Shown here: positions 1-64,000 of the stretch, one piece after another
How positions within the stretch are numbered: the stretch's first letter is position 1
Layout of the letters: the number at the start of each line of letters is the position of its first letter
Source of the DNA: Syntrophorhabdaceae bacterium
GTDB lineage: Bacteria > Desulfobacterota > Syntrophorhabdia > Syntrophorhabdales > Syntrophorhabdaceae
Direction: 5' to 3'
Length of the DNA stretch: 64,000 nt
Assembly (NCBI GenBank): GCA_036504895.1
Contig: DASXUJ010000075.1
Span: forward strand, 1 to 64,000
Translations under genes and position numbers: made by a program
Notes under the pieces: generated by a model
What the model was told of the DNA's origin: nothing
Database searches by the model: none
The model's input: only the letters and a program-made list of their open reading frames with translations

Positions 1-422
1 TTAGCCTGCCTCCTGTACCATTCCATAAAAAGCTTCCTTCCCTCCGCGCTTTTGTCGGACCTCAGGATGAAAGCGCCATAACAAAGACTGAGAGGGACGC
101 CATTTTCAGTTTCGATGATCTTAAGGGGGTAATGCTCACCATGATAGAGAAAAGTCTCTCCGGAGATGAACTTTTTCTCCTGCCCCGGCCTTTCGGGGTT
201 CTCCGCCCTTTCGGTGATTTTCTTCCTCACCCATGGCTCCTTGTCCCTGAAAAAACGGTCGATTTCCGCCCTGGAGACCCGCTCGGGCGCCAGCAGCACG
301 ACAGAGCCATCGCGCTTTATCTGGAGGGTGAGGGTCTTTTTTCTTTTCTTGCTTCGGATAAGCTCATAGCTCAGTTGAGAGCCAGGGTCAGATTTCAAGC
401 TCCTCTCCCTTATGGGGCACAT
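1..422 (-). CDS. DUF45/YgjP-like M48-family metallopeptidase, C-terminus off the left edge
   Basis: The minus frame stays open from the window edge to an ATG at 422. Its translation shows the N-terminal half typical of YgjP/DUF45 proteins: SYELIRSKKRKTLTLQIK, then a beta-rich stretch with FFRDKEPWVRKKI and LYHGEHYPLKI, ending at the edge with LFMEWYRRQA. The HExxH zinc site of the family would lie beyond the edge and cannot be seen. The ATG overlaps the last 35 bases of the upstream metallo-beta-lactamase gene, so the two are probably co-transcribed. No good ribosome site precedes the ATG, and a TTG at 398 is an alternative start. The family is intracellular; its substrate is poorly defined. 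Confidence 0.8.
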   Translation of the reverse strand, partial: MCPIRERSLKSDPGSQLSYELIRSKKRKKTLTLQIKRDGSVVLLAPERVSRAEIDRFFRDKEPWVRKKITERAENPERPGQEKKFISGETFLYHGEHYPLKIIETENGVPLSLCYGAFILRSDKSAEGRKLFMEWYRRQA

Positions 423-1770
423 AGGTCTTAAGCCCCAGCTTCTCCCTCACCACCGTCTCGAACTCCAGGCATACCGCTTCCTCGCCATGGACGATAAAGA
501 TCTCCGGATCTTCGGTGAAGGTGCCGAGCCACTCGAGCAGTTCCTTCTGGTCCGCATGAGCGGAGAAACCGTTTATGGTATGTACCTTTGCCCTGATGGC
601 GATCTCTTCACCGAGAACTCGGACCGTCCTGGCCCCGTCGACGATGAACCTGCCCAAAGTGCCTTTTACCTGGAAGCCGGTGAAGATGATGCTGCATTCG
701 GTTCTCCAGAGGTTATGCTTGAAATGGTGCCTGATGCGACCCCCTTCGCACATCCCGCTGCCTGCGATAATAATCGCTCCCGATTTTATTTTATTAAGGG
801 CCATCGATTCTTCGGGGGTTTTCGTAAAGTGGAGCCTCATCCCGTCCGTCCCCTGGGCCTTGAACATATTGACCGCTTCGGGGTCGAAATATTCGGGGTG
901 ATGAAGATATATCTGGGTCGCCTTGTCGGCAAGGGGACTATCCACATAGACATCCAGGGGAGGAAGCCTCTTCTCCTTTATCAGCTGGCTCAATATGTAG
1001 AGTATGTCCTGCGTTCGTCCCACAGCGAAGGCAGGCATGAGAACATTGCCTCTTCTTTTTAATGTGTCGGAAACAGCCTGGGCAAGCTCGTCGATGCTCT
1101 CCTGAATGCCCTTATGGAACCTGTTTCCATACGTAGATTCGACCAATACATAATTTGCCTTCTGTATGTGGTGGGGGTCGTTTATTATGAAATTCTCTTT
1201 CTTGCCCACATCGCCGGAAAAGACTATCTTTTTTTCTCCCCCGGGGCTGTCATACCAGATTTCGAGGGAACTGGAGCCGAGGATATGGCCCGCGTCTATA
1301 AACCGGTATTTTACGCCCGGCGCAAGGTCGCGCGGTTCTTCGTATTTCACCCTTTCGATCAATGCCACGACCCTCTTCACGTCCTCCTCGCGATAGAGAG
1401 GCTCGATTATCTCGTCCCTTCCCGCACGATGAGATTTCTTTGTCGCCCACTCGGCGTCCTTTTCCTGGATGTGGGCCGAGTCGGAGAGCATGATCTCCAG
1501 AAGATCGGCCGTTCCGTGGGTGGCGATGATCCTCCCGTGGAACCCGTCCATCACGAGCTTGGGCAATAGGCCCGAGTGGTCGAGGTGGGCATGGGTGACG
1601 AGAAGATAATCTATCGCGGCCGGATCGAAGGCAAAGGGGGTCCTGTTGATATCGTCCCCATTCTTGCCCTGGTACATTCCGCAATCCACGAGGATCTGCG
1701 TCTTTCCCGCCGTCAGATGATAACATGAGCCGGTCACAACCCGCGCGGCCCCCAAGAACCGTATCTTCAT
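388..1770 (-). CDS. beta-CASP metallo-beta-lactamase fold RNA-processing exonuclease
   Basis: A 460-residue cytoplasmic protein. The zinc-binding THAHLDHSG motif is near residues 59-67, and further metallo-beta-lactamase residues follow (GHILGSSS, FSGDVG). The second half carries beta-CASP features: a glycine-rich GSGMCEGGRIRHH segment and the terminal FIVHGEEAV motif of the YSH1/CPSF-73-like group. Known members are RNA endo- or exonucleases acting in RNA maturation and decay; this specific role is inferred from family. It is the first gene of a pair with the DUF45 peptidase, whose start lies inside its 3' end. Length is normal for the family. Confidence 0.9.
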   Translation of the reverse strand: MKIRFLGAARVVTGSCYHLTAGKTQILVDCGMYQGKNGDDINRTPFAFDPAAIDYLLVTHAHLDHSGLLPKLVMDGFHGRIIATHGTADLLEIMLSDSAHIQEKDAEWATKKSHRAGRDEIIEPLYREEDVKRVVALIERVKYEEPRDLAPGVKYRFIDAGHILGSSSLEIWYDSPGGEKKIVFSGDVGKKENFIINDPHHIQKANYVLVESTYGNRFHKGIQESIDELAQAVSDTLKRRGNVLMPAFAVGRTQDILYILSQLIKEKRLPPLDVYVDSPLADKATQIYLHHPEYFDPEAVNMFKAQGTDGMRLHFTKTPEESMALNKIKSGAIIIAGSGMCEGGRIRHHFKHNLWRTECSIIFTGFQVKGTLGRFIVDGARTVRVLGEEIAIRAKVHTINGFSAHADQKELLEWLGTFTEDPEIFIVHGEEAVCLEFETVVREKLGLKTYVPHKGEELEI

Positions 1771-1911
1771 AAGCCACCTCTATTTGAATGTTATTTTACA
1801 ATGATGATCGGGAAAGATTATATATTGAGAAGGGTTTCTTTACAAGGGTATGGTGCCGCAATGCGGCCGGACCGGTATTGGTGATAGAATCCAGCCGCGC
1901 GTAGGATGGCT

Positions 1912-2130
1912 TTAGACTGCGTTTGCCTTATTCTTTTTATTCAATTTCGAGGCGTATACCTTTACGGCCTTCATCTCCTGGTCTTCCCAACGTCTCTGGG
2001 CCCTCTCGCCCCGCCGGGTAGGATAGCCGTCGTACACCCTTTTCCCGCAGATCACGCACGCGTGGACCATGATGAGGTTGCCCATATCGTCGTCCCTGTA
2101 CATCTCGATCTTACATGTGGGGCATAGCAT
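1912..2130 (-). CDS. small zinc-ribbon protein of unknown function
   Basis: A 72-residue protein beginning MLCPTCKIEM, with a second CVIC pair about 20 residues on, so two CxxC knuckles can make a zinc ribbon. The C-terminal half is charged and helix-prone (RRWEDQEMKAV, KLNKKNKAN), which suggests nucleic-acid or protein binding, but no family is recognised. It lies 12 bases downstream of the small exported protein on the same strand and is probably co-transcribed with it. Confidence 0.7.
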   Translation of the reverse strand: MLCPTCKIEMYRDDDMGNLIMVHACVICGKRVYDGYPTRRGERAQRRWEDQEMKAVKVYASKLNKKNKANAV

Positions 2131-2142
2131 AGTCTCCTCCTG

Positions 2143-2397
2143 TTACTTGGTTTGGGGAACCCGCCCTCTGTTTCGCCCGTCTATCAAGAAATTGCCGTTC
2201 TGCAGCATCTGCCACGCTCTTTCCTTGTCCCTCTCTTCTTCGCGCACCGCCTGCTCGTCGGACCCGATCACATAACTCGTCTTGTCCTTGTCCTTTAGTA
2301 CTTCCATCGAATCCCGGGCCTCCAGGGGCCAACCAAAACCGCTCAATACCATGAACGCCCCGACAACCAACAAAATGGGAAGCCACCTAACTCTCAT
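2143..2397 (-). CDS. small exported protein of unknown function
   Basis: From the ATG at 2397 the protein is 84 residues and begins MRVRWLPILLVVGAFMVLSG, a signal peptide or membrane anchor. The rest is hydrophilic and charged (KDKDKTSYVIGSDEQ, REEERDKERAW). A GGGGTGG ribosome site supports this start. A TTG at 2442 in the same frame has an even better AAAGGAGG eight bases upstream, but it would place an acidic 15-residue extension before the signal sequence. No family is recognised. It forms a pair with the zinc-ribbon gene. Confidence 0.6.
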   Translation of the reverse strand: MRVRWLPILLVVGAFMVLSGFGWPLEARDSMEVLKDKDKTSYVIGSDEQAVREEERDKERAWQMLQNGNFLIDGRNRGRVPQTK

Positions 2398-2740
2398 TTT
2401 ATCCACCCCTCTATCTTCATCATAAGCATCGAACACCCTCAAAGAGAATGCCTCCTTTCCATATAATCGGCAAAAAAATCATTTTATTAAATTTCTTTTC
2501 CTATCCTTTTAATCAACTTATCCGGAATGATCTCCTTTTTGAATATCATTTCCCTCTCACACAAAGATTAGCAACATTAGTGCCACCTTTTTTCGTCTTC
2601 CCCTTCGCCTGAAACCAGCCTCAATGAAGCTCCCCCTCTAATTTTGCTTCTCATAAAAAAACGAGATATGATAGATTTATGCTATAGATGAGGGTCGGGT
2701 CGTGAAGTGCCCGGGGCGAATACCTTAAGGAGGTGCGGAA
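2398..2740. other. AT-rich divergent intergenic region
   Basis: This 343-base stretch separates a minus-strand gene from the plus-strand pentapeptide gene A. It is clearly more AT-rich than its surroundings and shows no coding potential. It should hold the promoters of both genes; the only convincing one is listed separately at 2644. Confidence 0.6.
2644..2672 (+). promoter_or_regulatory. candidate sigma-70 promoter of pentapeptide gene A
   Basis: TTGCTT and TATGAT are separated by exactly 17 bases, about 70 bases upstream of the pentapeptide start. The -35 box is only a partial match, so confidence is limited. Confidence 0.4.
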
Positions 2741-3259
2741 ATGGCGAGAGCGATTTTGTCCGGTCTTGTATCCCTGTTATTCTGCGTTGCCTTTATTTTC
2801 TGCGGAAACGGATTCTGTTTTAATGATGAAGATGTGCAGAAGCTTAAGAAAACAGGCCAGTGTCCGGGATGCGACCTTGCGGGGGCCTACCTCACGGGCT
2901 CGAAGCTTCCCGGGGCGAATCTCAGCGGTGCAAACCTTTCCAATGCGAGCATGTCCAGTTCCGATCTTGCAGGGGCAAATCTGAGCGGCGCCAATCTGTT
3001 CGGAATAAATATGACCGCCGCCAAAATGCCCGGCGCCACACTTAAGAATGCCCAGATGAAGTCTGCCATCCTGACCGGCGCAATACTCCAAAACGCCGAC
3101 CTGACCAATGCAAACCTTACAGGCATAGCCTTATGGGATGCAAACCTGACCGGCGCAAACCTGACCGGCGCCACCTTCACAAAAGCGAATCTGGGGGGCG
3201 CCATGTGGACGGACGGAATAAAATGTAAGGAAGAGTCAGTGGGAGTCTGCAATAAATAA
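2741..3259 (+). CDS. secreted pentapeptide-repeat protein (paralogue A)
   Basis: A 172-residue protein with an N-terminal signal peptide and about 20 tandem A(N/D)LxG-type pentapeptides between residues 45 and 155, predicted to fold as a right-handed quadrilateral beta-helix. Both ends carry caps shared with three other proteins in this window: a DVxxLxxTxxCxxCDL entry cap and a WxxGxxCxxxSxGxC exit cap ending CNK. The start is fixed by AAGGAGG nine bases upstream. The cysteines and signal peptide point to an oxidised, exported protein. The molecular role is unknown; pentapeptide folds are used as binding scaffolds or nucleic-acid mimics in other families. Confidence 0.9.
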   Translation: MARAILSGLVSLLFCVAFIFCGNGFCFNDEDVQKLKKTGQCPGCDLAGAYLTGSKLPGANLSGANLSNASMSSSDLAGANLSGANLFGINMTAAKMPGATLKNAQMKSAILTGAILQNADLTNANLTGIALWDANLTGANLTGATFTKANLGGAMWTDGIKCKEESVGVCNK

Positions 3260-3374
3260 TTGAAGAGGGGGTATTGGAGAGGCGAAGGCATTTAATGATA
3301 TGACGAAGTTGCGGAAAAGCGGATCGAGCGCAGGACGGCGGGAACGGAGATTTCCGGGATCAGGGGATAGGGCA

Positions 3375-3400
3375 GCCTAAACACGCCCGTAGGTTTAGGC
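3375..3400. terminator. hairpin between pentapeptide gene A and HU gene
   Basis: GCCTAAAC and GTTTAGGC form a perfect 8-bp stem around a 10-base loop, between two convergent genes. No long T run follows on either strand, so terminator function is only suggested by position. A second palindrome, GCCGCGCGGC, lies closer to the HU stop codon near 3430. Confidence 0.35.
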
Positions 3401-3453
3401 CACCAGTAGAAATGTTCTCAGGCAGGCGCGGCCGCGCGGCCGCTCCCTTGGAT

Positions 3454-3759
3454 TTATTTAGTCTTTTTTGCTTTTCCTTTTCCTGCGGCATTGACGGTAT
3501 CTTTGAGACCCTTTCCGGGGGTGAACTTGGGAGCTTTCTTCGCCGCGATCTTTATTTCCTGTCCTGTTTTGGGGTTTCTACCTTTTCTCGCTTTTCTCGT
3601 GGTAACGGAGAAGGTTCCAAAACCTACGATCGATACCTTGTCTCCTTTTTGGAGCGCATCTTTGACGGAGCCGACGACGACCTCAAAGGCTTTCGCTGCG
3701 GTACTTTTCGTGACCTTGATCTCTTTTGCAATCTTTTCCACAATTTCAGTTTTTGTCAT
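3454..3759 (-). CDS. HU-family nucleoid DNA-binding protein
   Basis: A 101-residue protein matching HU/IHF across its length: N-terminal MTKTEIVEKIAKE dimerisation helices, the GFGTF turn near residues 47-51, and the DNA-binding arm with RKGRNPKTG near 57-66. The C-terminus is extended by a short lysine/alanine-rich tail (GKGKAKKTK) that is not part of the basic fold and may strengthen DNA contact. A very strong GAGGAGGTAAGG ribosome site precedes the ATG, as expected for an abundant protein. It bends and compacts DNA. It is transcribed alone. Confidence 0.95.
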   Translation of the reverse strand: MTKTEIVEKIAKEIKVTKSTAAKAFEVVVGSVKDALQKGDKVSIVGFGTFSVTTRKARKGRNPKTGQEIKIAAKKAPKFTPGKGLKDTVNAAGKGKAKKTK

Positions 3760-4125
3760 CTACCTTACCTCCTCGTATGTAATAATATCAGGCAAAATAA
3801 GTCTGCCTGCACTGCAGACCGTTGCAGAAACGGCATCTAGTGGAACATTATTACACAACTATTTATAAATGCAAGCATTTTTTGTAGATAGAGAAAAAAA
3901 ATACCAAAATAATGATAAAAAGGCATAATATTTTGGTAATGTCGGCGTCGCAGCCTCATTATTCCTCATCCTTTCCAAAATGTCACATGAGGATTTTTCT
4001 GATATTTGGGGCGGAATGGGTGGAAGATTGTTTGTTAAAATTCTAATCTATTGTTCCCGAGACCGTGGCCCTGAATTCGGGCCGTATTAAGGTCTTGGCA
4101 AAAGCCCATTCAGGAGGAATAGAAT
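3760..4125. other. intergenic region upstream of the HU gene
   Basis: The 366-base region between the divergent HU and hydrolase genes has no reading frame of note. The part next to HU is strongly AT-rich, as expected for a strong promoter, but I cannot place one unambiguous -35/-10 pair. A perfect inverted repeat within it is listed at 3902. Confidence 0.5.
3902..3938. promoter_or_regulatory. perfect 10-bp inverted repeat, possible operator
   Basis: TACCAAAATA and TATTTTGGTA are perfect inverted copies separated by 17 AT-rich bases, about 145 bases upstream of the HU start codon. Arm length and AT content suit a dimeric repressor or a nucleoid-protein site; a transcript hairpin is also possible. 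No regulator is identified. Confidence 0.35.
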
Positions 4126-5091
4126 ATGGCAGATCCGGAAGACCGGTTCGACGATAAAATAGATCCGGAGACAAAGGCTTTTCTCGAAGCAGCACGGAAG
4201 GCTGAACTCCCGCCCCTTTCACGGGAGACATACGTTGAAAGGAGAAGGTTCGTGGATGTCATGGCGCTCAAAACTTCGCCCTCCTTGAAAGGCATAAAAA
4301 GCAGGGAGGATCGAACAATTCATGGATCGGAAGGAGAGATACCGGTCAGGGTCTATACCCCCGAGGGCGAAGGTCCCTTTCCCGTGTTACTTTTTTTTCA
4401 TGGGGGAGGCTGGGTGGTGGGAAGCCTGGCAATGGAGGAGCATGTCTGCCTGGCACTCGCGGAGAAGACCCCTTGCCTTGTCCTTTCCGTTGATTACAGG
4501 CTCGCCCCGGAGCATCCTTTCCCCGCGGGCCTCCATGATTGTTACGACGCCTTTCTCTGGGCCCGTGCCGAGGCCCACACTTTCGGCGGCGATGGAGAAA
4601 GGATCGCATTAAGCGGTGAAAGCGCCGGAGCCAATCTCGCTGCAGCTCTCACGCTCCTGGCAAGGGACAGGGGTGTGCCCGCGGCGGCGCTTCAGGTCCT
4701 CTTCAATCCGGTGACGGACCTTACCTCCTTTAATACCGCGTCTCATCGTAAATTCGCCCGTGGTTTCATCCTGAGCCTGGAGGACATGGAGGCTACCCGT
4801 TCCCTTTATGTGCCCCGCGAGGAGGACCTCTCCGATCCTTATGTATCTCCCTTATGCGCACGGAGCTTGCGGGGGCTGCCTTCCGCCCTGGTCATAACTT
4901 CAGGTTTCGATCCTTTACGGGACGAGGGAGAAGCGTATGCGAAGCGACTGAAAGATGAAGGTGTGCAGGTGAGGCTCATCCGCTATAAAGATACAATCCA
5001 CGGGTTCATCTATTTTTTGAGATCGAGTGAAAATACCAAAGATGCACTCAAGGCGGCATCGGACGCACTACGGGAGGCATTCGGAACATAG
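4126..5091 (+). CDS. alpha/beta hydrolase, hormone-sensitive-lipase-like esterase
   Basis: A 321-residue soluble esterase. The oxyanion motif FFHGGGWVVGS lies near residue 90, and the nucleophile elbow GESAGANLAA near 163 has Ser in a GESAG context. A later Asp in SGFDPLRDE and His in DTIHGFIYF complete the triad. This is the HSL (family IV) pattern, acting on short acyl esters; the natural substrate is unknown. AGGAGG lies eight bases before the ATG. It converges with the ArsC-like gene with only nine bases between the stops and appears monocistronic. Confidence 0.9.
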   Translation: MADPEDRFDDKIDPETKAFLEAARKAELPPLSRETYVERRRFVDVMALKTSPSLKGIKSREDRTIHGSEGEIPVRVYTPEGEGPFPVLLFFHGGGWVVGSLAMEEHVCLALAEKTPCLVLSVDYRLAPEHPFPAGLHDCYDAFLWARAEAHTFGGDGERIALSGESAGANLAAALTLLARDRGVPAAALQVLFNPVTDLTSFNTASHRKFARGFILSLEDMEATRSLYVPREEDLSDPYVSPLCARSLRGLPSALVITSGFDPLRDEGEAYAKRLKDEGVQVRLIRYKDTIHGFIYFLRSSENTKDALKAASDALREAFGT

Positions 5092-5100
5092 AAAAGGAGA

Positions 5101-5448
5101 TTATTCTTCCTGCTCCCACTCCCTCCATATAACGGGAGCGTACCCCACAGTCGCCTTCTGACCGTTTCTCACGATGGGAGTTTTAATGAGCAGGGGATGG
5201 TTGAGCAATTCCTCTTCCGCGTCATGGGTGAGATACCTGAGGTTCAGCCGGGCATACTCCTTGCCCTCTTTGTCGACCATATTTTCGATCCCTACCGCCG
5301 CTTTTATCCGGGAGAGCTCTCCTTTGCTCAACCCTTTTTGGGCAAGATTGACAAATTGAAAGGCGATACCTCTTTCTTTAAAATATCTTTGCGCCTTTCG
5401 TGTATCCTGGCATTTATCGGTGCCGAATATCTGAATATTCATATTCAC
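5101..5448 (-). CDS. ArsC/Spx-family thioredoxin-fold protein
   Basis: A 115-residue protein of the ArsC/YffB/Spx family. The N-terminal FGTDKCQDTRKAQRYF has the single active-site cysteine and the TRKA signature, and the central TPIVRNG corresponds to the conserved cis-Pro region. It lacks the second cysteine of CxxC Spx regulators, so it is more like YffB or a glutathione/thiol-linked reductase than a redox-sensing Spx. True arsenate reduction cannot be claimed; no ars genes are nearby. Confidence 0.8.
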   Translation of the reverse strand: MNMNIQIFGTDKCQDTRKAQRYFKERGIAFQFVNLAQKGLSKGELSRIKAAVGIENMVDKEGKEYARLNLRYLTHDAEEELLNHPLLIKTPIVRNGQKATVGYAPVIWREWEQEE

Positions 5449-5632
5449 AAGACCTTGTCCGATTTGATGACTATAAGAATATCACAAAAGCCGAACCTTT
5501 TCACAACTCCCCGGAATGGGAGATCGGTTACTGCCCAAGAGCTAAAGATTTTTTGCTTCAGAACGATAATAGTATACGGTATGATATTCAGCATAAGCCC
5601 ACATTATTGGTATAGTTATAGGGGGAAGCGTA

Positions 5633-6514
5633 GTGATCGAGAACTTTAGGGAAAAGGTTGAGGAGACCATCAATTTTTTGCCGCCCATGCCGTCGATCAT
5701 GATGGAGTTGATCGACGCGCTCAATAACGAAGATGTCGATCTCAGGTCCCTCGGCAAGATCATATCGAGAGACCCGGCAATGGTGATGAATGTTCTTAAG
5801 ATTGCCAATTCGGCTTTTTACGGCCTGCCCACAAAGATCACCAACATCGAACAGGCAGTCCGGATGCTCGGAACGAATGAAATCACGTCCCTGTGCATCT
5901 CGTGCAGCGCAAGCCGCTCCTTGAAGCCGCCCAAGGGAGTGGAGACCTTGAACATGAAGGAGTTCTGGCGCCATTCCGTTGCCACCGGCGTGATCGGAAA
6001 GATACTCTGCAACAAGCTGAGCATGGGACGGCTCGAGAGCCTTTATCTTGCCGGCCTGGTCCATGACGTGGGAAAAGTGGTACTCGACAGGTTTATTCAT
6101 GATGCGTACAGGCAGATCGTGGAGCTCACCTATAAAGAAAATATATCCATCCTCGAGGCGGAAACAATGGTCGTGGGGGCATCCCATGATATCGTCGGCG
6201 GCTGGCTTATGGAGAGATGGCGCCTGCCCCCTATATTCGGGGAAGTGGCGCGTTACCATCATGCGGTGAATGAGACCCCGGATAAAAGCGTGGTAGTGGT
6301 GGCCCTCATCAATATGGCAGACCAACTCGCCCGGCTCAAGGGATATGGTTTCGGAGGAGACAGGAACGGCGTCGATTTCTCCATCACCGACGCCTTTAAA
6401 ATACTTCAAAAGAAAAACCGTGATCTCGCCGATCTCGACGTCTTTAAGCTCGTATGGGACCTTGACGGGGCCCATGAAGAGATCGAAGAGATGGAGCGCA
6501 TTGTAAACCGCTGA
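5633..6514 (+). CDS. HDOD-domain signalling protein
   Basis: A 293-residue protein that is almost entirely one HDOD domain: the early LPPMPSIMMELIDALN helix, ISRDPAMVMNVLKIANSAFYG near residues 44-64, and the degenerate HD residues in YLAGLVHDVGKVVLDRF near 137-153. HDOD proteins are non-catalytic relatives of HD phosphohydrolases used in signalling, chemotaxis and stress regulation. The start is a GTG with a GGGGGAAG ribosome site; no ATG option exists upstream. No partner kinase or GGDEF gene is adjacent. Confidence 0.88.
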   Translation: MIENFREKVEETINFLPPMPSIMMELIDALNNEDVDLRSLGKIISRDPAMVMNVLKIANSAFYGLPTKITNIEQAVRMLGTNEITSLCISCSASRSLKPPKGVETLNMKEFWRHSVATGVIGKILCNKLSMGRLESLYLAGLVHDVGKVVLDRFIHDAYRQIVELTYKENISILEAETMVVGASHDIVGGWLMERWRLPPIFGEVARYHHAVNETPDKSVVVVALINMADQLARLKGYGFGGDRNGVDFSITDAFKILQKKNRDLADLDVFKLVWDLDGAHEEIEEMERIVNR

Positions 6515-6529
6515 AGGTTTTATGTTTCC

Positions 6530-8197
6530 TCAGGGGCGCCGGCGGAAGAGCAGCCAGGCCGCCTCTTTCTTCCTTTCCTCCCTCACTACCGGCTCGACCA
6601 CAAAATGTCGTACCTTGAGCCCTCCTTCACCACTATGATAGGCACGCACCCGGTCCTGAATCTCTCTATCCGATATGGTGAGGCGCTCGTGCTGTCTCAG
6701 ATGCTCCATCCATGATTCGACAATAAAAGATTCAACATAGCTGCTGGGGTCGGAAATATCATGGAAGAGATTCCACCGTATCGCCCCGTCCCGGAGGCGG
6801 ATCGACTTGAGGGAGCCCACCGCTTTCATGAAATCTACACCATCTTCGGGTTTGATGGTATATTCCACGATAACCAGTATGGGTTTCTCTTCGAGCTCCA
6901 TCCCCTCCGCCACATGGGTCGCGCCGCCCCAGCCTTCGCTGGGCCTGAGGTCCATCCCCTCGCCCTCCGATAAAGTGAAGGGATAGGTGACGATACCGCC
7001 GATTACGAGGCATCCGGCAGCCACCACAAAGGCAAGGGGGATGCCGAGCCAAGTGGCCACCGCACCCCAGAGGGCGCCTCCACCCGCAAGACCTCCGAAA
7101 AAGACGAACATATAGACCGATACTACCCTGCCCCTTACCCATGTGGGCGTCACTGCCTGGACCACCGTGGAGAGCACGGAGACAAGGACCATCCACCCTA
7201 TGCCGCCCACGCCCATGGCAAGGGCAAGGACCGGGAAGAATCTCACCGCCGACAAAGTAAGGAAGACTGCGGCAAAGGAGAAGGTAATCCCTATGGTCAG
7301 CACGTTCATGGACGCGGCACGCTTCATGCGGGGAAGGATGGTGGCGCCGAAAAGGCCGCCGGCCCCGAAAAACCCGAGGAGGCTTCCATACCCTACCGCG
7401 GAGAGGCCCGCATACGTCCTCGCCAGTATGGGAAGGAATGCCCAAAGAGCGCTGCTCAGAAGGGAAAAGACCGCGATATGGATAAGGGCGGCCTGCACTT
7501 TCGGGGCATTGCGCACGTACCGCATGCCCACGCGCATGGCGCTCATGAGCCGTTCCGCGGGCAGGGAGCTTTCATGGGGGACCCTCCGCCACCTCTTGAG
7601 CACCACCAGGACGCCCCAGAAGGAGAAGGCATTGAGCAGGAAAGTGGCGCCGGGGCCGATCGTCCCCACTAAAAAGCCGCCCAGGGCAGGACCTACGACA
7701 CGGGCGATATTGAAGCCCACGGAACCCAATGTTATGGCAGCGGGAAGCTCGTCCCTGCGTACCAGTTCCGGAATGATCGCCTGCCACGCAGGGGCATTGA
7801 GCGCCGCGCCCACACTAAGGAGGAAGGTAAAGGAGAGAAGCACGACAGGCGTGGTCATGCCGAGGGTGGTGGTGACCCCGAGGCCGAGAGCTGCAATGAA
7901 CATCCAGAACTGCGAAAAGAGGAGCAGCCTTCGTCTGTCCAGTATGTCGGCAAGTGCCCCTGCCGGCAGTGCGAGGAGAAAGAAGGGCAGCATGGTAGCA
8001 GTCTGCACGATAGCGACAATGAAAGTGGATGTCGTAAGGGACGTCATGAGCCACGATACCGCAACGTCACGCATCCAGGTGCCTACAAGGGAGACTACAT
8101 TGGCAATCCAGAGGCTCCGGAAGAAGGGATCGGACAGGGGGCTCCAGGTGGAAGGGGGCCTATTTTCTTCAGGGGGCATAGAGGGCAACCGGTTCAT
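6530..8197 (-). CDS. MFS transporter (MFS_3/EntS-like) with a C-terminal monooxygenase-like domain
   Basis: A 555-residue inner-membrane protein. Residues 1-420 give about 12 membrane spans with typical MFS loop motifs (ALADILDRRR, TWVRGRVVSV). Residues 440-540 form a soluble tail resembling an antibiotic-biosynthesis-monooxygenase (ABM) fold (VIVEYTIKPEDG, VESFIVESWMEHLRQHERLT). This architecture is that of the transmembrane secretion effector or MFS_3 group, which includes enterobactin exporters; the substrate is unknown. It converges with the HDOD gene with 15 bases between stops. A second MFS_3 protein, without the tail, lies at 54.2 kb. Confidence 0.85.
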   Translation of the reverse strand: MNRLPSMPPEENRPPSTWSPLSDPFFRSLWIANVVSLVGTWMRDVAVSWLMTSLTTSTFIVAIVQTATMLPFFLLALPAGALADILDRRRLLLFSQFWMFIAALGLGVTTTLGMTTPVVLLSFTFLLSVGAALNAPAWQAIIPELVRRDELPAAITLGSVGFNIARVVGPALGGFLVGTIGPGATFLLNAFSFWGVLVVLKRWRRVPHESSLPAERLMSAMRVGMRYVRNAPKVQAALIHIAVFSLLSSALWAFLPILARTYAGLSAVGYGSLLGFFGAGGLFGATILPRMKRAASMNVLTIGITFSFAAVFLTLSAVRFFPVLALAMGVGGIGWMVLVSVLSTVVQAVTPTWVRGRVVSVYMFVFFGGLAGGGALWGAVATWLGIPLAFVVAAGCLVIGGIVTYPFTLSEGEGMDLRPSEGWGGATHVAEGMELEEKPILVIVEYTIKPEDGVDFMKAVGSLKSIRLRDGAIRWNLFHDISDPSSYVESFIVESWMEHLRQHERLTISDREIQDRVRAYHSGEGGLKVRHFVVEPVVREERKKEAAWLLFRRRP

Positions 8198-8328
8198 TCA
8201 TATATTTCATTTTTCAGTATATCAGAGGATCGACTTTTTTCAAAGTTCGGTGAAAGGCGGAACACATGCCCCCTGGGGCGCCCGCTCGGGACAGGCCCCG
8301 GCGGAGAGGGCGTAAGCATAGAATTATG

Positions 8329-8355
8329 TTGACAAAAAGAGGTGCACCGTATGAT
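8329..8355 (+). promoter_or_regulatory. candidate promoter of the subtilase gene
   Basis: A perfect TTGACA is followed by TATGAT, about 105 bases upstream of the protease ATG. The spacer is short (15 bases); shifting the -10 to TGATAA would restore 17. Confidence 0.45.
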
Positions 8356-8458
8356 AACAATCTTACCCAATTATACAAACGGCTGCGGAACAGATCTGTC
8401 TCATTGAGAATAAAAATGACGGGTGAAGATCCCTGTCCGCAAGCAATAAGGAGACCCT

Positions 8459-10684
8459 ATGCCTCGCGTGCCCTTTCTTGCCTTGTCGGGATTCATTGCT
8501 TTCATCACATTTGCGTCTCTCGCCATCCCAATTTCCTACAGCGCGACGCCTTCTCCCGATGATCCCATCGCGAAGGTCAGGAGCCGGGGCGGATATGCCG
8601 GACTCCTCTCTACCGCCGTGAAACGGGGCGCGGTAAAGGTCATCGTGAAGGTCGATGCCTCTCTCCCATCGGAAGGGGATAAGGCAGAGGCATTTCGCTC
8701 GGTCATTTCAGGAGCCCAGGACCAGGTGCTTTCCGAGCTGAAAGCCTCCGGCAAGCCGCCCCTCAGAGCCCTTAAGTTCGCCACCATCCCCTACATGGCA
8801 TTGACCGTGGACGGTCCGACCCTTGAAAGCCTCCTCTCTTCTGCCTCCGTGACAGGGATTTTCGAGGATAAGAAGGCGCGGCCCAAACTCGATACGAGCG
8901 TTCCCCGGATCGATGCCAATACGCTCCACAGATCGCAGCTCACCGGCACGGGCATTGCGGTGGCGATACTCGATACGGGCGTGGACAAGCTCCACCCCTT
9001 TCTCAAGGGAAGCGTGGTTTCCGAGGCATGTTACTCGACCAACGATACGTCCCATAAGGCAACGTCCCTATGCCCCAAAAAGGCGGATGAATCGACTGCA
9101 GCCGGCTCCGCCATGCCTTACGGAGGGGCATGTCCGATCGAAGAATGCGGCCACGGCACGAACGTGGCCGGCATCATCGCAGGCAGGAGCGGCATAGCGG
9201 GAAGCCCCGGGCCGGGAGTCGCACCCGGTGCATCGATAATCGCAATACAGGTATTTTCGCGGCTCGAATCGAAGGAAGACTGCGATGACGGCGAGGCCCC
9301 CTGCGTCACTTCTTATGATTCAGACCAGATACAAGGGCTGGAGCGCGTCTATGCGCTCCGCACCACCTACACCATCGGGGCGGTAAATATGAGCCTCGGT
9401 GGGGGACAGTATGCCTCCAACTGCGACGATGATCCGATAAAGGCAATTATCGATAACCTGAGGGCCGCGGGCATTGCCACCATCATCGCCAGCGGAAATG
9501 AAGAATACTGCGGCTCTACCGGCGCCCCCGCCTGTGTTTCGACCGCCGTAAGCGTGGGAGCAACGGATGAGGACAACACAGTGGCAGACTATTCGAACAG
9601 CGCGACCTTTTTAACCCTCCTCGCCCCAGGATCAGAAATTACCACTGCCTTCCCCAGGCAGGAGGGCGGTGGATACGAGACAGAGAGCGGCACATCCATG
9701 GCAGCCCCCCATGTGGCGGGCGCCTGGGCGCTCCTCAAGCAGGCCAAGCCCGCGGCCACGGTAAACGAGATACTGGCTGCATTCACCTCCACGGGCACAG
9801 AGGTGACGGATACAGGGAAATGCCCGTCAGTGACCAAAAAGCTGATCAATGTGTATCAGGCGTATCAGGCCCTTATCGGGAAAGCCACACTTATCATCGG
9901 GAAATCGGGAAAAGGCTCCGGTGCGGTCAGCTCTTCTCCTTCCGGCATCAATTGCGGTACCCAATGCTCCGTGGTCTTTGCGAACGGAGCAGCTATCACG
10001 CTTACCGCGGTCCCGGCTTCGGATTCCACCTTTTCCGGCTGGACGGGCGGCGGCTGCTCCGGGACAGGAGCGTGCAATCTCTCCCTGACAGGGAAAACAC
10101 AGGTAACCGCCTCATTTTCCGGGCCCTGCGATTACACGATCAACCCCGGCCACAAGGATTTCCCGAGCAAGGGAGGCAATGTCACCGTAAACGTCAGGGC
10201 AACGGGAGAAGACAACTGCCCTGCCCCCGGCATCACGGTCGACGATACATGGATGTCGGCCAGCCTCACTTCCTTCAGGAAAAACCGGGGATCTGTGAAG
10301 ATCTTTACCTATTATAACGATAATCCAGACCCCCGCACCGGGACCGTTACGATCGGAGACGAGGAGTTTTCCGTGGAGCAGAAGGAGACTACCTGCACCA
10401 TGCCTTCCGTTTCTCCTATGAAAGAAACCTTTGCCGCGGACGAGGATTCAGCCAAATTTACCGTGAACCAGAAGACCGACTGTGCGTGGACCGCAAGGGT
10501 AGTCCCTCCCGCCGACGAGTGGCTCACCGTCACTTCAGGGGCCACAGGCTCAGGAACCGGCAGAGTCTCATTCGGAGTAGCGGAGAACACGACCGAGGAC
10601 AAACGGAGCGGGAAAATAGAGGTATCCCTCAACCTCTTTCCCAACAAAAAACGGCTATTTACCGTACAGCAGGACGCTCCTTAG
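8459..10684 (+). CDS. secreted S8 subtilisin-like serine protease with BACON-type C-terminal domains
   Basis: A 741-residue exported protease. After a signal peptide (about 1-29) comes an inhibitor-I9-like propeptide (about 55-135). The S8 domain has Asp172 in LDTGVD, His232 in GHGTN, oxyanion Asn347 and Ser413 in GTSMAAPH. Residues about 480-560 resemble an InlB-type B-repeat (GWTGGGCSGTGACN), followed by two BACON-like beta-sandwiches to the end. Such C-terminal modules usually bind carbohydrate or mucin-like surfaces. Many paired cysteines suggest disulfides. AAGGAG lies seven bases before the ATG. It is transcribed alone; likely a nutrient-scavenging extracellular enzyme. Confidence 0.93.
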   Translation: MPRVPFLALSGFIAFITFASLAIPISYSATPSPDDPIAKVRSRGGYAGLLSTAVKRGAVKVIVKVDASLPSEGDKAEAFRSVISGAQDQVLSELKASGKPPLRALKFATIPYMALTVDGPTLESLLSSASVTGIFEDKKARPKLDTSVPRIDANTLHRSQLTGTGIAVAILDTGVDKLHPFLKGSVVSEACYSTNDTSHKATSLCPKKADESTAAGSAMPYGGACPIEECGHGTNVAGIIAGRSGIAGSPGPGVAPGASIIAIQVFSRLESKEDCDDGEAPCVTSYDSDQIQGLERVYALRTTYTIGAVNMSLGGGQYASNCDDDPIKAIIDNLRAAGIATIIASGNEEYCGSTGAPACVSTAVSVGATDEDNTVADYSNSATFLTLLAPGSEITTAFPRQEGGGYETESGTSMAAPHVAGAWALLKQAKPAATVNEILAAFTSTGTEVTDTGKCPSVTKKLINVYQAYQALIGKATLIIGKSGKGSGAVSSSPSGINCGTQCSVVFANGAAITLTAVPASDSTFSGWTGGGCSGTGACNLSLTGKTQVTASFSGPCDYTINPGHKDFPSKGGNVTVNVRATGEDNCPAPGITVDDTWMSASLTSFRKNRGSVKIFTYYNDNPDPRTGTVTIGDEEFSVEQKETTCTMPSVSPMKETFAADEDSAKFTVNQKTDCAWTARVVPPADEWLTVTSGATGSGTGRVSFGVAENTTEDKRSGKIEVSLNLFPNKKRLFTVQQDAP

Positions 10685-10698
10685 ACAGTCGAGGCTGC

Positions 10699-10726
10699 GG
10701 CAGGAGGGGAAAACCTCTCCCCTGCC
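10699..10726 (+). terminator. candidate terminator after the subtilase gene
   Basis: GGCAGGAGGGG and CCCCTGCC can pair with a small bulge about 15 bases after the protease stop. Only three T residues follow, so it would be a weak intrinsic terminator. Confidence 0.4.
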
Positions 10727-10848
10727 TTTCGATACACCTTGACAGTCACTGTTCTATCCGCGATGTGGTGAGCATGGGACCGGCTGCCCGGGGCAAGCGA
10801 TTATCCGTGCTCGCCGAGGGTACCGTTGCGTTCGGCGTGTGAACCGGG

Positions 10849-11292
10849 CTAAGGATAGAGCTGCTTTGTCTTGCATTCGCCCACGGATCCCTCGATACAT
10901 TTTTCCCCGTTGATCCAGATGGCCGCGGTAAGTTCGGCGCCTGTGAGAACTGCGCCTGTTACATCGGCGCCATGCAAATTGGCTTTACTGAAGAATGCAT
11001 TGGTGAGATTCGCCTGTGTGAGATTGGCATTGCGAAAATAGGCGCCCGCAAGGTTCGCACCGCTCAAATTCGCTTTTGAGAGCTTGGCGCTCGAAAGGTT
11101 TGCCGATGCCAGATTGGCGCCCGCGAGGCTTGCCCCGGTAAGGTCGGCGCCATGCAGATCGCACCACTGGCACTCTTTTGTGTTGAGGAGCTTCTCCACG
11201 TCCGCCTGTTTAAACGCATAGGCAGGAACACAGGTGAGCACGAGGGATAGCGAAAGAAGACCAAGAACAGGCACTAACAAATTTCTTTTCAT
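10849..11292 (-). CDS. secreted pentapeptide-repeat protein (paralogue B)
   Basis: A 147-residue protein with a signal peptide (about 1-26), the entry cap ADVEKLLNTKECQWCDL, about 14 pentapeptides of the ANL(S/T) type, and the exit cap IWINGEKCIEGSVGECK. Caps and layout match the other three paralogues. It starts 36 bases after the stop of the M29 aminopeptidase on the same strand, so it may be its second cistron; the ribosome site is GGAGCG. Function is unknown; it is predicted to be periplasmic or extracellular. Confidence 0.88.
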   Translation of the reverse strand: MKRNLLVPVLGLLSLSLVLTCVPAYAFKQADVEKLLNTKECQWCDLHGADLTGASLAGANLASANLSSAKLSKANLSGANLAGAYFRNANLTQANLTNAFFSKANLHGADVTGAVLTGAELTAAIWINGEKCIEGSVGECKTKQLYP

Positions 11293-11328
11293 AGTAACGC
11301 TCCTTCCATGGTTATCAAGGAAACTCTC

Positions 11329-12528
11329 TCAGACCCTAAACATCCCCTTTTCATATATGACGAGCCGCTTTCCCGAGGAGAGGGTGGCGGTCACCGTCTT
11401 ATCCTCCGTATTGACGAGATCCCAATGAAGGGCGGAGTCGTTGAATCCAAGTTCTTTTTTTAAATCCTTCGTCATCTCTTCGGGATCTCCGGAGTAGGTG
11501 TCGGTATAGGAGGAGCCTACCGCAATATGTACGTTGCCGTGGTCTCCTCCGAAATTCTCGTCAAAAAGCGTATCCGCCATGAAGCGGTTGATTCGCGAGA
11601 ACCTTCTGTCCGTGAGGGAGAACTCCCCGAGCCGCGATGCTCCTTTATCGAGGGACATCTGCTTTTCGGCAAATTCTCCTCCCGCCTCGGCCTCGACCTT
11701 TACGACCGAGCCCTTGCGGAACAGGAGGCGCACCCCCTCCACGTAATTGCCGCTTCGAAAGGAAGGGAGGTTCGCATAATAGGCGCCTTCCGTTCCCCGC
11801 CAATCAGGAGAGAGAAATATCTCGAAACTGGGGAGATTATGGCCGGAAACGCCCGCCCATTTTCTCATCTCCCCGGGAGTCACCTTCAGGTCGACATGCT
11901 CCGATTCCACATGAAGTGACTTGATCTTTAAGCTGTTAAGCCATTTCTTGATCTCTTTCACGCTGCGGTGGATGGTTTCCCACTCGCGTACCGGATCATC
12001 CTTATCAAGATAACAGGCCTGAATTATCTGATTCGTATATTGCTTCAGGGATGTTTTCGCGTGCTTCGCCAGCTCCGCCGTGGGAAAGGTGCAGAGCGTC
12101 CATCCGTGGAGGCCCTTCTCTTCCCTTTTTTCCAGGATGTCCCTGAGATATTTTCTGGAAACAAGGAATTTGCCTATTTTCACCGGGTCGACGTCCTTGA
12201 GGTGGAAGAGAGATTCGGGAGCCCTGAGGAATATTCTTCCATGGAGATTCTCGTAGAACTCTTTTTCTCCCGGCGCCGTAAAAGTAAGCTGCCCCTTTCC
12301 CGCCTTCATATAAAAATCATGCTCCATGGTGAAGGTCATCCCCATTCTCTGGACGGGATTCAACCCCAGGTCCAGGATCTTGCCGTAAATGATCTCGGCG
12401 AGCCTCACGGCCGGTGATTCATACTGGAGGAGGACCATGTCGCCTTTCGAAAACTTGCCGCTTCGCGCCGTCTTCAGACCCCAGAGAAGTATATCCGCAT
12501 AATTTTGGAGCTGCCCCTCGGTAAGCAT
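11329..12528 (-). CDS. M29-family (thermophilic-type) metallo-aminopeptidase
   Basis: From the ATG at 12528, with AAGGAAGGGAG upstream, the protein is 399 residues. An in-frame ATG at 12660 lacks a ribosome site. The C-terminal half carries the M29 metal ligands: the glutamates in GGEFAEKQ and SRLGEFSLTD, His in GGDHGNVHIAVG, and the His/Asp pair in SALHWDLVNTED. The N-terminal half matches the family's AMP-binding-like domain. The enzyme removes N-terminal residues from peptides in the cytoplasm using two divalent metals. It precedes pentapeptide gene B in the same direction. Confidence 0.88.
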   Translation of the reverse strand: MLTEGQLQNYADILLWGLKTARSGKFSKGDMVLLQYESPAVRLAEIIYGKILDLGLNPVQRMGMTFTMEHDFYMKAGKGQLTFTAPGEKEFYENLHGRIFLRAPESLFHLKDVDPVKIGKFLVSRKYLRDILEKREEKGLHGWTLCTFPTAELAKHAKTSLKQYTNQIIQACYLDKDDPVREWETIHRSVKEIKKWLNSLKIKSLHVESEHVDLKVTPGEMRKWAGVSGHNLPSFEIFLSPDWRGTEGAYYANLPSFRSGNYVEGVRLLFRKGSVVKVEAEAGGEFAEKQMSLDKGASRLGEFSLTDRRFSRINRFMADTLFDENFGGDHGNVHIAVGSSYTDTYSGDPEEMTKDLKKELGFNDSALHWDLVNTEDKTVTATLSSGKRLVIYEKGMFRV

Positions 12529-12808
12529 CCCGTCTCCCTTCCTTTCTCTTCCACGCGCATAATGCGGAACGAGTAATCCTCTATTTTCGTAAGAGTATAG
12601 TGAGGAGGGAACCATTTCCCTCCTCACGGTAGTATAAGCAAAATAGGGAGGAGTTCGCAACCTCTTGTTCCTCCAGCCGAAGCCGCCGTCTTCGGCCTGA
12701 ATTTCGTTCGCCCCTGCGTTTCTCTCTCGATTGATTTTCTGAAAAGAGTTGACCCTTTTTGTCGTTCTTTGCTAAGCTTAAATAAAAAAGGTTCAGGGGA
12801 GGGTAAAA

Positions 12809-13024
12809 GTGAGATCTGACGGCAGAGTAGCGAGAGTGACTGAAATAGTCGCGGGCTCCACCAAAAGTTTTGACGATGCGGTAATGGTCGGTTTCAAGCG
12901 TGCTTCCAAGACGTTAAGAGGCATAACCGGTTTGCGGGTGAAAGATCACCGATGCAGCGTGGAAGATGGCAAAATCACCGAATTCAGGGTTACCCTGGAT
13001 GTAATTTTCGTTTTGGAGAATTAG
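12809..13024 (+). CDS. dodecin-family flavin-binding protein
   Basis: A 71-residue protein matching dodecin over its length: RVTEIVAGSTKSFDDAV at the N-terminus, a central FKRASKTLRGITGLRVKD and a final TEFRVTLDVIFVLE strand. Dodecins assemble as hollow dodecamers that store riboflavin or FMN/FAD in the cytoplasm. The start is GTG with GGGGAGGG eight bases upstream. It stands alone between a minus-strand peptidase and the YbaK gene. Confidence 0.9.
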   Translation: MRSDGRVARVTEIVAGSTKSFDDAVMVGFKRASKTLRGITGLRVKDHRCSVEDGKITEFRVTLDVIFVLEN

Positions 13025-13328
13025 TACAAGAGCCTTCCCATACCCTTTCCTCCCGGTCTTTGCCATGGGAAAGCAAAAAAGTATGAGGATAGTCGCTCCC
13101 AAGGGAGCGGCGAAAGGCCGTCTTCACCCTTGGCGCCTTCGCGTCCGCTTTTTCTGTGTTTCAGTACCCCTTTGCCGCATAAATCTCCGGCCCATGATAA
13201 AGAGCCCCTCGGGTCCCCTGCCGGAGATCCTGTTTTCCCGGAGGCTTTCCCTTCCCCAATGATTTATAATTTATTTATCCAGGTCCCTTTCTTCTTGAAC
13301 CGGACCCGAAGGAGAGGAGGAAGCCACG
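13025..13328. other. intergenic region after dodecin
   Basis: No coding potential in 304 bases. It contains a tight hairpin (CGCTCCC/GGGAGCG, 13094-13109) without a T run, and a TATAAT at 13265 that could be the -10 box of the YbaK gene, though no good -35 is visible. Confidence 0.4.
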
Positions 13329-13811
13329 ATGGCTAAACACGCAAGCCCCGTCACCGCCGCTATTCGCATGCTCAAAGAGAGAAATATACCCTTTACGGAG
13401 CATCCTTATAAATATGAAGATAAAGGCGGAACTCATGTGTCCGCAACGGAGCTGGGAGTGGACGAGCACGGGGTGATAAAAACCCTGATAATGGAGGATG
13501 AAGAGAAAAGACCGCTTGTCGTGCTCATGCACGGAGACAAGCAGGTCTCGACAAAAGAGCTTGCCCGTATCGCGGGAGTGAAGCGAATAGGGGCGTGCAG
13601 TCCGGAAACGGCATACAAACATTCGGGCTACCTGGTGGGCGGCACCTCACCCTTCGGTACAAAGAAAACAATGCCTGTCTATATGGAGGAGACTATCGCC
13701 GACCTCCCGAGAATTTACATCAACGGAGGGCGGAGAGGTTACCTCGTCGGAATAGACCCTAAAGACCTTATGGACCTCCTGAAGCCCGTATCGGTAAAAG
13801 TGGCGATTTAG
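13329..13811 (+). CDS. YbaK/EbsC-type aminoacyl-tRNA deacylase
   Basis: A 160-residue cytoplasmic protein of the YbaK/ProX editing family. It shows the N-terminal AIRMLKERNIPFTEHPY, the conserved KTLIM lysine segment, VLMHGDKQVSTKELAR and the GYLVGGTSPFG loop, then the terminal RIYINGGRRGYLVG strand. These are the hallmarks of Cys-tRNA(Pro)/Cys-tRNA(Cys) deacylases, which hydrolyse mischarged aminoacyl-tRNA. A GGAGGAAG ribosome site supports the start. It is a single gene. Confidence 0.9.
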   Translation: MAKHASPVTAAIRMLKERNIPFTEHPYKYEDKGGTHVSATELGVDEHGVIKTLIMEDEEKRPLVVLMHGDKQVSTKELARIAGVKRIGACSPETAYKHSGYLVGGTSPFGTKKTMPVYMEETIADLPRIYINGGRRGYLVGIDPKDLMDLLKPVSVKVAI

Positions 13812-13879
13812 CGGGAAGGAGCCGACCGCAACCGGTACACGAAACTCCTTCCCGATCGAATCCGCCATTTTACCATGAT

Positions 13880-14257
13880 TTATTTCATTTTGGCTTGAAC
13901 GTTTCGCAGGTTCTCCGCCGCCACGTCCTTAAGCATCCTGCCCTCGTCCCGTTTCACATCGGATTTGGACACTCTCCTGTTGCCCGCGTTTTGGATCGCT
14001 TTTTGATAAAAACCCTCTGCTTCCTGATAATTTCCCCGTGATTCGGCGATAGTCCCCATGTCATTGAGGGCAAAAGGGTTATTAGGATCGGCCTGGTAGG
14101 CCTCGTTCACGAGGGTCCTGTACCGAAACATGTCTCCCTGCTCCCGCCAGCCGATCGCAATACGCATTTTGTCATTCGCAACCTCACGAGAGCTGCAGGC
14201 AACAAGGCCTACTAAAAGAACACATAACAATAAAATGAAGCAAACTGTTTTTCTCAT
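13880..14257 (-). CDS. TPR-containing lipoprotein
   Basis: A 125-residue protein. The first 21 residues are a lipoprotein signal with lipobox LVACSS, predicting a lipid-modified Cys near residue 21. The rest is helical and carries about two tetratricopeptide repeats (YQADPNNPFALNDMGTIAES, GNYQEAEGFYQKAIQNAG). It is probably anchored in the outer membrane facing the periplasm as an adaptor. No specific partner is identifiable. It converges with the YbaK gene. Confidence 0.8.
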   Translation of the reverse strand: MRKTVCFILLLCVLLVGLVACSSREVANDKMRIAIGWREQGDMFRYRTLVNEAYQADPNNPFALNDMGTIAESRGNYQEAEGFYQKAIQNAGNRRVSKSDVKRDEGRMLKDVAAENLRNVQAKMK

Positions 14258-14419
14258 ATGAAACCTCCTATTCTATTTTCTCACTTTATAATGCGCAATA
14301 GGGGCATTTTCAAGGCATAAGGAACCTTTTGAGGAAAATAGTTTCTTAGCTGGAATACTTTGCTGTACTGAAAATTATGTTTTTAGGGGCGAAGGGAGCC
14401 CTTCAGCGGTCAAAATGAA

Positions 14420-14446
14420 ACGGCGCGGTTATACCGTCCGCGCCGT
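14420..14446 (-). terminator. hairpin terminator after the Cys-rich gene
   Basis: ACGGCGCGG and CCGCGCCGT form a perfect 9-bp stem around nine bases. On the minus strand it follows the stop of the gene at 14509 and is trailed by TTTCATTTTG; on the plus strand a GATTTTGTTTTT tract follows, so it could work in both directions. Confidence 0.55.
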
Positions 14447-14508
14447 GATTTTGTTTTTGAAACGATCAGATTCTATCTCAAAAATAGATTGCGGTGATCC
14501 GAATATTA

Positions 14509-14919
14509 TCACGCGTTCTCTTTTCCGACCTTCTCCACGTAACAGTCATAGCAGCACCGGCTCTCTTTCATGTAATTATGCTCGTCGCACACGTACTTAC
14601 CGCATTGGGCACATGGGGCAACTCCCTTAGTCGAAGGACAGAATTGCTCGTCGCATAGCCGGTTGCCTTTGGCATCGAACTTCCTCTGGGTCATCCTTAC
14701 CCAGTCGTCCGCCTGCCTCTGCTTATCTTTGATTATCTCTTCCATAATATCGGGTCGCCAGGCATTGAGGAAATCGCCCACCTCCCCCTCGATTACAGCA
14801 TCTCTCACCGCCTGCTCTTTATGCTGCTTCGTAACCCGCTCGACAATTTTATCGATCTCATCCCGGTCTTCAGGCTCGATCTTAAAACCCAACCTCTTTA
14901 TGTCCGCCAATATACCCAT
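14509..14919 (-). CDS. hypothetical protein with a cysteine-rich C-terminal zinc-binding region
   Basis: A 136-residue protein. Residues 1-85 are charged and helical (IKRLGFKIEPEDRDEIDKIV, EEIIKDKQRQADDWVRMTQ). Residues 90-130 hold nine cysteines and one histidine, including CAQCGKYVCDEH and SRCCYDCYVEKVG, which suggests a double zinc finger of B-box or LIM-like spacing. It is soluble and no family is recognised. A GGAAAG ribosome site precedes the ATG. It is a single gene with its own likely terminator. Confidence 0.7.
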   Translation of the reverse strand: MGILADIKRLGFKIEPEDRDEIDKIVERVTKQHKEQAVRDAVIEGEVGDFLNAWRPDIMEEIIKDKQRQADDWVRMTQRKFDAKGNRLCDEQFCPSTKGVAPCAQCGKYVCDEHNYMKESRCCYDCYVEKVGKENA

Positions 14920-15006
14920 CTTTCCTCCAACTCCATTGAACGCGTTAAAGTAAATTTCACCGGATGTAATTTATACTTTTTCACTAATTCTGTCAATTTT
15001 AGGGCC

Positions 15007-15056
15007 AGTCGATAGCTTAGGGACAGTCGATAGTCTCTAGTCGATAGTCGTTAGTG
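15007..15056 (+). repeat. 7-bp AGTCNNT tandem repeat, locus 1
   Basis: Four head-to-tail heptamers occupy 15025-15052 (AGTCGAT twice, AGTCTCT and AGTCGTT), with one more AGTCGAT at 15007 and a trailing AGTGAAAA. Related arrays are at 55.55 kb and 56.57 kb. It lies between the Cys-rich gene and the oxidoreductase operon. Confidence 0.75.
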
Positions 15057-15173
15057 AAAAGACTTTACGGCCACTACTTTAAAAAGGCGGAGGCTCAGAA
15101 ATTGATTGACATTGGGCGGTCTGGTGGGCTATTTTACCCATGTTTTAATAAATTCCGGCGGTCGATAATAATA

Positions 15174-15383
15174 ATGAAAGGTTTCATTACAATTGACAGG
15201 GAAAGGTGCAAGGGATGTACCTTTTGCATTGAATTTTGCCCGAAGAAGGTCATCGTCCTTTCGGACCGGCTTAATGCGAAGGGATATTTCACGGCCGAGT
15301 ACCCGGAAAACGACCAGTGCACCGGGTGCGCTACGTGCGCCGTCATGTGTCCTGAAGTGGCTATCGAGGTATTCAAAAGTTGA
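15174..15383 (+). CDS. 2x[4Fe-4S] ferredoxin subunit of 2-oxoacid:ferredoxin oxidoreductase
   Basis: A 69-residue ferredoxin, taken from the ATG at 15174 (MKGFITIDRERC). It has two CxxCxxCxxxCP motifs, CKGCTFCIEFCP and CTGCATCAVMCP, for two 4Fe-4S clusters, which pass electrons from the TPP-bound intermediate to free ferredoxin. An upstream in-frame ATG at 15054 would add 40 residues unlike any ferredoxin, so it is rejected. It is the delta subunit of a KorDABC/VorDBAC-type complex and the first gene of a tightly overlapping operon. Confidence 0.92.
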   Translation: MKGFITIDRERCKGCTFCIEFCPKKVIVLSDRLNAKGYFTAEYPENDQCTGCATCAVMCPEVAIEVFKS

Positions 15384-16450
15384 AAAAGCTCATGAGCGGC
15401 AACGCAGCGTTGGGAGAGGCGGCGGTCTTAGCGGGATGCACCTGCTATTTCGGCTATCCCATTACCCCCCAGAATGAGCTTACCGAATATATGGCAAAGC
15501 GGATGCCTGAAGTCGAGGGCGGCGTATTTATACAGTCGGAGAGCGAAATTGCGGCCATCAATATGGTCTTGGGCGCGAGCGTCGCGGGGGCCAGGGCCAT
15601 GACCTCTTCAAGCAGTCCCGGCATAAGCCTCAAGCAGGAAGGCATTTCGTACCTCGCCGCGGACGAGCTTCCCGCGGTGATCGTCAATATGGCGAGGGGC
15701 GGTCCCGGCATGGGGAATATCTCTCCTGCCCAATCCGATTACCTCCAGGCCACCCGCGGAGGAGGACACGGTGACTACCGGACCATCGTGCTCTGTCCTT
15801 CGTCCGTCCAGGAATTGGCCGATCTCGTACCCGTGGCCTTCGATCTCGCGGATCTTTACCGGAACCCGGTGCTTATCTTAGGCGACGGCATGCTCGGCCA
15901 GATGATGGAGCCGGTCAGCTTCGACCATATCACAAAAGGCAAAGATTTTCCGAAAGATTATATATTGAACGGGGCAAAAGGCAGGCCCTCCCGCATGGTC
16001 CGCTCCCTGCTTTTCGACACCAAGGAAGAAGAGGAGCACAACTGGAAGCTTTACAGAAAAGTAAAGCGGATGGAGCAGAATGAAGTCCGCTATGAAACCA
16101 CTCTTCTCGATGACGCGGAGATGGTAGTCGTCGCCTACGGCACGTCCGCCAGGATCGCGAAGGGAGCGATTAAAAGGCTCCGGCAGGAAGGCCTTAAGGT
16201 CGGCCTTATCCGTCCCATCACCGCATGGCCTTTTCCTAAAGAGATCATAAAAGAAACGGCAAACAGGGTCGAGGACTTCTTTGTCTTTGAGATGAGCACA
16301 GGTCAGCTCATCGAAGACGTTCAGCTCTCCCTCGAAGGAAAAGGGCGGATCCACTTCTACGGGAGGCCCGGGGGAGTTATACCCACGCCCATAGAGCTCT
16401 ATAGGATAATATCCCGCCATTATTATCAGTCCAAGCGGGGGAAAGCATGA
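15380..16450 (+). CDS. 2-oxoacid:ferredoxin oxidoreductase, alpha subunit (VorB/KorA-like)
   Basis: A 356-residue subunit starting at a TTG that overlaps the ferredoxin stop (MKKLMSGNAALGEAAVLAGC). The pattern matches VorB/KorA: GCTCYFGYPITPQNEL near the start, SESEIAAINMVLGAS, and SSSSPGISLKQEG. These are the pyrimidine-domain features of the TPP-dependent oxidoreductases. The enzyme oxidatively decarboxylates a 2-oxoacid to acyl-CoA and reduces ferredoxin. Whether the substrate is 2-oxoglutarate or branched-chain 2-oxoacids cannot be told from sequence reading. A four-base ATGA overlap joins it to the beta subunit. Confidence 0.9.
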   Translation: MKKLMSGNAALGEAAVLAGCTCYFGYPITPQNELTEYMAKRMPEVEGGVFIQSESEIAAINMVLGASVAGARAMTSSSSPGISLKQEGISYLAADELPAVIVNMARGGPGMGNISPAQSDYLQATRGGGHGDYRTIVLCPSSVQELADLVPVAFDLADLYRNPVLILGDGMLGQMMEPVSFDHITKGKDFPKDYILNGAKGRPSRMVRSLLFDTKEEEEHNWKLYRKVKRMEQNEVRYETTLLDDAEMVVVAYGTSARIAKGAIKRLRQEGLKVGLIRPITAWPFPKEIIKETANRVEDFFVFEMSTGQLIEDVQLSLEGKGRIHFYGRPGGVIPTPIELYRIISRHYYQSKRGKA

Positions 16451-17187
16451 AACAGGTGTATGGGAGACCGAAATGTCTCAAGGAAGCCCATTTTCACTAC
16501 TGCCCGGGGTGCGGCCACAGTATTGTGAACAGGCTTCTCGCAGAAGTGATCGATGAGATGCAGCTCAGGGACAAGATCATCTGTGTCGCCCCCGCCGGGT
16601 GCGGCATGCTCCTCTATAATTATTTCGACATTGACACCCTGGAATCGGCCCATGGCCGGGGCGCCGCGGTATCGACGGGCATTAAGCGCGTCCTTCCCGA
16701 CAACCTCGTCTTCTCCTACCAGGGCGACGGGGACCTTGCAGCCATAGGCACCGCCGAAGGGTTTCATGCGGCGAACAGGGGCGAGCTGATTTCGGTAATC
16801 TTCGTGAACAACGGGGTATACGGCATGACGGGCGGACAGATGGCGCCCACCACCATGATCGACCAGGTGACCACCACGTGCCCCTCCGGCAGAAACCCCG
16901 CCCTGGCCGGACATCCCGTCAAAGTGTGCGAAGTCTTCGCCGTTCTCGGCGGTACCTCGTACCTGGAAAGGGTCGCGGTCAACAAGCCCTCCGCGGTAGT
17001 GAAAGCAAAAAAGGCGATCGTCAAAGCCTTTCAGCACCAGATGAACAAGACCGGTTTCTCCCTCGTCGAGGTCCTCTCCCCCTGCCCCACCAACTGGAAG
17101 ATGACCCCCATCCAATCGTGCAAATGGATCGACGAGGTGATGGTAAAAGAGTTTCCCCTGGGCGTAATCAAAGAGGTCAAATGCTGA
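16447..17187 (+). CDS. 2-oxoacid:ferredoxin oxidoreductase, beta (TPP-binding) subunit
   Basis: A 246-residue TPP-binding subunit. YCPGCGHSIVNRLLAE near residues 18-33 is the beta-subunit signature. The TPP/Mg motif is split as GDGDLAAIGTAEGFHAANRG followed by VIFVNNGVYGMTGGQ near residues 95-135. APAGCGMLLYNYF is also characteristic. It carries the active-site cofactor that attacks the 2-oxoacid. It overlaps the alpha gene by four bases and the gamma gene by seven, which implies coupled translation and a fixed subunit ratio. Confidence 0.92.
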   Translation: MKQVYGRPKCLKEAHFHYCPGCGHSIVNRLLAEVIDEMQLRDKIICVAPAGCGMLLYNYFDIDTLESAHGRGAAVSTGIKRVLPDNLVFSYQGDGDLAAIGTAEGFHAANRGELISVIFVNNGVYGMTGGQMAPTTMIDQVTTTCPSGRNPALAGHPVKVCEVFAVLGGTSYLERVAVNKPSAVVKAKKAIVKAFQHQMNKTGFSLVEVLSPCPTNWKMTPIQSCKWIDEVMVKEFPLGVIKEVKC

Positions 17188-17720
17188 TCAAGACCATATT
17201 TTCAGGTTTCGGCGGACAAGGCGTGCTCTCCATGGGATATACCGTAGCCAATGCCGCCATGCATGAAGGCAAATACGTAACCTACTTCCCCTCCTACGGC
17301 GTGGAAGTGAGGGGCGGCACCGCGAATTGCACGGTCGTGGTCTCCGATGAAGAGATCGCGTCTCCGGTCGCCTCGGAGCCCGATTTCGTGGTCGCCATGA
17401 ACCAGCCCTCTTTCGCGAGATTTCAGAGCGTGCTTCAGTCGGGCGGCCTCATCTGCGTCAACTCCTCGATCGTGGACCCCTCATCCGCCCGCCACGACAT
17501 TGAGGTCCTGCCGGTTCCCACCACAAAGCTCGCCGAACAGGTCGGCTCCGTGAAAGTGGCGAACATGATCATGCTGGGCGCCTTCATCCGGGCAAGCAGC
17601 ATCATCTCTTTCGATTTCATGTTAAAGAACCTTACCCAGATTTTGGGGGAAGGAAAGGCAAGCCTCATCAAGCTCAATAAAGCAGCCCTCGAACTGGGCT
17701 TTAATTTTGTAAAGGAGTAA
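17181..17720 (+). CDS. 2-oxoacid:ferredoxin oxidoreductase, gamma subunit
   Basis: A 179-residue protein from the ATG at 17181 (MLIKTIFSGFGGQGVLSMG). The FSGFGGQGV glycine loop and the YFPSYGVEVRGGTANC segment are diagnostic of the gamma domain of this enzyme family, which contributes to CoA binding. The start lies inside the last codons of the beta gene; the frame is open further upstream but that part only shadows the beta gene. It completes the four-subunit complex. Confidence 0.92.
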   Translation: MLIKTIFSGFGGQGVLSMGYTVANAAMHEGKYVTYFPSYGVEVRGGTANCTVVVSDEEIASPVASEPDFVVAMNQPSFARFQSVLQSGGLICVNSSIVDPSSARHDIEVLPVPTTKLAEQVGSVKVANMIMLGAFIRASSIISFDFMLKNLTQILGEGKASLIKLNKAALELGFNFVKE

Positions 17721-17726
17721 ATCCTT

Positions 17727-18155
17727 ATGTTTATCACACAAATCTCAATTGTACTCGACAATGTTCCCGGCGCAATGGCCAAGGTAAGTGAACTTCTCGG
17801 CCGGGAAGGGGTAAACATAAGGGCTATCTCCGTTGCCGACACCTCGGACATCAGCACCGTAAGGTTCGTGGTGGACGACCCGGTGAAAGCGATCAACATC
17901 CTCAACGCAAACAGTTTCACTACCAAAGAAACCGATGTCCTCGCAGTGGAGACCCCCGACCATCCCGGCGGCTTAAACGCCGTGCTGAAGCCCCTCAAAG
18001 AAGCCGGCATCAACGTCCATTACCTCTATCCCCATTTAGGCAGGGCAGGCGGCCAGGCGATAGTGATCCTGGGAGTGGACAAGATAGAGAAGGCGCAGAA
18101 GGCGCTCAAGCAGAACTGGATACGCACCCTAGGCAAAGAAGTCTATAACATTTAA
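17727..18155 (+). CDS. tandem ACT-domain protein
   Basis: A 142-residue cytoplasmic protein made of two ACT domains. The first begins MFITQISIVLDNVPGAMAKV with the usual NxPG ligand-loop sequence. The second begins near residue 70 with a DHPGGLNAVLKPLKEAGINV segment. ACT pairs bind amino acids or related effectors and regulate metabolic enzymes. It follows the oxidoreductase genes by six bases; proteins of this type often sit with 2-oxoacid oxidoreductases, so a role in sensing a branched-chain or aromatic amino acid is plausible but unproven. Confidence 0.85.
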   Translation: MFITQISIVLDNVPGAMAKVSELLGREGVNIRAISVADTSDISTVRFVVDDPVKAINILNANSFTTKETDVLAVETPDHPGGLNAVLKPLKEAGINVHYLYPHLGRAGGQAIVILGVDKIEKAQKALKQNWIRTLGKEVYNI

Positions 18156-18165
18156 GGGCGAGCTG

Positions 18166-18258
18166 CCTTCCTTCCCAGCTCTTCGTTGCCCGCGTCGTCA
18201 CTCTCCTTGACGTATTTCCAATACGCCTGCGTCGGCTCCTCCTAGTCGCCTCGATCTG
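18166..18258. repeat. possible dispersed intergenic repeat with central hairpin
   Basis: Between the ACT and hemerythrin genes lies a C/T-rich segment centred on a perfect hairpin (CGTATT/AATACG, 18211-18225), with GCGTCGTCAC and CTGCGTCGG flanks and a closing GTCGCCTCGATCTG. Its style resembles intergenic repeat elements of proteobacteria, but only this one copy is in the window. Confidence 0.3.
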
Positions 18259-18422
18259 AAAAGGAATCCGGCCCGCCGCAGATTTTACGTTTAGTTAGAA
18301 ACTCAAAAAAACCCTTTTTCAATTGAATTAACTTTCTCAAACAAAAAGCCGATATATCTATGATGACCGTGAGGCTTTTACCTCTGCCCCATCGGGACCC
18401 ATTATATCCATAGGAGAGAAAG

Positions 18423-18830
18423 ATGGCATTATTTGAGTGGAGCAGTGACCTTAGCGTAAATGTGGCGGAAATCGATGCACAGCACCGGCAGCTCGTCGAG
18501 ATGATAAACAGACTGAATGATGCAATGAAACAGGGGAAGGGCAAGGATGCCATCGAGAAGACCCTTGCGGACCTTTTTTCCTACGCGGGAAAACATTTCG
18601 CCACCGAAGAAGGCTATTTCGCCAAATTCGGATACCCTCTCGCGGCTGTGCATAAAGCCAAGCATACGGCATTCGTGGAAAAGGTATACGACTTCAAAGA
18701 AGATTACGGAGCCGGCAAATTGAGCCTCACCCTGGAAGTCATGACATTCCTCAAAGACTGGCTGAAGAGTCACATACAGGGTGAAGACAAAAAGTACGGA
18801 CCTTTTCTTAATGAGAAGGGATTAAAGTAG
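18423..18830 (+). CDS. bacteriohemerythrin
   Basis: A 135-residue four-helix protein with the di-iron ligand pattern of hemerythrins: His21 in DAQHRQL, the H in KHFATEE with its Glu partners, the two His in AAVHKAKH, and the H and D near the C-terminus in SHIQGEDKKYGP. It binds O2 reversibly at a non-haem di-iron centre. In anaerobes such proteins deliver, store or sense oxygen. GGAGAG lies seven bases before the ATG. It is a single gene. Confidence 0.93.
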   Translation: MALFEWSSDLSVNVAEIDAQHRQLVEMINRLNDAMKQGKGKDAIEKTLADLFSYAGKHFATEEGYFAKFGYPLAAVHKAKHTAFVEKVYDFKEDYGAGKLSLTLEVMTFLKDWLKSHIQGEDKKYGPFLNEKGLK

Positions 18831-18914
18831 GAACTCTTCAAATCAGGTGCAAAACCGGATTACCAAAGGAACATGGGACAGAAGGACACCTATACTATTA
18901 TATATTTTGGCGCC

Positions 18915-20159
18915 ATGAAAAGGCTGATTATCGGCTTTCTCATGTGTATCGTGTCAGCAGCGGTTTTATGTGCGCAGGAAGCGCAGGAATTGGTTTCCCG
19001 GGCTGAGAGGGCATACCGTTCGGGCAATGAAGAAGCCGCGAAGGGCCTCTATCTGAAGGCTGCCGCCATGGGGAGCGCAGAAGCCCATTACCGGTTGGCA
19101 GTGGGCTGCCATATGATACGGGAAGAAAGAATTCGCCACTATTCGGAAGCCGCAAAAAGCGGTCACGTGAAGGCATTTGAAGAGGCCCTCGACATGCTCC
19201 TTTTCCAAGCCAATAGTTTAACCGAAACAGAGCCGCAAATAGCGCTCAATCTTTACCTTAACGTCAAAAAGGCCAATCCCAAGCTGAATACCCGGTATTA
19301 TGAGGAAGAATGGGTAAGGACCATCAAGATGTGTGCTGAGGCCAAGGGTTTCGATGCATCGCAATTCATGAAGAAATACGGGATAAACAAAGCAAAATGT
19401 GAATTTTACTCGATCTGGGAGCTGGCCGAAGAGGCCTCAGGGGGAGGACGGTTCGGCCAGCCCGACCCGGAGCTGGTCTTTAACCTCGTCATGCGGGGAG
19501 GATGGTCGCCTGTTGAATTAATATCGGCCGTGAAAGAAACATATGGGAACTGGAAAAACGGCACGGTAAAAAAGTTCGATATCTGCGACTACGTGCAAAG
19601 CGGTTACGGTCAGAGTTACTGCGCCGCACAGAAAGAGGAGGAGGACCGGGAAGAGGAGAACTCTCGATACGAGGAGCTGAAGGCAAAGCTCAACAAGAAG
19701 GGCAGAGAACTTCTGGGGAAGGCGCTCCGTTCAGCGGATAAATTCTTTGAAGAGAGGGCGGAAAATGAGGAAGGCTTTCGCTGCGGCACGGCTCACGCCG
19801 CCAGGGTCCTTTCTTCACGGAAGGAGCATGGGGACGAGTATTTATCCCTGGTGGAAAAGGTGTTGAAAAACAGATTCATGCCTTCTCCCGAGGACAGCCT
19901 CCGGGTTGCGGATCAAAAGCTTAATAAGATATATCAGGACATATCGGATAAATTAAAGAAGGACGAGAATTCTCCTCGTGCTTGCGTTCCGACTCGGGAG
20001 GAGATAAAGACTGTCCAACGCCTTTGGATAACCTATAGAGACGCCTCGACCAGACTTTTCGTCTCCATCAATCCGGCCGTAAATGAAACAACATGGAAGA
20101 GCTGGCTCACGGAGAGAAGACAAAAGGAACTGGAATCAGTACTTGAGCTGGTGCAATGA
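18915..20159 (+). CDS. exported protein with Sel1/TPR-like repeats and a C-terminal LprI (DUF1311) domain
   Basis: From the ATG at 18915 the protein has 414 residues with a clean signal peptide (MKRLIIGFLMCIVSAAVLCA). An ATG at 18873 is possible, with AAAGGA very close to it. Residues 25-130 show Sel1-like helices (AYRSGNEEAAKGLYLKAAAM, SAEAHYRLAVGC). The last 130 residues match the DUF1311/LprI module with CGTAH, ADQKLNKIY and LWITYRDAS. LprI-type domains inhibit lysozyme in some proteins. It is probably periplasmic. The role is inferred from domains only. Confidence 0.75.
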   Translation: MKRLIIGFLMCIVSAAVLCAQEAQELVSRAERAYRSGNEEAAKGLYLKAAAMGSAEAHYRLAVGCHMIREERIRHYSEAAKSGHVKAFEEALDMLLFQANSLTETEPQIALNLYLNVKKANPKLNTRYYEEEWVRTIKMCAEAKGFDASQFMKKYGINKAKCEFYSIWELAEEASGGGRFGQPDPELVFNLVMRGGWSPVELISAVKETYGNWKNGTVKKFDICDYVQSGYGQSYCAAQKEEEDREEENSRYEELKAKLNKKGRELLGKALRSADKFFEERAENEEGFRCGTAHAARVLSSRKEHGDEYLSLVEKVLKNRFMPSPEDSLRVADQKLNKIYQDISDKLKKDENSPRACVPTREEIKTVQRLWITYRDASTRLFVSINPAVNETTWKSWLTERRQKELESVLELVQ

Positions 20160-20204
20160 TCAGGAGGTCATTGAATCCTCCTCGGCTCGAACCCGGTCTT
20201 TAAT

Positions 20205-21233
20205 TTATGCTTTGGAAGTAATATCTTTCGTGGTCATGTGATAGGTCTTCATGATACGGAACAGCTTTCCCACCGACACCGTTCTCCGTCCCAGTATTGC
20301 CCTTCTCTTCTTCAACATCTTCGGCAAACCCAATAAAAAATCTCTATACACCTTCAGAAGCACCGTAACCAGTCTCGCCTTCGAGTGTTCCTCGGAGAAC
20401 TTTCCGGCTGCGCCTTTTCCTGTTATGGCGCCAACGGCCTGGTGGGCGTAGCGGAGGAAGGTGAACATCTGGCCGTAGATGATGAGCGGTAAAGGAAAGT
20501 CCTTTACCATGAGCCACATCCTGTTCCTCTCCACCAAATAGGCTTTGAAGGCGGAGTAATAGCCCGAGGTGGCGGAATGGAGGTGCCGGCATTTGGCGGC
20601 GGGGGCGTAAACGCAGCGCCAGCCTCGTAGTTGGGCGCGCCAGCCGAGGTCGGTGTCGTCCGCATAGGCGAAGAAATCATTGTCGTAGTATTCGCCGTCA
20701 ATGGCAATGTCTTCCAACATTTCCCGTTTAAAGAGGGCACAGCAGCCGCTTGCGAAGAAGACCTCTTCTTCCCGGGCGTAGTTGGCAGCGGGCTCCCATT
20801 TGCCGCGGCCCATGGCGAGGCCGTCGGGGTAGACGGCGATGCCGGCGGCATCGATGGTGTCGGGCGGGTCCATGACGTCTATTCTCGATGCGCAGGCGCC
20901 GTAGCCTTTGTTTCTATCCAGGGCTCTCTTCATCTCCGACACGCAGCTCATATCGATTTCCGTGTCGTTATTGAGGATGAGCACGTATTTGCCGCGGGCG
21001 CGGTCTATGCCTATGTTATTGCCTCCGCCGAAGCCGAGGTTTCGGGCTATCTCGATGAGGACCACTCTTTTGTATTCATCCCGTATGATCTGCTGGGAGC
21101 CGTCGGAGGAGCCGTTATCCACTACGATTACTTCGAGGTTCGGATAGTCCTGGGACAGAACCGTATCGAGACAGCCCCTGATAAAGACATTCCCGTTCCA
21201 GTTGAGTATCACTACCGAGATGAGATCTTCCAT
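20205..21233 (-). CDS. family 2 glycosyltransferase (GT-A fold)
   Basis: A 342-residue enzyme. The N-terminal ISVVILNWNGNVFIRGCLDTV and VDNGSSDGSQQII motifs, and the metal-binding region in YVLILNNDTEID near residue 90, define a GT2 enzyme. An acceptor-side DTDLGWRAQLRGW motif sits near residue 190. The arrangement is closest to rhamnosyltransferase or cell-wall GT2 enzymes. One hydrophobic stretch near residue 250 may associate with the membrane. It converges with the LprI gene. The sugar and acceptor are unknown. Confidence 0.9.
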   Translation of the reverse strand: MEDLISVVILNWNGNVFIRGCLDTVLSQDYPNLEVIVVDNGSSDGSQQIIRDEYKRVVLIEIARNLGFGGGNNIGIDRARGKYVLILNNDTEIDMSCVSEMKRALDRNKGYGACASRIDVMDPPDTIDAAGIAVYPDGLAMGRGKWEPAANYAREEEVFFASGCCALFKREMLEDIAIDGEYYDNDFFAYADDTDLGWRAQLRGWRCVYAPAAKCRHLHSATSGYYSAFKAYLVERNRMWLMVKDFPLPLIIYGQMFTFLRYAHQAVGAITGKGAAGKFSEEHSKARLVTVLLKVYRDFLLGLPKMLKKRRAILGRRTVSVGKLFRIMKTYHMTTKDITSKA

Positions 21234-21328
21234 TTAAAAGCAGGCTCGAGGAATTTGGGCGTAGGCGCACATGAATAGGTAAATGTAGTGTAAAGAGGAG
21301 CCTAAGTCAAGACAGATTTCGGACCTTT

Positions 21329-21760
21329 CTATCCTTCGGCCCTTGGCTTCACTTCAAGAAAAGGCTTTCCCAGGTAGAGGTCGTAGAGGGCCTTGCCCAC
21401 GAAGAAATCGGCCCATGCGATGCCGATATCAGGCAGGGTTGAATTTATGATCCATTTGTCCGGCGGCACGGATTGGGCGATGAACTGGGCAATACTGAAA
21501 TGACCCATCAGGATCGTCCCGTAGATGACGAGGAGGCCGTTCAGGAGGTATCCGTAGAGGGCTGTCTTGCGCGACAAATAAAGAGCCGTGACCACGAACA
21601 TATCGATGAGGGGCAGGAGGAAGGCGAGAAATGTGGTGCCGTTGAACACGGTCATGCCGGGGTGGATTTTGTCCGGCACGAGGAACGGATGGATTCGGTA
21701 ATGGAGCAGGAATCCGGAGATCGCACACAGAAAGAGCGCCAGTACAAGGGTCCGTCTCAT
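21329..21760 (-). CDS. small polytopic membrane protein of unknown function
   Basis: A 143-residue protein with about four hydrophobic segments (near residues 5-22, 43-66, 70-92 and 112-132). Histidines and an aspartate occur at membrane edges (LLHYRIHPFLVPDKIHPG, LMGHFSIAQ). It begins three bases after the stop of a 35-residue microprotein gene and is the last gene of a three-gene operon. No family is recognised. A structural or small-molecule transport role is possible, but nothing in the sequence decides it. Confidence 0.7.
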   Translation of the reverse strand: MRRTLVLALFLCAISGFLLHYRIHPFLVPDKIHPGMTVFNGTTFLAFLLPLIDMFVVTALYLSRKTALYGYLLNGLLVIYGTILMGHFSIAQFIAQSVPPDKWIINSTLPDIGIAWADFFVGKALYDLYLGKPFLEVKPRAEG

Positions 21761-21763
21761 CGA

Positions 21764-21871
21764 TCACTTTCCAAAGAAGCCTGCGACGTGGCCAAGATAG
21801 AGGGTCAAGCCTGTAGTCACCATGTGGAGTATCCACCAGCCGGGTTTATATCTCAGGAAATAGCGGATCAC
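21764..21871 (-). CDS. 35-residue single-span microprotein
   Basis: Starting at GTG 21871, this frame encodes a 35-residue protein beginning MIRYFLRYKPGWWILHMVTT and ending GFFGK. Its ribosome site, GGAGG, is embedded in the last codons of the upstream 53-residue gene (TGG AGG TGA), four bases before the GTG, so translation is coupled. It contains a P-x-W-W-x-x-H-x10-G-H motif identical in spacing to the upstream protein. It is predicted to span the membrane once. The next gene starts three bases after its stop. Confidence 0.65.
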   Translation of the reverse strand: MIRYFLRYKPGWWILHMVTTGLTLYLGHVAGFFGK

Positions 21872-21872
21872 A

Positions 21873-22034
21873 TCACCTCCATAGCAAATGACCGATTGCA
21901 TACACCGCCGATATGGCTATAAAATGAATGAGCCACCACAGGGGCCGCAAAAGCCCTATCTTTCTCGATAAGCTTTCCTTTTCCACATGGACCTGCCTTT
22001 GGGGGAAATATAATGCCTTTAGTATTTTAAGCAT
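21873..22034 (-). CDS. 53-residue single-span membrane protein, paralogue of the 35-residue one
   Basis: The ATG at 22034 is preceded by GAGGCGG six bases upstream and gives MLKILKALYFPQRQVHVEKE, followed by a hydrophobic C-terminus with RPLWWLIHF and YAIGHLLWR. A longer frame to 22145 exists, but its extra residues look non-coding. The WWxxH-x10-GH motif is shared with the next gene. It is the first cistron of the operon. Function is unknown; paired histidines in one membrane helix could ligand a haem or metal in an assembly, which is speculation. Confidence 0.6.
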   Translation of the reverse strand: MLKILKALYFPQRQVHVEKESLSRKIGLLRPLWWLIHFIAISAVYAIGHLLWR

Positions 22035-22154
22035 TGGGACCGCCTCGTTCAATGGGCCGGTGTCGAATGTATACAGGATATATCCCTGTGAGCATAAAAA
22101 TCTGCTTGACATATATGACCGTAACCGTATAATAATTGTATACATAGCTCTTTA

Positions 22155-22259
22155 ATTTGAGCGCGTGCGGGTTCGGGGGCAGTGATATCCCCGGAGGTGA
22201 TGCAGGATGGTCGGGCCGCCACCTGAAGATTTGAAAAGTCTTCAGGTGGCGGTTTTTTT
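22155..22259 (+). promoter_or_regulatory. leader with strong intrinsic terminator ahead of pentapeptide gene C
   Basis: A near-perfect stem (GCCGCCACCTGAAGA with TCTTCAGGTGGCGG, 22216-22252) followed by seven T residues is a textbook terminator. It lies 33 bases upstream of a start codon with no complete plus-strand gene before it. The preceding GGGG/CCCC hairpin and a GGAGGTG that could pair with the terminator arm suggest a short RNA or an attenuating leader. No known riboswitch consensus was recognised. Confidence 0.55.
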
Positions 22260-22291
22260 GTTGTTGAAAATCTCAGGAAAAGGGGGTAATT

Positions 22292-22705
22292 ATGAGCGGA
22301 AGCAGGTTATCGTTCCTATCGGCAATGGCTTTGATCTGTCTGTTTTTCTCTTTCACCGTAGCGGGGGCCTTTGATGAGAAACAGTTGAAGGACCTCAGGA
22401 AGTCGAATAACTGCGCCAAATGCGATCTGACGAACGCGAAGCTGGGCGGCCTCGATCTTTCCTATGCCGACCTCTCTTCATCGAATCTGACCGGCGCGGA
22501 CCTGTCGAATTGCACCTTTTACAGCGCCAATCTGTCAAAAGCGAATCTTACGGGGGCCAACCTCACCGGGGCCAACCTCTATGACACCAATCTTTCGGGG
22601 GCGAATGTTACAAAGGCTAATCTCACCAAGGCGAACCTTCATAGCGCGAAATGGATAAACGGCAAATCGTGCAAGCAAGGTTCCATAGGAGAGTGCAAGC
22701 AGTAG
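22292..22705 (+). CDS. secreted pentapeptide-repeat protein (paralogue C)
   Basis: A 137-residue protein with a signal peptide (about 1-27), the entry cap KQLKDLRKSNNCAKCDL, about 13 pentapeptides (ANLTGANLTG, ANLYDTNLSG) and the exit cap KWINGKSCKQGSIGECKQ. It has the same two-cysteine caps as the other three paralogues and is the smallest of them. AAAGGGGG precedes the ATG. A terminator-bearing leader lies directly upstream, so expression may be conditional. Function is unknown. Confidence 0.88.
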   Translation: MSGSRLSFLSAMALICLFFSFTVAGAFDEKQLKDLRKSNNCAKCDLTNAKLGGLDLSYADLSSSNLTGADLSNCTFYSANLSKANLTGANLTGANLYDTNLSGANVTKANLTKANLHSAKWINGKSCKQGSIGECKQ

Positions 22706-22724
22706 CCTGGCCTACAGAAGAGTC

Positions 22725-23405
22725 TTACAGGGGGAAAAGTTCGCCGTCGACCATGTTGAAACGCCTTCTTCCGATGGCGCCTATTTCAGGGTCGTGGGTC
22801 ACGAGGATGAGGGTCGACGCGAGCTTCTCATTGATCGAGAGTATGTAGTCGAGCACCTCCCGGCCCGTCTTTCTGTCGAGGTTGCCGGTAGGCTCGTCGG
22901 CGAGGATCACTTCCGGCTCGCTCACAAGGGCGCGCGCGGTGGCGACCCGCTGCTGCTCGCCGCCGGATAACTCTCCGGGTTTATGAGTGCGCCTTCCGGC
23001 CAGACCCATGATCTCCATGAATGCCTCGGCCTTCGAGGTAGCCTCACCCATGCTCATGCCCCGGATAAGCAGGGGCATCCTGATATTCTCGATCACGTCG
23101 AAATCCTGGAGGAGGTGGTAGAACTGGAAGATGAACCCCACTTTCTCATTCCGGAAGCGGCTGGCTTCATCTTCCGAGAAGCCATGGACATCGCGCCCCC
23201 TGAAATGGATATTACCCTCCGTAGGCTGATCGAGGGCGCCCAGGATATGGAGGAGGGTACTCTTTCCCGCTCCCGAGGGCCCCATGATGGTGATGAGGTC
23301 CCCCTTCTCCACGTCCAGGTCCACTCCTTTGATAACACGTATCTCCAGGCCGTTCTTTCGGTATGCCTTCTTGAGCCCTTGTACGCTCAGGATCGTTTCA
23401 CTCAT
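22725..23405 (-). CDS. lolD: LolD-type lipoprotein-releasing ABC ATPase
   Basis: A 226-residue ABC ATPase. Walker A is GPSGAGKST near residues 40-48, the signature [15 protein letters not shown] is near 143, and Walker B with D-loop is [12 protein letters not shown]. The MacB/LolD subfamily signs include [13 protein letters not shown]. It powers release of outer-membrane lipoproteins from the inner membrane with the adjacent permease. Its start overlaps the end of the permease gene by eight bases. The order lysS-permease-lolD indicates one operon. Confidence 0.9.
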
Positions 23406-24600
23406 AACGCAGGGTCTCCACGGGGTCTATTTTTGCCGCCCTGTACGAAGGGTACAGGGTCGCCAGGATACAGATACAGGTAGTCACGAGGGCCAGGAGG
23501 AAGACATCGAAAAGGCTGATTTTCATCGGCAGGGTGCTGATGTAATAGATGTCCCTCGGCAGGGTGATGATATGGTACGTCTGCTGTATTTGACAGAGGA
23601 TATAGCCTGAAAAGGAGCCGATGAGGGCGCCGAAGATGCCGATGGTTATCCCCTCCACCATGAATATCTTGATGATGCTCCTCTTCTTTGCCCCGATGGA
23701 TTTAAGAATGGCAATATCTTTCCTCTTCTCCATTACCGTCATGATGAGAGAGCTCACGATATTGAAGCTCGCCACAAGGATAATGAGGGCAAGGATTATG
23801 AACATGGCGATCTTCTCGAGCTTCAGGGCCGAGAAGAGGTTCTTGTTCATCTGAATCCAGGTGCGGGCAAAATAGCCGGGGCCGAGACGCCGGGTGATCT
23901 CCTTTTGCACGTCTCCCGCCTTATACACATCCGCAAGCTTCACCTCTACCCCCATGGGACCTAAACCGAACATCTTCTCCGCATCTTCAAGGGACATGAT
24001 GATAAGGGTATTGTCGATCTCGTACATGCCCGTCTCAAAGACTCCTCCCACCCTGACTTTCACCGTTTCCGGCACCGCCCCCATGGGAGATATGCCTCCG
24101 AAGGGGACCATGAGCGTGAAGGAGTCCCCCTGAAAAAGCCCCAGGTGGCTCGCGATCTCTTTGCCCATAATCACCGTGCCGGGCTGACTCAGGGAATCTA
24201 TCCTGCCTTCCTTCATGAGGCCCGCCATGAACTTCACCTGGTCGGGGTTAAAGGATTTTACGGCCACACCGGAAAGCTGCGATCCCCTCTGGACGATCGC
24301 CTGAAAAGTGACGTAAGGGAACGTATGGGTCACGCCGGGAATAGTCTTAATGGCATCGACCACCTGAGCAGGGGTTTTATCGATCCCCCTCGGGTCCCAG
24401 AGCACTACCACGTGAGGATTGATGCCGAGGATCCTCTCCCTGATCTCATCCTGAAACCCCGTCATGACGGCGATTACCACGATCAAGGCCATGACGCCGA
24501 TGGCGATGCCTGCCACGGACATCCAGGTGGTGAAAGAGATGAACGCCTCTTTCCGCTTGGAGCGCAGATATCTCAGCCCGATAATCGATTCGTATTTCAT
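23398..24600 (-). CDS. LolC/LolE-family lipoprotein-releasing permease
   Basis: A 400-residue inner-membrane protein with one N-terminal span (about residues 25-45), a large periplasmic domain (about 50-270) and three C-terminal spans, the FtsX/MacB topology. The N-terminus MKYESIIGLRYLRSKRKEAF and LASFNIVSSLIMTVMEKRKDIAILKSIGA-type coupling region are LolC/E hallmarks. Only one permease gene is present, so a homodimer with LolD is likely, unlike the LolC-LolE heterodimer of enterobacteria. It overlaps lysS by four bases. Confidence 0.9.
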   Translation of the reverse strand: MKYESIIGLRYLRSKRKEAFISFTTWMSVAGIAIGVMALIVVIAVMTGFQDEIRERILGINPHVVVLWDPRGIDKTPAQVVDAIKTIPGVTHTFPYVTFQAIVQRGSQLSGVAVKSFNPDQVKFMAGLMKEGRIDSLSQPGTVIMGKEIASHLGLFQGDSFTLMVPFGGISPMGAVPETVKVRVGGVFETGMYEIDNTLIIMSLEDAEKMFGLGPMGVEVKLADVYKAGDVQKEITRRLGPGYFARTWIQMNKNLFSALKLEKIAMFIILALIILVASFNIVSSLIMTVMEKRKDIAILKSIGAKKRSIIKIFMVEGITIGIFGALIGSFSGYILCQIQQTYHIITLPRDIYYISTLPMKISLFDVFLLALVTTCICILATLYPSYRAAKIDPVETLRYE

Positions 24601-26060
24601 GGCCTGAGCAAGGGGAAGAGGATGACCTCCCGTATGGACTGGCTGTCGGTCAGCAGCATGGTGAGCCTGTCGATGCCGATGCCCTCCCCTGATGTAGGCG
24701 GAAGACCGTATTCAAGAGCCGTGATGTAATCCTCGTCCATCATCGCCCCTTCTTCCTTCTTCTCGATCTGTTCGAGGAACCGGGCCTTCTGGTCCTCCGG
24801 GTCGTTAAGCTCGTTGAAACCGTTGGCGATCTCCATGCCCGATATGTAGAGCTCGAACCTCTCCGTGATCTCCGGCCTCTCCTTGCTCCTCTTCGCGAGG
24901 GGAGAAACCTCAACGGGATAATGGGTGATGAAAGTGGGCTCCATAAGCTGTTTCTCGCAAAGCTCCTCAAAAATCTTCGTAATCAGCTTGCCCCTCGTGT
25001 CTTTGTCCGCGTCCTCGATCTCGAGACCTTTTGCAAAGGAGACGAGGCTCTCGATGGACTGCTCTTTTTCGAGGTCGAATCCTCCGAACTCCTTGAGCGC
25101 CTGCTCCATGGTCATCTTTCGCCAGGGAGGGGTGAAATCGATCTCCCGGCCGCTGAAGGCGATCTTATAGACGCCGTAGAGCTCATGGACGAGAGACGAG
25201 ATCATATCTTCCGTCAGGGCCATATTGTCTTCATACGTGGCATAGGCCTGGTAAAACTCCACCATGGTGAATTCGGGGTTGTGGCGGACGGAGATCCCTT
25301 CGTTACGGAAATTCCTGTTAAGCTCGAATACCCGTTCCAGACCTCCCACCACGAGCCGCTTGAGATAAAGCTCCGGGGCGATCCTGAGGTAGAGGTCCAT
25401 GTTCATCGCATTGTGGTGCGTCACGAAGGGCTTCGCCACCGCGCCCCCCAGGATGGTATGCATCATGGGCGTCTCCACCTCTATAAAGTCTCTCTTGACG
25501 AAGTAATTCCTTATAAACTGGATAATTTTGGCGCGTTTTATGAATACGTCCTTTACGTCCTGATTTACGATAAGGTCGAGGTATCGTTTTCTGTAGCGTT
25601 CTTCCACGTCCTTTAGGCCATGCCACTTCTCGGGCAGGGGTCTCAGCGACTTGGTGAGGAGCCTCGCCTCTTCGGCAAGGATGGTGAGCTCTCCTGTTTT
25701 GGTCTTGAAGGGTTTGCCCTTCACGCCGATGATATCGGAGATATCGAATTTCTTGAATATATCGAATTCCGGCTCTTTCAGAATATCTTTCCTCACATAG
25801 ACCTGGATACGGCCCTTACGGTCCTGAATGTGGAGAAAAGCGCTCTTGCCGAAATCCCTGAAGGCCATGATCCTTCCGGCAACCGCCACTTTCTCTTCCG
25901 TTTTATCGAGATCTTCGTGGGAATAATCCTTGAAGCGTTCTTCAACCTCGATGGTAGTGCTGTAGGGACCTCTGTCCTGGGGGTAGGTCTCTATACCCGC
26001 CTCCCTCAATTGTTTTTCCTTCTCTTTTCGTACGGCTACCAGCTCGTTGATGGGTTCCAT
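24597..26060 (-). CDS. lysS: lysyl-tRNA synthetase, class II
   Basis: A 487-residue class II synthetase of normal length. The N-terminal OB-fold anticodon domain (about 55-160) includes VAGRIMAFRDFGKSAFLHIQ. Motif 2 is seen in FELNRNFRNEGISVRHNPEF near residue 250, and motif 3 in GLPPTSGEGIGIDRLTMLL near 455. It charges tRNA-Lys in the cytoplasm. It is the first gene of the lysS-lolC/E-lolD operon and lies 12 bases downstream of rimO, so a still longer transcript is likely. Confidence 0.97.
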   Translation of the reverse strand: MEPINELVAVRKEKEKQLREAGIETYPQDRGPYSTTIEVEERFKDYSHEDLDKTEEKVAVAGRIMAFRDFGKSAFLHIQDRKGRIQVYVRKDILKEPEFDIFKKFDISDIIGVKGKPFKTKTGELTILAEEARLLTKSLRPLPEKWHGLKDVEERYRKRYLDLIVNQDVKDVFIKRAKIIQFIRNYFVKRDFIEVETPMMHTILGGAVAKPFVTHHNAMNMDLYLRIAPELYLKRLVVGGLERVFELNRNFRNEGISVRHNPEFTMVEFYQAYATYEDNMALTEDMISSLVHELYGVYKIAFSGREIDFTPPWRKMTMEQALKEFGGFDLEKEQSIESLVSFAKGLEIEDADKDTRGKLITKIFEELCEKQLMEPTFITHYPVEVSPLAKRSKERPEITERFELYISGMEIANGFNELNDPEDQKARFLEQIEKKEEGAMMDEDYITALEYGLPPTSGEGIGIDRLTMLLTDSQSIREVILFPLLRP

Positions 26061-26072
26061 GCTCTCCTCCTC

Positions 26073-27341
26073 CTATAGCTCCACTATAACATCATAGTCC
26101 ATGGTTTTCACTACTTTCCCTTCCCTGATCTGGCCCGCCGAAGCATCGCCTTTTATAAATGCGAGCCCGTCGATGTCGGGCGCCTGGGCGAGAAGCCTGC
26201 CCACCATGTGGTCTTCCTCCTGCCCCTCGACGATCACCGTCACGGTCTTTCCCATGAGACGCCCGAGTCGGCGTTTCGAAATTCCCTGCTGGACCTCCAT
26301 CACCTTTTCGTAACGCGCCTTCTTCACGGCCTTCTTCACCTGATTCTTCATTTTATAGGCAGGAGTGCCCTCTTCCTTCGAATACATGAAGGCGCCCAGC
26401 ATGTCGAATTCCCATTTTTGGATAAATGACACAAGGTGATCGAAGTCCTCGTCCGTCTCTCCGGGAAAACCGAGAATAAGGGTGGTCCGAAGCGTCATAT
26501 CAGGGCTCTTTGCCCTGATCTCTTCGAGGAGCCTCTCGAGGTCGGCCCTGGTATAGCCCCTGTTCATAGCGCGGAGGATAGAGTCCTCCGTATGCTGGAT
26601 GGGCATATCCATGTAGGGGATTATCCTGGGATTATTCGCCATGAGGTCGATAAGCTCTCCATCGATGCCCCGGGGATGCATATATAACAGGCGCAGGTAA
26701 TAGTCGCCCTCTATTTCGAGGAGCATCTTGAGAAGGGACTTAAGGGGGCCGCCCGTATACCGGCCATAGGAGGTAATATCCTGTCCCACGATATTGATCT
26801 CTTTGAAGCCTTCCGAAAGGAGCCAGAGAAACTCCTCCCGCACCTTTTCCGGTTCCCTGCTTACGAGAGGACCGCGTATATCGGGGACCGTGCAGTAGGT
26901 ACACCTGTTGTCGCACCCTTCCTGAATTTTCAAATATGCCGAAGGGCCGCTCGTGAGCACCTTTCGGGGAAAGGTCTCGGAAAAGTCTCCTTCCCTGAGT
27001 ATGAACCCGCTGGAACCGATGTGAGAGCCGATCTCACTATAGGAATTCCGGCCCACGAAAAGGTCTACCTCGGGCAAAAGCTCTTTGAGACTCTCTTTGT
27101 AACGCTCTATCAGGCATCCGGTCACGATGACCCGCCGTCCTGTCTCTTCCTTTGCCTGGGCTTCCGTGAGAATGGTCTCTATCGATTCCTTTGCCGCGTC
27201 GCCGATGAAAGCGCACGTATTTATTACCACCGTGTCGCACTCTTCGGAGAGGGTGTGGCCCCCTTCCTCCAGTTGCTTCACGATATATTCGGATTCCACA
27301 AGGTTTTTGGGGCACCCGAGGCTTATGATCTTAAATTTCAA
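26073..27341 (-). CDS. rimO: ribosomal protein S12 methylthiotransferase
   Basis: A 422-residue radical-SAM enzyme. The N-terminal MTTase domain has cluster cysteines 10, 43 and 76 (SLGCPKNLVESE, NTCAFIGDA, TGCLIERY). The radical-SAM CxxxCxxC is at 143-150 (CDNRCTYC). A TRAM domain ends the protein. The SPL-type SLGCPKNLVESE start and the DMPIQH motif favour RimO over MiaB. It methylthiolates an aspartate of ribosomal protein S12. The start is TTG with GAGGAG upstream, inside the last codons of the DUF2400 gene. Confidence 0.93.
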   Translation of the reverse strand: MKFKIISLGCPKNLVESEYIVKQLEEGGHTLSEECDTVVINTCAFIGDAAKESIETILTEAQAKEETGRRVIVTGCLIERYKESLKELLPEVDLFVGRNSYSEIGSHIGSSGFILREGDFSETFPRKVLTSGPSAYLKIQEGCDNRCTYCTVPDIRGPLVSREPEKVREEFLWLLSEGFKEINIVGQDITSYGRYTGGPLKSLLKMLLEIEGDYYLRLLYMHPRGIDGELIDLMANNPRIIPYMDMPIQHTEDSILRAMNRGYTRADLERLLEEIRAKSPDMTLRTTLILGFPGETDEDFDHLVSFIQKWEFDMLGAFMYSKEEGTPAYKMKNQVKKAVKKARYEKVMEVQQGISKRRLGRLMGKTVTVIVEGQEEDHMVGRLLAQAPDIDGLAFIKGDASAGQIREGKVVKTMDYDVIVEL

Positions 27342-28128
27342 TAAATTCTCCTCTTTTCATCAGCACGCACCTTGTCGCGCATGCTTCTTTTCTTCTGCCC
27401 GTGCAGGACGCGCCGATACCCACTCTATGGCACAGGAGGAAATCGTATTTTAAAGGGTCCTCCGGAGATATCTTCCGAAGGGCCCCCGTGATATCCTGTG
27501 CCGCATGCCAGGAAGGGCTCTTCCGGTCCGTCCACCCAAGGCACCGGCCTATTTTAAAAAGGTGGGTATCGAGGGGGATCACCAGGTCCTTCTTATCCAT
27601 AAAAGTCCAGAGACCCTGATCGATCTCATCCTTCCTCACCATCCACCTGAGATAAAGGTTCCATCTCTTGAGCGGGTTCGCAGGGAGGCCCTTCGGGAAG
27701 AAGAAGAGCAGGTCCCTGTCATCGCCGACTATTTCCTGCCTGAGCCTCCATATGGCTTCCCTCGTATCTCCTTCGTAACGGGCACGAAAGAACCCTTCCA
27801 CGCTCCCGTAGCCGATCAGGATTCGCCTGAGCGCCGCAAAAAGGCGCCTTATCTCATCGCCTTTTTGAAACCTGTAATAGAGGCCGTCAAGGAGCGACCA
27901 ATCTCCCGCGCGCACGAATTCGGCGGGGCCGGCGCCCATGCGCGTAAAAAGGTCCCCGAGGAACCTCTTCATCACCTCGATGCGGCCGTAAGCGAACTGG
28001 GACGCGAAAAAACCTGCGACCTCTTTGTCCCGGGCTTCCCCGTAGGCATGGACAAATTCAACCGGATCGCCGCTGATGAGGAGAGGCAGACCCGCCTTCT
28101 CTCTTTTATATATCTCTTCGAGTTTAAT
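27331..28128 (-). CDS. DUF2400 (TIGR02757-type) protein, start codon unusual
   Basis: The family core is clear: DPLKYDFLLCHRVGIGASC near the C-terminus and PLDTHLFKIGRCLGW. The conserved N-terminus is also encoded upstream of the first usual start: residues KLEEIYKREKAGLPLL and DPVEFVHAYGEARDKEVAGF read through from an ATT at 28128. The first GTG/ATG (27975) would delete about 50 conserved residues. In-frame ATG, GTG or TTG codons are absent between the upstream TAA and 27975, so an ATT or CTG start is likely. The end overlaps rimO. Cytoplasmic; function unknown. Confidence 0.7.
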   Translation of the reverse strand: MKLEEIYKREKAGLPLLISGDPVEFVHAYGEARDKEVAGFFASQFAYGRIEVMKRFLGDLFTRMGAGPAEFVRAGDWSLLDGLYYRFQKGDEIRRLFAALRRILIGYGSVEGFFRARYEGDTREAIWRLRQEIVGDDRDLLFFFPKGLPANPLKRWNLYLRWMVRKDEIDQGLWTFMDKKDLVIPLDTHLFKIGRCLGWTDRKSPSWHAAQDITGALRKISPEDPLKYDFLLCHRVGIGASCTGRRKEACATRCVLMKRGEFIEI

Positions 28129-28171
28129 ACTTAAATTCCCGGGCGAAGCGAAAACAGGAACCCACCGCTTC

Positions 28172-28723
28172 TCAGGCGTCCTTTATTGCGCGAATGACCC
28201 GCTCTTTCCAGGCGTTCACCTGTGCTTCAAACATCCGCCCCGTCTCTTGCCTCGCATGGGTCCACTCTTCCCACGTCTCCACGTTCGGCTCTATTCCGTC
28301 GCCGGAGACACCCATCTCCGCCAGGCGGTCCATTACCTTCACCCGGACGTCCTGTTCCTTCTTCGCCATCTCCAGGGTAAAACGGTCCCTGATCTCACCC
28401 AACTCCTCCATCAGCGAGCCCGGCAGGCGCCCTGCCGCACGGTCAATCAGGGAGATAAGGCGGTCAATTTCTTTTGTGATGTCCAATTCTTCAAGAAGCA
28501 GACCGAAGAGGAGACCTCTCTTGAGACCGGATTCGGCATCAATTTCATCTACCTCTTTCAGTGCCCTTTCTTCATCGGTCATGCCTTCCAGATACCGTCG
28601 AAGAGTGGCCCTTAACCGGTTTTCGATCTCTTTTTTCCGTGACTCTTTCTTTTCCTCCTCGTCCATGACGAGGTTTCTCGTCCTCTCCATCGCGAGCTCA
28701 ATAGCACTCTTTATCTCAGCCAT
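28172..28723 (-). CDS. charged helical hypothetical protein
   Basis: A 183-residue soluble protein, predicted almost wholly alpha-helical with coiled-coil character: AIELAMERTRNLVMDEEEKK, a central LLLEELDITKEIDRLISLID and a C-terminal WEEWTHARQETGRMF. No catalytic motif is seen. It sits between the cupin gene (nine bases upstream) and the DUF2400 gene (about 45 bases downstream), so it is probably part of the same minus-strand transcript. A structural or adaptor role is a guess. Confidence 0.7.
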   Translation of the reverse strand: MAEIKSAIELAMERTRNLVMDEEEKKESRKKEIENRLRATLRRYLEGMTDEERALKEVDEIDAESGLKRGLLFGLLLEELDITKEIDRLISLIDRAAGRLPGSLMEELGEIRDRFTLEMAKKEQDVRVKVMDRLAEMGVSGDGIEPNVETWEEWTHARQETGRMFEAQVNAWKERVIRAIKDA

Positions 28724-28731
28724 AGATTTTT

Positions 28732-29133
28732 TTATGACCTCTCTTCGAATTCCACCTTAAAGGTATCATCCTTATCATATTTTTGCGGGCTATATTCTAC
28801 AACAAGGGCATCTTCCAATCCATAGAAGATGTGGGCGCACCGGGGTCGGATATGTATCTTATCCCCTTTCGTCACCGTATATTCTGCCCTTTCTTCCGTG
28901 TCCATATCGATACAGACGCCGCGCATCCGGCCCGTTATTACATAAAAAGTCTCTTCCTTTTCCTGGTGGTAGTGGCTTCCCCTCCAAAAACCGGGCTTCA
29001 GCTCGAATACTGCGAGATGGCGCAGCACTTCTCCATAGGAAATCTGGGCAAACTCGCCTTTTTCCTCGACCCATCGCTTCGCACCATCGATCTCCCTCGT
29101 CTCGGGAAGCTTCTCTATCCTCACCTTATTCAT
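28732..29133 (-). CDS. cupin-domain protein
   Basis: A 133-residue single-cupin protein. Cupin motif 1 is GSHYHQEKEETFYVITGRM near residues 56-74, with His and Glu metal ligands. Motif 2 is IRPRCAHIFYG near 96-106. Many such small cupins are sugar epimerases or isomerases, or ligand-binding regulators; here the substrate is unknown. The ATG at 29133 lacks a strong ribosome site. It precedes the helical hypothetical gene. Confidence 0.82.
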   Translation of the reverse strand: MNKVRIEKLPETREIDGAKRWVEEKGEFAQISYGEVLRHLAVFELKPGFWRGSHYHQEKEETFYVITGRMRGVCIDMDTEERAEYTVTKGDKIHIRPRCAHIFYGLEDALVVEYSPQKYDKDDTFKVEFEERS

Positions 29134-29240
29134 GGCCCGTCCGTCTCCTTGAACTTTTGCACGTATATCTTAGCAGATATGGGACACAGCCGCAACGACG
29201 GATCGGCTCTTGCCGGGAAAAACGAGTCGGAAGGAGCCGA

Positions 29241-30134
29241 TCAAAAAAGGCCGGCGATAATGGAGAGGCCGTTCACGAAGTAGAGTATACGGACGTACTT
29301 ACCGTATTGGTCGAGGAGTAGCCAATCATCGGTGGTCCTGACGATCATGAGCATCTTTCGGAATAGGGGAATGCTGAAAAGAGACAGAATTGCCGCAGGT
29401 GAAAGGAATCTCAGGAGTACCAGCGCCGCGATAGACCCGTAGATGAGTACGAAAAAGAGGATAAGACCATAGTAAGCGCCTTTCTTCCCCAGCCTCACGG
29501 CAAGGGTATATTTCCCCGCCAGTATATCCGTCTTCATATCCGGCAAGCTTTGGTAATAGAGGATGGAGGCTACCATTAGCCCCACAGGCACGGATATGGC
29601 GAGGGGTTTCCAGTCGGGCCGGCCGGCAATCACCCAATAAGTGCCCACCACCATGACCGGCCCCATATTGATCCCCACAAAGATTTCTCCCAGCCCATGA
29701 TACCCGTACCGCAAGGGCGGGGCCACGTAGAAGAGGCTGCTTAAGAATGCGAAGAGCACGAGCGGTGCGATGCCATAGAGGTCAAAGGCGATCATAAGAT
29801 AAAAGGCAGCGACAAAAGCGATAAAGTAGAGTATGACGATCGCCCTCAGGATCGCCCGGGATGATATTTTCCCCTCCTGAATGACCCTGGATCCGCCAAT
29901 AGCCTCGCCCTCGTCCGTCCCTTCTTTGTCCTCGAAATAATCGTTCGCGAGATTGGTTGCGAGGTGAACCATAAGGGCCGCAAGTATGATTACCAGAAAC
30001 CGGCCCCCGTGCCACCCCTCGCCCCTCGCGAGGATCCAGCCGATAAGGAGCGGCACCAGGGTGGCGACAAAAAAAGGAGGGCGGCTCGCCTGCACCCAGG
30101 CCCTGAGTTTCGATTGGTTTAGGGATTTTTCCAT
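29241..30134 (-). CDS. UbiA-family prenyltransferase, MenA-like
   Basis: A 297-residue membrane protein with about eight spans. The first Asp-rich motif is NLANDYFEDKEGTDEGEAI near residues 62-80; a second, less acidic conserved loop is YYQSLPDMKTDILAGKYTLA near 190. The layout fits 1,4-dihydroxy-2-naphthoate polyprenyltransferase (MenA) and related UbiA enzymes, which prenylate an aromatic ring for menaquinone in the inner membrane. No other men or futalosine genes are in the window, so the acceptor is uncertain. It overlaps the upstream permease gene by 16 bases. Confidence 0.82.
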   Translation of the reverse strand: MEKSLNQSKLRAWVQASRPPFFVATLVPLLIGWILARGEGWHGGRFLVIILAALMVHLATNLANDYFEDKEGTDEGEAIGGSRVIQEGKISSRAILRAIVILYFIAFVAAFYLMIAFDLYGIAPLVLFAFLSSLFYVAPPLRYGYHGLGEIFVGINMGPVMVVGTYWVIAGRPDWKPLAISVPVGLMVASILYYQSLPDMKTDILAGKYTLAVRLGKKGAYYGLILFFVLIYGSIAALVLLRFLSPAAILSLFSIPLFRKMLMIVRTTDDWLLLDQYGKYVRILYFVNGLSIIAGLF

Positions 30135-30865
30135 TTACAGAGCTTCCTCTCGAGGACATCGAAGGTTTCGTAGAGAATGATGCCTATCACGGAAAGGGAT
30201 ATGATTCCCACAAACATGGTGGCATAGTCGGCCCTCCCCCATGAATCGATGATGTAAAAGCCGAGCCCCTTGCTCGTCCCGATAGATTCAACGAAAAAGA
30301 GCACTGCCACCGACGTGCCGGTGACGATCCTGAGCGACGTGAAGATACCCGGAAGGCTGACGGGCCAGACCACGTGGCGGTAGAAGTCGAAACGGCTTCC
30401 CCCCAGGGATTTCAGGGAATAGACCACCTCAGTGTCGATACTCCTTGCCGCGTCGCGGGCGGTAATGAGGAGCTGAAAGAAGATGATCATGCTGATAAGG
30501 ACGATCTTGCTTGTGTCCCCCAGACCGAAAAGAACGAAAATAATCGGCATCAGTACTATTTTGGGGATCGGGTATCCCAGGTAGATCAGAGGGGCAAAGA
30601 GGCGGTCGAACCGCGGCGTGCTCCCGAGGAAAAGTCCCAGCGGCACGGCGGTTACAAAGGCAATGGTCAGGCCGGAAAAGATGCGAAAGGCGCTTGCCCC
30701 CACGTGTCCCCAGAATGTGCTTTTCCCGATCTCTTCAAATCCCTGGGAAAAAACCACGAAGGGGTCCGGGAGAAGCTCGCTCCCCAGGAGGAGGGAGAGC
30801 ACGTACCAAAGGGCATAAATAACGAGTATGGTGGCGGCATAGGCAAGGAGCAGTCGTTTCTTCAT
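30119..30865 (-). CDS. ABC transporter permease, SsuC/TauC type
   Basis: A 248-residue inner-membrane permease with six predicted spans and the cytoplasmic EAA-like loop (AARSIDTEVVYSLKSLGGSRF) that docks the ATPase. Family signs are GLTIAFVTAVPLGLFLGS and GTSVAVLFFVESIGTSKGLG. Relatives move aliphatic sulfonates, taurine, nitrate or pyrimidine precursors. It overlaps the ATPase gene by four bases and the prenyltransferase gene by 16, so all four genes form one operon. Confidence 0.9.
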   Translation of the reverse strand: MKKRLLLAYAATILVIYALWYVLSLLLGSELLPDPFVVFSQGFEEIGKSTFWGHVGASAFRIFSGLTIAFVTAVPLGLFLGSTPRFDRLFAPLIYLGYPIPKIVLMPIIFVLFGLGDTSKIVLISMIIFFQLLITARDAARSIDTEVVYSLKSLGGSRFDFYRHVVWPVSLPGIFTSLRIVTGTSVAVLFFVESIGTSKGLGFYIIDSWGRADYATMFVGIISLSVIGIILYETFDVLERKLCKWKNP

Positions 30866-31617
30866 GCAGGAAACTCGAGGACGCGCCTGAGTTCCAGGCT
30901 CCGTTCAAAAAATTCGGGCCTGCTCCGGTAATCCGGGTCTCCCGCGGCAGGGTTGTCGATTATTGCGGCAATGGACGCATTGTTGTCCAGGACCATAATC
31001 CTCCGGCCCATGAAGATCGCCTCGTCAAAACTATGGGTTACGATGATGAAACTGAACCGTCGCTCGTTGAATACCGCCAGAAGGCCGTTCTGGAGACGCT
31101 CCCGTGTAAGGGTATCTATGGCGGCGAAGGGCTCGTCGAGTAAAAGCAGGTTCGGCCTGAGAAGGATTGCCCTTGCGAGGGCGACCCGCTGACGCTGCCC
31201 CCCGGAGAGCTGGGTCGGGTAGAGGTGATCGAGGTCTTCGATGCCTAATTCCCTTTTCACGTCTCTTATCTCGCCTTCGGCAACATCGATCTTCTGAAGC
31301 TTCGCGCCGAGGGTGATATTGGCCCCCACCGTCTTCCATGGGAGAAGGCCGTAATGCTGGAGCACGAGAGCGATCTTTTTGGTCGGGCCCGTAATCACGT
31401 GTCCCTCGAGTCGAAGGGTACCCGCGCTTGGCTGCAGAAGCCCGGCGATCATGAGGAGGAGAGTGGTCTTTCCGCAGCCGGAGGGTCCTACGATAGCAAG
31501 GGAGTCCTTATGGGAAAGGCCGAAACCGATCTCCCTGAGCACCGTCTTCGGCTCAGGACCGCTAAAGAAGGTCTTTCCGAGTCCGGCTATCTCAAGAAGA
31601 TCATGGGAGGTAGCCAT
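30862..31617 (-). CDS. ABC transporter ATP-binding protein, SsuB/TauB type
   Basis: A 251-residue ATPase. Walker A is GPSGCGKTT near residues 43-51, the signature LSGGQRQRVALARAIL is near 138, Walker B is LLLLDEPFAAID, and the switch His is in IIVTHSFDEAIF. The subfamily is the nitrate/sulfonate/taurine importers. It energises the adjacent permease and works with the periplasmic protein encoded just upstream, whose end it overlaps by 17 bases. Confidence 0.92.
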   Translation of the reverse strand: MATSHDLLEIAGLGKTFFSGPEPKTVLREIGFGLSHKDSLAIVGPSGCGKTTLLLMIAGLLQPSAGTLRLEGHVITGPTKKIALVLQHYGLLPWKTVGANITLGAKLQKIDVAEGEIRDVKRELGIEDLDHLYPTQLSGGQRQRVALARAILLRPNLLLLDEPFAAIDTLTRERLQNGLLAVFNERRFSFIIVTHSFDEAIFMGRRIMVLDNNASIAAIIDNPAAGDPDYRSRPEFFERSLELRRVLEFPA

Positions 31618-32536
31618 CCGCCACCAGTTGATTATAAAGGACCTCTTTTTTGATGCTCCCCTTTTTGTGAAGCCACTGAGACACTTCCCTCACCTGCTCC
31701 CTCGGAAGGATAGACGGGCCGGGAAACCGGGGGATGGGGAAGCTCAGCTTAAGCTGGTCCGGAATCCTGCATTCCCTGTTCATAATCGAACGGGCTTCTT
31801 CAGGATTTTTATTGATATATTCCGAAGCCCTGGCCACAGCGCGCACAAAGGCCTTTATCTTTTCGGGGTTTTTATTCGTAAATCCATCATGAAATGCGAG
31901 GACCGTGGCGGAAAGCCCTCTGCCCGCGTCATCCATGATCGATTTGCCGCCCTTCATCTCCGCCAGGGTCGCAAGGGGCTCGGGCAGGACCGCGACGGAT
32001 ACCTGACCCGCAGTGAGCATCTGCAAGCGAACCGGTATATTTTTGATCTCCACCATTTTCACCTGGGAAGGAGAGATATTCCTGAGGGAGAGAAATTTGG
32101 CGGTAAGAAAATCGAGGATTGTATTGGAGCTTACCGCCACTCCACCCCCCACCACGTCATTAAGCTCTTTTCCGGAATATTTAGGCGCGAGAATAAACGC
32201 GAACATCCTCTGGCTGGTGGAGTTATAGACTACGGCCACGATCTTGATGGGTATCCTGTTCGCATTGAGGACCATGCATGTCTGGATGTCTCCGAAATAT
32301 CCTGCAATCTGTCCCGAGGTAAAGGCGACGTCTTTTTCAAGGGCCGAGTTAAATGCGACAAGCTCTACGCTTATGCCCTGCTCTTTAAAGAACCCTTTTT
32401 CCGCCGCGACAAAAACAGGGAGGCATTGGATTACGGGAAGGGTGCCGAAACGGATATCGGGGGCAGGATAAGCCCGGCCCGGAACCAGAAGAAAGAAAGA
32501 AGCGATTGCCAATAATGCCCATTTCCCTATTCTCAC
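31601..32536 (-). CDS. ABC transporter substrate-binding protein (NMT1/SsuA-like)
   Basis: A GTG at 32536 with GGAGG six bases upstream gives a 311-residue precursor with a signal peptide (VRIGKWALLAIASFFLLVPG). The frame is open farther upstream, but that part lacks protein-like composition. The mature domain shows the NMT1 pattern: GTLPVIQCLPVFVAAEKGFFKEQGI-type start, GDIQTCMVLNANRIPI and AVLPEPLATLAEM. It binds a small organic ligand in the periplasm. It is the first gene of the importer-prenyltransferase operon. The ligand is unknown. Confidence 0.88.
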   Translation of the reverse strand: MRIGKWALLAIASFFLLVPGRAYPAPDIRFGTLPVIQCLPVFVAAEKGFFKEQGISVELVAFNSALEKDVAFTSGQIAGYFGDIQTCMVLNANRIPIKIVAVVYNSTSQRMFAFILAPKYSGKELNDVVGGGVAVSSNTILDFLTAKFLSLRNISPSQVKMVEIKNIPVRLQMLTAGQVSVAVLPEPLATLAEMKGGKSIMDDAGRGLSATVLAFHDGFTNKNPEKIKAFVRAVARASEYINKNPEEARSIMNRECRIPDQLKLSFPIPRFPGPSILPREQVREVSQWLHKKGSIKKEVLYNQLVADGYLP

Positions 32537-32802
32537 ATTGTCCTCCCGGAATTGATTCTCTGAATTCCCCCATCCGGCCTTTCGGCGCAACACACCTGTA
32601 ACGGTTGCTACTTTATCATGAAAAGGTAGTGTAATCAAGGATGAAAGAGGTCTTGCCGCGCGGGGATATTTCGGTGAGGGATTCACCCATACGTAATAAT
32701 GGTCGAACCGGGACGGACCTTTTTGAATCCATGCCGCCCGCTGCAAGAGGATCAACTTTGCATTGAAATTGTGCCCTTACCTGTGTGATACTAAGGAAAC
32801 TT

Positions 32803-33426
32803 ATGGGCCTCTTACCTCTGCTCTTCAAAGATCCTCTGACCTTTGTTCTTGTGGCCATACCTCTGCTTTATTCCATCATCCTCCATGAAGTCGCCCACGG
32901 CTGGGTGGCGGATAAGATGGGGGATTCCACCGCGCGCTGGCTGGGGAGGCTGACCCTCAACCCCATCAGGCACCTCGATCCCATAGGCACGGCCATGCTT
33001 TTTATCTTCGGTTTCGGCTGGGCCAAGCCGGTGCCCGTAAACTTCAACAACCTCCGGCCCGAACGGCGGGGGCTCATTTTCGTGGCTTCGGCAGGGATCG
33101 TCACCAACATACTCCTTGCCTTCATCGCCGCCCTCCTTCTTCATTACATGGCCGCCACCGGCATGGATGCGATTTACATCCTTCTCCAATACATGTTTCA
33201 GATCAACGTCATGCTCGCTGCCTTCAACCTCATCCCCATCCCCCCTCTTGACGGCTCGAAGATTCTGATGGGTTTTGCCTCGCGTAAGTTCCAGTATACC
33301 ATGGCGCGAATAGAGCCCTATGGATTCTTCATTATCCTTGCCGCCCTGTGGCTTGGTTTCCTGAATCCCCTCATTTACTTCATCCAGCAGATCATTAAAG
33401 GGGCTATCCTCCTCTTTCTGCCCTGA
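32803..33426 (+). CDS. site-2-protease-family (M50) membrane metallopeptidase
   Basis: A 207-residue membrane protein from the ATG at 32803, which has AAGGA five bases upstream (a GTG at 32785 is less likely). The zinc motif HEVAHGW lies in the first half of the protein, and the second ligand is in NLIPIPPLDGSKIL. It has about five spans. NPIRHLDPIGT is typical of the short, PDZ-less bacterial S2P group. These proteases cut membrane or small proteins; this one's substrate is unknown. Oriented with the next two genes. Confidence 0.9.
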   Translation: MGLLPLLFKDPLTFVLVAIPLLYSIILHEVAHGWVADKMGDSTARWLGRLTLNPIRHLDPIGTAMLFIFGFGWAKPVPVNFNNLRPERRGLIFVASAGIVTNILLAFIAALLLHYMAATGMDAIYILLQYMFQINVMLAAFNLIPIPPLDGSKILMGFASRKFQYTMARIEPYGFFIILAALWLGFLNPLIYFIQQIIKGAILLFLP

Positions 33427-33508
33427 CGCCTCCGGGCCGCACAAATTACTTGATCCCGTGGCCCCACCTGTTCTATTGTATCCATTATCCCCGCGGAGTG
33501 ACGTAAAA

Positions 33509-33952
33509 ATGGCAATAGAGAGCCTAATCAAGCGAAAGTATCTGATCAACATAATACTCGCCGTCGCGGCCGCGGCCATAATGGTCTTCTATGCCCTGTG
33601 CACGACTTCCTGCTCTTATCTTAAAGGCGCTATCCTCGGCCTTGACCTCAAATATGCAGGTATTATCGCAATGGCAGTCGTGGTCGTCCTGAGCCTTCTG
33701 AAGAAAGACCTCCTTTTGCTGCCGGTCCTTTCCATGGGTATCGGGGCGGAGGCTTTCCTGGTCTCTTTTCAGGTAAAAAACGAGGTTTACTGCCCCTATT
33801 GCCTTGCCTATGGTGTGATCCTGGTGCTCCTTTTCCTGCTCAACATCGATTTTCGAAGAAAGTGGACCATGATCCTGTTCGCTATCGTCGGACTCCTCGC
33901 ATTTGTCCTCCTTTTCAAGGGATCAGCCATGCCTGTCTACGCCATGCGATAA
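33509..33952 (+). CDS. VKOR-like membrane thiol protein
   Basis: From the ATG at 33509 (GGAGTGA upstream), a 147-residue protein with about four membrane spans. Two cysteine pairs face the membrane surface: CTTSC near residue 31 and YCPYC near residue 95. That layout resembles vitamin-K epoxide reductase-type proteins, which reoxidise periplasmic disulfide catalysts using quinone. The quinone-site residues are not confidently seen, so the link to disulfide formation is inference. It follows the S2P gene and may be co-transcribed with it. Confidence 0.7.
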   Translation: MAIESLIKRKYLINIILAVAAAAIMVFYALCTTSCSYLKGAILGLDLKYAGIIAMAVVVVLSLLKKDLLLLPVLSMGIGAEAFLVSFQVKNEVYCPYCLAYGVILVLLFLLNIDFRRKWTMILFAIVGLLAFVLLFKGSAMPVYAMR

Positions 33953-34036
33953 ATCCCGCGCTGCCATGGGAGACCCCTGGCGCCCGTTGACGGAAACACG
34001 CTCGATCATTATATTCTCCCCAAAAAGGGGGCCTCT

Positions 34037-34888
34037 ATGACTCTGCTCAAGGATCTTACCGTGGCGGCAATTTATGACTGGTTCGCCCACAAGGGCGCCA
34101 TGCTGCTTAAGGAAAGTGGACCGGCTTTCGGAGAGGTGGTGCTCCAAAGTCTGCGCGCATCGATGGGTGACGTGAAGAGTCCCATGCCTGCCTTTCCTCG
34201 CGCGGATGGATTCGACGAGAAACTCGAAAAAGGGCTCACTCATAAGGATTTGACCGAGATTGCGGGCCACGTAAAGTCCTTTGTCTCGTCTCTCTCCCCG
34301 GGTTCCGGACCGGAAGGGGCTGAACGATTCATGGAATCGGTCTTCGAGCATGTGAAAGAGAATTTTCCGATCAGGGCGGCCCTCAAGACCTCGGTCGTCA
34401 CAAAAGACCTTTTGGTCGATGCCCTTAAGGGGAATGACAAGGACGAGAAAATCCAGGCCATCCTCCTCCTGGGAGAGATAGATTCGGAAGAGACAAACCT
34501 TCTTCTCTATGATTTTCTTCAGGATAGAGATCCCGACCTCAGGGTGGCTGCCATACATGCGATGGCCGGCATGGGATCGGAATCATCCGTGCCCTACATT
34601 CTCGAACTCCTCCACGACCCGGAGATATCCGTCCGCGGGGCAGCGGTCGGCGCCCTCATGCAGCTTCGCTCGAAGGAAGCGATAGATGCCCTCATTGACG
34701 TGGTCATATGCGAGGATGACGAACCGGTGCGCGTGCGGGCCATTACCGCCCTATTCGATCTGGCATCCACAGAAGCGGCGGACAAGCTGGCCGAAGTCGC
34801 GCAATCTCACGTCGATCCCGTCTGCTGCAATCGGGCCCGGGAAGCAATTTCGAGATTAGGCGGAAAGGCCGAGACGACAAAAGAGTAA
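34037..34888 (+). CDS. HEAT-repeat protein
   Basis: A 283-residue soluble protein. Residues 1-115 contain helices of unknown type. From about residue 125 there are four to five HEAT/PBS-lyase-like repeats, for example DEKIQAILLLGEIDSEETNL, DLRVAAIHAMAGMGSE, SVRGAAVGALMQLRSKEA and VRVRAITALFDLASTEA. Such repeats make curved scaffolds for protein binding. A GGGGGCC ribosome site precedes the ATG. It converges with pentapeptide gene D. Partner unknown. Confidence 0.82.
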   Translation: MTLLKDLTVAAIYDWFAHKGAMLLKESGPAFGEVVLQSLRASMGDVKSPMPAFPRADGFDEKLEKGLTHKDLTEIAGHVKSFVSSLSPGSGPEGAERFMESVFEHVKENFPIRAALKTSVVTKDLLVDALKGNDKDEKIQAILLLGEIDSEETNLLLYDFLQDRDPDLRVAAIHAMAGMGSESSVPYILELLHDPEISVRGAAVGALMQLRSKEAIDALIDVVICEDDEPVRVRAITALFDLASTEAADKLAEVAQSHVDPVCCNRAREAISRLGGKAETTKE

Positions 34889-34911
34889 TGCCGGGGACGG
34901 AAAATAAGGGT

Positions 34912-35559
34912 TTATTTCTTGCAAACGCCCACTGAACCCGCCTTGCAGCTCACTCCATCGGGCCAGGTGGCGCCGTTAAGATTTGCTCCCGAGATATTCG
35001 TTCCCGTTAAATTGGCGCCCGTAAGGTCGGCGTTTGAGATATTGGCGCCCGTAAGGTCCGTGCCGGAGAGGTTCGCTCCCCGCATGGTCGCATGCTCGAA
35101 GACAGCATTTATCAGATTTGCCCCGGAGAGGTCGGCTCCGCGGAGGATCATATGGAACCCTCTGGCCTTCAGCAGATTTGCATGGGTGAGATTGACACCG
35201 GTAAAATCTGCGTGGTCGAGGACCGCCCCGGCCAGGTCGGTGCCCACGAGTTCAGCATACTGGAGGCGTGCCTCGCTTAAATTGGCTCCCGTAAGATCGC
35301 ACCTTGAAAAATCTGCATTGTTCAGGTGGGCCATGGAGAGGTTGGCCCCGGTGAGATCGGCTCCTGCCAGGTTCGCCCCCACGAGTCTCGCCCTGCTCAG
35401 GTTGAAACCCTTGAGTCCTGCCCCGGACAAATCGCACCCCGGGCATCGGAACGTGGTTTTCAGTCTTTGAAGATCGGCCGCGTTGAACCCATACCCGGTC
35501 CCGATAAAGAAAAATAGGGGAATAACGAACCCCGCCACAAAAAGAGCCAATTTCTTCAA
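34912..35559 (-). CDS. secreted pentapeptide-repeat protein (paralogue D)
   Basis: The longest of the four paralogues, 215 residues: signal peptide (about 1-24), entry cap ADLQRLKTTFRCPGCDL, about 28 pentapeptides (ANLAGADLTG, ADLSGANLIN) with one interruption near residue 125 (LLKARGFHMILRG), and exit cap TWPDGVSCKAGSVGVCKK. The interruption could be a loop leaving the beta-helix. The caps are almost identical to those of paralogue A. It converges with the HEAT gene. Function unknown. Confidence 0.88.
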   Translation of the reverse strand: MKKLALFVAGFVIPLFFFIGTGYGFNAADLQRLKTTFRCPGCDLSGAGLKGFNLSRARLVGANLAGADLTGANLSMAHLNNADFSRCDLTGANLSEARLQYAELVGTDLAGAVLDHADFTGVNLTHANLLKARGFHMILRGADLSGANLINAVFEHATMRGANLSGTDLTGANISNADLTGANLTGTNISGANLNGATWPDGVSCKAGSVGVCKK

Positions 35560-35807
35560 TTCTTTTCCTCCCGGAACTTTTGCATTAACAGATGAAGTCT
35601 CATCACCCTTATCTCATCCGTCAGAGATAGGGTCGTCTCCTTTTTATCGGCACGGAGCTGGCGATTCTAAAGATCATGAAACCATTCTCTGTCTCTTCCG
35701 CCAAGTGAATTAAGAGGTCGGACCGGGATTTTAAAGCTTTTTTGCTTTTTTTCGTAACTTTTTTCCCGTGACCCCCGACTTCATATTAGGATTGCGAGTA
35801 GGCTATA

Positions 35808-36440
35808 ATGGCTTACGGAGCAGCGGACGCACCAGTGGGAGATGACATTCAGAATCCGAAAGATGAAGAGATCGTCCGTCAGATAGTAGATGGAGACGTA
35901 AACGCCTTCGAGCAGCTGGTGGAAAGGTACCGGAATTTTGTGGCGGCTATTGTTGCCCGACATGTCCCTTTCGATCAGGTAGAGGATACCTTGCAGGACG
36001 TATTTTTGAGGGCATACCGGTCGCTGCCGAAGTACAGGCATGACGGGGGCTTCAAATCCTGGTTGTCCGTGATTGCCGCGAGGACCTGTTACGACTTTTG
36101 GCGGGAACGCTACAAGTCCCGCGAAATTCCCATGAGCTCTCTATCGGAACAACACCGGGAGTGGCTCGAAACGACCCTCTCCGACCGATCGAGCGCCGCC
36201 TTCTACGAGCATAACCCCGAGAGGGAAGCCAGGGAAGTCCTGGACTGGGCAATCGGCGCCTTGTCGCCTGCCGACAGGATGGCGCTGGAACTTGTTTACC
36301 TTGAGGGGCGCTCCGTAAAAGAAGCGGCGGGCCTCATGGGATGGAGCGTCGCGAACGTGAAAGTGAGATTGTTCCGCTCCCGCAGAAGACTTCAAAACCT
36401 GTGCGAGGCGGCAGCCAAAGAAAGAAGGAGGGAAGGATGA
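35808..36440 (+). CDS. ECF-type RNA polymerase sigma factor
   Basis: A 210-residue sigma-70-family protein. Region 2 (about residues 30-95) contains FEQLVERYRNFVAAIVARHV and the core-binding DTLQDVFLRAYRSL. Region 4 (about 140-200) has the helix-turn-helix SVKEAAGLMGWSVANVKVRLFRSRRRL. Regions 1 and 3 are absent, as in ECF sigmas. The 3' end overlaps the next gene by four bases (ATGA). With the following membrane protein and CpxP-like gene it makes a likely envelope-stress module. Confidence 0.92.
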   Translation: MAYGAADAPVGDDIQNPKDEEIVRQIVDGDVNAFEQLVERYRNFVAAIVARHVPFDQVEDTLQDVFLRAYRSLPKYRHDGGFKSWLSVIAARTCYDFWRERYKSREIPMSSLSEQHREWLETTLSDRSSAAFYEHNPEREAREVLDWAIGALSPADRMALELVYLEGRSVKEAAGLMGWSVANVKVRLFRSRRRLQNLCEAAAKERRREG

Positions 36441-36760
36441 AGACTTCCGGCATTGGACCGGACAAGCTCCGGCATGCCCTGAGACGGGCCTATATAGGAA
36501 AAGAGCCGCCTGAAATAGGCCTGAAATGGCGCGACGCCCTCATGGCCAAGGTCAGGGAGATCGGCCCCTTATGCGGGAAACCCCGCTTTCTGCCCTCCTT
36601 CGAGAAGATCGTGTGGCGCCTTGTGCCCATCACCACGCCTCTCGCGCTCATATTGATCTTTTTTCTCGTGAAGCTTGGGCTCGCATCGGCACAGAATAGC
36701 CTTCAAAGTTTTATAAACGGCCTGGAGGAATGGACCATAATCCAGTTCTTTTCAGTATGA
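36437..36760 (+). CDS. single-span membrane protein, candidate anti-sigma factor
   Basis: From the ATG at 36437, which overlaps the sigma stop codon, a 107-residue protein. The first 60 residues are basic and cytoplasmic (KLRHALRRAYIGKEPPEIGL); one strong membrane segment follows (VPITTPLALILIFFLVKLGL, near residues 65-85); a short tail lies outside. No zinc-binding anti-sigma motif is seen. Position directly after an ECF sigma gene, with translational coupling, is the main reason to propose anti-sigma function. Confidence 0.65.
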   Translation: MKTSGIGPDKLRHALRRAYIGKEPPEIGLKWRDALMAKVREIGPLCGKPRFLPSFEKIVWRLVPITTPLALILIFFLVKLGLASAQNSLQSFINGLEEWTIIQFFSV

Positions 36761-36770
36761 CGGAGGCAGA

Positions 36771-37187
36771 ATGAACGTGTGGAAATTGGTCACCGGAGTA
36801 GTTCTCTTACTCCTCGTGGGGATACTCTTCGGCTCCATAGGCACCTGGCTGCTTATGAAACCCCCCCGGCCTCCCGGTCCGTGGCACCACAAGAACAGAT
36901 CGGCTGAAATGGCTGACCGGCTGGCGAAAGAGCTCGATCTCACCCGTGCCCAAAAAACTGCGGTTGAAGATATCCTCAATAAGACAGGGGAGAAACTTCA
37001 CGAGCATTTCATGCAGGTGAAACCGGAAGTGGATAAAATCATTGACGAAGGTTTTGCGCAGATAAAGACCCAGCTCACGGCCCCGCAAAAAATGGAGTTT
37101 GAAAAGATAAGAAGAAAGTTCGACCGGCGTCATGGACCGGGTCGCGGCCCGGAACAGCCATTCCTGCCGCCTCCCCCGCCTCATTAA
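36771..37187 (+). CDS. CpxP/Spy-like periplasmic protein
   Basis: A 138-residue protein with an N-terminal membrane anchor or signal (WKLVTGVVLLLLVGILFGSI), then a long helical periplasmic domain with LTxxQ-type repeats (LDLTRAQKTAVEDILN, LTAPQKMEFEKIRRKF) seen in Spy, CpxP, CnrX and ZraP, ending in a proline-rich tail. Relatives are periplasmic chaperones or metal/stress sensors that modulate sigma or two-component systems. It starts ten bases after the candidate anti-sigma gene. Confidence 0.82.
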   Translation: MNVWKLVTGVVLLLLVGILFGSIGTWLLMKPPRPPGPWHHKNRSAEMADRLAKELDLTRAQKTAVEDILNKTGEKLHEHFMQVKPEVDKIIDEGFAQIKTQLTAPQKMEFEKIRRKFDRRHGPGRGPEQPFLPPPPPH

Positions 37188-37254
37188 CAAGATACCGGTC
37201 GTCGGGGGCCGTCTCCCATCGCGTCGGGCTCTGTGCTTTAGCCGTCTTCTTCTT

Positions 37255-38826
37255 CTATTTCCACGGGGACGGGAAAATGGGGAAATCGAACTCGATAAGA
37301 CAGGGCTCATCCCACCTCAGGCGACATAAGGTATCCTTCAACCGGTCGGGGTCGGTTACCCTTTTTGCCTCGATACCGAATGATCCCGCCAATTTTACGA
37401 AATCAGGGTTGGTAAGGCCCATAGAACCTTTGATGCCATAGGAAGATTCCATATAATCTTCGAGTATCCCGTAGCTCCTGTTGTTATATACTATGGTCAC
37501 AAGCGGAATATTATACTCCCTTATGACGGCTAGCTCTGCCGAGGAGGGAAGAAAACTGCCGTCCCCGCATATGGCCAGGCACGGCGTATCGGGACGGCCC
37601 ACCCTTGCGCCTATTCCCGCCGGAAGGGCATAGAAAATGGGTGATATACCCCTCGGCATAATAAAAGTCCTTTGAAATTCCACGGGAAAATAATATTCGG
37701 CCCAGTAGCCGAGGAGGCTCAAATCCCACACGGTCACCGTCTCCAGGGGAATTGCCTCCCTGACCGCCTTCATGATATGAAAACCCATAAAGTCTCTTTC
37801 GAGAGAGCTTCTCTCCTCCTCCTGCTGCCTTTTGAGCCCTTCCAGGTCCCAGTTGAATCGAGCTCTGCCAAGGACCTCATGCAGCTCGACAAGGGCAGCG
37901 TTTAAATCGCCCGAGACCACGCAGGCCCCCGCATAATTCTTACCCATCCATGCGCCGTTCGTGTCTATGTGGATAAGATCCTTGATTTTTATTCCCCGTC
38001 GCTTCGCGTCCACATCCCTGAGTCTCGTACCGAGGGCAATGACAACATCGGCTGAATCGAGGATCCGCCTCGCCGTCCCTCTCTGCATGATATTTCCGAA
38101 GGCACAGGGACCGTATTCCGAGAGGACCCCCTTTCCTGCCGTGGTGGTGAGAAAGGGTATTGACCGATCGACGCAGAGCGATTCGAGGAGCGGCCTCAAC
38201 TCCTCTCTCATGAGCCCCTTCCCGCCGATGATGACGGGATGTTTCTTTCCGGCGAGGACATGCTCGATTTCATCGAGGTCAAGCCTTTCCTGCCGTTCCG
38301 GGCGTGCAGGCAACGTGAAAGGAACCTCCTTTTCAAATAGAGTATAGGGGATGGAGATCATCACGGGACCTCTCCTCTCTGCCATTGCGAGACAAAAGGC
38401 GTCATCGAGGAGAGGTATGAGCTCGTCGGCAATGGACACGCAAAAGGTCTTTTTTGTGATATGCCTGAAGATGGCTTCGGGCTCCACGAGCTCGTGGAGT
38501 ATGCCTTTCCCTATGTCCTTTCTTCCCGTATCGATATGGATAATGAGGAGGGGAACATCATCCGAGAAGGCTTCCATGCATCCCGAGACCACATTGCCCA
38601 AACCGGGGCCCGGGGTCACGATAAGGATGCCCGCCTCGCCGGTCGCCCTGGCATAGCCGTCCGCCATGGAGGCGAGAGTCGATTCATGGCGCCCCCTAAT
38701 GGATAAGATCCGGGGATTCTTCGTTATTGCTTCGTTGAAAGGGAGGGTATGGATGCCCGGGAGATGGAACAGATTTTTAATGCCTTTTTTCTCAAAAAAG
38801 TGTAGAATTGCGTCTTTGCCGAGCAT
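37255..38826 (-). CDS. thiamine-diphosphate enzyme of the acetolactate synthase-like family
   Basis: A 523-residue enzyme with three domains: N-terminal pyrimidine-binding (IRGRHESTLASMADGYARATG with the catalytic Glu near residue 48), a central domain (HPVIIGGKGLMREELR), and C-terminal PP-binding with CGDGSFLPSSAELAVIREY and NN further on. The size and order fit acetolactate synthase, benzoylformate decarboxylase and oxalyl-CoA-type decarboxylases. No small regulatory subunit is adjacent, so a role in branched-chain synthesis is not supported. It is divergent from the XRE-cupin gene. Substrate unknown. Confidence 0.88.
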   Translation of the reverse strand: MLGKDAILHFFEKKGIKNLFHLPGIHTLPFNEAITKNPRILSIRGRHESTLASMADGYARATGEAGILIVTPGPGLGNVVSGCMEAFSDDVPLLIIHIDTGRKDIGKGILHELVEPEAIFRHITKKTFCVSIADELIPLLDDAFCLAMAERRGPVMISIPYTLFEKEVPFTLPARPERQERLDLDEIEHVLAGKKHPVIIGGKGLMREELRPLLESLCVDRSIPFLTTTAGKGVLSEYGPCAFGNIMQRGTARRILDSADVVIALGTRLRDVDAKRRGIKIKDLIHIDTNGAWMGKNYAGACVVSGDLNAALVELHEVLGRARFNWDLEGLKRQQEEERSSLERDFMGFHIMKAVREAIPLETVTVWDLSLLGYWAEYYFPVEFQRTFIMPRGISPIFYALPAGIGARVGRPDTPCLAICGDGSFLPSSAELAVIREYNIPLVTIVYNNRSYGILEDYMESSYGIKGSMGLTNPDFVKLAGSFGIEAKRVTDPDRLKDTLCRLRWDEPCLIEFDFPIFPSPWK

Positions 38827-38883
38827 GGGCTTTTATAGATTTAAGTTTAGCATACTGGTACTGAAAGTTAAATAAAAATTTAC

Positions 38884-38913
38884 TTGACAACCGGGGCCCA
38901 CATTTTGTTTAAT
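38884..38913 (+). promoter_or_regulatory. sigma-70 promoter of the XRE-cupin gene
   Basis: A perfect TTGACA and TTTAAT are separated by 18 bases, ending 36 bases before the regulator start codon. GTAAAC and GTAAGC direct repeats just downstream could be its own operator. Confidence 0.65.
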
Positions 38914-38949
38914 ACTGTAAACTTCTTGTAAGCGTATAGTGTTAGTGAA

Positions 38950-39501
38950 ATGAATATAGGAACATCCAGTATTGGTGAGAGAATAAAGACATTGAGGCAG
39001 GCGAAATCCCTGACTCAGGAGGAGCTCGCGTCACGGGCTGGCCTCACAAAAGGCTTTATCTCTCAAATTGAGCGGAATTTAACATCATTGTCCGTCGAGA
39101 GCCTCATCGGCATCCTCGACGCACTGGATGAAAAACCATCCAATTTTTTCAATGGTGCTTTTGACGAGCAGATAGTCTTCAGACTTAAAGACCGGGTGGA
39201 GTTGGAGATGGAGGACGTGAAGTCTTTTAAGATCCTCGTTCCCGCCGCCCAGAACAGAATGCTGGACCCTGCTCTTCTTGAAATGGACCCAGGCGAGAAA
39301 ACGCCCGAAGAGGAACCCCATGAGGGTGAAGAATTCGGACTTGTTCTTTCCGGCAGCATCGAGCTCACCCTTGGTGGAAAAATTTATAAGCTGAAAAAGG
39401 GTGAGTGTTTTTATTTCAAAGCAACCCGGAAGCATTTTATAGCGAACAGGCGAGGGAATAAGGCGTTTGTCCTTTGGGTATCTTCGCCTCCTAATTTTTA
39501 G
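38950..39501 (+). CDS. XRE-family transcriptional regulator with C-terminal cupin
   Basis: A 183-residue regulator. Residues 8-62 form an HTH_3 domain (IKTLRQAKSLTQEELASRAG, TKGFISQIERNLTSLSVESL). Residues 110-180 are a cupin (EEEPHEGEEFGLVLSGSIEL, KGECFYFKATRKHFIANR). This architecture is that of PuuR-like regulators, several of which respond to polyamines. It lies about 110 bases upstream of the spermidine genes in the same direction, so it is the natural candidate for their regulator; that is inference. Confidence 0.88.
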   Translation: MNIGTSSIGERIKTLRQAKSLTQEELASRAGLTKGFISQIERNLTSLSVESLIGILDALDEKPSNFFNGAFDEQIVFRLKDRVELEMEDVKSFKILVPAAQNRMLDPALLEMDPGEKTPEEEPHEGEEFGLVLSGSIELTLGGKIYKLKKGECFYFKATRKHFIANRRGNKAFVLWVSSPPNF

Positions 39502-39608
39502 TGCCCCTGAAGGGCGGAGTAATAAATAAAATGGGGTCAACCGGATTTCCGAGATAAAGAAATCACCCACAAACCGGTTGAGTATTAAAGAGTTGGGAGG
39601 TGGTTCAA

Positions 39609-40082
39609 GTGATTATTAAAACACCCACTACATTTTTTCTGGCGAGCGGTTCCTCCGAAGGATTTTCGCTCCTGAATGCGTTCGACGGTGCCCTGTTGGC
39701 GTCGGGCGTCGGGGACACCAACCTGGTGAGAATGAGCAGCATCCTTCCTCCGCATTGCAAGGAGCTTAACCCTGCTCCCCTGCCCATGCCGCAGGGAGCT
39801 CTCGTTCCCACGGCCTATGCGTCACTTTACAGCGAAGTGCCCGGCGAGACCATATCGGCAGCAGTGGCGATCGGGATACCCGAGGATTCGAACCTCGCGG
39901 GATTAATAATGGAATATTCGGCAAGGGCGGAAGAGAAAGCCGTCGTGGACCAGGTCAAGAAGATGGTGGAAAAAGGGATGGATGTCAGGAAGCGGGCGAT
40001 TAAAGAAATTAAGGCCATATCGGCCACCTATAAAGTCGTCAGCATCGGCGCAGTTTTTGCCGCAGTAGTCCTTTGGGATTGA
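39609..40082 (+). CDS. pyruvoyl-dependent arginine decarboxylase
   Basis: A 157-residue protein from the GTG at 39609, with GGGAGG eight bases upstream. It matches PvlArgDC closely: FFLASGSSEGFSLLNAFDGA, VGDTNLVRMSSILPP, GALVPTAYASL, and C-terminal VSIGAVFAAVVLW. The MSS site should self-cleave between Ser43 and Ser44, turning Ser44 into the pyruvoyl group, by analogy with the archaeal enzyme. It converts arginine to agmatine, the first step of the polyamine route encoded by the next three genes. Confidence 0.92.
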   Translation: MIIKTPTTFFLASGSSEGFSLLNAFDGALLASGVGDTNLVRMSSILPPHCKELNPAPLPMPQGALVPTAYASLYSEVPGETISAAVAIGIPEDSNLAGLIMEYSARAEEKAVVDQVKKMVEKGMDVRKRAIKEIKAISATYKVVSIGAVFAAVVLWD

Positions 40083-40317
40083 TTGGATGGGATTTCTGAG
40101 AAATGGTGCGAGAGTGCAGAATTTTTCTTCGGATAAGATGCCTGCCGCAAGGCCCGCTCAATTGGGGCAATTTCCGTCCTGCACCGGTCCGGCGCAGATC
40201 TTCCCGCTTATTTTCGATCGCTGAATACAGGTTAAATTCCAGCTTTAAGACTCTTTTCGATCTCTTCATATCCGGCAGGAAAGCCCTGCCGCACTATTCC
40301 TTTCAAAAGGCGGCCAC

Positions 40318-41136
40318 ATGAAAGGTGTTTTCACGAGTGCATTCATGGGATCAGGGACTGAGGACAAGGGGATTATTGTTCTGGGGTGCCCCCTCGATGT
40401 AACCTCCTCTTTCCGGGGAGGGACCAAATTTGCCCCCGACAGCATCAGAAAGGCATCGTGGACCCTCGAGACCTACAGCCCTTACCTGAAACAGGACCTG
40501 GAGGATGTAATATTTCACGACTCCGGCAACCTCGAGCTATTCCCCGCAGACCTCAGGCACTCCCTAGACTTTATCGAAGAGGCGGCGGCAGGAATTGCAG
40601 GCCAGGGGCGGAAGCATCTCATCCTCGGCGGCGAGCACCTCATCACCTTCCCTCTCCTGAAGGGTTTAAGAAATTATTATAAAGAGCTTCAGGTCGTCCA
40701 TTTCGACGCCCATTGCGACCTCAGGGATCAATACGAGGGACAGGAGCTGTCCCACGCGACGGCCATGAAACGGGTGAAAGAGCTTGGCGGAATAGATTTG
40801 ATGCAGATAGGCATTCGGTCCGGAACGCGGCAGGAGTTCGAAGAGCTGAGCGAGATAAGGTCGCCTTCGGAGCTCGAGGCCCGCCTGGATCGAAACCGTC
40901 CCGTCTACCTTACCTTCGATATTGACGTCTTTGACCCGTCCCTGGTCTCGGGAGTAACCACCCCGGAGCCGGGAGGTCTTACCTTCAAAGAAGTAATGGA
41001 CTATTTTTCTGTCTTAAAAGGAAGAGAAATAAAGGGCGCCGACATAGTCGAGCTGGCGCCCGATTACGATACGACCTTCGTCTCCTCCGTCACCGCCGCA
41101 AAAGTAGCCCGGGAAATCCTCCTGCTCCTTGAGTGA
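40318..41136 (+). CDS. speB: agmatinase
   Basis: A 272-residue member of the arginase/agmatinase family. Mn-binding motifs are present in order: LGGEHLITFP near residue 103, VHFDAHCDLRD near 128, and TFDIDVFDPSLVSG near 203. It hydrolyses agmatine to putrescine and urea in the cytoplasm. AAAGGCGG precedes the ATG. It lies 235 bases after the arginine decarboxylase gene; the gap contains a CGGCAGG/CCTGCCG hairpin at 40273 but no gene. Pathway context strongly supports agmatine as substrate. Confidence 0.92.
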   Translation: MKGVFTSAFMGSGTEDKGIIVLGCPLDVTSSFRGGTKFAPDSIRKASWTLETYSPYLKQDLEDVIFHDSGNLELFPADLRHSLDFIEEAAAGIAGQGRKHLILGGEHLITFPLLKGLRNYYKELQVVHFDAHCDLRDQYEGQELSHATAMKRVKELGGIDLMQIGIRSGTRQEFEELSEIRSPSELEARLDRNRPVYLTFDIDVFDPSLVSGVTTPEPGGLTFKEVMDYFSVLKGREIKGADIVELAPDYDTTFVSSVTAAKVAREILLLLE

Positions 41137-41297
41137 AGGGGCAGTCGTGAGTATATAGTATATACGCGGGTGAGCCTTGAAAAACGGCCGATCCGGAAGA
41201 AGGGCAAGGCAGCTCATTCAGTTGATTGATTAAGGTGCGGCATTAAGTTTGCTTAGAAATATGAAGCGGGTATGGTTAAACATTGATTTTCCAAAAA

Positions 41298-41403
41298 CCC
41301 TTCGCGACATGTAGCTCGCACCGCGAGCGAGAAGGGGAGGCTCCACGGGCTTTTGCCCGCGGACCAACAGTAGGCGCCTTAAGCGGGGGGCGACGTGAGC
41401 CCC
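41298..41403 (+). ncRNA. candidate structured leader upstream of the carboxynorspermidine dehydrogenase gene
   Basis: Several stems fit in about 105 bases: CCCTTC/GAAGGG (41298 and 41331) enclosing GCTCGC/GCGAGC (41314 and 41323), then CGGGC/GCCCG around TTTT (41346-41359), then GGGGC/GCCCC around GACGTGA (41387-41403). The start codon lies 27 bases downstream. It could be a cis-regulatory RNA sensing a polyamine or precursor, or simply GC-rich spacer. No known riboswitch consensus was recognised. Confidence 0.45.
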
Positions 41404-41429
41404 ATTAATTACAAAGGAATATAGCGAAC

Positions 41430-42662
41430 ATGAACGCAAACAACGGTAAAATACTGATAATCGGAGCAGGGGGAGTGGCGACGGTGGCTGTCCACAAGTG
41501 CGCCCAGGTCCCGGAGGTCTTCAAAGAGATCATGGTGGCAAGCAGGACCCTCTCCAAGTGCGACGCCATAAAGGAAGATATACGCCGCAGATACGGAAGG
41601 GAGATCCAGACCGCCCGCGTGGATGCGGATAACGTGCCGGAGCTTTCAGCCCTCATCGAAAAGTTCCAGCCTTATGTCGTACTCAATCTCGCCCTCCCTT
41701 ATCAGGACCTCCACATCATGGATGCATGCCTTGAAACAGGGGTCCATTATGTGGATACCGCCAATTACGAGCCCCTGGATGAGGCCCACTTCGAGTATAG
41801 CTGGCAATGGGCATATCAGGAGAGGTTCCGGCAAAAGGGAATTATGGCGGTGCTGGGCTCCGGTTTCGATCCGGGGGTGACGAACGTATTCACCGCCTAT
41901 GCAAAAAAGCACCTCTTCGACGAGATACATTACCTCGACATCCTCGACTGCAACGCCGGAAGCCACGGTCATGCCTTTGCCACCAACTTCAACCCTGAGA
42001 TCAATATCAGGGAGGTGACCCAGACGGTGAGGCACTGGGACCAGGGAAGATGGATCGAGACCCCGGCCATAATCGAAGAGGGGTCAACCCACTTCAGCTT
42101 CGACTATCCGATTGCCGGGGCGAAGGAGAGCTATCTCCTCTATCATGAAGAGCTCGAATCCCTCGTACGTCACATTCCGGAAATCCGGAGGGCCAGGTTC
42201 TGGATGACCTTTTCGGAAAACTACCTCACCCACCTGAAGGTGCTTCAGGAAGTGGGCATGACGAGAATAGACGAGATCGATTACGAAGGGTGCAAGATCA
42301 TACCCATAAAGTTTCTCAAGACCCTCCTTCCCGAGCCTGCCTCCCTCGGAACGAAATACACGGGAAAAACCGTGATCGGAAACGTGATGACCGGGACCCG
42401 GAATGGTGAGACCATTACACGTTACATCTATAATGTGTGCGACCACGAAGAGGCCTTCAGGCAAACCGGCACCCAGGCGATCGCCTTCACCACGGGCGTG
42501 CCGGCCATGATCGGGGCCATGATGGTGCTTACCGGAACATGGAAGGGAACGGGAGTCTACAATATGGAACAACTCGATCCGGATAAGTTCATGGAAGCAC
42601 TCAATGCCTATGGTCTGCCCTGGCAGGTGGTGGAGCACGCCCCTCTGCCGGAGCACGTCTGA
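41430..42662 (+). CDS. carboxynorspermidine/carboxyspermidine dehydrogenase (saccharopine-dehydrogenase family)
   Basis: A 410-residue NADPH-dependent enzyme. The Rossmann motif IIGAGGVATVAVHKCA lies at residues 10-25, followed by VLNLALPYQDLHIMDACLETG and a family-typical VLGSGFDPGVTNVF near residue 145. In this family the enzyme condenses putrescine (or diaminopropane) with aspartate semialdehyde to carboxyspermidine (carboxynorspermidine). Preceding agmatinase and following decarboxylase genes make spermidine the likely end product. It ends five bases before the next start. Confidence 0.92.
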   Translation: MNANNGKILIIGAGGVATVAVHKCAQVPEVFKEIMVASRTLSKCDAIKEDIRRRYGREIQTARVDADNVPELSALIEKFQPYVVLNLALPYQDLHIMDACLETGVHYVDTANYEPLDEAHFEYSWQWAYQERFRQKGIMAVLGSGFDPGVTNVFTAYAKKHLFDEIHYLDILDCNAGSHGHAFATNFNPEINIREVTQTVRHWDQGRWIETPAIIEEGSTHFSFDYPIAGAKESYLLYHEELESLVRHIPEIRRARFWMTFSENYLTHLKVLQEVGMTRIDEIDYEGCKIIPIKFLKTLLPEPASLGTKYTGKTVIGNVMTGTRNGETITRYIYNVCDHEEAFRQTGTQAIAFTTGVPAMIGAMMVLTGTWKGTGVYNMEQLDPDKFMEALNAYGLPWQVVEHAPLPEHV

Positions 42663-42667
42663 CGCCT

Positions 42668-44005
42668 ATGAAGGCCGTTGCCGAAAAGAGGAATTCGATC
42701 GATCGTTTTTCGGCAAAAAAGTCCGGGACAATATCCCGTTATCACGGACTCTCAGATGCGGGGAGGCAGGAACTACTCCGCTCCCTCGATACCGCGGGCC
42801 TGAAAACCCTCACCCGATCGATTAAACATGCGAAAAAGGAGTTTTTTGCGGCAGCGAAGGAGAGGTCCCTTGCCATCGCTGCCACGCCTGCCACGCCTGT
42901 CTATCTTATCGATGAATCCCTGATCGAGGAAAACATGCGGCTCCTCCGTTACGTGAAAGACCGCACCGGCTGCAAGATCCTTCACGCCCTCAAGGCATAT
43001 GCCTCTTTCGCCACTTTTCCCATGATGAGCGACTACCTCGACGGGACATGCGCAAGCGGGCTCAATGAAGCGCGACTTGGCCGTGAGAAGTTCGGAAAAG
43101 AGGTCCACACCTTTTCGGCCGCCTACCGGGAGCAGGAGATAGGCCCTATTCTCAGATATTCCGATACAGTTGTTTTCAACTCCTTTTATCAGCTCGGGCG
43201 CTTTGGGAAAGCGGCACGGAAGAAGGGAGTGAGGGTGGGCCTCAGGGTCAATCCCGGGTATTCGGAGGTGGAGACCGCCATGTACAACCCCTGTGCCCCC
43301 TGTTCGAGACTCGGCATCACCCATGAGGCCTTTGTCGCCGGGTTCCCGGAATATGACGGGATGGTGGAAGGACTTCATTTCCACGCCATGTGCCAGCAGA
43401 ATTCGGATGTCCTCGAGCGGGTCCTCAACTCCTTCGAAGCACTCTACGGACCATATTTGAAGGGGCTTCAATGGGTAAATTTCGGGGGAGGCCACCATAT
43501 CACGCGGGATGATTATGACCTGGAGCGCCTTATTAAAATTATTAAACAATTCAAGGCGAAATACGGTCTGCAGGTCTATCTCGAACCGGGTGAAGCGAGC
43601 GTGCTTCACGCAGGCGTCCTCATCTCCTCCGTCCTCGATATCGTCAGCAACAGCGGAGAGATCGCCATAATAGACGCCTCCGCCGAAGCCCACATGCCCG
43701 ACGTGCTCCTCATGCCCTACCGGCCTGAGATTTTAACTTCCGCGGGGCCGGGGGAAAAGAAATATACCTACAGGCTCGCCGGACCGACCTGCCTTGCGGG
43801 AGATGTAATCGGAGACTATTCTTTCGATGCTCCCCTTGAAAGAGGGACCCGGCTCGTCTTCACCGATATGGCGCTTTATAGTATCGTAAAGAATACGACA
43901 TTCAACGGGATCAACCTCCCGGATATCGCACTCCTCGGAAGCAACGGAACAATAGAGGTAATCAGGCGATTCGGATACAGGGATTACATGAACAGACAAT
44001 CATAG
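42668..44005 (+). CDS. nspC: carboxynorspermidine decarboxylase, N-terminally extended
   Basis: A 445-residue PLP enzyme of the alanine-racemase fold. The PLP lysine is Lys109 in LHALKAYASF. Further conserved parts are LHFHAMCQQNSD, VNFGGGHHI and LEPGEA, and the C-terminal GPTCLAGDVIGDY gives the second active-site contact. Known NspC proteins are near 380 residues and start just before the TPVYLIDE strand; here about 75 basic residues precede it. No good internal start is seen. It decarboxylates carboxyspermidine to spermidine. Confidence 0.92.
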   Translation: MKAVAEKRNSIDRFSAKKSGTISRYHGLSDAGRQELLRSLDTAGLKTLTRSIKHAKKEFFAAAKERSLAIAATPATPVYLIDESLIEENMRLLRYVKDRTGCKILHALKAYASFATFPMMSDYLDGTCASGLNEARLGREKFGKEVHTFSAAYREQEIGPILRYSDTVVFNSFYQLGRFGKAARKKGVRVGLRVNPGYSEVETAMYNPCAPCSRLGITHEAFVAGFPEYDGMVEGLHFHAMCQQNSDVLERVLNSFEALYGPYLKGLQWVNFGGGHHITRDDYDLERLIKIIKQFKAKYGLQVYLEPGEASVLHAGVLISSVLDIVSNSGEIAIIDASAEAHMPDVLLMPYRPEILTSAGPGEKKYTYRLAGPTCLAGDVIGDYSFDAPLERGTRLVFTDMALYSIVKNTTFNGINLPDIALLGSNGTIEVIRRFGYRDYMNRQS

Positions 44006-44046
44006 CGGGCAACACTGCGTCCGTCACGAAAACTTAGGAGGCCGGG

Positions 44047-44502
44047 ATGAAGATAAATCTGACCAAAAGCCAGTTCGAGACATTGCTCAAGACAGTCTAC
44101 CTCGGGAACTGGGTGGCAGCCTCCGCAGGGGAAGAGGCAGACCGGGAATTCGAAGATTTTGAACAATACGTGCTCTCTCTCGCCAAGGATTTCGGGTACG
44201 AAGCCTTCGCCGGTTTCGACGAAAAGGAGAAAACCTACTACCCCACCGAGGAGTTCGAGGAAAAGACAGGCGTGGTCGATACCATCGGGGATTACAACAT
44301 GCACACCGTCTGGGAAGAGATGGTGCTCTCCCTGGCCCGGCGCGACCTCATCGGCCAATATGGCGAAGACAGGGTGGAGAAGATGTCCGATGACGAGATC
44401 GTGGAAAAGGAGTATCCCTTTATAGTGAAGTACGAGGAAGAGTTCAGGGAAAGCGGCTTCCAAAACCTCGTGATCACGAAAAAGGGGCTCCGTCTGGCAT
44501 AA
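44047..44502 (+). CDS. acidic hypothetical protein after the spermidine genes
   Basis: A 151-residue soluble acidic protein (NLTKSQFETLLKTVYLGNWV at the start, REFEDFEQYVLSLAKDFG, GLRLA at the end). It has no signal, membrane segment or catalytic motif that I recognise. AGGAGG lies six bases before the ATG. It begins 41 bases after the nspC stop on the same strand and may be the last gene of the polyamine operon, but no functional link can be read from the sequence. Confidence 0.75.
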   Translation: MKINLTKSQFETLLKTVYLGNWVAASAGEEADREFEDFEQYVLSLAKDFGYEAFAGFDEKEKTYYPTEEFEEKTGVVDTIGDYNMHTVWEEMVLSLARRDLIGQYGEDRVEKMSDDEIVEKEYPFIVKYEEEFRESGFQNLVITKKGLRLA

Positions 44503-44696
44503 CAGGCACCTATCCCGCCCGGCGGCAGGGGTACATCTTGCGAACCGGCCGGCAGGAATGGCTGCCCCCTTCCCTCCCCTCGCGCCGCTGATGGGAGCAG
44601 CCTGTTCGTGCGGCTTACGAGCTCACGAAGCATGCGGATACATTATCGATTCGGCTCTTTGCCACGCCCCAGTCCGGCCGCGCGAGCCCAAAAGTC

Positions 44697-44725
44697 TTGA
44701 TAATTTGCGAAGTTGAGTATATAAT
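44697..44725 (+). promoter_or_regulatory. sigma-70 promoter of tig-clpP-clpX
   Basis: TTGATA and a perfect TATAAT are separated by 17 bases, 62 bases before the trigger factor start. It is the clearest vegetative promoter in the window together with that of the tRNAs. Confidence 0.8.
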
Positions 44726-44787
44726 AAGGTCGAACAGACGAGAACGAAACGGATTAATTCCGCTCGCATATTTTTCTGGAGGAATGT

Positions 44788-46074
44788 ATGAAGGTTGAAG
44801 TGACGAATCTCGATCAGGTGAGGAAGAAAGTTGAGGTCATTCTTCCAGAAGAAAAGCTCAAGGAGTTGGAAAACGAGATCTACGACGAGCTGAAGAAACA
44901 GGCAAAAATCCGGGGTTTTCGTCCCGGTAAGACCCCTAAATCAATTCTGACCGCATATTATAAAGATTACGTGGAAGACGAGTTGAAGAAGAGGATGGTC
45001 CAGAATACCATGGGAGAGGCACTCGCCCAGGCGGAAGTGGCCCCCGTGACCGAGCCTTACGTTGATTTCATCGAGGCTGAAGGACAACAGGGATACACCA
45101 TGGAGTGCGAGGTAGAGCCCGAGATCGAGCTTCCCGAATACAAGGGAATGGAAATAGAAGTGTCAAAGATCGCGGTGAGCGACGAAGAGATGCAGGAGCG
45201 GATCGAAAGGCTCAGAAACATGCACGCCGAGATGAAGATGAAAGATGAGACCTCGGGTGCCGAAAAGGGCGATTTCGTGATCGTGAAATACCAGGGATTT
45301 TCGGAAGACGGGAAGCCGGTGAACGAAGTGGCCACCGAAGGCTATCCCCTGGAGCTCGGCACCACCACCCTGCTCCCCGAATTTGAGGCGGCCCTGACCG
45401 GCATGAAGGCAGGGGAAGAGAAGGATGTGCCCATCAGCTTTCCTGAAGATTATCCGGATGCAAGCATCGCATCCCAGACGATCGTTTTCCGTGTCACCGT
45501 AAAGGAGATCCGGGAAAAGAAGCTCCCCGAAGTGAACGATGAATTTGCGAAAGACCTCTCCTTCGATACCTTGGACGCACTGAAGGAGAGTATCCGGGGC
45601 GAGATAGAGAAAGAGAAGGAAGGGGCGGAGAAGAGAAACGTGGTCCAGCAGCTGGTCTCGGGCCTTATCTCGAAAGTCGAAGTACCCGTTCCCCCGAAAT
45701 ACCTTGAGAAGAAAGTGGAAGGCATGGTCGAGGATGCCAAGATGCGGTTCAAGAGCCAGTCCCAGCGGCTCGGTCCTGACGAGGAGAAGGCACTCGAGGA
45801 AAACCTGCGGAAAGAGTTCGAGCCGAGGGCCGTGGACCGGGTAAAGGCGGAGATCCTCCTCGCCAAGATCGCGAAGAAAGAAGGCATCACCTTAAATGAA
45901 GAAGAAGTGTTCGATAAAATAAAGAAGTTTGCCGAAGAGAGCAAGCAGCCCTTCAGCGAAGTCCTTCAGTTTTACCGGCAGTATAATCTCATAGGCGGCT
46001 TGAGACAGAACATAATTGAGGAAAAAGCAGTCGACTTCCTGCGTGAGCATGCCGTCATGAAGGAGAAGGAATGA
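44788..46074 (+). CDS. tig: trigger factor
   Basis: A 428-residue ribosome-bound chaperone. The N-terminal ribosome-binding domain has the signature [10 protein letters not shown] near residues 43-52. The FKBP-type prolyl isomerase domain spans about 150-240 ([17 protein letters not shown]). The C-terminal helical arms follow. It shields nascent chains and speeds proline isomerisation. GGAGG lies seven bases before the ATG. It overlaps clpP by four bases, the usual tig-clpP-clpX order. Confidence 0.97.
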
Positions 46075-46655
46075 ACCTTGTACCGATCGTAATTGAGAAA
46101 GACGGCAGGGGAGAGCGGGCGTACGACATCTACTCGAAGCTGCTGAAAGAAAGAATCATTTTTCTGGGGGCCCCCATCGATGACAATGTGGCCAACATCG
46201 TGATCGCCCAGCTGCTCTTCCTTGAATCGGAAGACCCCACACGGGAGATATCGATATATGTGAACAGCCCCGGCGGTTACATCACCAGCGGACTCGCCAT
46301 ATACGATACCATGCAGTACATCAAATCCCCCGTCACCACCATGTGCACGGGCCAGGCTGCGAGCATGGCGGCCGTGCTTTTAGGCGCGGGCGAGAAGGGA
46401 AAACGTTATGCCCTGCCCCATTCGCGGGTGCTGATCCATCAGCCCCTCGGCGGAGCCCAGGGACAGGCTACGGACATCGGCATACAGGCCAAGGAGATAC
46501 TGAGGACCCGTGAGGAATTGAACGAGATCCTCGTGAAACATACAGGCCAGTCAATGGAAAAGATAATTCAGGATACGGAACGGGACTTCTACATGACCGC
46601 CATACAGGCTGTTGAATACGGCATAATAGACGAGATCGTGGAGAAACGAAAATGA
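46071..46655 (+). CDS. clpP: ATP-dependent Clp protease, proteolytic subunit
   Basis: A 194-residue serine protease subunit with catalytic Ser98 (GQAASMAA), His123 ([10 protein letters not shown]) and Asp172 (TERDFYMT). The N-terminal [20 protein letters not shown] loop and IYVNSPGG motif are canonical. It forms double heptameric rings that degrade proteins fed by ClpX. Its start overlaps the tig stop and its end overlaps clpX, both by ATGA. Confidence 0.97.
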
Positions 46656-47911
46656 CCATGATAAAGAAAAATAATGGGAGGACGATGAAATTGCATTGTT
46701 CTTTTTGCGGTAAAAGTCAGGACGAGGTAAAGAAGCTGATCGCAGGCCCGATGGTGTACATCTGCAACGAGTGCATCGAGCTCTGCAACGAGATTATTCA
46801 GGACGAGGCAAAGAAAGAGAGATTCGACTACATAAAGACGTCCATTCCCAAACCCCATGAGATAAGAAAGCTGCTCGATGAGTACGTCATCGGCCAGGAT
46901 TACGCGAAGAAGGTCCTTTCCGTAGCGGTCTACAACCACTACAAGAGGATAGAGGCGAAAGCCAATTTCGACGACGTGGAGATCCAGAAGAGCAACATCC
47001 TCATGATAGGCCCCACGGGCTCGGGCAAGACGCTGCTCGCCCAGACCCTCGCGAGGGTCCTCCATGTCCCCTTCACCATCGCGGATGCCACCACCCTCAC
47101 AGAGGCGGGATACGTGGGCGAGGACGTGGAGAACATCATACTCTATCTCCTTCAGTCGGCAGACTACAATATCGAGAAGGCGGAGAGAGGGATCGTCTAT
47201 ATCGACGAAATCGACAAGATATCGAGAAAGACGGACAGCCCTTCCATCACCAGGGACGTATCCGGCGAAGGCGTGCAGCAGGCGCTCCTCAAGATCATCG
47301 AGGGAACGGTCGCGAATGTGCCGCCCAAAGGCGGCAGGAAACATCCCCAGCAGGATTACATCAAGGTTGACACCACGAACATCCTCTTCATCTGCGGCGG
47401 CGCGTTTAACGCCGTAGAATCGATTGTCGCAGGCAGGATCGGGAAGAAGGGGATCGGTTTCGGCGTCGACATAGAAGGCGGCAGGGACAAGAAATATTCC
47501 GAGCTGATGAGAGAGATCCAGCCCGAGGACCTCCTGAAATACGGGCTGATCCCGGAATTCATCGGAAGGCTGCCCATCATCGCGACCCTGGATGAGCTCA
47601 GCGAAGACAACCTCGTGGAGATCGTGAAGAGACCGAAGAACGCCATCTCCAAACAGTACAAGAAGCTTTTCGAGCTCGAGAACGTGAAGCTCACCTTCAC
47701 CGAAGGGGCGCTACGCGGTATCGCCAGGGAGGCCATGAAGAAGAAGACGGGCGCAAGGGGCCTGAGGTCGATTATGGAAAAAGTCATGCTCGACGTCATG
47801 TACGAGATCCCGACCCTGTCGAACGTGAAAGAGTGCGTAGTCAATGAGGACGTGATCATGAACCACGAGCGTCCCATAATGATATACGAAGAAGAAGCAG
47901 AAATCGCATGA
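46652..47911 (+). CDS. clpX: ATP-dependent Clp protease, ATP-binding subunit
   Basis: A 419-residue AAA+ unfoldase. The N-terminal zinc-binding domain has CSFC and CNEC pairs (residues about 15-45). Walker A is GPTGSGKT near 118, Walker B is [10 protein letters not shown] near 180, and the IGF-type loop for ClpP docking is KGIGFGVD near 270. The start used overlaps clpP; an inner ATG (MKLHCSFC) ten residues on is the more usual N-terminus. It unfolds tagged substrates for ClpP. Confidence 0.97.
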
Positions 47912-47916
47912 AGCGT

Positions 47917-47945
47917 TTGACAATCCCGGCTGAAGCTGCTATAGT
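47917..47945 (+). promoter_or_regulatory. promoter of the tRNA-Val/tRNA-Asp unit
   Basis: A perfect TTGACA begins six bases after the clpX stop codon and is followed, 17 bases on, by TATAGT. The first tRNA base lies 15 bases further, so the two tRNA genes have their own strong promoter. Confidence 0.8.
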
Positions 47946-47959
47946 AACCACTAACAAGT

Positions 47960-48034
47960 GGGCGGGTAGCTCAGCGGGAGAGCATCGGCCTTACAAGCCG
48001 GGGGTCGCAGGTTCAAAACCTGTTCCGCCTACCA
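47960..48034 (+). tRNA. tRNA-Val (anticodon TAC)
   Basis: A complete 75-base cloverleaf with encoded CCA. The acceptor pairs GGGCGGG with TCCGCCT (G-T at both ends), the D-arm is GCTCAGCGGGAGAGC, the anticodon loop is CTTACAA with TAC, and the T-arm carries GGTTCAAAACC. Confidence 0.95.
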
Positions 48035-48050
48035 TAATGATGTATAGTAC

Positions 48051-48128
<78 letters not shown>

Positions 48129-48140
48129 TAAATTAAAAAA

Positions 48141-48171
48141 GAAGGGCCGGAAAAATCCGGTCCTTTTTTTT
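48141..48171 (+). terminator. intrinsic terminator after the tRNA genes
   Basis: GGGCCGGA and TCCGGTCC form an eight-base stem (one G-T) around a short A loop, followed by eight T residues. It ends the tRNA transcript 13 bases after tRNA-Asp. Confidence 0.85.
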
Positions 48172-48191
48172 GCACTGAATCCGTGTAGGTC

Positions 48192-49046
48192 ATGAAGGCT
48201 AAGATACCACTCATATCAGCGATCATCACCACCTATAACAGAAGGTCCTACTTCAAAGGGGCACTCGCCTCGGTCCTCGCCCAGGACTACCCGGAAATGG
48301 AGGTCATAGTGATCGACGACGGCTCGACCGACGGCTCCGAAGAGGAAGTCCGGCATTTCCCCGTAAAGTATATCTATAAAGAAAACGGCGGCATAAGCAG
48401 CGCAAGGAATAAAGGGATCGCAGTCTCAAAAGGCGACTATCTCGCCTTTCTGGATGTGGATGACCTCTGGCTCAAAGGCAAGCTCTCCACCCAGATGGCG
48501 CTCATGAAAGACGGAGATTATAAGATCTCCTACACCGACGAGATATGGATCAGAAACGGCAAGAGGATCAACCAGAAAAAACGACACCGAAAACAGTCAG
48601 GCTGGATATTCCCCCAATGCCTGCCCCTGTGCATCATAAGCCCCTCCTCGGCGCTTATCAGCAGGGAGGTATTTGACACAGTAGGTAATTTCGATGAAAC
48701 CCTGCCTGCCTGCGAAGACTACGACATGTGGCTGAGGATCACGTGCCGGTACCCTGTTCTCTTCATAGAAAAACCACTGATAAGAAAAACAGGCGGACAC
48801 GAAGATCAACTCTCCAGGAAATATGAAGCGATGGATCGGTTTCGGGTTCAGGGTTTGGTGAAGGTGATTAAATCGGGGGTGCTGACGGAGGATTTACGGG
48901 AAAAGGCACTGGAAGAGCTGAAGATGAAGTGCGGTATTCTTGCACTGGGGGCGAGGAAACGGGGGAAAGAGGAGGAGGCGCGGGAGTATCTGGAAATGGC
49001 GGAGGGGGTTGGAGGAGAAGGGAAAAGAGGGGAAAAGATAGGTTGA
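48192..49046 (+). CDS. family 2 glycosyltransferase
   Basis: A 284-residue GT-A enzyme. PLISAIITTYNRRSYFKGAL and VIDDGSTDGSEEE lie in the first 45 residues, the metal-binding LAFLDVDDLW is near 87, and ACEDYDMWLRI near 175 is the usual acceptor-side motif. The C-terminal 30 residues are purine-coded and low-complexity (GKEEEAREYLEMAEG, GEKIG). Its function is probably surface polysaccharide synthesis; sugar unknown. It is the last core-style gene before the accessory island. Confidence 0.9.
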   Translation: MKAKIPLISAIITTYNRRSYFKGALASVLAQDYPEMEVIVIDDGSTDGSEEEVRHFPVKYIYKENGGISSARNKGIAVSKGDYLAFLDVDDLWLKGKLSTQMALMKDGDYKISYTDEIWIRNGKRINQKKRHRKQSGWIFPQCLPLCIISPSSALISREVFDTVGNFDETLPACEDYDMWLRITCRYPVLFIEKPLIRKTGGHEDQLSRKYEAMDRFRVQGLVKVIKSGVLTEDLREKALEELKMKCGILALGARKRGKEEEAREYLEMAEGVGGEGKRGEKIG

Positions 49047-49893
49047 GGTTGAGGTTGAGGAAAGGCGGGAATCACTCGTAGTAATTCAAAATAAATATAG
49101 TCCAAGACAAAATGCGCAGGGTATGGGTAATTGGGAGCGGGCGGGCAGCCTGCGGGGTCAATTCCTTACGCTCCGGCTTGCTCCGGTGCTGACCCAAGAC
49201 GCTCTCAACTTCCTTTCGCTCAGCGCGCAGGTAGTTGGGAGCACAAGGTGAATTGATCGTCCGCGAACCGGCTGGTCTTGCGGGGCCCGATCCAACTATC
49301 CGGCGCTCATGCCGGCTACGCCGTCACCGGAAGTCTACGCTGCAGGGTCCCCAGCCCCTCCACAAAGTCGCTTCAGGAACCGACCCCGCAGACCGCCCGC
49401 AGTAGGTAGAGTATTTTTGGCCTATTCACTACAATTATGGAAGAAGTAGTCTTTTCGGAAGACACGGGAGTTTGTCACGGTGGTCAAGTACGTCCCCTCG
49501 GGGATTCCATAGCGCATCCGAAAAGTTTTTGAGTTGAATTTTCATCGGTTATGGAACAGAATAATTTTTATGCGCGAGGCTGTAGTATAGCGTTGCAGGA
49601 GGGTATAGAACGTCCGTATTCACAGCCATCGCCTTGCCGACTGCATGAAAGGTTACAAGTGGTATTTGTCGAGCAATTGCTGCATGCAGTATAACATCGG
49701 TATATTGACGATATACTGCAAATTCTACGGAATAACCTTCTCTCTGAAATAGATGGTATCTATGCGAATTTATGAATATTATCAGTCTATACTCGTTCAA
49801 CAATAATCATTGACATAGCTAACAGCAAATACTACTATTTCGGAAATTACTGCTTGCAGTATATTAATGTTAAGTTGCAGGGATGTAACCGCG
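49047..49893. other. non-coding left part of the accessory island, with GC-rich palindromes
   Basis: No convincing gene in 847 bases. It starts with a GGTTGA triplet repeat (49041-49065). From 49137 to 49400 it is GC-rich and full of palindromes, bounded by inverted copies of GCGGGCGG...CTGCGGGGTC. Inner boxes GGGTCA/TGACCC (49155 and 49188) and the CCACAAAGT-GCTTC text near 49360 resemble the attC at 51.57 kb, so these may be decayed cassette sites. The right half is AT-rich; a weak 84-codon minus-strand frame (49549-49803) lacks a ribosome site. Confidence 0.5.
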
Positions 49894-50724
49894 ATGGCAG
49901 CAAAACAATACTACTCAATTCGCACAGATAAGAATAAGAACGCTAAAGGCTTCGATCTCGAGGAACTTCGAGATTTGTTCCTTCGACTTTATAACCAGTT
50001 AGACAAGGACGGATATTTCGCTGAAGCCTTTGGCTTCTACTGTGTTGATGCCGATTTCATTCCTGGCAAAGTTGTGGACCCACAGTATGAAATACTGGTG
50101 AAGCTAAGGAAAAAAGACATATGGCCCATTGAAAGCTACTGCAAGGAATATACGGAAGATGATCTCTTTGACGTGATAGAGTTCCTATACGATCATATTT
50201 CCAAACCAATAGATGGAACATACCACAATTGGAACCAATGTGGGATGCATTGGGAAACGTTTGATCGTGATGAAGGCCAAAAATACTTCAGCGAAAAGAT
50301 AAATGAGCTGTTAAGTCTTTATAGAAATCCGTTCTCTTTCTCTGGAGAGGGTGAGGTACTGCATAAGGCAGAAAAAGGCCTCGAAAAGATCTTTGAAGCA
50401 GACATTCCAACTAACGACAAAAACGTCCAATCAAGAATGGACAGTGCAATCCTCAGATTCCGTAGGCATGGGTCTTCACTTGATGACAGGCGACAAGCCG
50501 TTAGGGATTTAGCGGACGTCTTTGAATATCTTCGGCCGAACTTAAAGACTTTATTATCTCAGAAAGATGAGGCCGATCTATTCAACATCGCCAATAATTT
50601 CGGCATTAGACACCACAATGAGCAACAGAAAACGGACTATGATACGGCAATTTGGCTGAGTTGGATGTTCTATTTTTACCTCTCAACGATTCATGTGGTT
50701 TTACGGAAACTTGAACTGGAGTGA
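49894..50724 (+). CDS. cassette-borne protein with HEPN-like C-terminus
   Basis: A 276-residue soluble protein (start ATG 49894; an ATG at 49867 is possible). Base composition is more AT-rich than in neighbouring core genes. The first 150 residues are an unknown alpha/beta region (FDLEELRDLFLRLYNQLDKD). The C-terminal 90 residues are helical with NNFGIRHHNEQQKTDYD, whose RxxN/H pattern recalls HEPN-type RNase or abortive-infection domains. It lies upstream of a DUF5677 gene and an attC site. A phage-defence or toxin role is a hypothesis. Confidence 0.65.
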   Translation: MAAKQYYSIRTDKNKNAKGFDLEELRDLFLRLYNQLDKDGYFAEAFGFYCVDADFIPGKVVDPQYEILVKLRKKDIWPIESYCKEYTEDDLFDVIEFLYDHISKPIDGTYHNWNQCGMHWETFDRDEGQKYFSEKINELLSLYRNPFSFSGEGEVLHKAEKGLEKIFEADIPTNDKNVQSRMDSAILRFRRHGSSLDDRRQAVRDLADVFEYLRPNLKTLLSQKDEADLFNIANNFGIRHHNEQQKTDYDTAIWLSWMFYFYLSTIHVVLRKLELE

Positions 50725-50761
50725 CTTAACCAGCCTCTTGGCCGCTGGTTATGCAAGAAAC

Positions 50762-51553
50762 ATGAACAACAAATTTACTAAATCCAACTTCGAGAAGGTC
50801 AGTCAAGAGGCATTGGATTTTCAACTTGCCACCCTCTACCCTGTTAAAGTGGATAAAGACCACCGGCGAAATACGCTTTTGTTTCTAAACCATGATAGGA
50901 ATTTCTCAACTTTCCTCACCGTCATGTATCTGGTCGAGCATGGAAGGGTAGCAGACATATATGCTTTATCTCGTGCCATGTTTGAAAGTATTGTGTCGAT
51001 GGGATTGCTTGTGACCTCTGCGATCCCGGACGATCTGAAAAGGTATGAAACCTATCAGTTCGTAGAGGCATACAAGTGTTATTCTCACCTCGAAAAGCTG
51101 GGGTTAGGGAATTTGAGCGGAATTCCCCCATCGGAAATAGCCTCTTTAAAACAAAACCGGGACCGATACCTCAAAACGTACGGGAAGAACGTCACCTCAT
51201 GGACAGGTAAGTCCCTCGAACAAAACGTCGGACTTCTGGATTCCAGGTACCCGCCCACCTGCAATGAACCACATTTCTATGAATACCTATATTGCCAAGC
51301 CTATCGCCAGGGTTCGCCTTCGGCCCATTCAAGCTTTGCTGGCTTGGCAAAGGGTGTTCGTGCGCGGCGCGTGGATATTCCTGGCTCTTTTGTCGCGAAT
51401 CAGTTTGAAACGAATGAGCCACACCTGATCTTTTCGTCATTTCATTCATTGCTCGTCTTCCTCAGTTCCGTCAGATTTATGGGTCAGGCTCTGGGGAAGC
51501 CGGAGGTTGAGGAACACTTTCATAAGTTGTCAAGGTATGTGATTGCTGAATAG
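50762..51553 (+). CDS. DUF5677-type protein, integron cassette gene
   Basis: A 263-residue helical protein from the ATG at 50762; an upstream GTG at 50693 would overlap the previous gene. Its YALSRAMFESIVSMGLL segment and helical context resemble the DUF5677 family, often found in integron cassettes and defence-rich islands. Biochemical function is unknown. The stop codon lies 12 bases before a well-formed attC site, the normal layout of a gene cassette. It probably travels with the preceding gene. Confidence 0.65.
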   Translation: MNNKFTKSNFEKVSQEALDFQLATLYPVKVDKDHRRNTLLFLNHDRNFSTFLTVMYLVEHGRVADIYALSRAMFESIVSMGLLVTSAIPDDLKRYETYQFVEAYKCYSHLEKLGLGNLSGIPPSEIASLKQNRDRYLKTYGKNVTSWTGKSLEQNVGLLDSRYPPTCNEPHFYEYLYCQAYRQGSPSAHSSFAGLAKGVRARRVDIPGSFVANQFETNEPHLIFSSFHSLLVFLSSVRFMGQALGKPEVEEHFHKLSRYVIAE

Positions 51554-51565
51554 AAGACACTCATT

Positions 51566-51630
51566 GCATAACTACCGGGTGCAGCTAACTCGGCCACAAA
51601 GTGGCTTCGTAGCTGACCCAGGCGTTAAGC
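51566..51630 (+). mobile_element. integron attC recombination site
   Basis: The outer boxes are GCATAAC (51566) and GTTAAGC (51624); the second fits the GTTRRRY consensus and they are near-complementary. Inside, GGGT/ACCC, CAGCTA/TAGCTG and GCCAC/GTGGC form one nested imperfect hairpin with AAA at the tip and unpaired bases on one arm. This is the architecture recognised, as folded single strand, by integron integrases. No integrase gene is in the window. Confidence 0.8.
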
Positions 51631-51646
51631 CTCAAGGAGATATTCC

Positions 51647-51913
51647 ATGACGGATTCAATCCAAACGATCATCCGGCGAGCAGTCAATCCTGCGGACGTA
51701 TGCGATGACGGTCGCTACACCGATCCACGGACCTATGGTGTCTATCAACTGCCGTATGCATCCGCATCAGCTTCTCGCTTTCATCAGGGGAATCATCCAG
51801 TCCGCCGGCAAGAGCTTGAAAGAGAATTCGGCGCGTGCACGCTCAACTTCCTATTTCGCTCCAAGGAAGACGCCAAGGCAGTCGCGTCCGCGCTTAATGG
51901 CCGCAAGGCCTAA
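51647..51913 (+). CDS. small integron-cassette protein of unknown function
   Basis: An 88-residue protein beginning 16 bases after the attC, with AAGGAG seven bases before its ATG. It contains YGVYQLPYASASASRFHQGNHPV and ends LNFLFRSKEDAKAVASALN. No family is recognised. Its stop codon lies inside GCCTAAC, an exact match to the RYYYAAC core box that starts an attC site, which is the usual cassette arrangement. Confidence 0.65.
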   Translation: MTDSIQTIIRRAVNPADVCDDGRYTDPRTYGVYQLPYASASASRFHQGNHPVRRQELEREFGACTLNFLFRSKEDAKAVASALNGRKA

Positions 51914-51930
51914 CGGGGCGGGGTCAGCCC
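51908..51930 (+). mobile_element. truncated second attC site
   Basis: GCCTAAC followed by GGGGCGGGGTCAGCC is the left half of an attC. No matching right half (GTTRRRY) follows, so the cassette array seems broken here. Confidence 0.5.
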
Positions 51931-53562
51931 TTGTAATTTGAATATTGGGCGATCGGGGACGAGAGGTAGAGTAGAGAACTGGCGCCCTTGCCTGGAGCCG
52001 CTTCTGCGCTTTTCGATGCACGCATCTACTGCGGGCTATAGCGGTCATAGGGGAACTCCTGCGGGACGTTCGTGAAATTGTGACATTTGATATTCCCCCG
52101 GCGCATTAAGCGTCGCATATAGAATCTATTCTGTTCCACTGCGGATAATATTCAAGAAGAACTTTTTCGAAAGACGGTTAAAATGCCACATGAAAGCGTG
52201 TCCGTCACTCGTGGACGCCATAGGCACAATTTCAGGAAGCTGTACGTAGCACCTTCTGTAAAATCTGCCCTTCCCTCGATCTCACTCCACGGGGTCGGGA
52301 GGGCTTTATCCTCGTAGCGCCTTGCGAGTACCGTCGGGACCCGCTCGGTGAGGAGAAACGCTCCGAAGGACAGCCACTCATGTCTGAGGAGGTACGACGA
52401 GTTGGGTGGCTGAGTGCCCGACGAATCGTCTTTTAGCGGGTGACGGGCGCAGCCGAAGCGGAGAGGATAGAGCCCTCCCGGCGCCGTGCCTCCCCGTCAG
52501 GAAGCCCTAACTTCTTTGCCTTCCTGGCCGCACGCCCCCCAGACTTAAGGGACATCCTACTTATCACTAACAAAGTATTTTATTTGCATAGTTATTTAGT
52601 TGTGGACGTCCCCATCGCCGTCCCCATATTGACATTCACCATTACGCGCATGGCATGAGCGCGCCCAGGGGTGGGGCAAGCGTCTAAAGAGACATTTTTT
52701 CAACTGATTTAAAGGACCTCGGGAGGCCCTTTTGTTAGTCTTCACGAGACGCGACGGGTCGGATGTTTCTTTGAATCTCATGGACGGCTTTCTCGGGGAG
52801 ATAAATCCCCAATGATTTCGCGAAAACGAACCGACACCCCCCTCCCCCCCCATGGTGACTCACAAGAGGCACAAAGGTGTCCGCTCCACGGGCTGCGGTG
52901 AAGGCTGCTCTTTGACAATTGAATATCGGGATCGAGGGGGACGTCGTTGCGGGGCGCCGATAGGGACATCCTTCAGCATTTCAATTGGGAGCGGTGGGAC
53001 GTCCATAACTGAGGGCAAGACAGAGGGGTGGGCTGCGGCCATCAGATGTCTTGGCCATAACTTATCGAAGCAATTGACACCGGCACCGGACATTTTCCTG
53101 AATCAATCATTGACGCCTCGACTTACTTTTGGTTATTCTCGATTTCTCAGTCAGCAGGAGTCCAGAGCAACTCTGACGACAGAAAAGAAGTGAGGTACGG
53201 TCAATAGAATAAAAACGAGGCAGTGCCGCGGCGACGAATTAATGTGATACCTTTGGAGCCGCCTGCAGTGGAGGGCGGAATTGGCCGGAAGGTCCATATG
53301 GGGTGCCAGGCGAGCAAGGAGGACCGCAGGCGTATTGAATATACGTCGAAGGGCACCGGCGGAGCATGGCGCCGCAGATGGGCCTTTTGTGTCAATTCCA
53401 CCCTCCCGGCTAGAGCGAGGGTCTGGGACGTTGTTGCTCCGTTGCATAACTGAAACATGATGATTCGCCATCACGAGCCTCGCGAAGATACCACAGTAGC
53501 GACTTTTACAGGAGAGCGCTGAGTTCCTCCCTTTAGTTGTCTTCTAAAACGTGGCTATGCCC
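51914..53562. other. non-coding core of the accessory island with dispersed repeats
   Basis: About 1.65 kb without a convincing gene. It contains the structured RNA at 52295 and four related repeat copies: 51940-51961, 52598-52632 (inverted), 52921-52943 and 52981-53010, sharing GGGGACG or GGGACGTCC boxes next to AATAT/CAATT. The copies at 52598 and 52981 face each other and match over about 30 bases. Such boxes resemble the ends of REP-type or miniature elements. Confidence 0.5.
52295..52482 (+). ncRNA. orphan structured RNA, HEARO/omega-RNA-like
   Basis: An 18-20 bp closing helix pairs 52296-52313 (CGGGAGGGCTTTATCCTC) with 52463-52480, with one G-T. Inside are GCGCC/GGCGC (52317, 52446), CGTCGGG/CCCGACG (52332, 52417), CAGCCAC/GTGGCTG (52371, 52406) and GGAG/CTCC (52352, 52361). 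ACCCGCT (52339) pairs with AGCGGGT (52435) across the CCCGACG arm, making a pseudoknot. Size, pseudoknot and setting recall HEARO RNAs, the guide RNAs of IscB/IsrB nucleases. No such nuclease gene is present here. Confidence 0.6.
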
Positions 53563-54000
53563 TCAACGCATAGTTGAATAATAAGAGGAGGGGTATGGGT
53601 CGATATTGCCTACCGGCCGGGCGAAGGTATAGCAGAAGGGCTCCTCGATCATTGTTTTCGCTACCTTGCCCATGCTTCCGGTGGGGAGGGCGAAGGGTAG
53701 TGCGATGGCGCTTGCTATGAGGCCTCCTGCGACGGCGAGGACGCCTGCGGGACGGAGGATCATAATATCGAAGAAGACGGCGGTGCCGCCATTTCTTTGA
53801 TTGGGCGCCTGAGGGGCCTGCATTTCGGCTCTCTCCATGGGCATCTCACCGGTTTGACCTGGCGGCAGCGGCTCTATTATCACTACAGGGATATTTTCGA
53901 TCGACGGCGCGCTGTTGCCGTTGGCGGCTGTGGCTGTTCCTGAGCTCAGGCTCATTATGAGAAATGCGGCCAGTGCTGCATATCCTATATATTTTTTCAT
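53563..54000 (-). CDS. exported protein of unknown function with one membrane segment
   Basis: A 145-residue protein with a signal peptide (MKKYIGYAALAAFLIMSLSS), a proline/methionine-rich linker (PLPPGQTGEMPMERAEMQA), then a hydrophobic segment near residues 80-105 (FFDIMILRPAGVLAVAGG) and a short C-terminal tail with FCYTFARPVGNIDPYPSS. The later half resembles small multi-heme-free inner or outer membrane proteins of unknown type. It has a GGAGG ribosome site and is the first gene right of the accessory island. Confidence 0.7.
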   Translation of the reverse strand: MKKYIGYAALAAFLIMSLSSGTATAANGNSAPSIENIPVVIIEPLPPGQTGEMPMERAEMQAPQAPNQRNGGTAVFFDIMILRPAGVLAVAGGLIASAIALPFALPTGSMGKVAKTMIEEPFCYTFARPVGNIDPYPSSYYSTMR

Positions 54001-54241
54001 GGTTATCCTCCTTTGTGAGGGTCGTCTCTCATTTTAATCTTCCGGGAGGAGAAGAACAAGTGCATTTGTCACACTTTTTCGCTTCTCCTGCTTTTAGATT
54101 ATCGGCTTCGGACCTGAGAAATTAATAAGAGAAAGGGCTTCTGATTTCACTTGAGCCTTCTCCTCTCCTGGTGTAATATGGTGGATTGGCAACAACCCGC
54201 GCTCTTTATAGATTTGTGCGAAAGGCACGCCCAGCAATCAG

Positions 54242-55546
54242 ATGACCTTACGACATTCCATACCGAAACAGGAGATCGGCCTCAGGTTCGCGGTTCGGGC
54301 GCTCAAGAACCGGAATTATCGGCTTTTTTTCGGCGGCCAGGGGATTTCTCTTATCGGCACGTGGATGCAGAATATCGCCATGAGCTGGCTCATCTACCGC
54401 TTGACCGGATCACCCTTCTACCTCGGGCTCGTGGGATTCACCGGGCAGGTCCCCACCTTTCTTTTCGCTTCATTCGCGGGGGTTCTTGCCGATCGGTTCA
54501 ACCGACGGCGCCTCCTTATCCTTACCCAGACACTCTCCATGGTCCCTGCCTTACTCCTCGCCGGCCTCGCCTTTTCGGGGCGGGTGGAGCCATGGCATAT
54601 CGTGGCCCTCAGCATATTCCTGGGGTGCGTCAATGCCTTCGATATCCCGATCAGGCAATCCTTTTTCGTCGAGATCGTGGAAAGTAAGCGGGACCTGGGA
54701 AATGCGATTGCGATGAACTCCTTTATCTTCAACAGCGCCCGCCTCGTCGGCCCTTCCATCGCAGGGATCCTCATAGGGCTTATAGGAGAAAGTATCTGCT
54801 TCCTCATAAACGGCCTCAGCTTCTTCGCGGTGATTTTTGCCCTTGTCCGGATGAGAGTGCCCCGGAAGAAGAAGAGGTTCGATCATCCGCCGGTCCTCCA
54901 GGGTATGAGAGAAGGCTTCACTTATGCCTTCGGTTTTCTCCCCATAAAATACATCATCCTCTTCGTGGCCCTTATAAGTTTCGTGGGCATTCCCTATTTC
55001 GTGCTTCTCCCCATATTCGCGAAAGACGTCCTTCACGGAGGGCCTTCCACCCTCGGCTTCCTCATGGGCGCGGCGGGCGCGGGCGCTTTGACCGGGGCCC
55101 TTTACCTCGCCCTGCGAAAGACGGTCCTCGGCCTCGGCAAGCTGATCGTCATCACCGCCCCCCTCTTCGGCATAAGCCTCATCGCCTTCTCCCTCTCCCG
55201 TAACGTCACCCTCTCGATGGCACTCATGTTTATGGCAGGCTTATCGATGCTCGTAGAGATCACCTCCTGCAACACCATAGTGCAGACAATCGTGGATGAA
55301 GACAAACGAGGCAGGGTAGTAAGCCTCTTCGCCACCGCCTATATCGGAGTCACCCCTTTCGGAAATCTGCTCGCAGGCATCATGGCCGATAAAATAGGCG
55401 CCCCCTACACCCTAATGATAATGGGCCTCCTCTGCATAGCCGGAGCAATACTCTTCACCATCCACCTCCCCTCAATAAGAAAAGCGATACGTCCGATCTA
55501 TGTGAAGATGGGAATAGTGAAGGAGCTGACGGTGGATATCCAATAA
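54242..55546 (+). CDS. MFS transporter (MFS_3/EntS-like)
   Basis: A 434-residue inner-membrane exporter with about 12 spans and the conserved loop GVLADRFNRRRLL near residue 80, plus DEDKRGRVVSLFATAY near 350. It is related to the first 420 residues of the transporter at 6.5 kb but lacks the soluble tail. Relatives export enterobactin-like or other small secondary metabolites; no biosynthetic genes are near. No strong ribosome site is seen before the ATG. It ends four bases before a 7-bp repeat array. Confidence 0.85.
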   Translation: MTLRHSIPKQEIGLRFAVRALKNRNYRLFFGGQGISLIGTWMQNIAMSWLIYRLTGSPFYLGLVGFTGQVPTFLFASFAGVLADRFNRRRLLILTQTLSMVPALLLAGLAFSGRVEPWHIVALSIFLGCVNAFDIPIRQSFFVEIVESKRDLGNAIAMNSFIFNSARLVGPSIAGILIGLIGESICFLINGLSFFAVIFALVRMRVPRKKKRFDHPPVLQGMREGFTYAFGFLPIKYIILFVALISFVGIPYFVLLPIFAKDVLHGGPSTLGFLMGAAGAGALTGALYLALRKTVLGLGKLIVITAPLFGISLIAFSLSRNVTLSMALMFMAGLSMLVEITSCNTIVQTIVDEDKRGRVVSLFATAYIGVTPFGNLLAGIMADKIGAPYTLMIMGLLCIAGAILFTIHLPSIRKAIRPIYVKMGIVKELTVDIQ

Positions 55547-55549
55547 AGC

Positions 55550-55661
55550 AGTCTCTAGTCTCTAGTCTCTAGTCTCTAGTCTCTAGTCTCTAGTCTCTAG
55601 TCTCTAGTCTCTAGTCTCTAGTCTCTAGTCTCTAGTCTCTAGTCTCTAGTCTCTGGTCTCT
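55550..55661 (+). repeat. 7-bp AGTCTCT tandem repeat, locus 2
   Basis: Fifteen perfect head-to-tail copies of AGTCTCT are followed by one GGTCTCT (112 bases in all). It is intergenic, just after the MFS gene and about 110 bases before the antitoxin start. Such perfect arrays are prone to length change by slippage. Confidence 0.95.
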
Positions 55662-55769
55662 GGTGTAGCATCTCGTATATTGAGCAGAATGACCGCACAA
55701 ACACAGCTCATCTTGACACACGACCTGTTTATGGACTATATTAAGTCATATTCAAACGGAGGCATTCCC

Positions 55770-56045
55770 ATGAAATTATCCAACCATATAAAGCCCATCA
55801 GCTACTTGAAGGCCCATGCCGCTGAAATTGTAAGAAATATGGCCGGCCAGACAGAGCCGTTAGTCATCACCCAGAATGGTGAAGCCAAGGTGGTTATACA
55901 GGGAATAGAGAGCTACGAGGAAAATCAGCAGACAATGGCTCTTCTGAAGATACTGGCGCTCGGTATGCGGCAGGTCGATGAAGGCAAGGTCATACCGGCT
56001 GAGGATGCAATTAAGCGCCTCCGTAAACGGCGCGAGACCGTGTGA
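55770..56045 (+). CDS. Phd/YefM-family antitoxin
   Basis: A 91-residue protein from the ATG at 55770 with CGGAGG seven bases upstream. The N-terminus KPISYLKAHAAEIVRNMAG and ITQNGEAKVVIQGIESYEE are typical of Phd/YefM DNA-binding antitoxins; the C-terminal helix (AIKRLRKRRE) should wrap the toxin. It represses its own operon and neutralises the toxin encoded by the next gene, which it overlaps by four bases. Confidence 0.9.
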   Translation: MKLSNHIKPISYLKAHAAEIVRNMAGQTEPLVITQNGEAKVVIQGIESYEENQQTMALLKILALGMRQVDEGKVIPAEDAIKRLRKRRETV

Positions 56046-56401
56046 AGTCGTTTACGGTTCTGCTGACAGATGATGCAGTGCATGATCTCGTGGAGCTTTA
56101 TGACTACATTGCGGTACATGATGCACCTGGAAAAGCGGACCATGTCCTGAATCAGATAGAGAAGGCATTCTCCAAGCTATCAGAATTCCCTGAGAGAGGC
56201 TCCTATCCTCCCGAGTTGTTGGCCATAGGGGTTCGTGAATATCGCGAGATCTTCTTCAAGCCTTATCGCATCATTTACCGCGTCACAGATAAGAACGTTT
56301 ACGTTCTGCTGATTGCGGACGGCCGCCGCGATATGACATCTCTCTTGCAGCAGCGATTACTCGCCTCTGGTTTGCCCGGGTTAGAAAGTTCAGAACCGTA
56401 A
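56042..56401 (+). CDS. ParE/RelE-superfamily toxin
   Basis: A 119-residue protein starting at a GTG that overlaps the antitoxin stop. LLTDDAVHDLVELYDYIAVHD, SELPERGSYPPELLAIG-like spacing in SEFPERGSYPPELLAIGVRE, and FKPYRIIYRVTDKNVYVLLI are the ParE/RelE toxin pattern, with the conserved basic Arg in DGRRDM. Toxins of this group poison gyrase (ParE) or cut ribosome-bound mRNA (RelE); which applies is not decided here. With the antitoxin it forms a type II module. Confidence 0.9.
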   Translation: MKSFTVLLTDDAVHDLVELYDYIAVHDAPGKADHVLNQIEKAFSKLSEFPERGSYPPELLAIGVREYREIFFKPYRIIYRVTDKNVYVLLIADGRRDMTSLLQQRLLASGLPGLESSEP

Positions 56402-56496
56402 CTCTTGGATTTACGTCCTGTATTAAGGAGCCTTACAGGTTAAGTCGTTGCCTTTGGCTGTAAGAGGGTATCAAAATATGGAACATAACAACAAGA

Positions 56497-56533
56497 AATG
56501 GCTGCCGGGTATCTTGAACACCGGCAGCCATTT
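56497..56533. terminator. bidirectional terminator between toxin and degP-like gene
   Basis: AAATGGCTGCCGG and CCGGCAGCCATTT form a perfect 13-bp stem around 12 bases, between two convergent genes. The A-T ends give short T tracts on both strands. Confidence 0.7.
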
Positions 56534-56560
56534 CATCTAATATCTTCGTTCCTATTTTTT

Positions 56561-56592
56561 CACTAGCGACTAGCGACTAGCGACTAGCGACC
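56561..56592 (-). repeat. 7-bp AGTCNNT tandem repeat, locus 3
   Basis: On the minus strand, GGTCGCT and three AGTCGCT units run head to tail (four units), followed by AGTGAAAA. Unit phase and the AGTGAAAA trailer match locus 1 at 15.0 kb exactly, on the opposite strand. Confidence 0.85.
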
Positions 56593-56599
56593 GCTTTAT

Positions 56600-58039
56600 T
56601 CATTTCACAACCACCTGTACTTGCCCGGTATTGCCTGTTCTCCTATCGATGGCTAACAGGGTTATCTGTTGCTTTGGCTGGAGTCCTGCGATCAGCTCGA
56701 GGAAGGTTTCCAGGCCTGTGAAGGGCTGGCCGTTCACTTCGGCGATCATGTCTCCGACTTCGAAACCGGCCTTTCCTAATGGGCCGTTAGGGTCTATCCA
56801 TGTTAAGGAGATGCCCTGGGCGCCCGTGAGGCCGTAGCGGTCCGCTTCTTTAGGGCTCATGAGCCTTACTTCGGCTCCCAATCGCTGTTTGGCGGCAGAG
56901 GCCAGGGATTTGAGCTCTTCTCGCAGGTTGCCTATTCTTACGGCGATCACCTGTTTTTTACCGGCCCTGAGCACCGTGATCTTTGCGGTCGAGCCTACGA
57001 TCATATTCGCGATAGAATTCCTGAATGAATTTGAATCCGGAACAGCCCTGCCCTCAAAGGCCGTAATGATGTCGCCCTTTTTGAGGCCGCTCTTTTCCGC
57101 CGGTCCGCCCTTGGTCACCGAGTCGATCATCACGCCTTTGGGGCTCTCCAGGCCCGCTGCTTTCGCCTTCTCTCCGCTCAGGTCCTGGATGGCGATGCCG
57201 AGCCATCCCCTCTCCACCTTTCCATACGTGATGAGGAGTTTTGCAACGTGGGAGGCGATATTACTCGGTATGGCGAAGCCGATGCCTTCATAGCCTCCGG
57301 ATTCGGAGAGGATCACCGCGTTTACGCCTATCACTTCTCCCTGGAGGTTAAGCAAAGGGCCTCCGCTGTTTCCCGGGTTGATCGCCGCATCGGTCTGAAG
57401 GAAATCCTGATAGCTGCTCGGGTCGGTAATGCCCGTGCGATGGGTGGCGCTGATAATGCCCTGCGTGACGGTCTGATCGAGGCCGCGGGGATGCCCTATG
57501 GCCACCACCCATTCGCCTACTTCCATCTTATCGGAATCACCGAAGGCAAGAAAAGGGAGCTGCTCTCCCGGAGAGATGCGTATCACCGCCAGATCGGTCT
57601 TCGGATCGGTCCCCACGAGTTTCGCCGTATATTTCCTGCCGTTCGTCAGGAGAACCTCCAGTTTGCTGGCGCCGCCGACTACATGATAGTTGGTCAGGAT
57701 GTGGCCCTGAGCGTCGATGATCATCCCCGTGCCGAGACCCCGTATTTCACGCTTGAATTTTTTCGGCGACTTCGGGGTTCCGAAAAAGTATCTGAAGAAC
57801 GGATCGCTCTCGAAGGGGGTGAACTGCCCCGGCATATCGCGCGTGCCCGTCACCTCGATGTGCACTACACCCGGAATGGCTTTTTTTGCCACCTGCACGA
57901 TGGCGGTACTCAAATCGAAAGTTTTTGCCGCCTTGCCTTCCGCCGGACTTCCGAGTACTACTATGCCGGCCGCACACAAGAGGATGAAGAGACTGAGAGA
58001 CAACCTGCGCGCATCCACACGAATCCCGATTCTGCCCAT
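56600..58039 (-). CDS. DegP/HtrA-family periplasmic serine protease
   Basis: A 479-residue exported protease with a signal peptide (about 1-36), a trypsin-like domain with His119 (LTNYHVVGG), Asp149 (KTDLAVIRI) and Ser225 (NPGNSGGPLL), and two PDZ domains (about 270-360 and 385-470). It degrades or refolds misfolded envelope proteins. GAGGAGG lies seven bases before the ATG. It is about 110 bases downstream of tamB on the same strand; that gap has an AT-rich TATATTATATGAT stretch that may be its own promoter. Confidence 0.95.
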   Translation of the reverse strand: MGRIGIRVDARRLSLSLFILLCAAGIVVLGSPAEGKAAKTFDLSTAIVQVAKKAIPGVVHIEVTGTRDMPGQFTPFESDPFFRYFFGTPKSPKKFKREIRGLGTGMIIDAQGHILTNYHVVGGASKLEVLLTNGRKYTAKLVGTDPKTDLAVIRISPGEQLPFLAFGDSDKMEVGEWVVAIGHPRGLDQTVTQGIISATHRTGITDPSSYQDFLQTDAAINPGNSGGPLLNLQGEVIGVNAVILSESGGYEGIGFAIPSNIASHVAKLLITYGKVERGWLGIAIQDLSGEKAKAAGLESPKGVMIDSVTKGGPAEKSGLKKGDIITAFEGRAVPDSNSFRNSIANMIVGSTAKITVLRAGKKQVIAVRIGNLREELKSLASAAKQRLGAEVRLMSPKEADRYGLTGAQGISLTWIDPNGPLGKAGFEVGDMIAEVNGQPFTGLETFLELIAGLQPKQQITLLAIDRRTGNTGQVQVVVK

Positions 58040-58152
58040 GAATTCCTCCTCAACAAGATTTCCATCATATAATATAATACGGCAGATGCTTTAAATGCAT
58101 CGGTTTTTGCGCAGACTGGTCCGGCGCATTTAAGGAAATGGATAGGACCGTT

Positions 58153-61100
58153 TCAATCGAATTCTATCTTGTAGAAAAGACCGACCCCGCTTTGCGTCCC
58201 TGTCTGGCTCTGTAATTCCCAGCGTTTGGAAAGGGTAAGCCTCATGGTCACGAGGTTCTCATTGGACAGCACGGACCTTCCCAGACTGACGTAGAGGCGG
58301 GGGGTAAGATATTTTCCGACCGTCACGAGGGACTGGGTGGTCGTGCTCGTCTGAAGGGACCCGGTTTGGGTTTGCCCTGTCTGCATCTGTCCCGTTTGTC
58401 CGAGGGTCGGAATGGTTTGGGTGGTCGTGGTCGACTGGACAGGCCTGGTTTCAATGCCCAGGGTATCTATCCCGAGGTAGCTCTGGAGCCGGTCTTTTAA
58501 AGAGGTGGACTGGCTTTTCGGGAGAAGGGCCTCCGCGGCCTGGATCAGGAGAGCAGTCTCGGAGGTCCCCTGGAGAGGAGTGCCGAGGACCATATAGGAG
58601 AGGACGTCGGTATCCGCCATTCTGGGCCTCGAATAGAGATTGATTACGGGGGACTGGAGAGGGCCCGTCACGAGGACGCCTGCTTTGATCTCCGTGGGCC
58701 TCATCTCTCCCGCCCTCGTCTCGGACACTTTCCTGAGCGCCAATATATCGAGGGTGCCCGCCTCTACGGGGCCTCCGTCGAAAACGATCCTGCCCCGCTC
58801 GATATCGAGTTTTACCCCATAGGTGCGGTAATTGCCTTTCCTGATGTCGATCTCCCCTTTTGCCCGGATATCGTCGATCGACGTCCCCATAAGAAACACT
58901 TTACCCCCGAGGGCCGCGTTCACGCCCTCGGCAGCGATCGTGACCTTGTCGCCCATAATGATCTCGACCCCGCCGTCTACGGCAAAAGAGAAGGGCTTTC
59001 GGGCGGGGACGGGCCTGTCGATCACGCGCACATCGTGACTCGCCTTGACGACCTGGGTCTGCTGACTGTAGAGCGACGCCTCGGGAACCGTTACCGTCCC
59101 TCTCACAATAAGCTGCTCGGAAGTGCCGCTCATGCGCAGGTCGGGGTTTATCTGTACCCTGAGCTCGGGAAGGTAGACCGCCTGGAAATTCTTACCCGTG
59201 ATGGTGCCCTCAAATTCCTCTACTTTGAATGATTTGAGGCGGACGTTCCCCTTCCCCTCCATTTTACCGGCTCCCGAATGGATCTCGAGGGACGTGAGGG
59301 TAACGCGGTCTTCCGTAACCTCGGCGCGGGCGCTCACGTCCTTGAGCTCGACCCCTGCCGCCGGTAAGTAGGCGCCGGCCCCGGAGAGGATGAGATTCCC
59401 CTTAAGCCCCGGGCGCTGCCACGTGCCTGCAGCAGTCGCCTTGATGTCGAGGCGGCCGTGACTCTCCCTCACGAAACCGGGGAAAAACGCGGTAATCAAC
59501 CCCTTTTCCCTGATGGAGCCCGAGACGAGGAGGCTCACGGGACCATCCTTCTCCGCGGTTACCGGCAACCGGGCGGAAAGGGGAAGTTGAAAGGCGCCCT
59601 CCAGGCGACCGTAATCGGCGAGAGCCAGGGTCATTTCGCCGCGAAGGGAATTTCCACGCCAGGTCGCGTCCGCTTTGGCCGTCCGTATGGCGGCGGTCAT
59701 CACTCCCTGACCGCTCTTCCATGCAACGCTCCCGTTTTCGAGGCGAGTCTCCGCCCGCACATCGATCGATCTTTCCGGCAGTAGCCGTCCTTTCACCGTT
59801 CCGTTAAGGGAGCCCTTCAGGTTGACCGGAGCGGGCACGAAGGCCCTGGCCATCTGAAGGTCGAGAGATTCCCATGACAGCGAAAAACCCGCTGACCTGG
59901 GAAGATCGAGCCGGACGCCCTCACCCGAGGATGCCTCTCCCCAGATACGGCCCGTGGGTGAGAGCTTCACATCAATGGAGGAGGCGAGGCCATTAAGGTC
60001 CCAACGGAGGGAAGTATCGACCCGGGGGACCCCGATAAGGAGGCCGTCGGAGGAAAAGGCACCGGACCCATTAAGCCGGGCGGCTATGGATTGTACGTTC
60101 CCGCCGCGCCAGCGGGCCTCGAGGTTGCCTGAAACCTGTCCCGATACGGCGTCTCCTCCCTGTAAAAAGGGGCCGGCCCTGCCAAGGTCGATCCGGTCCC
60201 ACCGGGCGTCTACGAATCCTTCTTTCTTCTTCATATCAACATAAGCATTGAGCCTCAGCTTTTCATCCTTAACGCCCGCCAAAACTATAGGCTCGATAGA
60301 GATCGATTCACGGGAGAGGGAAAGGCGGGCAGGACCAACCAGATTGAATCCGCCGTGACGCGTATCACGGGCGGCAAGGCTTTTCATCTCGCCCGTCCAC
60401 TGCTCCTTCCTATATCCTCCCACAAAGGCTGCATCGAGGTCGCCTCCCTGCCATTGGGCACGGAGCTTGAGAAAATGGGCCGACTGCTTTCCCTCCAGAA
60501 GAGCGGAAAGACTCCTCAGGTTTAGAGTCTTGTAGGCTATACCCGTAAGCCCCGCAGCTGCCTTCATCGACCCATCGGTTCCCATGGAGATGTCCATTTT
60601 TACGGAAGAGAGCCGGAGATCGCGGGCCGAGATATTCCGGCCCTTGGCATTGACCGATCCCGCCCCTTTCCCGTCCTTCCATCGGCCCCAGCCCTCTGCA
60701 TTCACGGACCCCCCTGTTTCGGGCACGAAAAGGCCGAGGTCCCGGAGGGCGAGCTTGAACTCCAGGCGCTCCCGGAGGTTTCCTTGAGCCGAGACATCGA
60801 AACCGTCCCCATAGAGCCTGAGATGGGCGATGGAGAGGTTGTTCTCCTGCAGGCTCGCGTCTATAATACCCTGGACCGGCTTTTCCCTCACCATGCTTTT
60901 CAGGAGTATGGCCTTCACCGTAATCGCGGGAGCGCGCCCCTCGGTCACCCGGGCTTCTCCCGAGATGTCTGCATTTATTGCACCGCGCCAACCTTTCGCC
61001 ACAAGGGCGGGATTTATGTCTCTCGTCTTGAGTGTGGCGGAGACAATGGTCGTCCCTTCATCTTTGACCTCAATACGGCCCGTCACCCTCCCTTCGAGAA

Positions 61101-62160
61101 ATGCGCCCCTCGTGAGGTCAATCGTAACTTCTTTACCGGCGCCCTCGAAGGCGCCGCCGAGGGCGCCCTTCCAGGGTCCGTCTGTTTTATTCGAGAGGTC
61201 GAATTTCCCCTGGTATGCCGAGAGATTGCCCTGAATGTCGAGCTTTCCCGAGAGGGCGCGCAGGGGCTTCACCTCCCGCGACAGGTCAAGGTCCGCAAAA
61301 ACTACACCCGCCCGGCCTTCATAAGGCGCATCGAGGCGTACCGAGCCCTCTGCCCCGACCATCCCCTTTCTTCCCTCCTCCCGGATTTGGAGCCGTGAAA
61401 GGTCGACCCTCGCGGGGAGGGCACGAAAATGGCCCTTGATATCGAATATCCTGGCCGGCGAGAGAGTAACCCGGGCTTCCATGGGTCCGGCCATACCGTT
61501 ACTATTATCCCGGAGGAGCTGCGCCTTAAGGGCGACTCCGGTAAGGAGGCTGTCGCTCTTTACCGGCAAGAAGGAAAGGGAGGCGGTAAGGCGGGGCCGC
61601 TCGAAATTCCCTTCCACCTTGCCCGCGATCTCTCCCTCCGGCACCTTGCCTTTTAGCCCTGATATTTCAAGAATGCCGAAGCGCCAGGTAAGGGACGCGG
61701 CGACGCGGTCGATCCGGTAAGGCTCCTCCTCTCTCACCTGATATGAGATACGGTCGATCCGGAAATCACCGATCCATCCCTGAAGCCATGAAAGGCCCGA
61801 GGGGGGCTGGGGCCATTCGAGCCTCAGGGGCTCTTCCTTACTCCTGTCCTTAATCGCGATGTCCGATGCGGAGAGCTCGTTGATCACGATTCGCCTTGAC
61901 GCGATCAGCCAGGGATGCCAGCGGAGCACCATCTTTCCTACCGCCATATCTCCCGTATCCCATTCTATCCGGGTATTCCCCATGTCGATGCGGTCCCAGA
62001 GGCGGCCTTCGATCCGCGCGATTTCTATTTTCACGCCTGCCGCCCTTCCCGCCGTAATGATCAGCCATCGGGCCCCGGCAGTAGTCCCCAGGAGCCATGA
62101 AAGGGCGGCGCCTCCGATGCCGGCAAGGAGCAGGAGGATAAGGAGGATACGAACTCTCAT
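58153..62160 (-). CDS. tamB: TamB-like translocation and assembly module protein (DUF490)
   Basis: A 1335-residue protein of the TamB/AsmA-like bridge family. One N-terminal membrane anchor (ILLILLLLAGIGGAALSWLL) is followed by about 1100 residues of repeated beta-strands forming a periplasm-spanning groove. The C-terminal DUF490 domain contains GEIDIRKGNYRTYGVKLDIE and a final aromatic strand. A Q/T-rich stretch (near 1255-1290) interrupts it. It links inner and outer membranes for phospholipid transport or outer-membrane protein assembly. It overlaps the TamA gene by four bases. Confidence 0.93.
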   Translation of the reverse strand: MRVRILLILLLLAGIGGAALSWLLGTTAGARWLIITAGRAAGVKIEIARIEGRLWDRIDMGNTRIEWDTGDMAVGKMVLRWHPWLIASRRIVINELSASDIAIKDRSKEEPLRLEWPQPPSGLSWLQGWIGDFRIDRISYQVREEEPYRIDRVAASLTWRFGILEISGLKGKVPEGEIAGKVEGNFERPRLTASLSFLPVKSDSLLTGVALKAQLLRDNSNGMAGPMEARVTLSPARIFDIKGHFRALPARVDLSRLQIREEGRKGMVGAEGSVRLDAPYEGRAGVVFADLDLSREVKPLRALSGKLDIQGNLSAYQGKFDLSNKTDGPWKGALGGAFEGAGKEVTIDLTRGAFLEGRVTGRIEVKDEGTTIVSATLKTRDINPALVAKGWRGAINADISGEARVTEGRAPAITVKAILLKSMVREKPVQGIIDASLQENNLSIAHLRLYGDGFDVSAQGNLRERLEFKLALRDLGLFVPETGGSVNAEGWGRWKDGKGAGSVNAKGRNISARDLRLSSVKMDISMGTDGSMKAAAGLTGIAYKTLNLRSLSALLEGKQSAHFLKLRAQWQGGDLDAAFVGGYRKEQWTGEMKSLAARDTRHGGFNLVGPARLSLSRESISIEPIVLAGVKDEKLRLNAYVDMKKKEGFVDARWDRIDLGRAGPFLQGGDAVSGQVSGNLEARWRGGNVQSIAARLNGSGAFSSDGLLIGVPRVDTSLRWDLNGLASSIDVKLSPTGRIWGEASSGEGVRLDLPRSAGFSLSWESLDLQMARAFVPAPVNLKGSLNGTVKGRLLPERSIDVRAETRLENGSVAWKSGQGVMTAAIRTAKADATWRGNSLRGEMTLALADYGRLEGAFQLPLSARLPVTAEKDGPVSLLVSGSIREKGLITAFFPGFVRESHGRLDIKATAAGTWQRPGLKGNLILSGAGAYLPAAGVELKDVSARAEVTEDRVTLTSLEIHSGAGKMEGKGNVRLKSFKVEEFEGTITGKNFQAVYLPELRVQINPDLRMSGTSEQLIVRGTVTVPEASLYSQQTQVVKASHDVRVIDRPVPARKPFSFAVDGGVEIIMGDKVTIAAEGVNAALGGKVFLMGTSIDDIRAKGEIDIRKGNYRTYGVKLDIERGRIVFDGGPVEAGTLDILALRKVSETRAGEMRPTEIKAGVLVTGPLQSPVINLYSRPRMADTDVLSYMVLGTPLQGTSETALLIQAAEALLPKSQSTSLKDRLQSYLGIDTLGIETRPVQSTTTTQTIPTLGQTGQMQTGQTQTGSLQTSTTTQSLVTVGKYLTPRLYVSLGRSVLSNENLVTMRLTLSKRWELQSQTGTQSGVGLFYKIEFD

Positions 62161-63884
62161 AAAGCGAAACCGATACTGAAATGAATCCTGTAGCCGGGAC
62201 TCATGACGCCGAGCTGGCGGGCCACGTCCACCTCTATGGGGCCCACGGGGCTATAGTAACGGACCCCGAGGCCGGCGCCCTGGGCCAGATCCATTTGTGA
62301 GAAATCATTGAAGGCGTTTCCCGTGTCGTAAAAGGCGAGGATGCCCCAGTCCCGTCCCACCGCCCTCTCGAGCTGAAGGCTCGCGACGAAGAGGTTCTTC
62401 CCGCCCACCACATCTCCTAATTCGTCCTTGGGCCCTAAAGACTGATAGGTGTAGCCCCTCACACTCCGATCGCCTCCCGCGAAGAAGCGAAGGGGAATGG
62501 GGAGATCGCTCGTGGGATCGTTCTGGAGGGTAGCCGCCACCCTGGACCTGAGGAAGATGGAGAACCCGCCGGGCAGGGGCACGAGGACGTTTCCTTCGAG
62601 TATGGACTGAACAAAGGCGGTTTCCGAGCCGAATGCCGGATGGGTCGCCCGTAGCTCCGCCAGATAATAATAGCCTTTCGTCGGCCGCCTGAGGTCGTCG
62701 AATTGCCTGGCAGAGAAGCGAACGCCCGGATAGATGGAAAAGCTATTGGTGCTCTGGGTGCCGGCAAAGGAGTCTTCCTTCAGTGCTGTGACGAATACGC
62801 CGGCAAGCCTGCCCTTGCCGAGGCTCCACATCCTTTCCACCTCGAAGGAGGCGAACCGCGTGGTGTAGGTGAGCACGTCCTCGCGCAGGAACCTGAGGTT
62901 AAAGGAGGTGAGGCTCTTGGTATCCGTCGCGCCCGGAATAATATAGTTTGAGGAGATAGCCTGGAGCCGCTCGCTCAGATTCAGCTCCGAATTGAATTCA
63001 TGGCCCCTCTCGAGAACGTTTACGTCCCGGTACTGAAGGGTGAACCGGGGACCGAGGTCCGTGGTATATCCCCCGCCTATCCTGAGGCGTCTCCTCGGGG
63101 CCTGGGTGAGTCGTATCGTGACCGGCACCTGAAGCTCCTCCGCGGCAGTCCTGTCGGCTTCAATAAAGACATCCTTGAACCGGTCGGCGTTCTGGAGGTT
63201 GAGCTGGGTCTCCCCGATCTTTCGATTGGAAAAGATGTCGCCTTTATGGAAGGTGAGGAACCTCCTGAGGAAGGGCTCAGGATAGGTAGGCGCCCCCGTA
63301 AAAGCGACGGTCCCGAACTTGTATTGCGGGCCGGTCCGGAGGACGAGGTGGATCTCCGCCTCTTCCCTGGCAAGGGAGACCGTGACGGAATGGACGGGAA
63401 AATCGGCGCCGAGATAGCCGAGGTCAAGCGCGGCGGTGCGGAGGTCCCCTTTTGCCTTCTCGTATACGTCCTGCCTCAGTACATTCCCGATTTTGAGGGG
63501 GAATGAGGCCGCGAGAGCGGTGAGACTTCTTTCAGCGGCACCCGGTCCTTCGACCCGGACTTCCAGGGAGCTCACGGAAATATGGCTGCCCGGCGACACG
63601 GTTACAATGATGCGGTGCTTTCCTTCTTCCGAAACCTCCGATGCCTCTATATGGGATTTATAATATCCGAAAGGCTCGAGGGCCGACTGGGCTTTCGCAG
63701 GCACCTGGGTGATAAAATAGTCGAGCCATATCGTGTTTACTATCCCCTCTTTAGATACGAGTCCCGGCGGCATGGCGAGAGCCGCCTCCACATTCCGGAG
63801 AACATCGCCGGAGATGCCTTGTACCTCTACGGTCACCGAATCCGCGGCAGACTCGCGAAAAGAGAGGTGGAGACCGCAGAGCAC
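62157..63884 (-). CDS. tamA: TamA-like Omp85-family outer-membrane protein
   Basis: At least 575 residues: about three POTRA domains in the first 270 residues (VTVEVQGISGDVLRNVEAAL, HISVSSLEVRVEG, KFGTVAFTGAP) and a 16-stranded barrel ending in GYRIHFSIGFAL with a terminal hydrophobic residue. The Omp85 motif VRGY is seen in DRSVRGYTYQ. From the GTG at 63884 the signal peptide is too short; upstream codons KRRKIRFLFILGL complete one, and the frame stays open to the window edge, so the true start is earlier. It pairs with TamB. Confidence 0.92.
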   Translation of the reverse strand: MLCGLHLSFRESAADSVTVEVQGISGDVLRNVEAALAMPPGLVSKEGIVNTIWLDYFITQVPAKAQSALEPFGYYKSHIEASEVSEEGKHRIIVTVSPGSHISVSSLEVRVEGPGAAERSLTALAASFPLKIGNVLRQDVYEKAKGDLRTAALDLGYLGADFPVHSVTVSLAREEAEIHLVLRTGPQYKFGTVAFTGAPTYPEPFLRRFLTFHKGDIFSNRKIGETQLNLQNADRFKDVFIEADRTAAEELQVPVTIRLTQAPRRRLRIGGGYTTDLGPRFTLQYRDVNVLERGHEFNSELNLSERLQAISSNYIIPGATDTKSLTSFNLRFLREDVLTYTTRFASFEVERMWSLGKGRLAGVFVTALKEDSFAGTQSTNSFSIYPGVRFSARQFDDLRRPTKGYYYLAELRATHPAFGSETAFVQSILEGNVLVPLPGGFSIFLRSRVAATLQNDPTSDLPIPLRFFAGGDRSVRGYTYQSLGPKDELGDVVGGKNLFVASLQLERAVGRDWGILAFYDTGNAFNDFSQMDLAQGAGLGVRYYSPVGPIEVDVARQLGVMSPGYRIHFSIGFAL

Positions 63885-64000
63885 AAGACCGAGGATGAAG
63901 AGAAACCTTATCTTGCGGCGCTTTACGGAGGTTACGGATATACCCCCTTTCCCGGAAGACGAGGGGCCGCAGGAGCGTGGCGCGACAATGGGGTCAGCAT

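Follow-up and report, generated by a model that had tools for sequence, protein, structure and literature searches.

On the forward strand of the window, by which we mean the whole stretch of 64,000 nucleotides that was analysed, a module of about 200 bp resembling an integron attI site (49671–49868) is followed by three genes in the same direction, CDS1 (49894–50724, 276 aa), CDS2 (50762–51553, 263 aa) and CDS3 (51647–51913, 88 aa). CDS1 and CDS2 are separated by a contracted, attC-like hairpin of 31 nt (50724–50754), CDS2 and CDS3 by a full attC site of 65 nt (51566–51630), and CDS3 ends in a possible half attC (51908–51930). The full attC is the feature that an earlier note on this DNA had singled out, describing its box layout, its hairpin with unpaired bases and its place between two genes that point the same way; both sequence and coordinates proved correct, with a gap of 12 bases from the end of CDS2 to the site and of 16 bases from the site to the start of CDS3.

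The boxes of this site are R″ GCATAAC (51566–51572), which departs from RYYYAAC at position 3 alone, and R′ GTTAAGC (51624–51630), which fits GTTRRRY. Between them lies an imperfect hairpin whose 5′ arm has one unpaired base (GGGTGCAGCTA against GGGTCAGCTA), in the same place as the extra base of the aadA1 attC; the DNA fold z-scores of the two strands are −2.9 and −3.4, and when the 64-kb window was scanned for paired boxes that enclose a symmetric fold, this site was the sole candidate. A covariance model (R1) was trained on ten attC sites from relatives within the class, at loci where an intI gene or a remnant of one is present, with the window left out. It scores the site at 60.1 bits (E = 2e-14), its only match in the 92-kb contig. 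As a control, the same model finds the aadA1 attC of R100, which lies outside the training set, at 35.5 bits (E = 4e-7) and as its only match in 50 kb of plasmid. A search with an attC model was the test by which the earlier note had proposed that its reading could fail, and the model does match the site. Of the sequences found, the one most similar to the site opens an array in a relative (G023:C53); this first attC is about 89% identical over 57 nt, and the array adjoins an intI remnant. On sequence grounds, 51566–51630 is a genuine attC that closes a captured gene. Intergenic hairpins are common and the site stands alone, as would suit a terminator or a chance palindrome between two unrelated genes, but the model score and the homology to the attC of an array beside an intI remnant contradict such a reading and no terminator was called at the site, so that its probability is negligible. 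An Rfam scan likewise matched nothing at 51566–51630.

The R″ box of a gene cassette complements the bases with which that cassette begins, a relation that also holds in the G023:C53 array. Along the present locus, GTTAAGT (from 49869) pairs with ACTTAAC (from 50724) in 7/7 positions, GTTATGC (from 50748) with GCATAAC (from 51566) in 7/7, and GTTAAGC (from 51624) with GCCTAAC (from 51908) in 6/7. This complementarity bears out the presence of gene cassettes, as the earlier note had claimed, and sets their limits: cassette 1 spans 49870–50748, cassette 2 spans 50749–51624 and cassette 3 begins at 51625. The gene of cassette 1, CDS1, is a candidate phage-defence protein by its match to the PADLOC candidate defence family PDC-S32 (E = 3e-12). 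Its homologues lie on plasmids of Methylobacterium (59% identity), Leptospira (45%) and Streptomyces, and its start at 49894 is supported by the Methylobacterium protein, which aligns from residue 1; a PDB search with CDS1 gave nothing credible. CDS2, in cassette 2, belongs to DUF5677 (Pfam PF18928, E = 8e-15 when scored with a longer start), and relatives of it were found neither in the 45 relative genomes nor among plasmids. CDS3, the open frame of cassette 3, matched no known family above cut-off in Pfam, PADLOC or further family searches. Because CDS2 occurs in 0 of the 45 relatives, and CDS1 is absent from 44 of them and represented in the remaining one by a 26% identical homologue only, the cassette genes are, to judge from this distribution, foreign.

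The sites that close the first and third cassettes are reduced. In the 31-nt hairpin after CDS1 (ACTTAAC-CAGC-CTCTTGGCC-GCTG-GTTATGC), the R″ and R′ boxes, complementary to both cassette ends, are joined directly to the CAGC and GCTG arms, and both spacers and most of the attC centre are missing; the stem has eight pairs and a z-score of −2.5. This exact pattern was found nowhere else in the 46 genomes. At the far end of the array, the stop codon of CDS3 falls within the R″ box GCCTAAC, which together with an L″-like stretch forms the possible half attC, its right half missing; the attC model does not match it.

Upstream of the cassettes, the module at 49671–49868 runs from the side of the lost integrase to the first cassette. 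Over 203 bp it shares 73% identity with a stretch in a relative (G023:C45:1713–1908) that sits between a frame-broken intI (locus L023) and a first cassette; because this homologue occupies the attI position, we identify the module as attI, and it is through the homologue that its place between intI and the first cassette can be recognized, the window's own intI side being empty. A copy in another relative (G024:C27) is 89% identical to that of the window, and further copies are found in G024, G028, G029, G016, G017 and others. A sequence model (R2) made from fourteen other copies, with the window left out, scores the window copy at 65.5 bits (E = 1e-18) and finds this single copy in the genome. 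Aligned from the right end, the copies share TTGACA, 17 to 18 bases, TACTAA or a variant of it (TACTAT in the window) and then AAATTACTGCWTGCAGTATATTAAT(T); past GTT they diverge, each entering a different gene, so that in nearly all of them G^TT marks the limit of the homology. In the window, the final shared base adjoins the junction G^TTAAGT (49869–49875), the exact complement of the R″ box at 50724–50730. The Pc-like promoter within the module (49810–49838, TTGACA-17-TACTAT) was located by pattern scan; the pattern is not above chance by itself but is nearly invariant in an alignment of 14 other copies. A 19-nt direct repeat lies near both ends of the module (49675–49693 and 49845–49863). 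Since R2 finds no match at the other intI loci of the class (G031, G041, G029:C31, G028:C46 and G045), those integrons seem, by this measure, to use another attI.

The integrase itself is missing. That no integrase lies nearby, as the earlier note held, extends to the whole genome (4.35 Mb), in which no protein reaches the curated cut-off of TIGR02249, the model for the IntI-specific domain that marks a complete integron; the genome is a draft in 138 contigs, and an intI could lie in a gap. The intI search that the note had proposed returned four partial matches, which come from two proteins of the XerC/XerD type. One further attC was found in the genome, on another contig (C69:7662–7726), among the 150 of 1,021 candidates that received a score, so that weaker sites could have gone unnoticed. 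It reaches 41 bits, has a degenerate R″ box and immediately follows a cupin-like gene of 101 aa, with no attI found next to it.

What the sequence shows directly is the attC, a homology to attI that breaks off at the G^TT cut point, and cassette junctions that are complementary from one end of the array to the other. We read the locus, with a probability of roughly 0.87, as a short integron remnant from which intI is gone, made up of an attI with its promoter and three cassettes, with a full attC after the second. From left to right the array would comprise attI and promoter, cassette 1 with CDS1, cassette 2 with CDS2 and the full attC, and cassette 3 with CDS3 and a truncated attC. In the past, an IntI would have folded the attC strand of cassettes in circular form and linked them in succession at attI, the last to arrive standing nearest to it; the attI promoter would transcribe the cassette genes, and the array would now be fixed, the cassettes being immobile in the absence of IntI unless an integrase acts in trans. 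Against this reading weigh the presence of only one full attC, a hairpin in cassette 1 without precedent in the 46 genomes and a half-site that the model does not see. The order of genes at the locus varies among relatives, whereas a fixed order would have spoken against the cassettes proposed in the earlier note: in a congener (G032), the glycosyltransferase and the transporter are about 0.6 kb apart, compared to 5.2 kb in the window, and the locus has no insert. An exact empty site was not obtained from G032, whose intergenic sequence does not align with the flanks in the window.

The earlier note had gone on to suggest a cluster of attC sites lacking an integrase (CALIN). Its attC, its cassettes and its missing integrase stand; the CALIN label does not. 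IntegronFinder 2.0 reports CALINs from two attC sites upward (PMC9024848), and the 92-kb contig has one full attC, the next lying on another contig, in a count that leaves aside the contracted and half sites of cassettes 1 and 3, which were not scored by the attC model. The earlier reading also overlooked the attI and promoter 1.7 kb upstream of the attC, which make the locus an integron remnant and not merely a place with loose attC sites.

The glycosyltransferase adjacent to the cassette region has its nearest named match, at 68% amino-acid identity, in a Syntrophorhabdaceae MAG, which makes Syntrophorhabdia the probable class. Across the class, attC sites occur in 33 of the 46 genomes, with up to 50 in one, and intI at E 1e-40 in only nine. 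The attI model has matches in 15 genomes, the weaker of which are uncertain, with 8 matches in G024 and up to 10 in G029. We examined 39 attI-like places, the window included, in counts that are limited by contig ends in the draft genomes. An attC on the same strand follows within 2 kb downstream in 22 of the 39 places, compared to none on the opposite strand and two upstream. A full-length intI lies beside a single one of them (L023, frame-broken), and fragments lie beside two more, namely, an N-terminal piece of 32 aa at L102 and a C-terminal piece at L103. Besides the divergent arrangement at G023:C45, intI and cassettes run in the same direction at two loci, L018 (G031:C1) and L024 (G023:C53).

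How the window lost its intI can be explained in two main ways. A complete integron may have stood here, its intI having been deleted from the left while attI and cassettes stayed behind; we give such in-place decay about an even chance. Other attI copies are found at stages of such loss, from the full-length but broken gene of L023 to the fragments of L102 and L103, pseudogenes of intI are frequent among integrons at large (PMC2426708), and in the window dispersed repeats occupy the left flank (49129–49399). Decay fits less well with the lack of any intI trace to the left of the window attI (tblastn, E 0.01) and with the homology of several attI copies, which stops at the same left point. This sharp end, at about −200, appears in three comparisons, in which the sequences are similar over 195 to 205 bp and then not at all (window/L094, 89%; L096/L098, 88%; L023/L097–L100, 84%). 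It would be expected if the attI-promoter module and its cassettes had arrived without intI, as a unit spreading between loci with the help of an IntI in trans or of another recombinase, which we consider somewhat less probable than not. The rarity of intI at the 39 places, the direct repeats near both module ends and an attI-like copy within an array (L108) also favor arrival. In this last case (L108:4366–7261, on G004:C292), a cassette array encloses the attI-like promoter core, with the preceding attC 225 bp away and the following one 591 bp away. Arguing against arrival, five copies (L094, L095, L097, L099 and L100) share 60 to 190 bp further left, the left end of the module coincides with the start of intI in L023, and no mobilizing enzyme is known. 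Between the decay of many integrons and the spread of a module without intI, we lean slightly to decay. The more general idea, that a 200-bp attI-promoter module spreads in this class (probably Syntrophorhabdia) without an integrase of its own, providing many scattered landing and expression sites for cassettes that an integrase delivers in trans, with the window as one such site, is tentative and on balance rather unlikely. Very improbable, finally, is that no integron was ever here and that a foreign IntI put a free cassette into an ordinary genomic site (attG), as is documented for IntI1 (PMC12901181; PMC12444791) and as would suit the other attC of this genome, with no attI found beside it; for the window locus we reject it, the stretch before the first cassette being a conserved attI module and not random genome sequence.

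The closest known parallels are the chromosomal integrons of Xanthomonas, in which the integrase has decayed and the arrays are frozen (PMC12444791). As in the window, cassettes stand in a row beside the platform and the integrase is broken or lost; but whereas Xanthomonas has one fixed platform at ilvD, some of the relatives studied here carry the attI-promoter module at many places in a single genome, and in the window no remnant of intI is left. CALINs, which are abundant (PMC9024848; PMC9668308), and single attC sites resemble the window in having attC without an integrase nearby (IntegronFinder 2.0, PMC9024848), but the window differs from a CALIN in having one full attC only and, in addition, an attI with promoter. 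In the delta-attI cassettes of class 1 and 2 integrons, attI is likewise found in arrays away from its integrase (PMC12901181); there, however, a piece of attI replaces the attC downstream of a gene, whereas in the window the gene stands between the module and an attC downstream. The open-access literature yielded no paper on Syntrophorhabdaceae integrons and none on multicopy attI without integrase. The window itself is an ordinary integron remnant, and what is new is the set of scattered attI-promoter modules that lack intI.

These modules matter because attI outside class 1 is poorly described and lies outside what the standard tool looks for: IntegronFinder does not detect it there (PMC9024848), so that loci like the window would be filed as CALINs or dropped. 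The type of attI reported here was found from sequence alone, and its copies in different genomes hardly ever have an integrase beside them. Should the modules function in trans, integrons would not have to be limited to a single platform per genome, and many loci classed as CALINs or lone attC sites would be expressed cassettes driven by attI. A concrete promoter-plus-attI sequence is now available for testing the expression of cassettes in these bacteria.

Two minor observations concern the surroundings. Dispersed intergenic repeats of 200 to 300 bp lie around the cassette region (49129–49399, 52227–52496, 52625–52930 and 53132–53421), with many copies on other contigs and at least 51 matches listed for the region as a whole; one stretch (52288–52488) has inverted arms of 26 nt, and these repeats, which fill the flanks, may be MITE-like. 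Elsewhere in the window, an nhaA-I RNA motif is found at 22169–22223, with 44.5 bits.

Follow-up and report, generated by a model that had tools for sequence, protein, structure and literature searches.

The pseudoknotted fold at 52295-52482 of the window, by which we mean the whole 64,000-nucleotide stretch of Syntrophorhabdaceae DNA analysed here, belongs to a multi-copy, intergenic family whose members insert at new sites, and we consider it probable that this family is a non-autonomous, protein-free, MITE-like mobile element with a conserved pseudoknotted fold on one strand as its body. Related genera have the folded core enclosed by IS1182-type inverted repeats, with 4-bp target duplications outside them, an arrangement that the copies of the genome itself do not share. 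The original prediction had presented the sequence as an orphan RNA resembling HEARO, the omega-RNA of IscB-type nucleases. The fold that it described is borne out by our analysis, whereas the orphan status does not hold and the HEARO identity is not supported. The parts of the element, and a second folded repeat in the window, are as follows.

52228-52284 (+), 5′ flank (TTTCAGGAAG...), common to most, not all, own-genome copies and holding part of the proposed guide
52285-52500 (+), conserved type 1 element of about 216 bp, present about 25 times in the genome (alignment A1)
52288-52313 (+), 5′ arm of closing helix P1, pairing with 52463-52488; two-sided changes in 10 of 26 pairs
52329-52350 (+), hairpin P2 (52329-52333 with 52346-52350), whose loop holds the 5′ pseudoknot strand; variation one-sided only, 92% of cells paired
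52339-52345 (+), 5′ pseudoknot strand ACCCGCT; two two-sided pairs in the own genome, three of seven with other genera added
52352-52364 (+), hairpin P3 (52352-52355 with 52361-52364); 90% of cells paired in the own genome, one two-sided pair across genera
52371-52412 (+), hairpin P4 (52371-52380 with 52403-52412), with a conserved apex (TGTCTGAG...CGACGAGTT); two-sided changes in 8 of 10 pairs across genera
52414-52450 (+), helix P5 (52414-52418 with 52446-52450), within which the 3′ pseudoknot strand lies; for the most part invariant, with 95% pairing in the own genome
52435-52441 (+), 3′ pseudoknot strand AGCGGGT, with the same covariation as its 5′ partner
52463-52488 (+), 3′ arm of closing helix P1, pairing with 52288-52313 (own-genome alignment)
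49125-49400 (-), second folded repeat (type 2), a remote relative found at about 13 places in the genome, with a weak match to model R2 at 49148-49391

Folding and the comparison of copies confirm that the closing helix, the inner hairpins and the seven-base pseudoknot are all present in 52295-52482, with the pseudoknot strands exactly where they had been placed. The closing helix had been drawn short: it really covers 26 positions, reaching about seven pairs further outward, and its ends form both borders of the conserved block (CTTCACGGGG.CGGGAGGGC ... GCCCTCCCG.CCCCGTGG). That the fold lies beyond chance is supported by a minimum free energy of -96.8 kcal/mol against a mean of -74.0 for shuffled sequences (z = -5.1; 0 of 200 shuffles as good) and by covariation among homologous copies, the absence of which was to have counted against the prediction, in the form of compensatory changes in the closing helix, P4 and the pseudoknot. 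Across 13 own-genome copies, 95.9% of paired cells are complementary, compared with 40-43% when the partners are slid by 1-3 columns, and 14 pairs show two-sided changes as opposed to 5.6 in shuffles; one pseudoknot pair changes from G-C to A-U in 5 of these copies and another from U-A to C-G in 2. When two other genera are added, two-sided changes extend to 25 pairs and 88 cells, against 29 in shuffles. Judged by these aligned copies, the fold is under selection. The type 2 repeat likewise covaries, with two-sided changes in 19 pairs. A hairpin predicted by RNAalifold inside P5 does not belong to the conserved core, because it competes with the pseudoknot and is partly deleted in some copies. 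Elsewhere in the window, a candidate nhaA-I riboswitch at 22169-22223 (+) scores above the Rfam gathering threshold.

The own-genome alignment also points to the strand that folds. On the strand chosen in the original prediction, G·U pairs are retained in 63 cells against 6 for A·C, corresponding to 26 against 6 pairs, and since G·U is kept and A·C is not, the sense strand is the folding strand. This tally fits RNA and single-stranded DNA alike. It is weak on the wide alignments A5 and A7 (151:96 and 194:164), a weakness probably due to misalignment of P1 from one subfamily to another, and we relied on the clean own-genome alignment.

Far from being an orphan, the element has about 25 dispersed, intergenic copies in its own genome, as the search for further copies proposed with the prediction reveals; most are 75-96% identical across about 190-215 bp, and some are truncated. 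Genomes from four other genera carry 23, 20, 20 and 13 copies. Model R1 finds matches in 17 of 46 genomes of the order, with up to 25 copies each, and model R2 in at least 24 of 395 genomes sampled from the phylum, a lower bound as only the best few candidates per genome were scored. Distant members retain the P4 apex (TGTTTGAG...CGAGTT) and, in many cases, the ACCC/GGGT strands of the pseudoknot, while their stems are wholly different, and those compared with Rfam match no family. A first, strict contig pattern gave no match; the named records matching a second pattern are Deltaproteobacteria MAGs, such as UBA7527. A single Lachnospiraceae match failed the R2 model and was taken as chance, and no match was found among the plasmids, phages and viral contigs searched. 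Two copies, L011:3716-4054 (-) and L013:7182-7518 (-), share the same extra insert, apparently structured and about 150 nt long, close to the P4 base. The P4 loop is interrupted in L021 (end of C40), L011 (end of C34) and L022 (start of C78), where the contigs break. We considered this large P4-loop insertion (C78, C40, C34) as an autonomous form of the element and rejected it; the likelier explanation is that an unrelated insertion sequence, bounded by CTATG..TAAAAG, landed there.

The original prediction had offered a non-autonomous mobile element as an alternative, and this is the part of its interpretation that dispersed copies, empty sites and, in related genomes, transposon ends with 4-bp target duplications now favour. 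The comparison of empty sites that it called for yields two loci in the genus of G024. At the first, the element is present in G024, G027 and G033, whereas G010, G029 and G031 have an uninterrupted site; at the second, the carB-carA gap, only G024 has the element and five other genomes are without it. These unoccupied sites in close relatives demonstrate insertion of the element. At the site occupied by the G033 element, G019 (L097) carries a different hairpin insert (GCACTTGTGTCGG...CCGACACAAGTGC).

The flanks of about 60 further copies revealed an outer frame whose 5′ end is CGGCCTGTTGCCCAAA and whose 3′ end is the complement of that sequence. These are IS1182-type ends, and the non-autonomous transposons that they delimit contain the folded core in several related genera. 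Of the 98 unique cores, CTGTTGCCCAAA ends border 30 on both sides, and each end counted singly is found at 35-38, compared with 0 and 1 in shuffled flanks. Exact 4-bp direct repeats (TTRA/TTTA/TAAA) adjoin 16 of the 30 two-ended cores, all of them elements of other genera, where permutation gives 4.5 and 0 of 20000 permutations reach as high a count. In the own genome, these ends are absent from the core copies and are found only on the insertion sequence itself and at one imperfect site; most own-genome copies have a different 5′ flank in common. At L080-L084, members of a distant family are bounded by ends of a further kind, so the core is not bound to a single transposase: the core is the constant part and the ends are the variable part. 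Core-free pairs of IS1182-type ends, 54-135 bp apart, also occur, and the core thus looks like a passenger of such elements.

The genome itself contains a 1.6-kb IS1182 element (C52:7264-8872) bounded by perfect ends of the same type, with no folded core inside it. Its 469-aa transposase scores 348 bits, above the NCBIfam IS1182 cut-off of 270, and close relatives in G018, G009 and G011 adjoin the same ends; in G024 and G007, by contrast, the matches are remote, at 32-33% identity, and have no such ends beside them. Of the 17 order genomes compared, all 6 with at least 7 copies have transposase relatives and the 11 poorer ones have none, a co-occurrence that is supportive only, since neither the genomes nor the copies are independent of one another by descent. 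No autonomous protein recurs as a neighbour of the RNA among the loci examined. We suggest that an IS1182 transposase could move core-bearing elements in trans, and that the own-genome copies may have been spread by another or older transposition vehicle. The folded strand would act as RNA or as single-stranded DNA, and might either promote the spread of the element or render its insertions between genes tolerable.

The same constancy of the core amid changing ends, IS1182-type in some genera and other types elsewhere, can be read differently. The phylum-wide pseudoknotted RNA module could itself be the selected unit, hitchhiking in unrelated transposon shells. As an RNA, it would promote its own spread or tolerance, for instance as a ribozyme or through binding to a protein of the host or to a transposase. 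We regard this as possible and hold it tentatively.

We find it unlikely that the element is a stand-alone regulatory RNA or a 3′-UTR antisense element of its neighbour genes, spread by transposition and then domesticated. Such a role would fit the conservation of the core across the phylum while the ends vary, and also the orientation of neighbours, the 3′-side gene lying on the opposite strand and running towards the element at 18 of 22 own-genome copies (binomial P = 0.002). However, this bias may also reflect selection against insertions that block transcription, the neighbour genes have no evident common function, sites are gained and lost, and no promoter better than chance was found for the folding strand.

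In another reading, the element works as DNA rather than RNA, its single-stranded fold being mobilized, like REP elements, by a Y1 transposase of the REP-associated tyrosine type; this appears to us rather improbable. Y1 transposases are common in copy-rich genomes, with 7 in the own genome, and G·T pairs on one strand would fit single-stranded DNA too. At one suggestive locus, a REP-associated tyrosine transposase whose C terminus is fused to a DnaA-like domain (L217:748-1710, +) immediately follows a truncated 5′ piece of the element. Yet the core is nearby at only 1 of 50 Y1 loci overall, short of REP-like linkage, and Y1/RAYT was accordingly rejected as a linked partner; moreover, G037 has copies while a Y1 gene was not found there, and 30 copies bear DDE-type element ends.

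A HEARO-like omega-RNA guiding an IscB, IsrB or TnpB nuclease encoded elsewhere would account for the similar size, the pseudoknot and the many copies, but is very improbable given what follows. The Rfam HEARO covariance model, the check proposed for this identity, gives no match at the locus up to E=10 and none in the genome, with the control giving matches below the cut-off in 2 genomes; no other Rfam family matches the locus up to E=10, and one miRNA match elsewhere in the stretch is put down to chance. The RRXRR domain of the IscB N-terminus was not found in 12 genomes, although the family model is equally silent in every control genome, and no nuclease gene was seen adjoining the copies examined. 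An omega-RNA guide is expected to differ at each insertion site. The proposed guide at 52275-52294, by contrast, overlaps the closing helix, lies partly within the conserved element and, across 14 copies at different sites, has a mean identity of 74% to the window, whereas identity among copies drops to 26% further downstream; in related genera, it falls within the transposon ends.

Returning to the mobile-element reading, the family can be set beside several known systems. It resembles HEARO (RF02033) in being pseudoknotted, about 200 nt long and multi-copy, but differs in lacking a covariance-model match, a variable 5′ guide and an adjoining HNH/RuvC gene. It is connected to the IS1182 family through the element ends in related genera, which match the IS1182 ends of this genome; in contrast, the insertion sequence has no folded core, and the own-genome core copies have no IS1182 ends. 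Being non-coding, short, multi-copy and polymorphic in insertion at two loci, the family resembles MITEs, and the terminal inverted repeats and direct repeats of its related-genus members are MITE-like as well. The Chunjie MITE of Geobacter uraniireducens, at 178-235 bp (PMC10969869), is likewise short, non-coding, intergenic, comparable in size and present in tens of copies; our element is set apart, by description rather than by sequence, in that its body is a complex pseudoknotted fold found phylum-wide with varying ends. Mobile/repeat sequence candidates (MRSC), which are structured repeat candidates, share with it a covarying structured motif, dozens of copies and an inconsistent gene context, but MRSC-65-2, the one among them covered by this comparison rather than the other 249 candidates, has a single long stem instead of a multi-helix pseudoknot (PMC11109978). 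The multicopy intergenic sequences of Geobacter, some predicted to be RNA or having inverted-repeat ends, are akin to it as multicopy intergenic sequences of Deltaproteobacteria; in the portions of these reports consulted, no pseudoknot is described, the comparison being by description and not by alignment (PMC2700814, PMC2996986). Partial overlap with an already described repeat is possible, and the family, being without an Rfam match, would form a new annotation class. The usual picture of a bacterial MITE is of filler framed by transposon ends. The interior of this family is instead a covarying pseudoknotted fold that persists across the phylum while the ends change, which offers a way to test whether functional RNAs are carried by short mobile elements.
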